From Bordetella parapertussis (lineage in GTDB: Bacteria > Pseudomonadota > Gammaproteobacteria > Burkholderiales > Burkholderiaceae_B), in contig CAMBPA010000001.1 in NCBI GenBank assembly GCA_945869355.1, forward strand, positions 1 to 18,424: a stretch of DNA of 18,424 nt, given 5' to 3'. Below are positions 1-18,424 of this stretch, in pieces. The notes beneath the pieces are model-generated. The model did not search any database and had not been told where the DNA came from. It saw only the letters and a program-made list of their open reading frames with translations. Position numbers and translations under genes: made by a program. Position 1 is the stretch's first letter. Every line of letters begins with the position of its first letter.

Positions 1-575
1 TCTTTAATCGACTTGCTAATCAGCAAGCGCCCGAGTACTTGTGGATTGGTTGCTCCGATTCTCGCGTTCCGGCCAATCAGATTACGGGTCTTGCCCCGGG
101 TGAAGTCTTCGTGCACCGAAACCTCGCGACCGTAGTGGTGCATACCGATCTCAATGCGCTGTCGGTGATTCAATTCGCAATCGATCAAATAAAAGTCAAA
201 CACATTATTGTCGTGGGTCATTACGGCTGCGCCGGTGTACGGGCCGCCCTTGAAAACATACGTGTGGGTCTTGCGGACAACTGGATTCGCCACATCAAGG
301 ACGTACACGACAAGCATGGCACTTACATGGGAAAGCTTGTACAGCGCACAGAACGCATGGATCGTCTGTGCGAGCTCAACGTGATCGAACAAGTCGTCAA
401 CGTCTGTCAAACCACCAGCGTTCAAGACGCCTGGTCTCGTGGGCAACCCGTGACCATCCATGGTTGGGTATACGGACTCAACAACGGTCTCGTGCAAGAT
501 CTTGGTATCAGTATCGCGTCGGCTGATGAGCTAGAACAACGCTATCGCTCTGTGGTGGACAACCGTTTTTCGTAG
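1..575 (+). CDS. can: beta-class carbonic anhydrase (3' part; gene enters from the left edge)
   Basis: Catalyses reversible hydration of CO2 to bicarbonate in the cytoplasm. The reading frame is open from base 3 and continues upstream of the first internal start codon. The residues before that codon (FNRLANQQAPEYLWIGCSDS) match the conserved family N-terminal region, so the gene is cut by the window edge and does not start at the internal TTG at 39. Zinc-site motifs are visible: CSDSR with its Cys codon at 51-53 (also giving the Asp-Arg dyad) and GHYGCAGV with His at 219-221 and Cys at 228-230. The C-terminal part contains the usual helix and the strand motif VTIHGWVYGLNNG. The length to the stop fits a Can-type enzyme (about 220 aa) lacking roughly 30 N-terminal residues. 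It converges with the MFS gene across a 15-base gap. No terminator hairpin is seen there. Confidence 0.93.
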   Translation, partial: FNRLANQQAPEYLWIGCSDSRVPANQITGLAPGEVFVHRNLATVVVHTDLNALSVIQFAIDQIKVKHIIVVGHYGCAGVRAALENIRVGLADNWIRHIKDVHDKHGTYMGKLVQRTERMDRLCELNVIEQVVNVCQTTSVQDAWSRGQPVTIHGWVYGLNNGLVQDLGISIASADELEQRYRSVVDNRFS

Positions 576-590
576 TTCAGTTCAGGGCAC

Positions 591-1841
591 TTAAGGGGTC
601 GTTGCTGCGATGCGACTCATGCGACGCACCCGGAGAAATAGCCAGGTTGCGATGGATAGATTGAGTAGGTTCCACAAAATTCCATTCATCACCGCAGCCT
701 GATAAGAACCCGTCAGGTCAAAGATTTTGCCTGACATCCAACCACCCAACGCCATGCCTAACATTGTCGCCATGATGACGGCGCCCACCCGTCGGCCCGT
801 TTCAGCCGCAGGGAACTGTTCTCGAATAATGATGGCATAGGACGGAACAATTCCGCCTTGAAACAAACCAAACATCGCAGAAATCAAATAAAGGGATACG
901 AGTCCATCGAATGGCAGGAACATCAACAAGGCAATGCCTTGTAAGGCGGAGCCCAACAAAAGTGTCTTGATACCTCCGATTCGGTCGCAAATCACGCCAG
1001 AAACCAAACGGCTAACTACACCACACGCTAGCATCAAAGAAAGCATTTCTGCTCCACGAGCGGGGCCAAATCCCAAGTCGACACAATAGGCGACGATATG
1101 CACCTGCGGCATGGACATCGCCACACAACAAGCGAGCCCCGCCACAAGTAGAAGTGTCTGCGCCTTGTTTGTTGTTAACCCAAAGGGAGTTTCCGAAACA
1201 GTTGACGGGCGGCCATTTGTGGGGACGCTGACTTGATTGAGCGGAGGACGGCGGCGCAGGAATAATGCAAATAACGCCATGCCGATGCTACAAACAATCC
1301 CCATCACAATATAAGTCTGACGCCAACCCGACGTTGTGACACCCCATTGCGCAATGTGTGGCCAGATCGCACCAGCAAGGTAGTTACCACTTGCGCAGAC
1401 GGCAACGGCGATGCCGCGTCGTCTATTCCACCAAAGCGATGTGTCGGCCACAAGCGGCGCGAACGTTGCCGAGGTACCCAGCAAGCCTAAAAATAATCCA
1501 TGGGCCAGCGCGAATCCCCAAATACTTTCGCTCATGCCTGCCCAGACGAATCCAATCAAAATACCTACTGACCCGATCAGCAAAGAGACCGTCACCCCCC
1601 AGCGATCGACGATGCGCCCCATATACACACCCCCGACCCCGAACCCGATCATCATGAGTGTGTAAGGCAAAGAGGCCTCTGACCGGCTCACGCCAAACTC
1701 GGCCTGCACTTCAGGCAGTACAACCGCCACGGCGAACATGCAACTGCTGCCCATCAGCATCGCGCACAACGCAATCACTAGCCGCCGAAAGGCGTACCGG
1801 GAGTCAATCAGTTCCGCAGGCGCGGGGGTCTTGTTATTCAT
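591..1841 (-). CDS. MFS transporter, 12 transmembrane segments
   Basis: Predicted 416-aa inner-membrane secondary transporter of the major facilitator superfamily. It shows two sets of about six hydrophobic segments separated by a polar loop near residues 195-225 that begins RRRPPLNQ. The MFS motif A appears in the first half as MGRIVDRWG after TM2, and a degenerate repeat, VICDRIGG, lies in the second half, as expected from the internal duplication. Overall it resembles the monocarboxylate/oxalate-formate antiporter group, but the substrate cannot be read from sequence. The ATG start at 1841 follows a weak GGATG-like Shine-Dalgarno sequence. It is divergent from the EamA gene with 60 bases between them and convergent with can. 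Family call is firm; substrate unknown. Confidence 0.88.
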   Translation of the reverse strand: MNNKTPAPAELIDSRYAFRRLVIALCAMLMGSSCMFAVAVVLPEVQAEFGVSRSEASLPYTLMMIGFGVGGVYMGRIVDRWGVTVSLLIGSVGILIGFVWAGMSESIWGFALAHGLFLGLLGTSATFAPLVADTSLWWNRRRGIAVAVCASGNYLAGAIWPHIAQWGVTTSGWRQTYIVMGIVCSIGMALFALFLRRRPPLNQVSVPTNGRPSTVSETPFGLTTNKAQTLLLVAGLACCVAMSMPQVHIVAYCVDLGFGPARGAEMLSLMLACGVVSRLVSGVICDRIGGIKTLLLGSALQGIALLMFLPFDGLVSLYLISAMFGLFQGGIVPSYAIIIREQFPAAETGRRVGAVIMATMLGMALGGWMSGKIFDLTGSYQAAVMNGILWNLLNLSIATWLFLRVRRMSRIAATTP

Positions 1842-1901
1842 AAGCCATCCAGAGTGGCGTCAGCGTAACACGCAGAGGCAAACCGTTCTACACTGTCGGG
1901 C

Positions 1902-2792
1902 ATGACAATTACTCAGTGGTTTGCTCCGATCTTTATCGTAATCTGGAGCACGGGCTTTATCATTGCGCGCTATGGCATGCCCTATTCAGAACCGATGACG
2001 TTTCTGGCCATTCGGTTTGCCGGTGTCTTGTTGTGCATGATCCCTGTTGTGTTGTGGCTCAAAGCACCATGGCCGCGTGGCAGGCAAATCGTACATATCG
2101 CTGTAGCGGGTGCCTTGTTTCAGTTTGGCTACCTTGGTGGCGTCTGGGCTGCGGTCAAACAAGGGATGCCAGCGGGGCTGGCTGCACTAATCATCGGTTT
2201 GCAACCAATCCTGACTGCTGTCTTTGCCTCTTTCGTGGCCGAGCGGGTGACGCCACGGCAATGGTTCGGCTTGTTGCTCGGACTCACCGGTGTGTCGCTT
2301 GTGCTGTATGCCAAGCTGCATCTTGACGGTTTATCGCTGATCAGCACCTTGCTCGTATTTGCGGCCATGCTGTCCATCACCTTTGGTACTTTGTATCAAA
2401 AGCGCTACTGCCCCTCCTTTGACTTACGAACAGGTTCGGTGATTCAGTTCTCGATCAGTTTGGTGTTGAGCGTCATCATGATGCTCTTGTTCGAAACACG
2501 CGAAGTGCAATGGACCACACCGATGATCGGTGCCATGCTGTGGGGCATCCTCCCGATTTCGATTGGTGCGATGAGCCTTTGGTTTATTCTGCTGCGTAAG
2601 GGCGACGCAACGAAGGTCAGTAGCATGATGTATCTGGTCCCGCCCAGCACAGCACTGATGGCATGGTTTTTATTTGATGAAGCGCTCACGCCTCTTATTT
2701 TGCTTGGTATTTTGATCACGATGTTTGGCGTGCTGCTTGTGAATCAAACCACATGGCCTGTATGGGTAAAACGGCGGATGCATCGTACGTAA
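1902..2792 (+). CDS. EamA/DMT-family transporter (RhaT/YdcZ-like exporter)
   Basis: A 296-aa protein with about ten hydrophobic segments forming two tandem EamA domains (roughly residues 5-137 and 150-285). The first domain opens with FIVIWSTGFIIARYG, typical of this family, and each half carries the family proline/glycine pattern near its end (GLQPILTAVFAS and YLVPPSTALMAWFLF). These are inner-membrane proteins, mostly metabolite or amino-acid exporters; the substrate cannot be assigned. The start codon at 1902 lacks a clear Shine-Dalgarno sequence. It lies 40 bases upstream of the yhhQ-like gene on the same strand and could be co-transcribed with it. Confidence 0.88.
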   Translation: MTITQWFAPIFIVIWSTGFIIARYGMPYSEPMTFLAIRFAGVLLCMIPVVLWLKAPWPRGRQIVHIAVAGALFQFGYLGGVWAAVKQGMPAGLAALIIGLQPILTAVFASFVAERVTPRQWFGLLLGLTGVSLVLYAKLHLDGLSLISTLLVFAAMLSITFGTLYQKRYCPSFDLRTGSVIQFSISLVLSVIMMLLFETREVQWTTPMIGAMLWGILPISIGAMSLWFILLRKGDATKVSSMMYLVPPSTALMAWFLFDEALTPLILLGILITMFGVLLVNQTTWPVWVKRRMHRT

Positions 2793-2832
2793 CAGGCTAA
2801 AATCTGCGATCGACTTTAGACAAGATTTCAGC

Positions 2833-3567
2833 ATGCACCCCACGCCCAGCACTTCCGTTCCCGCCGCAACACGCAAGTACCGTTACTACGACTTCATTCT
2901 GGTCGCTTTTGTGACGGTTCTCGTCTGCGCCCATTTGATTGGTCCAGGGAAAGCGGCGCCATTTGAATTACCTATTCTTGGCACAGTCGTATTTGGTGCG
3001 GGTGTTCTGTTTTTTCCGATTGCGTTTTTATTTGGCGATATTCTTACTGAGGTCTATGGCTACGCCCACGATCGTCGTGCCGTGTGGTGTGGATTCTTCG
3101 CCTTGCTATTTGCGGCCTTCATGTCATTGGTCGTTGTGAATTTGACCCCCGCACCGGGCGCCTACAACAGTACTTTGCAACAAGGCCTAGAGATCGTCTT
3201 TGGTAATACCTGGCGTATCGCTGCGGGCTCCATCATTGCCTTTTGGTGCGGCAGCCTCGTCAATGCCTTTGTGCTGGCAAAACTCAAGATCTATACCGAA
3301 GGTAAATATCTTTGGGTCCGCACGATTGGTTCCACCGCTGCGGGCGAAGCCGTTGATTCCACCCTTTTCTATTTCTTGGCGTTCTACGGCATCTGGCCCC
3401 TGAAGCAAATCATCGCGGTGGTGATCGCGCAGTATTGCATCAAGACACTTTGGGAAATCCTCGCGACGCCCTTGACATACCGCATCGTGGCCTTCTTAAA
3501 ACGCAAGGAAAATGAAGACTACTACGACCGGAACACAAATTTCACACCGTTCCGAATGAAGGTTTAA
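2833..3567 (+). CDS. yhhQ: queuosine precursor transporter, YhhQ/DUF165 family
   Basis: A 244-aa integral membrane protein. YhhQ-family members import 7-cyano-7-deazaguanine (preQ0) or preQ1 for queuosine modification of tRNA. The family signature is clear: after a first TM comes FFPIAFLFGDILTEVYGYA (about residues 61-79), then a basic RRAVWCGF turn. Later segments include RTIGSTAAGEAVDSTLFYF and the C-terminal TLWEILATPLTYRIVAFLK helix. The protein is slightly longer than the E. coli homologue, with a polar C-terminal tail. I looked in the 40-base gap to the EamA stop for a preQ1 riboswitch and saw no convincing aptamer. No other queuosine gene is in the window. The ATG at 2833 has a weak ribosome-binding site. 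Confidence 0.92.
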   Translation: MHPTPSTSVPAATRKYRYYDFILVAFVTVLVCAHLIGPGKAAPFELPILGTVVFGAGVLFFPIAFLFGDILTEVYGYAHDRRAVWCGFFALLFAAFMSLVVVNLTPAPGAYNSTLQQGLEIVFGNTWRIAAGSIIAFWCGSLVNAFVLAKLKIYTEGKYLWVRTIGSTAAGEAVDSTLFYFLAFYGIWPLKQIIAVVIAQYCIKTLWEILATPLTYRIVAFLKRKENEDYYDRNTNFTPFRMKV

Positions 3568-3599
3568 CGTTGTGGTGACACCGTGACCGCTCGACTGAC

Positions 3600-3782
3600 T
3601 TAGCGACGGGAGATCATGACCCCAGCCACCGCAACGGCTAACAGACCTAGGCTCAGGTAGCCCCAATCACCCATGACATGCATCAACTCTGCCGAGAGCC
3701 CTTCCGAGTGACCAGGGTGCGCCCAAGCGCTGGAAGTGGCTGTCAGCAAAAGCCCTGCGCGTGCGATTTTTGTTGCTGACAT
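3600..3782 (-). CDS. 60-aa exported/membrane microprotein with HPGH motif, function unknown
   Basis: A small 60-aa protein. It starts at ATG 3782, preceded by GGAG six bases upstream, a good ribosome-binding site that supports translation. Residues 1-21 look like a signal peptide (MSATKIAR, then LLLTATSSAWA with a plausible AxA-type cleavage). The predicted mature N-terminus is HPGHSEG. A second hydrophobic segment at about residues 40-58 ends in SRR, consistent with a membrane anchor. The AHPGH start plus a later His resembles the N-terminus of HupE/UreJ metal-transport proteins, but the protein is far too short to be one. It is tail-to-tail with yhhQ (33-base gap) and head-to-head with lldD across a shared 152-base promoter region. 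I do not recognise a named family. The histidines could bind metal; that is inference. Confidence 0.65.
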   Translation of the reverse strand: MSATKIARAGLLLTATSSAWAHPGHSEGLSAELMHVMGDWGYLSLGLLAVAVAGVMISRR

Positions 3783-3852
3783 GTCATTCTCCGAAAGGGT
3801 TGATTTTCCTGAAGTCTAAAACCAAATAACCTGCAAAAACAACTGCCGCCCG

Positions 3853-3889
3853 TTAAACTAACGACAAATGGAATGTATACCGATTCCAT
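3853..3889 (+). promoter_or_regulatory. lldD promoter overlapped by an operator-like inverted repeat
   Basis: A candidate -35 TTAAAC (3853-3858) is followed after exactly 17 bases by TATACC (3876-3881) as -10. An inverted repeat ATGGAAT (3868-3874) / ATTCCAT (3883-3889), perfect over 7 bp with an 8-base spacer, straddles the -10. The spacer contains the palindrome GTATAC. A second short dyad, ACCAA-G-TTGGT, sits at 3892-3902. A dyad over the -10 is typical of a repressor site. Lactate-oxidation genes are often controlled by GntR/FCD-type or LysR-type regulators, but none is encoded nearby, so the regulator is unknown. The hexamers match the consensus only partly. Confidence 0.5.
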
Positions 3890-3934
3890 GCACCAAGTTG
3901 GTTCATTCATGCCGCCGCCCGGAGACCTCACACC

Positions 3935-5089
3935 ATGCCCGTAATCACAAGCGTCGAAGACCTGCGCATATTGGCGCAAAAACGCGTCCCACGAATGTTT
4001 TATGACTACGCCGACTCGGGCTCTTGGACAGAAAGCACATATCGTGCCAACGAAAGCGATTTTCAAAAAATCAAACTGCGCCAACGCATCCTCGTCAATA
4101 TGGAGCACCGCTCAACGGTCAGCACCATGATTGGTCAACGCGTGGCCATGCCCGTTGCAATCGCCCCTACCGGGCTAACCGGAATGCAACACGCAGACGG
4201 AGAGATTCGTGCTGCGCGGGCCGCACGTGATTTCGGCATCCCCTTCACCTTATCCACAATGAGCATATGTTCTATTGAAGATGTTGCCGAAGGCACAGAC
4301 AACCACCCCTTCTGGTTTCAACTCTATGTGATGAAAGACCGGGACTTTATTGAACGGTTGATCGATCGTGCCAGGCGGGCCAACTGTTCAGCCTTGGTAC
4401 TAACCTTAGATTTACAAATCTTGGGGCAACGGCACAAAGATATTAAAAATGGTTTGAGTGCTCCACCAAAGCTAACCATCAAAAACATGATTAATATTGC
4501 GACCAAACCACGCTGGGCACTCGGTATGTTAGGCACGCCACGCCGTCAATTCGGCAACATTGTCGGGCACGTCAAGGGCGTCTCAGACATGAGCAAGCTC
4601 AGCGAGTGGACAGCCTCACAGTTCGACCCCGCCCTCAATTGGAAGGACGTCGAGTGGATCAAGAAACGCTGGGGCGGCAAATTGATTTTGAAAGGTATCC
4701 AAGACGTTGAGGATGCACGCCAAGCGCTTAACAGCGGCGCGGACGCGTTGATCGTTAGTAACCACGGCGGTCGTCAGCTTGATGGCGCTGAGTCGAGCAT
4801 TCAAAGTCTTCCTGCAATCGTGGATGCCGTAGGTAAAGATATTGAAATTCACATGGACGGTGGTATCCGCAGTGGGCAGGACGTCCTCAAGGCCCGTGCG
4901 CTCGGGGCGCGCGGCTGCTACATCGGCCGAGCCTTTTTGTATGGGCTCGGCGCTATGGGTGGTCCAGGCGTGACCAAGGTTCTTGAAATGCTGCACAAAG
5001 AGCTGGATCTGACCATGGCGTTTTGCGGGCGTACAGACGTTGAAAAAGTCGACAAAAGTATTCTTTTGCCCGGCACTTATCCGACATAA
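3935..5089 (+). CDS. lldD: FMN-dependent alpha-hydroxy-acid dehydrogenase, probably L-lactate dehydrogenase
   Basis: A 384-aa FMN flavoprotein of the glycolate oxidase / L-lactate dehydrogenase / mandelate dehydrogenase family. It oxidises a 2-hydroxy acid to a 2-oxo acid and passes electrons to the quinone pool or to oxygen. Near the N-terminus is MFYDYADSGSWTESTYRAN, a signature of the lldD group. The flavin site has IAPTGLTGM and the TLDLQILGQR segment, the FMN-contacting lysine is K253 (LILKG), and the catalytic base and substrate arginine are H277 and R280 in SNHGGRQLDG. The phosphate-binding end is DGGIRSGQDVLKARALGARG. Length fits full-length family members (380-400 aa). The ATG at 3935 has GGAG about ten bases upstream. 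The substrate could be another 2-hydroxy acid; lactate is the best guess. Confidence 0.88.
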   Translation: MPVITSVEDLRILAQKRVPRMFYDYADSGSWTESTYRANESDFQKIKLRQRILVNMEHRSTVSTMIGQRVAMPVAIAPTGLTGMQHADGEIRAARAARDFGIPFTLSTMSICSIEDVAEGTDNHPFWFQLYVMKDRDFIERLIDRARRANCSALVLTLDLQILGQRHKDIKNGLSAPPKLTIKNMINIATKPRWALGMLGTPRRQFGNIVGHVKGVSDMSKLSEWTASQFDPALNWKDVEWIKKRWGGKLILKGIQDVEDARQALNSGADALIVSNHGGRQLDGAESSIQSLPAIVDAVGKDIEIHMDGGIRSGQDVLKARALGARGCYIGRAFLYGLGAMGGPGVTKVLEMLHKELDLTMAFCGRTDVEKVDKSILLPGTYPT

Positions 5090-5102
5090 ACAGGCGTAAA
5101 AA

Positions 5103-5124
5103 AAAACACATACTAATGTGATTT
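5103..5124. terminator. possible weak hairpin terminator between lldD and the UPF0114 gene
   Basis: Just after the lldD stop, CACAT (5107-5111) and ATGTG (5116-5120) form a 5-bp stem around ACTA, extended across one A/A mismatch by AAA/TTT. A run of nine A residues lies on its left. Read on the minus strand, the hairpin is followed by a T9 tract, the better terminator orientation. Read on the plus strand, only ATTTAAT follows. The stem is AT-rich and weak, so termination of lldD is a guess. The following 60 bases up to 5186 show a CCTCGAGG palindrome at 5171-5178 containing the next gene's ribosome-binding site. Confidence 0.25.
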
Positions 5125-5185
5125 AATCTTATTGGTCGTCGGATTCCCCGAGACCCTGGCGTTATATATTCCTCGAGGTTATTCA

Positions 5186-5695
5186 ATGCGCACGCTACCC
5201 CGCTGGATTTTCATGAGTCGTTGGCTTCAGGCTCCGCTTTACATCGGCCTGATCGTCGCGCAAGGTATTTATGTTTGGCAGTTCTGGAAAGAGCTCGTCC
5301 ACTTGATCTCGATGATGACGATCGACAAAACGGTGACAGAAACCGAGTTGATGTTGATCGTCTTGGGTCTCATCGACGTGGTGATGATCTCAAACCTGCT
5401 GGTGATGGTGATAGTAGGCGGCTGGGAAACTTTTGTTTCGCGCATGCAGCTAGAAGATCATCCGGATCAACCCGAGTGGTTATCCCATGTGAACGCGGGT
5501 GTTCTAAAGGTCAAGCTCGCGACTGCTATCATCGGGATCTCGTCTATCCACCTGCTCAAGACCTTCATCAACGCTCCAAGCATGACTGAATCTACCCTGA
5601 TGTGGCAGACGATTATTCACCTAGCCTTTGTCGTTTCTGCCTTGGCGATTGCGTATACCGAAAAACTGTTGAGCAGCGCTCATCCACACAAATAG
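5186..5695 (+). CDS. UPF0114 / YqhA-family (TIGR00645) inner-membrane protein
   Basis: A 169-aa membrane protein with four hydrophobic segments. It matches the YqhA family by several conserved stretches: [16 protein letters not shown] near the N-terminus, [20 protein letters not shown] for the second pair of TM segments, then [19 protein letters not shown] and [19 protein letters not shown] near the C-terminus. The frame is open further upstream to 5132, but I chose ATG 5186. It has GAGG six to nine bases upstream and gives the length of E. coli YqhA (164 aa), while the extra 18 residues do not look like the family. Function is not established. It is followed after 12 bases by the DUF4337 gene, suggesting an operon. 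Confidence 0.87.
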
Positions 5696-5707
5696 AGAAG
5701 ATTCACC

Positions 5708-6253
5708 ATGTCAGGACACGGCGGTCACGTAGACCCTTCAAACAAAAAAATTGCGCTTTTAATTGCAGTCCTCGCACTTTGTTTAGCCATTAGCGAAACC
5801 TTGGGTAAAGCCTACCAAACGGAAGTCATTACCAAACAAGTTGAAGCGTCTAACCTTTGGGCGTTCTTCCAGGCAAAGTCGATTCGCAAAACAAGTACCG
5901 ATTTAGCAATTCAGTCAGCACAAATCCAGCCATCGACTGACGATCCCAAAACGGCGGCAATGATCAAAAGATGGACAGACGCCTCCAAACGCTACGACTC
6001 CGAGCCAGAAACAGGCGAGGGCCGCAAGGAATTAGCGGCGCGCGCCGTTGCCGCTCAAAAACTTGGTCAGGTTGCAAACCACAAGTATCACAATCTTGAA
6101 GTCTCATCCGGTGTGTTGCAAGTGGCGATTGTCCTTGCGTCCTCAAGCATTATCACTGGCGTGATGTTGCTCGCCTGGCTTGCGGGTGGATTAGGCGTTA
6201 TCGCGGTGGGTTTCGGCATCTTTGCGATGACCGGTACGACCTCACTGCTCTAA
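5708..6253 (+). CDS. DUF4337-family membrane protein
   Basis: A 181-aa protein. The N-terminus is short and His-rich (MSGHGGHVD). A first TM segment at about 14-31 (ALLIAVLALCLAISE) is followed by a polar helical region (about 32-130) beginning with the DUF4337-type stretch QVEASNLWAFFQAKSIRKT. Two C-terminal hydrophobic segments, at about 138-158 and 160-180, are separated by a Gly-rich turn. This layout fits DUF4337, whose biochemical role is unknown to me. The ATG at 5708 lies 12 bases after the UPF0114 stop with a weak AGAAG ribosome-binding site, and its stop is 9 bases before the phosphatase start. The three genes are therefore probably one transcript. Confidence 0.83.
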   Translation: MSGHGGHVDPSNKKIALLIAVLALCLAISETLGKAYQTEVITKQVEASNLWAFFQAKSIRKTSTDLAIQSAQIQPSTDDPKTAAMIKRWTDASKRYDSEPETGEGRKELAARAVAAQKLGQVANHKYHNLEVSSGVLQVAIVLASSSIITGVMLLAWLAGGLGVIAVGFGIFAMTGTTSLL

Positions 6254-6262
6254 GCACTGGCC

Positions 6263-7828
6263 GTGCAGCGCAGGCATCTTCTCAAACTTGCCGCAGCATC
6301 GGCTGCACTGATCAGCTTGCCAAGTATGGGCTGGGCTCGTCAGGCCTGGGCCACCAATCCCTTTAGCCTTGGTATTGCGAGCGGCTCGCCTACGAGCGAG
6401 GCTATCGTCCTGTGGACGCGTCTAGGACTTGCAGCGGTCGATGCTGCAGGACTTGCACGTAGCCCAATCAAGGTGACGTGGCAGCTGGCGCATGACCCAG
6501 CCTTCAGTGACATCGTCAAGCAAGGTGAACTCTTCGCGAACCCTGCTCTTGGACATGCCGTGCATGCGGAAGTCTCCGGACTTCAGTCAGATCGTGCATA
6601 CTTCTATCGATTCATTTGTGGCGAAGCCGTCAGTGCGGTTGGCCGCACTCGCACATTCCCCGTTGCAGGCGCTGCAGTACAAAAACTTCGTATCGCCTAT
6701 GCGTCCTGCCAGCAATGGGGCAACGGGTACTACAGCGCGTATCGGCACATGCTCGCTGAAGAAGTGGACTTGGTCATGTTCCTAGGCGACTACATGTACG
6801 AATATCCGGCCTCCAAACCCTTCGATATCCGCCCCACGACAGGCGGGTGGATTACAACCTTAGAAGGCTATCGCAGTCGCTACGCGTTGCATAAGTCCGA
6901 TCAAGACTTGCAAGCGATGCATGCAGCCTGTCCCTGGATCATCACCTGGGACGACCATGAGACGCAGAACGACTACGCGGCGACGCATCCAGGCAACTCG
7001 GGAACTCCTGTCGATGATTTTATGGCGCGACGTCGCGCAGCCTACCAAGCGTTTTATGAACACATGCCAGTGCGGCGCGAACAATTTGCCGCCTTGCTCG
7101 GCGGAATCGACCAAGAAGTTCGTGTGTATGACAGCCTCGCTTACGGCAGCCTTGCTAATATTTATACGGTCGATAGCCGGCAGCACCGTGATTTGCAAGC
7201 ATGCACGCGCACTGGCAGACCGGGTGGCAGTAGAGTCGATCCACGCACCTGTGCGATCTGGAATGATCCCCAGCGCACGTTGTTAGGATCGAAACAAGAA
7301 GCGTGGCTCAATACTGAATTCACACGCTCGCGTACGACTTGGAACGTCATCGGACAGCAAAGCGTGTTCGGGCCACGCAACTTCAATACACAAGGCGGTC
7401 AAAGCTATTCAAATGACGGTTGGGATGGCTATCCAGCGGCGCGGCAAAGACTGATTGATTCTATGCGCAATACCCAGCTCACAAATCCCGTGCTGCTAGG
7501 GGGTGACGTCCATCAAAATTGGGTGGGCAATATTTTGGCGGATTACAACAAGCCAAAGAGTGAGAAAGTGGGCGTAGAGTTTTGCGGAACGAGCATCACC
7601 TCGCTCACCGCCCTTACGAATCTCGAGCAGACGAAAATCATTGAGCGCCATCCACACTTTGTTTTTGGCGACTGCGAATCGCGTGGCTTTGGCGTCGTAG
7701 ACATTACGCCCACGCAAATAACCACGACACTCAAGGCGGTTCGTGACGCGACCGACCCACTGTCTGACGCCCATACTCTTGCACGATTTTCAGTACAAGC
7801 GGGCCGCGCCGATATCCATAAACTATAA
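6263..7828 (+). CDS. phoD: PhoD-family alkaline phosphatase/phosphodiesterase, Tat-exported
   Basis: A 521-aa secreted metallophosphoesterase. The N-terminus has a twin-arginine signal (QRRHLLKLAAASAALISLP, cleavage near residue 30), implying export of the folded metalloenzyme to the periplasm. Residues about 33-130 form the PhoD N-terminal domain starting NPFSLGIASGSPTSEAIVLW. The catalytic domain shows the metal-site motifs FLGDYMYEY (D176), ITWDDHETQND (D230, D231, H232) and GGDVHQNW (D415, H417). PhoD enzymes hydrolyse phosphomono- and diesters, often Fe3+/Ca2+ dependent, and are usually phosphate-starvation induced; I saw no obvious Pho box upstream. The start is GTG 6263 with no clear Shine-Dalgarno, 9 bases after the preceding stop, which suggests translational coupling. 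Confidence 0.9.
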   Translation: MQRRHLLKLAAASAALISLPSMGWARQAWATNPFSLGIASGSPTSEAIVLWTRLGLAAVDAAGLARSPIKVTWQLAHDPAFSDIVKQGELFANPALGHAVHAEVSGLQSDRAYFYRFICGEAVSAVGRTRTFPVAGAAVQKLRIAYASCQQWGNGYYSAYRHMLAEEVDLVMFLGDYMYEYPASKPFDIRPTTGGWITTLEGYRSRYALHKSDQDLQAMHAACPWIITWDDHETQNDYAATHPGNSGTPVDDFMARRRAAYQAFYEHMPVRREQFAALLGGIDQEVRVYDSLAYGSLANIYTVDSRQHRDLQACTRTGRPGGSRVDPRTCAIWNDPQRTLLGSKQEAWLNTEFTRSRTTWNVIGQQSVFGPRNFNTQGGQSYSNDGWDGYPAARQRLIDSMRNTQLTNPVLLGGDVHQNWVGNILADYNKPKSEKVGVEFCGTSITSLTALTNLEQTKIIERHPHFVFGDCESRGFGVVDITPTQITTTLKAVRDATDPLSDAHTLARFSVQAGRADIHKL

Positions 7829-7925
7829 CCCCGTGTCGGTCCGAACCTCTTAAATAGACTAATTGGCGTATATCGTCTTTGTCCAATCTTTTGTACTGTT
7901 GGGCCATCTTGAAGGGTTTGCAATC

Positions 7926-8576
7926 ATGACAACAGCAGCACTTGGCCACGTGTACCTTGTCGACGACGACTCATCGATCCGGCGGGCGCTTAAGGGATCC
8001 CTCACCGAGCTTGGCTACATCGTCAATGAATACGACAGCGCCGAATCTTTTTTAAGTGATGCCGTACCCACTTCACCGGCAGTCATCCTTTTAGATATGC
8101 GCATGCCGAAACAATCTGGCATCGAGGCGCAGGCGACGCTGCTAAGACATGGTTGGCAAACACCTGTGATCTTCATCAGTGGAGAAAGTCTTTCGCCACA
8201 AATCGTCACGGCCATGAAACAAGGTGCAATCGATTTTTTGTTTAAGCCATTTTCGATGCAAGACCTCTTACACGCGATCAAAAGCGGCATCACGCTAGAT
8301 CGGCAGACACATGCTAAGTTGACACGCGTCACAACAGCGAAAGCCAGGCTCAGTCTGTTGACACCCAGAGAAACGGAAGTCTGTATGGAAATGTTGTCGG
8401 GGCGATCAAACAAAGAGATTGCCAAGCTGAGCGGCTCAGCCGCGGCAACGATTAAACTGCACCGCTCACGCGTATTAGCAAAAATGCAAGTTAAGTCCCT
8501 GAGCGAACTGCTCACACTATGTGAGGGTGTCAACCTTCACACCAAGGACCCACTCGCGCCAAAGCGCAACGATTAG
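7926..8576 (+). CDS. orphan two-component response regulator, FixJ/NarL type
   Basis: A 216-aa DNA-binding response regulator. The receiver domain (about residues 8-122) has the acidic pocket DDD at 13-15, phospho-acceptor D57 in VILLDMRMP, and K107 in FLFKPF. A LuxR-type HTH domain (about 143-205) starts with LTPRETEV and has the recognition-helix region AAATIKLHRSRVLAKM. The FixJ-like receiver and HTH spacing and length are normal. The frame is open from 7863, but I chose ATG 7926 with AAGGG about nine bases upstream. The upstream 21 codons do not look like a receiver. No histidine kinase lies beside it, so partner and targets are unknown. Its last 60 bases overlap, antisense, the end of the AI-2E-type transporter gene. 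Confidence 0.88.
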   Translation: MTTAALGHVYLVDDDSSIRRALKGSLTELGYIVNEYDSAESFLSDAVPTSPAVILLDMRMPKQSGIEAQATLLRHGWQTPVIFISGESLSPQIVTAMKQGAIDFLFKPFSMQDLLHAIKSGITLDRQTHAKLTRVTTAKARLSLLTPRETEVCMEMLSGRSNKEIAKLSGSAAATIKLHRSRVLAKMQVKSLSELLTLCEGVNLHTKDPLAPKRND

Positions 8577-9581
8577 CGCCATTAAGACTGGGCCAATAAA
8601 TAGGCCGACAAAACCCATCGTCGTCACGCCACCAACTAGACCAAAAAACGTTGGTAGAAACGGCAGCTTAACGGGCCCACCAACGAGTCGTGGTCGCAAG
8701 GTCTTGTCGACGATAAAGAGTTCAATCGATCCCCAGGCAAACAAACCGGCACCCGCAAGAGGATTGCCCGAGCCGACCAAATAGAGCGACACCAGCGTAA
8801 AGGCGAGCGGAGCACCACCGGGGATCATCGCCATCACGGCTGTGATCACGCCCAGTAAAACAGGCGATGGCACGCCGGCGATCCAGTAGGCCAAGCCCAA
8901 CACCACCCCTTCGCCTATTGCGATAAGACCCATTCCCGTCACAGTCGCACTGATCGTCGCAGGCACCACCCGTGAAAATCTTTGCCAGCGGGTGGGCAGT
9001 ACGCGTTCACCCAAGATATCGAGCTGAGCCGCCATGTGATGGCCGTCTTTGTAGACGAACAGAAGCGTAATCAGCATGAACAGCAAGGTAAGCATGATGT
9101 GAAAAAAGTTACCGGTTGCCGTCAACACGAGCCGATAAATATTGCCGATGTGTTGACCGCTAACCAGTTCAACCATGCTCCCGATTGCATGCGGCTCGCC
9201 AAGATACTCAGCCCAGTACGACCCAAGGCTTTCACCCACTACGGGCAGTGCGACGATCCAGGAAGGCGCATCAACACCGTCTCGGTTCGCCGCCAACACC
9301 CAAGCTACAAAACTTCTTGCCTCGTTGACAGAGTAGTAGAGTGCGATCGAAATCGGCACAATCAATAGGACAACGATTGCAACAAGCGCCGTGCTAGCTG
9401 CGAGTATCGTACGTCCGCCGCAAACCTCCACCCATTTTGAATAAAGAGGCCAGCTCGCAAAGCCAATAATCAACGCTGCGAGCACCGGCACCCCAAAGCC
9501 GCTAAAAAAATAAACGGCCGCTGCCATTAATAAAACAAGCAGCAACCTCGCAACAATATGGAGCGGTAAGACGGGTTGCAT
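8517..9581 (-). CDS. AI-2E/PerM-family transporter
   Basis: A 354-aa membrane protein of the AI-2E exporter / PerM permease family. An N-terminal pair of hydrophobic segments contains FSGFGVPVLAALIIGFASWPLY. Then comes the long extracytoplasmic helical region and a C-terminal block of TM segments with GEGVVLGLAYWIAGVPSPVLLGVITAVMAMIPGGAPLAF, the usual family core, and GPVKLPFLPTFFGLVGGV. Family members are proposed to export autoinducer-2 or act as ion antiporters; the substrate here is unknown. The open frame extends to 9719, but I chose ATG 9581 because the upstream 46 residues lie inside the preceding gene and are not membrane-like. Its A overlaps the preceding stop (TAATG), so translation is probably coupled. 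Confidence 0.85.
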   Translation of the reverse strand: MQPVLPLHIVARLLLVLLMAAAVYFFSGFGVPVLAALIIGFASWPLYSKWVEVCGGRTILAASTALVAIVVLLIVPISIALYYSVNEARSFVAWVLAANRDGVDAPSWIVALPVVGESLGSYWAEYLGEPHAIGSMVELVSGQHIGNIYRLVLTATGNFFHIMLTLLFMLITLLFVYKDGHHMAAQLDILGERVLPTRWQRFSRVVPATISATVTGMGLIAIGEGVVLGLAYWIAGVPSPVLLGVITAVMAMIPGGAPLAFTLVSLYLVGSGNPLAGAGLFAWGSIELFIVDKTLRPRLVGGPVKLPFLPTFFGLVGGVTTMGFVGLFIGPVLMALIVALWREWVLGVKVDTLT

Positions 9582-10528
9582 TAGGTTAGCACCCGCTGCG
9601 GCTTGCCTGCGACCCATGCCGCAATGTTTGCAACAACATTGGGGTAAAAGACCGCGAAGTTTTCTGGAGTCGCATAACCTAAGTGCGGCGTCAGGAGCGT
9701 GCGTGGGGCCTTGCGCCACACGTCATCGGGGGCAAGAGGCTCCGCATCATAAACGTCGATCCCAGCGCCACCGATCTTGCCTTGCTCTAACAGCGCGCGC
9801 AAAGCAACTTGATCAATTAACCCAGCGCGCGACGTGTTGACAATAAATGCAGTTGGCTTCATCGACTTTAAGCTCGCAGCATCGACAACACCGCGCGACC
9901 GTTCACTCAACACCATGTGCACGCTAATCGCATCCGAAGTATTGAAGAGCTCTTGCTTGGTGACGAGCTTCACGCCGGCTTCGGCTGCGCGCTCTTCGGT
10001 CAGGTTAGGACTCCAGGCCACCACTTCCATACCAAATGCTTGACCAACCTTAGCGACCTTTTTGCCCAACTGGCCAGCGCCCACCAAACCAAGTCGCTTA
10101 CCTTCAATGGTGGGAGGCATCGACGTCTGCCAAAGTCCGTTCGTCATGTTGGCCGACTCTTGAGGAATCTTCTTAAACAATGCCAGCATCAAGGCCCAAG
10201 CAAGTTCTGCGGTGGCACCGGTGCTCTTGGGGTCGCCTGGCGAGCCACACACCACTACACCTTTTTGGCGACAGGCGTCCAGGTCGATCGAGTTGTTGCG
10301 CAGTCCTGTAGTCACCAGTAATTTAAGTTTTGGCATCGCCTGAATGACGGCGGCAGGAAATGCTGAGCGCTCGCGCATGACGACAACCACTTCGAAATCA
10401 GTCAAGGTCTTTGCGAGCTGATCTGGCTGAATAAATTCATGAAAAAATTTAACGTCCGCGCTAAGCGAAGACCAGTCAGCCAACCCTTGGGCCACTTTCA
10501 GATAATCATCAAGCACTGCAATACGCAT
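9581..10528 (-). CDS. D-2-hydroxyacid dehydrogenase (NAD-dependent, SerA/GhrA-like)
   Basis: A 315-aa member of the D-isomer-specific 2-hydroxyacid dehydrogenase family, which reduces 2-oxo acids or oxidises D-2-hydroxy acids with NAD(P). The Rossmann motif is GLVGAGQLG (G150-G155). The catalytic residues fit the family: R234 in NTSRAGLID, E263 in GIDVYDAEPL and H282 in LTPHLGYAT. An N-terminal catalytic-domain segment LLVTTGLRNNSIDL is present. I chose ATG 10528, preceded by GGAG six bases away; the frame continues upstream to 10567, but those codons lie before the ribosome-binding site. It is upstream of and coupled to the AI-2E-type gene and follows dsbC by an 84-base gap. The C-terminal ACT domain of SerA is absent, so the substrate is uncertain. 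Confidence 0.88.
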   Translation of the reverse strand: MRIAVLDDYLKVAQGLADWSSLSADVKFFHEFIQPDQLAKTLTDFEVVVVMRERSAFPAAVIQAMPKLKLLVTTGLRNNSIDLDACRQKGVVVCGSPGDPKSTGATAELAWALMLALFKKIPQESANMTNGLWQTSMPPTIEGKRLGLVGAGQLGKKVAKVGQAFGMEVVAWSPNLTEERAAEAGVKLVTKQELFNTSDAISVHMVLSERSRGVVDAASLKSMKPTAFIVNTSRAGLIDQVALRALLEQGKIGGAGIDVYDAEPLAPDDVWRKAPRTLLTPHLGYATPENFAVFYPNVVANIAAWVAGKPQRVLT

Positions 10529-10612
10529 TGTCATCTCCAAATAATCAGACTTAAAGACCTTAATCACGGTCCACTTAAAAAAATATCAGCTGCATTTTTA
10601 AACCGACAAGAC

Positions 10613-11365
10613 TCACTGCTTCAGTCTTTTCTCGATCTCTTCTTTAGGAATTGCGCCCCCGACTCGGCTGCCATCAGCGAAGAATATGGCTGGCGTCCCA
10701 CGCACCATCAGCTTTTGACCAAGCGCCACCATCTTATCAACAGGAACCTCACAATCAACATTTGGGGGTACCACACCCTTTAACATCCAGGCATCCCACG
10801 CTTCAGCACGATCTTTTGCGCACCAAATGTTTTTAACTTTTTGCGTCGAGTCGGGCGAGAGGATCGGATAGGGGAACGTGTAAACAGTCAGGTTATCAAT
10901 TTCTCCCAACGATTTGCGCAGCGTTTTGCAATATCCGCAGTTAGGGTCCTCAAAAATAGCGAGCTTACGTGAGCCATCGCCGCGCACCTGTTTAAAAGAT
11001 AACTCGAAGGGCAACTGTTCAAACGGCAACTTTGCCAACTCGTCCTGACGCTCGCGTGTGATGTCGCGGCGTGTTTTTGCATCGATCAGCGTTCCATCCA
11101 AGACAAAGTTCACCTGCTCATCGGTGTAGACCAGGTCTGACCCAAGCTGAACTTCATATAGACCGTAAGGGGTTGCGCGCACGCCGACAATCGGTGGGTT
11201 ATTGAAGCGTTCGGCAAAAAGCTTTTTGACTGCTGCGGCTTTGGCATCCTCGGCGCTCACTGCTGCAGCTGCTGCGACGGCAGGGGGTGTCGCCTGTGCC
11301 AGCACGGCAGTGCTCCCCAAAGAAAACACGATCCACGACATATTCATAAAAAAACGGTTAAACAT
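10613..11365 (-). CDS. dsbC: thiol:disulfide interchange protein DsbC/DsbG family
   Basis: A 250-aa periplasmic disulfide isomerase. It has a signal peptide (residues 1-25, ending AVLAQA), then an Ala-rich stretch and the N-terminal dimerisation domain (about 45-110, with PIVGVRATPYGLYEVQLG). The thioredoxin-fold domain carries the active site C143-G-Y-C146 in EDPNCGYCKTL and the cis-Pro loop GTPAIFFADGSRVGG near the C-terminus. A further cysteine pair (IWCAKD and NVDCEV) matches the structural disulfide of DsbC. DsbC isomerises wrong disulfides in exported proteins, kept reduced by DsbD. ATG 11365 has AGGAG six to seven bases upstream. It starts 8 bases after the UbiH-family gene stop, so it is probably in the same operon. 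Confidence 0.9.
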   Translation of the reverse strand: MFNRFFMNMSWIVFSLGSTAVLAQATPPAVAAAAAVSAEDAKAAAVKKLFAERFNNPPIVGVRATPYGLYEVQLGSDLVYTDEQVNFVLDGTLIDAKTRRDITRERQDELAKLPFEQLPFELSFKQVRGDGSRKLAIFEDPNCGYCKTLRKSLGEIDNLTVYTFPYPILSPDSTQKVKNIWCAKDRAEAWDAWMLKGVVPPNVDCEVPVDKMVALGQKLMVRGTPAIFFADGSRVGGAIPKEEIEKRLKQ

Positions 11366-11373
11366 TATTTCTC

Positions 11374-12540
11374 CTAGCGGGATGCACCCGCGATCAGCTG
11401 CCGCTTAATAAACGGTAACTTTTCTGCGAGGTTCATCCCCATGTTACGCAACCAGACAACGGGTGCGTGTTGAATATCAAACAGACGGGCCAATCCGTCG
11501 GTCACGAGACGCATCGCCATCACAGGCTCCGCGCGGAGTCGGCGATACCTCCGCAATACCATTGGATCACCAGGACTGCGGAACGACTCGCGCGCGGTGA
11601 CGGTGTCGACTAGCGCTTGTACGTCACCTAACCCAAGGTTAAGTCCTTGCCCAGCTAAGGGATGCAAGCGGTGCGCGGCATCGCCTGCGAGCGCCAAGCA
11701 ATCGCCAATGATGGGAGACTGATTGAGCGTCAACGGGAAACCATGCACCGCGCTGCGCAATGTTAATACACCTAAACGTCCTGCAGTCGCAGCCGCCAAT
11801 CTTATCTGTAATGCTGAGGCCTGCTGTGCAGCGGGCATCGCCAGCACCTCATTCGCGATGGCTTCTTTCAAGGACCATACCATCGACACTTGTGGGCCCT
11901 GCGCCGCGTCGGGCATAGGCAACAAAGCCAAGACGCCATCCGAACCAAACCATTGCAAGGCGGTCCCTTGGTGCGGCACCTTGCAGTTGAAATGAGCCAC
12001 TAGCGCAGTCGCTCCGTAAGGGCGGCTCTCTACTGTCAACCCTGCTGCCGCGCGCAACGGCGACTGTGCGCCGTCGGCAGCGATGAACAACTCCGCTTCA
12101 AGGGTGGTGCCTCGTTCCGTGGTGAGCGCGCCAGGCGTATAGGATGCAAATTTTTCAGTCACCCAGCGCAAGCCCATCACCTGTGCTGCTTGCACCAACA
12201 CGCGCTCAATCTCGGAGGATTCGACGATCCAGGCTAGCTCGGATTGCGCGGATTGCCAGGCGTTCAAGTTCAACAATCCATTACCGTCGCCATGAATCTC
12301 CATCGCCTGAACCGATGTCAACCGTCGTGCATCCATCAAATCCCAGACGCCGATCGATGCAAGAAAACGCTGGCTTGCGGGCGACACAGCATATACCCGA
12401 GCAAAGAACTCATTTTGAGACAGATTTTGCACGGTCGGTCGTGGACCAACGAGCGTGACCGCCTCACCCTTGCGGGCGAACGCCAGCGCCGTCGCTAAAC
12501 CCACGATGCCACTGCCACACACAACGATTGAAGCGCTCAT
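11374..12540 (-). CDS. UbiH/Coq6-family FAD-dependent hydroxylase (ubiquinone biosynthesis-type)
   Basis: A 388-aa flavoprotein monooxygenase. The FAD-binding dinucleotide motif is at the N-terminus (G9-S-G-I-V-G14 in VVCGSGIVGLATALAF). A DG-type motif follows in ELFIAADGAQSPLRAAAG, and the second FAD motif is LALAGDAAHRLHPLAGQG followed by LNLGLGDVQAL, the UbiH/UbiF/VisC/Coq6 signature. These enzymes hydroxylate the ubiquinone ring at C1, C5 or C6; which position cannot be read from sequence. It sits between mltA (18-base gap) and dsbC (8-base gap) on the same strand. The start is ATG 12540, with the FAD motif beginning at residue 5 as usual. No odd residues seen in the motifs. Confidence 0.85.
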   Translation of the reverse strand: MSASIVVCGSGIVGLATALAFARKGEAVTLVGPRPTVQNLSQNEFFARVYAVSPASQRFLASIGVWDLMDARRLTSVQAMEIHGDGNGLLNLNAWQSAQSELAWIVESSEIERVLVQAAQVMGLRWVTEKFASYTPGALTTERGTTLEAELFIAADGAQSPLRAAAGLTVESRPYGATALVAHFNCKVPHQGTALQWFGSDGVLALLPMPDAAQGPQVSMVWSLKEAIANEVLAMPAAQQASALQIRLAAATAGRLGVLTLRSAVHGFPLTLNQSPIIGDCLALAGDAAHRLHPLAGQGLNLGLGDVQALVDTVTARESFRSPGDPMVLRRYRRLRAEPVMAMRLVTDGLARLFDIQHAPVVWLRNMGMNLAEKLPFIKRQLIAGASR

Positions 12541-12558
12541 CCGGTTATGCCATCCTGA

Positions 12559-13848
12559 TCATCGCGCCGACGGTGCGCCGGCCTGTTTCGGCCACAACAC
12601 CCACATCTGTCCGTTCTGTTTCATTCTGCCTGCGAGCTCACCGGCCGCCGCACCAAAGCCCCAATAAAAGTCTGTTCGTGCCGCACCACGAATGGCGGTT
12701 CCCGTGTCTTGCGCAAAGACCAGTCGATTCAATGTAGTGTTAGACGCTGGCATAGTCGTCGACAAAAACACGGGAGTGCCCAGCGGTACAAAATTTGTAT
12801 CAACGGCAATCGAGCGCTGCGCCATCAAGGGTATGCCGTAGGCACCCTTGGGGCCAATTTCTGGGTCTGTGATGGCTTCTTCCGCAAAGAACACCATGGC
12901 CGGATTTGCGTTCAACATCTCTTGTGTGCGATTGGGATTGCGTTTAGCCCAAGCGCGTATGTTTTGCATGGAAGTTTGAGCAATGGGCATTTCGCCTTTG
13001 TCTGCCAGCCATTTACCAATCGACACATAAGGGTGACCGTTGTGATCCGCATACGCCACACGTATGGTCTTGCCGTCAGGTAGCTGTACACGACCGGACC
13101 CTTGCACTTGCAGGAAGAAGTTATCTACGGGATCGTTGACATAAACGATTGCGGAAGGACGTCGACCAGAGGTCTCGATTGCGGCGCGGCTTTCGTAGGG
13201 CACTACCCGCTTACCCTCTAATTTCCCGCGCACGCGTTTACCGGCAAGCTCTGGATAGACGCGACCTAAGTCGATCGTAAGCAAATCAGCGGGGACGGTG
13301 TAAAGCGGCCATTGATACGCGCCCGTGCGCGTACGAGAACCCAACACCAGCGGCTCGTAGTAGCCAGTCACAATGTTGCTCGCCGGCTTGCCATCTGGAC
13401 CCTTTAGGCGCCAGGGGCTCAGCCAGGTCTGCAAAAATCTTCTGACGGCCTGGGGGTCGTTCGCCGCTGGAGCACGCGCACGATCGGTTGCAGCCGCGCA
13501 CACCGGCTGCCAGGCGCGCGGTGTCGCACGCGTCGGGCCCGCTAGGTTCGTCGAAGTGGGGCGCATCAGCCCTTGGCAGTTACGCAGAAATGTCGTCCAA
13601 ACATTTTTCAAATCATCATCGGACCACCCGGGTAGCTCGGACCAATTTGCCGAAACAAACTGCCCTTGTAACTGACGTGCGGCGCTATCCGAAATCGGTC
13701 CCGAGGGCGCTGTCGGTATGACAACAGGCCCAGGAGCAGGTGCGGGCGCCGCAGGCGCAGGAGGCTCACTCACGGAGGTACAGCCCGCTAACAGGACCAA
13801 CAAAAAACTAACCCAAAGTAGACGCATAGGTTGATGTGAACTGATCAT
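12559..13848 (-). CDS. mltA: membrane-bound lytic murein transglycosylase A
   Basis: A 429-aa outer-membrane lipoprotein that cleaves peptidoglycan glycan strands to 1,6-anhydromuropeptides. The N-terminal lipoprotein signal ends in LVLLAGC. A Pro/Ala-rich linker (PPAPAAPAPAPGP) follows. The MltA domain (about residues 120-310) has VTGYYEPLVLGSRTRTGAYQ, PSAIVYVNDPVDNFFLQVQG and GRVQLPDGK. The C-terminal 3D domain contains the catalytic-region motif FAQDTGTAIRGAARTDFYWG. Three starts are possible: TTG 13860, ATG 13848 and ATG 13827. All keep the lipobox; I chose 13848 because it begins just after the apaG stop, but no strong ribosome-binding site decides between them. Downstream is the UbiH-family gene. 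Confidence 0.88.
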   Translation of the reverse strand: MISSHQPMRLLWVSFLLVLLAGCTSVSEPPAPAAPAPAPGPVVIPTAPSGPISDSAARQLQGQFVSANWSELPGWSDDDLKNVWTTFLRNCQGLMRPTSTNLAGPTRATPRAWQPVCAAATDRARAPAANDPQAVRRFLQTWLSPWRLKGPDGKPASNIVTGYYEPLVLGSRTRTGAYQWPLYTVPADLLTIDLGRVYPELAGKRVRGKLEGKRVVPYESRAAIETSGRRPSAIVYVNDPVDNFFLQVQGSGRVQLPDGKTIRVAYADHNGHPYVSIGKWLADKGEMPIAQTSMQNIRAWAKRNPNRTQEMLNANPAMVFFAEEAITDPEIGPKGAYGIPLMAQRSIAVDTNFVPLGTPVFLSTTMPASNTTLNRLVFAQDTGTAIRGAARTDFYWGFGAAAGELAGRMKQNGQMWVLWPKQAGAPSAR

Positions 13849-13856
13849 GAACGATT

Positions 13857-14231
13857 TCAATGCAAGGTGCGTGGCATGGCCAGCACAAACTCAGGAATAT
13901 CGACCTCAAACGGCACGCCGTTTTCCCCCACACAGTGGTAACTACCACGCATGGTTCCCACGGGCGTCTTTAACGGACAACCACTGGTGTATTCGAAGGT
14001 TTCGCCCGGGGCGAGTAAGGGCTGTTGCCCCACCACACCCAAGCCACGAACCTCTTGTTCGGCCTGATCGCCGTCCGTAATGACCCAGTGGCGACTAATC
14101 ACTTGTGCGGGTCGCTCGCCCGTATTGGTAATGCGGACTTTGTAGGCAAAAACGAACTGCTGTTTGGCCGGATTGGACTGATCCGCTACAAAGTGCGGCT
14201 CGACCGCCACAGAAAGTTCAAAAGGTTTCAC
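13857..14231 (-). CDS. apaG: Co2+/Mg2+ efflux-associated protein ApaG
   Basis: A 124-aa protein of the ApaG/DUF525 family, a single immunoglobulin-like beta domain. Deletion phenotypes in enterobacteria tie it to cobalt/magnesium handling; the biochemical role is unclear. Conserved stretches include [41 protein letters not shown] and [19 protein letters not shown], ending in the family-typical MPRTLH. The frame extends to a TTG at 14255, but I chose GTG 14231 ([10 protein letters not shown]) because betaproteobacterial ApaG proteins that I recall begin at this point. No strong ribosome-binding site proves either choice. It is the first gene of the minus-strand block and is divergent from rpe across 59 bases. 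Confidence 0.87.
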
Positions 14232-14290
14232 ATGCACATCCAGAGAAAACTGCAATAATGAGCGTTAATCCGACTCGGTGTTCGCACATC

Positions 14291-14992
14291 ATGCCAGAAA
14301 CAACCGCCTTGACGACAGCTCGCATCGCTCCCAGTATTTTATCTGCGGACTTCGCCCGACTGGGTGAAGAAGTTAGAAATGTTGTCGCCGCCGGCGCCGA
14401 TTGGATCCATTTTGACGTCATGGACAACCATTACGTTCCCAATTTGACGATTGGCCCTATGGTTTGTGAGGCGATTCGCCCCCACGTGGACGTGCCGATT
14501 GACGTGCATCTAATGGTCGAACCGGTCGACAGCCTGATTCCGATGTTTGCCAAAGCAGGCGCCAACGTGATTACGTTTCATCCCGAAGCCTCTCGTCACG
14601 TGGATCGCAGCCTGGCCCTCATCCGCGAGCAGGGCTGTAAAGCAGGGCTCGTATTTAACCCTGCCACGCCGTTGGATTGGCTCGTGCATGTCATGTACAA
14701 GGTCGACATCATTCTGCTGATGTCGGTGAACCCGGGATTTGGCGGTCAAAGCTTTATCCCTGCGACCCTTACAAAACTGCGCGCCGCACGCAAACTGATC
14801 GACGCGCACCGCCAGGCTGGCGGACAAGCCATCGCGCTTGAAGTGGATGGCGGTGTCAAGACGGACAATATCCGAGACATTCGCGCAGCGGGCGCCGATA
14901 CCTTCGTTGCAGGCTCAGCAATTTTTGGGCAGCCCGACTATCAAACCGTGATTAACGCGATGCGCGCCCAGATTGCACTCGCCGATCAATGA
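14291..14992 (+). CDS. rpe: ribulose-phosphate 3-epimerase
   Basis: A 233-aa TIM-barrel enzyme interconverting D-ribulose-5-phosphate and D-xylulose-5-phosphate (pentose phosphate and Calvin pathways). Starts with [19 protein letters not shown]. Metal and catalytic residues are H40 and D42 in [13 protein letters not shown]73 in DVHLMVEP, and the Asp of LEVDGGVK. The phosphate-binding loops [12 protein letters not shown] and [12 protein letters not shown] are present. The frame extends 11 codons upstream to ATG 14258, but I chose ATG 14291 ([15 protein letters not shown]) because it gives the normal family N-terminus. The stop TGA overlaps the gph ATG by 4 bases (ATGA), so the two are translationally coupled. 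Confidence 0.95.
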
Positions 14993-15687
14993 CCTCCGCG
15001 CACACCTGCTCGTCTTTAGCGTTTGACGCCGTTCTGCTCGACCTGGACGGCACCTTGATGGATACGATTCCTGACTTTACGGTGGCGGTTAACGCCATGC
15101 TGGCCGACTTAAAGTTTGCGGCCATCACCCAAGCGGAAATTGCCACCTACATCGGCAAGGGCTCCGACAATCTGATTCGGCGCGTCCTCACGAGTGTTCA
15201 GGCCGGGCAAGCCCCTTCGGCCGAGCTCTTCAAGCAAGCCAAAGTATCTTATACGGCCAACTACCACCGCATCAACGGCGATCAAGCCATCATTTTTGAC
15301 GGCGTACGTCCCGGCCTAGATAGGCTGCAGGCGATGGGTATGCGCATGGCCGTGGTGACCAACAAAAATGCCGAGTTTGCCGTGCCGTTGCTTGAGCGCA
15401 CCGGCTTGGCCAAGTACCTACAGGCCATCGTCTGCGGCGATACGCTGGCCGAGCGCAAACCGCACCCAGCACCGATGCTGCATGCCTGCAAATTACTCAA
15501 AAGCTCACCAAATCGGACCGTTGCAGTGGGGGATTCTGTGAATGATGCCCTCTCCGCCCGCGCCGCAGGCTGCTCTTTCCTAGCGGTGCCCTATGGGTAC
15601 AACGAAGGCCAGAGCGTGCATTCGCTGGATGTCGATGCTATAGTAGATTCGATTGAACATGCAGCCCAGTGGGTTTCAGAACGTTAA
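14989..15687 (+). CDS. gph: phosphoglycolate phosphatase (HAD superfamily)
   Basis: A 232-aa HAD hydrolase that dephosphorylates 2-phosphoglycolate. Motif I is [11 protein letters not shown] (nucleophile D18, acid D20), motif II is VVTNKN, motif III has the lysine in [10 protein letters not shown], and motif IV is [15 protein letters not shown]. The cap domain (about 25-95) contains the Gph-type [14 protein letters not shown]. The start overlaps the rpe stop. The rpe-gph-trpE order is common in betaproteobacteria. Its stop codon lies inside a short dyad just ahead of the trp leader peptide, and a candidate promoter for the trp leader lies within its last 50 bases, so gph and trpE may be only partly co-transcribed. 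Confidence 0.94.
15636..15644 (+). promoter_or_regulatory. candidate extended -10 promoter for the trp leader, inside the end of gph
   Basis: The sequence TG-C-TATAGT (15636-15644) is an extended -10 element. No good -35 hexamer lies 17 bases upstream, which is tolerable for extended -10 promoters. Transcription would start near 15651, about 50 bases before the leader-peptide ATG at 15701. It sits within gph coding sequence. This is a sequence match only. Confidence 0.3.
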
Positions 15688-15700
15688 ATAGAGATTAACG
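15682..15700 (+). promoter_or_regulatory. 6-bp inverted repeat with the trpL ribosome-binding site in its loop
   Basis: CGTTAA (15682-15687) and TTAACG (15695-15700) are perfect inverted repeats around the 7-base loop ATAGAGA. The left arm contains the gph stop TAA, the loop contains the GAGA-type ribosome-binding site of the leader peptide, and the right arm touches the leader ATG at 15701. The hairpin is AT-rich and modest in strength. Confidence 0.4.
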
Positions 15701-15772
15701 ATGACCTTGTCACTACGCACCGCTTCCGTACCTGTCGCCTCTTGGCGCTGGTGGCGTTTCTGTTCCGGGTGA
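15701..15772 (+). CDS. trpL: trp operon leader peptide, 23 aa with Trp-Arg-Trp-Trp
   Basis: A short open frame from ATG 15701 to TGA 15772 encodes 23 residues, too short for most gene finders. The core is SWRWWRF: tryptophan codons TGG at 15743-15745, 15749-15751 and 15752-15754, three of 23 codons for the rarest amino acid. It is preceded by a GAGA ribosome-binding site and followed by the transcription attenuator upstream of trpE. This is the classical arrangement: when charged tRNA-Trp is scarce, the ribosome stalls at the TGG codons and lets the antiterminator form, so trpE is transcribed. The peptide itself probably has no function after translation. Position, Trp content and the downstream terminator make the call strong. 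Confidence 0.92.
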   Translation: MTLSLRTASVPVASWRWWRFCSG

Positions 15773-15832
15773 CGGTGTGTCAAAGTCCGGCTTAATCGCG
15801 ATAAGCGAATAGCCAACAGTACAAACCAAGCC
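15765..15832 (+). promoter_or_regulatory. pause and antiterminator pairings of the trp attenuator
   Basis: Region 2 can be assigned to CCGGCTT (15787-15793). Its GGCTT (15789-15793) pairs with AAGCC (15828-15832), the 5' side of the terminator, giving a 2:3 antiterminator. Region 1 can be CCGG (15765-15768), at the end of the leader ORF, pairing with CCGG (15787-15790), with TGAC (15770-15773) / GTCA (15779-15782) pairing inside it to make a 1:2 hairpin. A ribosome at the stop codon would cover region 1 and crowd region 2; one stalled at the Trp codons would leave region 2 free. The pairings were found by eye and energies not computed. Confidence 0.6.
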
Positions 15833-15858
15833 CGTCCAACCATGGCCGGGCTTTTTTT
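15828..15858 (+). terminator. intrinsic terminator of the trp attenuator (3:4 hairpin)
   Basis: AAGCCCG (15828-15834) pairs perfectly with CGGGCTT (15847-15853). Inside, CCA (15836-15838) pairs with TGG (15843-15845) across a single T/C mismatch, leaving a 4-base loop. Seven T residues (15852-15858) follow, two of them in the stem. This is a strong Rho-independent terminator located 43 bases before the trpE start, where it would stop transcription unless the antiterminator forms. Confidence 0.92.
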
Positions 15859-15901
15859 ATTGCTTAACCCGGTTTGCTAACTGCGAGAACCGCCTAAACA
15901 G

Positions 15902-17440
15902 ATGACTGAACTTGAATTCAAAGCCCTTGCGGCACAAGGCTACAACCGCATTCCGTTGGTGGCCGAGACCTACGCTGACCTCGATACGCCCCTGGGCATT
16001 TATCTGAAGCTTGCGCACAACGGCCCGCAAAACGGCAAAAACTCCTGCTTGCTCGAGTCCGTCGTGGGTGGCGAGCGCTTTGGTCGTTACTCATTCATCG
16101 GTCTACCCGCCCGCAATGTCATTGAGGCTCGCGGCACGACAACCAACGTTTTGCGTGACGATAAAGTCGTGGAGACGTACAACGGCGACCCCCTGCGCTT
16201 TATCTCCGACTACCAGGCACGCTTTAAAGTTGCGTTACGTCCTGGCATGCCAAGGTTTGCGGGTGGGCTAGCCGGATACTTTGGCTATGACGCGGTACGA
16301 CATATCGAACCCAAACTTGGCCCAGCCGCCAAACCGTATCCAGCTGGAATGGGCGAAGGTCCGCCCGATATTTTATTGCTCCAAACCGACGAACTCGTCA
16401 TTGTCGACAACCTAGCCGGCCGGATTTACTTGATGGTCTACGCAGACCCCTCAGAGCCGGAAGCCTATAACCGGGCGCTACAACGTCTGAAAGACTTGCG
16501 CATTAAGTTACGTAAGCCGGTAGAAATTCCCTATAGCCATGCAAGCGTGGTCACGAAAGAACAACGCAGTTTCGCTAAAGCCGACTATCTGGCAGCTGTG
16601 CGTCGCGCCAAAGAATACATCGCTGCAGGCGACTTGATGCAAGTTCAGGTCGGCCAAGTCATCACCAAACCCTTTAGTGACTCACCTCTATCGCTTTACC
16701 GAGCGCTTCGTTCGCTGAACCCATCGCCCTACATGTACTTCTGGAACTTTGGCGATTTTCAAGTGGTGGGAGCATCACCAGAAATTCTGGTGCGTCAGGA
16801 AGCCATCCCCCTACCCGAAGGCGCGCCTGTGGGCCAAGCGCCAGAAACCTGCATCACGATCCGCCCCTTGGCCGGTACACGTAAACGTGGCGGCACACCC
16901 GCAGAAGACGCCGCACTCGCAGCCGAACTGCTGGCCGATCCGAAAGAGCGCGCCGAACACGTGATGTTGATTGATCTCGCGCGTAACGATGTCGGCCGCG
17001 TGGCCAAGATCGGCTCCGTCGAAGTCACCGACACCATGGTGATTGAGCGCTACTCTCATGTGATGCACTTGGTGTCAAACGTGACGGGCACGCTCGAAGC
17101 CGGCATGAGCAATATGGATGTGTTGCGTGCGTCATTCCCAGCGGGAACACTAACCGGCGCACCAAAAGTACGTGCCATGCAAATGATTGACGAGCTCGAA
17201 CCTGTGCGTCGAGGTATCTACGGCGGCGCCGCAGGTTACCTGAGTTACGGCGGTGAAATGGACGTGGCCATCGCTATCCGTACCGGCATCATCAAAGACG
17301 GCATGCTGTACGTGCAAGCTGCAGCGGGTATCGTTGCGGACTCAGATCCAGAAATGGAATGGCTGGAAACCGAAGCAAAGGCCCGCGCAGTGTTGCGCGC
17401 CGCTGAACAAGTACAAAACGGTCTTGACCAACCGTTCTAA
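15902..17440 (+). CDS. trpE: anthranilate synthase component I
   Basis: A 512-aa enzyme that converts chorismate to anthranilate, the first committed step of tryptophan biosynthesis, using ammonia from the TrpG glutaminase. The tryptophan feedback site is seen at LLES (50-53) followed by GERFGRYSFIG. Chorismate-binding domain motifs include NPSPYMYFWNFGDFQVVGAS, GTRKRG (325-330), HVMLIDLARNDVGRV and a Mg2+/chorismate stretch from Y440 (YGGAAGYLSY). It is full length. The start at ATG 15902 has a weak ribosome-binding site. It is preceded by the attenuator and leader peptide, so it is probably controlled by tryptophan supply. trpG lies about 950 bases further on, separated by a gene on the opposite strand. 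Confidence 0.97.
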   Translation: MTELEFKALAAQGYNRIPLVAETYADLDTPLGIYLKLAHNGPQNGKNSCLLESVVGGERFGRYSFIGLPARNVIEARGTTTNVLRDDKVVETYNGDPLRFISDYQARFKVALRPGMPRFAGGLAGYFGYDAVRHIEPKLGPAAKPYPAGMGEGPPDILLLQTDELVIVDNLAGRIYLMVYADPSEPEAYNRALQRLKDLRIKLRKPVEIPYSHASVVTKEQRSFAKADYLAAVRRAKEYIAAGDLMQVQVGQVITKPFSDSPLSLYRALRSLNPSPYMYFWNFGDFQVVGASPEILVRQEAIPLPEGAPVGQAPETCITIRPLAGTRKRGGTPAEDAALAAELLADPKERAEHVMLIDLARNDVGRVAKIGSVEVTDTMVIERYSHVMHLVSNVTGTLEAGMSNMDVLRASFPAGTLTGAPKVRAMQMIDELEPVRRGIYGGAAGYLSYGGEMDVAIAIRTGIIKDGMLYVQAAAGIVADSDPEMEWLETEAKARAVLRAAEQVQNGLDQPF

Positions 17441-17469
17441 TCAGGCAAACAGGCTACCGACAGGCTAGC

Positions 17470-18102
17470 TCACTTATTCTTGAGCGCTTTAAAATATGCA
17501 ACTACTTGCTTGGACGTCACCAAGTCCGCATACTTCTGCTCCATATCAAACAGATTGGCCCGATGAGGCCCCTCTGCGCGATCCCCTACGCAGTCTGTCA
17601 CGACCATCGGGCGCAAGCCGTAGGCTGATGCGTCAATCGTGCTCGCGCGCACACAACCACTCGTGGTGCAGCCCGTGATGAATAACGTATCTGCGCCTAT
17701 AAAATTAAGCCATGCCGCCAAGTTTGTACCAAAAAAAGCTGACCCGTGGCGTTTGGTAGAGACCCACTCGCCTTTCTTAGGTCGGACACTTTCGACAAAC
17801 TGCGCGTCTTTCGAGTCAGGCGATAACTTCCTAAGCGATGGCACCTTGACCGCAAATGTGCCAATGTCGTCGCCTTGCATTTCTGTTGCAAATCGCACGT
17901 GCGCAACAGGCACTTTCGAGCTACGCGCGATCTTTAGTAATTTTGATGTTTGCTCAATCGCACTCAGCATATTGAAACCGCCAAGCACGTCCGCGTCAGC
18001 AAACCCTACCTGAAAATCGATAATTAATAATGCCGGCTGTTTACCAAAACCAATTTTTTGACCAAATTTCTGTTTTTTATAGACATCGAGATCAGCCATC
18101 AT
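17470..18102 (-). CDS. isochorismatase-superfamily amidohydrolase (N-carbamoylsarcosine amidase / maleamate amidohydrolase-like)
   Basis: A 210-aa cysteine hydrolase. The catalytic triad is readable: D29 in LIIDFQVGF, K117 in STKRHGSAF, and C150 in TGCTTSGCVRAST. The run PMVVTDCVGDRAEGPHRANL resembles N-carbamoylsarcosine amidohydrolase and NicF-type maleamate amidohydrolases more than true isochorismatases; the substrate is not certain. Two ATGs are adjacent at 18102 and 18099. AGGAG lies only three bases before the first, so the second (spacing six) may be used. The stop faces the trpE stop across 29 bases containing two copies of CAGGCTA. It interrupts the usual trpE-trpG neighbourhood, which hints at later insertion. 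Its Lys-rich N-terminus and upstream DNA look more AT-rich than flanking genes. Confidence 0.85.
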   Translation of the reverse strand: MMADLDVYKKQKFGQKIGFGKQPALLIIDFQVGFADADVLGGFNMLSAIEQTSKLLKIARSSKVPVAHVRFATEMQGDDIGTFAVKVPSLRKLSPDSKDAQFVESVRPKKGEWVSTKRHGSAFFGTNLAAWLNFIGADTLFITGCTTSGCVRASTIDASAYGLRPMVVTDCVGDRAEGPHRANLFDMEQKYADLVTSKQVVAYFKALKNK

Positions 18103-18169
18103 GGGCTCCTAAAAAACGATTTATCTACGATCGGGGAATAGAATTAAACGCGACTAAAAAGTGTACGAC

Positions 18170-18210
18170 TTTGCAATCCAAACCGCTTGGGGATTTGCAA
18201 ACAAGCTTGG
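18170..18210. repeat. imperfect tandem repeat in the trpG upstream region
   Basis: Two units share TTTGCAA at their left (18170-18176 and 18194-18200) and CGCTTGG or AGCTTGG at their right, ending at 18190 and 18210. The second unit is four bases shorter. The region lies between the amidohydrolase start and trpG and may be a vestigial duplication or paired protein site. No ORF with Trp codons was seen here. Confidence 0.4.
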
Positions 18211-18239
18211 TCGCCTAAAGTAGCGTTGAGCTTGAGCTT

Positions 18240-18314
18240 GCTACTCGCTTACACTTGCTACGGTCACAACACTCGAGATCTTGAGTTTAGTGTAAATGTT
18301 GTAAGTCTAGTAGC
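18240..18314. promoter_or_regulatory. 75-base nested inverted repeat upstream of trpG
   Basis: Outer arms GCTACT (18240-18245) / AGTAGC (18309-18314) and CTTACA (18248-18253) / TGTAAG (18300-18305) are perfect complements separated by a 2x3 internal loop. Inside, CAC (18265-18267) / GTG (18290-18292) and ACTC (18271-18274) / GAGT (18283-18286) flank the palindrome AGATCT (18276-18281). An alternative pairing, TTACACT (18249-18255) with AGTGTAA (18289-18295), is also possible. No T-tract follows, so it is not a simple terminator. It ends 72 bases before trpG and could be a leader RNA structure or an operator. The rest of 18103-18386 holds the repeat described separately and otherwise nothing I can name. 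Confidence 0.5.
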
Positions 18315-18386
18315 CGCAGAGATCGATACGTCCTCAAACATAACTCCATACTAGTTTCTATTGAAATCAATGACTTAGGACTTACT

Positions 18387-18424
18387 ATGCTTCTCATGAT
18401 CGACAACTACGATTCATTCACCTA
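18387..18424 (+). CDS. trpG: anthranilate synthase component II (glutamine amidotransferase), 5' end only
   Basis: Twelve complete codons are present before the window ends, reading MLLMIDNYDSFT, the diagnostic N-terminus of class I glutamine amidotransferases TrpG/PabA. AGGA at 18377-18380 is six bases before the ATG, a good ribosome-binding site. TrpG hydrolyses glutamine and channels ammonia to TrpE. PabA has the same N-terminus, but the nearby trpE makes TrpG most likely. trpD and trpC would be expected next but are outside the window. It is separated from trpE by the minus-strand amidohydrolase gene, so it needs its own promoter or very long readthrough. Confidence 0.88.
   Translation, partial: MLLMIDNYDSFT

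Follow-up and report, generated by a model that had tools for sequence, protein, structure and literature searches.

A predicted ribosome-controlled attenuator upstream of trpE in a relative of Zwartia, its 'on' fold likely locked by a fifth RNA strand

The spacer of 214 bases which separates the stop codon of a gph-like gene (at 15687) from trpE (at 15902) raises the question of whether, and through which alternative RNA folds, it couples the expression of trpE to the supply of tryptophan. The window (that is, the whole stretch of DNA analysed, 18,424 nucleotides long) is the entire contig of an incomplete genome (G000, 66% complete). Read against the four-strand scheme of E. coli trpL, the spacer is probably a ribosome-controlled attenuator of trpE, as predicted below, whose 'on' fold is likely to be locked by a further, fifth strand; the direct support comes from conservation, spacing, pairing potential and the covariation of strands 4 and 5, and from these we infer every step in the cell.

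The spacer and its leader peptide

The gph-like gene (14989..15687) and trpE (15902..17440), both on the + strand like every other feature described here unless stated otherwise, are taken from the list of open reading frames and, in the case of trpE, also from its TrpE relatives; we take the former to encode a phosphoglycolate phosphatase and the latter component I of anthranilate synthase, the names following in part the initial annotation. Among the best 80 of 180 loci, the nearest TrpE relatives are those of L003 (99%) and of Zwartia hollandica (L004, 97%), followed by those of other Zwartia, Sheuella, Achromobacter and Bordetella, which we take together to be Alcaligenaceae (hereafter the family); judged by this sequence similarity, the bacterium of the window is related to Zwartia. 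L003, a MAG labelled Bordetella parapertussis, carries a near-identical leader; its label is probably wrong, the next match being Z. hollandica at 97%. Comparisons were made on two sets of loci: a first set of 81, composed of the best 80 of the 180 loci and the window, of which 46 were kept at no more than 93% identity, and a hold-out composed of 60 further genomes of the family plus L112 and L113 (62 in all), from which 12 sequences more than 85% alike to the first set were dropped, leaving 50.

The leader peptide is encoded by an open reading frame of 23 codons (MTLSLRTASVPVASWRWWRFCSG; 15701..15772, with its TGA stop at 15770), which starts 13 bases past the gph stop and is preceded by a putative Shine-Dalgarno sequence, GAGA (15691..15694). 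Its codons TGG CGC TGG TGG (15743..15754) encode Trp-Arg-Trp-Trp, as seen in the translation and in the alignment, the TGG codons lying at 15743, 15749 and 15752. A reading frame of this length, with three TGG within four codons, is what the initial annotation had described, and translation bears it out; none of 2000 dinucleotide shuffles of the 214-base spacer yielded a short open reading frame with three Trp in four codons. The Trp codons, whose conservation had been left to be checked, are also a stable trait of the relatives: a leader with a Trp cluster lies upstream of trpE in all the 81 loci of the first set, and in 46 of the 50 hold-out sequences a leader with the cluster (W.W or W.WW) begins at an ATG or a GTG. 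The other four fall into two kinds, namely L161 and L198, where the cluster is present and the script did not find the usual start, and L166 and L184 (TrpE identity 66 and 64%), where no leader with a Trp cluster was found and the open reading frames listed are spurious. Conservation in the alignment concerns the Trp cluster and the RNA strands; the N-terminal half of the peptide is not conserved. A search of plasmids with the spacer gave no match.

A small hairpin surrounds the first Trp codon (15733..15750, with arms 15733-15739 and 15744-15750 and one mismatch in the window). It covaries among the relatives, with 96.3% of the alignment cells paired and 11 cells in which both sides had changed (3.1 in shuffles, 0 of 500 of which reached the observed value). 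The fold of the whole leader has a z-score of -1.98 relative to shuffled sequences (8/200 equal or better), and a protector pairing between strands 1 and 2 appears in the minimum-energy folds of the window and of some of the 14 sequences folded; in models free of a ribosome, strands 2 and 3 still paired before strand 4 was made in 17 of 46 leaders.

Terminator and antiterminator

The sequence at 15828..15858 is predicted to be of the intrinsic-terminator type, termination itself being equally a prediction. Sequence and fold reveal an interrupted stem (15828-15853), consisting of 7 base pairs, a mismatch and 3 further pairs, and a T7 run (15852-15858); its 5' arm (strand 3, 15828..15837) contains GCCCG (15830-15834), and its 3' arm (strand 4, 15844..15850, assigned from fold and alignment) is GGCCGGG. 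The 7+3-bp hairpin with T7 had been put forward in the initial annotation and agrees with the fold; a hairpin ahead of a T6 run matching the stability of the real one (-14.8 kcal/mol) occurred in 0 of 1000 dinucleotide shuffles of the spacer. A simple consensus scan for terminators did not report it on the + strand. Covariation of the stem, proposed as a check, is present but slight in the alignment, four rows of which are shifted by one position in strand 3. By the author's pattern, a U-tract terminator was detected in 42 of the 50 hold-out sequences, the eight in which the pattern found none being L165, L166, L184, L192, L195, L201, L205 and L210.

Concerning the antiterminator, the earlier proposal stands only in part. 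It paired GGCTT (15789-15793) with AAGCC (15828-15832), and these letters do exist, but the 5' strand is not conserved: in the alignment, GGCT in the window is replaced elsewhere by GGCC, AGTC, TTTT and others, so that this candidate was rejected as strand 2. About 20 nt upstream of it lies the strand that is conserved as antiterminator, CGGGT (15766..15770). This strand overlaps the stop codon of the leader, whose TGA begins at 15770, and is able to form a helix with GCCCG (15830-15834) within the terminator's 5' arm; alignment, models and a count of spacings all point to it. In 90 of 92 leaders, its GGG begins 15 nt past the first base of the codon for the final Trp of the cluster, independently of the position of the stop codon; at any other offset from 6 to 27 it is found in at most 3 of the 92. 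Over 46 sequences, 96.5% of the cells of the 2:3 core are paired (11-57% in slid registers); the core shows no covariation because it is nearly invariant. The remark that region 2 and the terminator arm share only five to six base pairs applies in part to the window, where a 5-bp core and a short distal helix give a duplex of -12.3 kcal/mol; in many of its relatives, the core reaches 8 bp. The distal extension was considered as covarying support and rejected, since its signal in the first set (0/3000) was lost in the hold-out, where no covariation was found (819/3000). Given the complete alignment, RNAalifold instead joined strands 2 and 4; this was read as an artefact, both strands being rich in CCGG.

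The spacing acquires its meaning from the size of the ribosome, which, with a codon in its A site, covers about 12 further bases: halted at the last Trp codon of the cluster it would leave strand 2 free, and at the stop codon it would cover it. A fold constrained by such a footprint had been suggested as a check, and was modelled with strand 3 complete and strand 4 still to be transcribed, the ribosome standing either at the last Trp codon of the cluster or at the stop. In the former position, the 2:3 probability exceeded 0.5 in 41 of 46 leaders of the first set and in 39 of 41 of the hold-out (80/87), after exclusion of seven hold-out leaders in which the pattern detected no terminator; at the stop, it did so in none of the 87. 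The window itself gave 1.00 with the ribosome at Trp versus 0.00 at the stop, and another definition of the last Trp codon gave 2:3 in 40 of the 46. In the models, then, 2:3 is exclusive with 3:4, free upon stalling and blocked at the stop. Once strand 4 is present, equilibrium models favour 3:4 in most leaders, and for this reason the choice of partner by strand 3 has to be kinetic.

Taken together, the claim of a ribosome-mediated tryptophan attenuation of trpE survives with its Trp clusters (81/81), its spacing (90/92) and its behaviour in silico, but with an antiterminator other than the one originally given. With ample charged tRNA-Trp, translation would proceed to the stop codon, where the ribosome would cover strand 2 (15766-15770) and so leave strands 3 and 4 to form the terminator. 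If tryptophan runs short, the ribosome would instead halt at the Trp codons, with its footprint ending just before strand 2; left free, strand 2 would capture strand 3 ahead of the synthesis of strand 4, allowing the polymerase to read on. Strand 4 would then be caught by a strand located downstream of the U-tract (15868-15874), giving a 2:3 plus 4:5 fold in the read-through mRNA; by occupying strand 5, the 4:5 helix may also open the start region of trpE.

Strand 5 and the competing explanations

Strand 5 (CCCGGTT, 15868..15874) lies in the window 9 bases past the U-tract and is complementary to strand 4, pairing with GGCCGGG (15844-15850); it is present in most of the relatives and covaries there with strand 4. 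In the window alone, the 4:5 pairing is borderline (p = 0.040 and 0.063 in two tests against chance). In the alignment, 92.1% of the cells of the 4:5 helix are paired, against 24-62% in slid registers, and 16 cells are changed on both sides, against a mean of 0.7 in shuffles, none of 500 of which scored as high; eight further pair types were counted, a number reached by 164 of the 500 shuffles. In the first set, 4:5 outperforms shuffled downstream sequence at p < 0.05 in 34 of 44 leaders (two of the 46 being too short for this test), and among 16 other terminator-like sites in the same loci, used as a control, two did so, one of them inside a trp leader reading frame. The idea of strand 5 was formed on the first set and then tested on the hold-out, where, with the eight of the 50 sequences lacking a terminator by the pattern left out, 35 of 42 reached p < 0.05 and none of 3000 swaps was as good. 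The strand recurs in 21 of 24 hold-out genera (20 without L112 and L113), some of which may overlap with those of the first set. With the hold-out thinned to 85% identity, 28 of 35 sequences keep p < 0.05; with strict thinning on top of this (no more than 80% alike to the first set, L112 and L113 removed), 21 of 27 do. The relatedness of the species inflates all these tests, an effect which the hold-out, the count of genera and the thinning reduce but do not remove.

In both sets together, an uninterrupted 4:5 run of at least 6 pairs is present in 82 of 88 leaders. Among close relatives, L017 and L045 have a spacer too short to contain strand 5, and in L009, L010, L013 and L014 a longer stretch separates strand 5 from trpE, so that nature already provides variants for comparison with the window. 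L162 (g32), whose genome measures about 0.8 Mb, carries a Trp leader (MSHNFLKKTHDALWRWWRTPPG) and a terminator, with no clear strand 5.

The first explanation to be weighed against a functional fifth strand, and one that keeps some, though a lesser, claim on the data, is that the spacer is a simple attenuator with four strands, as in E. coli, in which strand 5 is incidental or is maintained on other grounds, for instance for the stability of the mRNA or as an inverted repeat at the DNA level. All the classical parts are in place; E. coli trpL works without such a strand, none being found there by the same test (p = 0.91); and among the six of 88 leaders lacking the uninterrupted 4:5 run are L017 and L040, whose spacers are too short for it and whose leaders otherwise look normal. 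Moreover, 4:5 rarely wins in folds at equilibrium: in the read-through RNA of the window 3:4 has a probability of 1.00, with the ribosome at the last Trp codon the means over 46 leaders are 0.87 for 3:4, 0.10 for 2:3 and 0.04 for 4:5, and in most models of the full read-through RNA the combination of 2:3 and 4:5 loses to 3:4. What this explanation accounts for less well is that strands 5 and 4 covary at corresponding positions, in the hold-out too, with more double changes than are found in the terminator stem itself, and that in a swap test on 83 leaders strand 5 proved to be matched to strand 4 (0/2000) and not to the similar strand 2 (1850/2000). As to the DNA-level alternative, the 4:5 statistics would be the same for an RNA helix and for an inverted repeat, but the pairs formed 3 bases before the GGG of the terminator (G-C 43, A-U 24, G-U 14, unpaired 1, in a register chosen by best pairing, which favours pairs) include frequent G-U pairs, which fits RNA. 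The covariation thus supports the ability of a strand of the terminator to pair, in the read-through RNA, with sequence downstream of the terminator, as a pairing potential.

Within the preferred reading, in which strand 5 acts on strand 4, its role is constrained by the order of synthesis: it is unlikely to decide termination, since it is made only after the polymerase has cleared the U-tract. A clamp on strand 4 would rather withdraw it from strand 3 in the read-through transcript and keep the antiterminated fold, 3:4 being the more stable at equilibrium in the models, and for the same reason such a clamp needs kinetic trapping.

A comparably tentative explanation assigns to strand 5 a second gate: in the absence of 4:5, it would block the ribosome-binding and start region of trpE, so that transcripts leaking through the terminator would stay silent. 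Folding points to GCGAGAACCG (15883..15892) as a possible alternative partner near the trpE start. With strand 5 occupied, opening the start region becomes cheaper by 2.85 kcal/mol on average, versus 1.17 with strand 5 shuffled, and the difference reaches p < 0.05 in 17 of 84 leaders; in the first set, the pairing of strand 5 with the start region was equalled by none of 3000 swaps and was significant in 11 of 41 leaders. In the hold-out, however, the signal shrank to 6 of 41 leaders at p < 0.05, with 31 of 3000 swaps as good, and the window alone gives p = 0.40 for the pairing and 0.17 for the opening of the start (2.8 versus 1.2). The pairing of strand 5 with the ribosome-binding site of trpE, promising in the first set, was consequently demoted to a rival reading. 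Between the U-tract and the start, 49 of 87 leaders (4.4 expected) contain the motif CNGUC, which is complementary to the AUGACNG at which trpE begins, a count confounded with the 4:5 overlap and with relatedness; its second letter follows in part the wobble base of codon 2. The evidence thus weakly suggests, from sequence and models, that an occupied strand 5 may open the start region of trpE. Extended to most of the family, this would describe a five-strand Trp attenuator acting as a single switch on both transcription and translation: 2:3 would form upon stalling and 4:5 upon read-through, the latter securing the antiterminated fold and at the same time opening the trpE start, and leaked transcripts would remain silent, in hosts mostly without TrpR; such a description is tentative.

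Neighbouring genes, other families and known systems

Downstream of trpE, and convergent to it, the window carries on the - strand a gene which, from its sequence, we take to be isochorismatase-like (17470-18102). In L003, its counterpart, read from the opposite strand, separates trpE from trpGDC; trpG and trpD directly follow trpE in L004, and trpGDC frames follow it in L005 and L010, where no such gene is listed. In the lineage of the window, the attenuator may control trpE alone. Within the incomplete genome G000, trpD could not be placed, the sole match to Pfam Glycos_transf_3 being weak and on another contig.

Outside the family, a Trp-rich leader reading frame occurs shortly before trpE in 11 of 24 genomes drawn from the order's other families (L114, L117, L118, L121, L123, L125, L126, L128, L129, L130 and L133). 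At ten of these a loose finder detected no terminator, and at the remaining one (L130/G058) a weak one. In the folds of 10 of the 11, the trpE start is costlier to open, by more than 1 kcal/mol, when the leader is free than when a ribosome occupies the cluster's last Trp codon; these folds had no null control, a ribosome placed at the stop has a similar effect, and the start taken for L121 is not ATG. Possible translational attenuation is suggested by these models for the other families. A further explanation for the window, in favour of which these other families can be cited, is that the leader peptide works solely by way of translation or Rho, the terminator being weak or idle; four hold-out sequences from two genera of the family (L165, L192, L195 and L205; g36 and g67), which keep a WRWW leader and have no U-tract terminator by the pattern, point the same way. 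It is nevertheless improbable for the window, whose terminator carries a U-tract, as do those of 42 of the 50 hold-out sequences, and whose strand 2 stands at a fixed spacing.

Least probable of all is that the terminated leader RNA, or the peptide, also acts in trans as rnTrpL and peTrpL are reported to do in Sinorhizobium meliloti (PMC7298713): such a link could be useful with an opposite-strand gene intervening between trpE and trpGDC (in L003) or following trpE (in the window), but the N-terminal half of the peptide is unconserved, unlike the Trp cluster and the RNA strands.

The attenuator favoured here resembles E. coli trpL (RF00513) in having a leader peptide with Trp codons and a 3:4 intrinsic terminator upstream of trpE; it differs from it in that strand 2 lies in the last codons and the stop of the leader, in that the Trp cluster is W-R-W-W, and in the fifth strand pairing with the 3' arm of the terminator, which was not found in E. 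coli trpL. No Rfam family reaches its cut-off at the window; in a relaxed search the lowest E-value was that of RF00513, Trp_leader (15743-15859, E 0.012, 23.6 bits versus a cut-off of 41). The same model exceeded its cut-off in 0 of 151 genomes of the family, in an Infernal scan whose stricter filters may have lost weak matches at trpE; weaker matches were returned in 20 genomes, 19 of which have none at trpE, the twentieth (G112) being without a TrpE match.

Two systems described elsewhere offer partial parallels. In vmlR of Bacillus subtilis, an upstream reading frame senses the stalling of the ribosome and governs an intrinsic terminator; within the read-through RNA, residues are proposed to pair so as to open a hairpin at the downstream start site (PMC9226507). 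The stalling reading frame, the intrinsic terminator and the logic of a pairing in the read-through RNA, to which the second gate considered above would correspond, appear to be shared, but vmlR senses antibiotics and the window tryptophan, and the start-site gate of the window is weakly supported. In S. meliloti, whose trp genes form three operons, that of trpE(G) is attenuated by a Trp leader, and functions in trans have been reported for both the RNA and the peptide (PMC7298713); on that description the attenuation is like that of the window, the bacterium belonging to another class.

The core of the system is thus a known mechanism, present in a family in which the Rfam model does not call it. 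Among the matches listed from the open-licence literature, none deals with a trp leader of this family. From scans with Rfam models, amino-acid attenuators have been considered possibly of gammaproteobacterial origin, with few transfers (PMC3766115); as nearly every sampled member of this betaproteobacterial family has the attenuator and Rfam calls it in none of 151 genomes, that view may rest partly on the sensitivity of the model. For the family itself, the control of tryptophan synthesis may depend largely on this device: TrpR-like proteins were detected in eight of the 151 family genomes at E 0.001 (three above the Pfam cut-off, all partial), and with TrpR so rare attenuation may be the main Trp-responsive control; in hosts mostly without TrpR by Pfam, a second gate against leaks would make sense. 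Strand 5, which could act only after the polymerase has passed the terminator, represents a testable addition to the textbook four-strand scheme.
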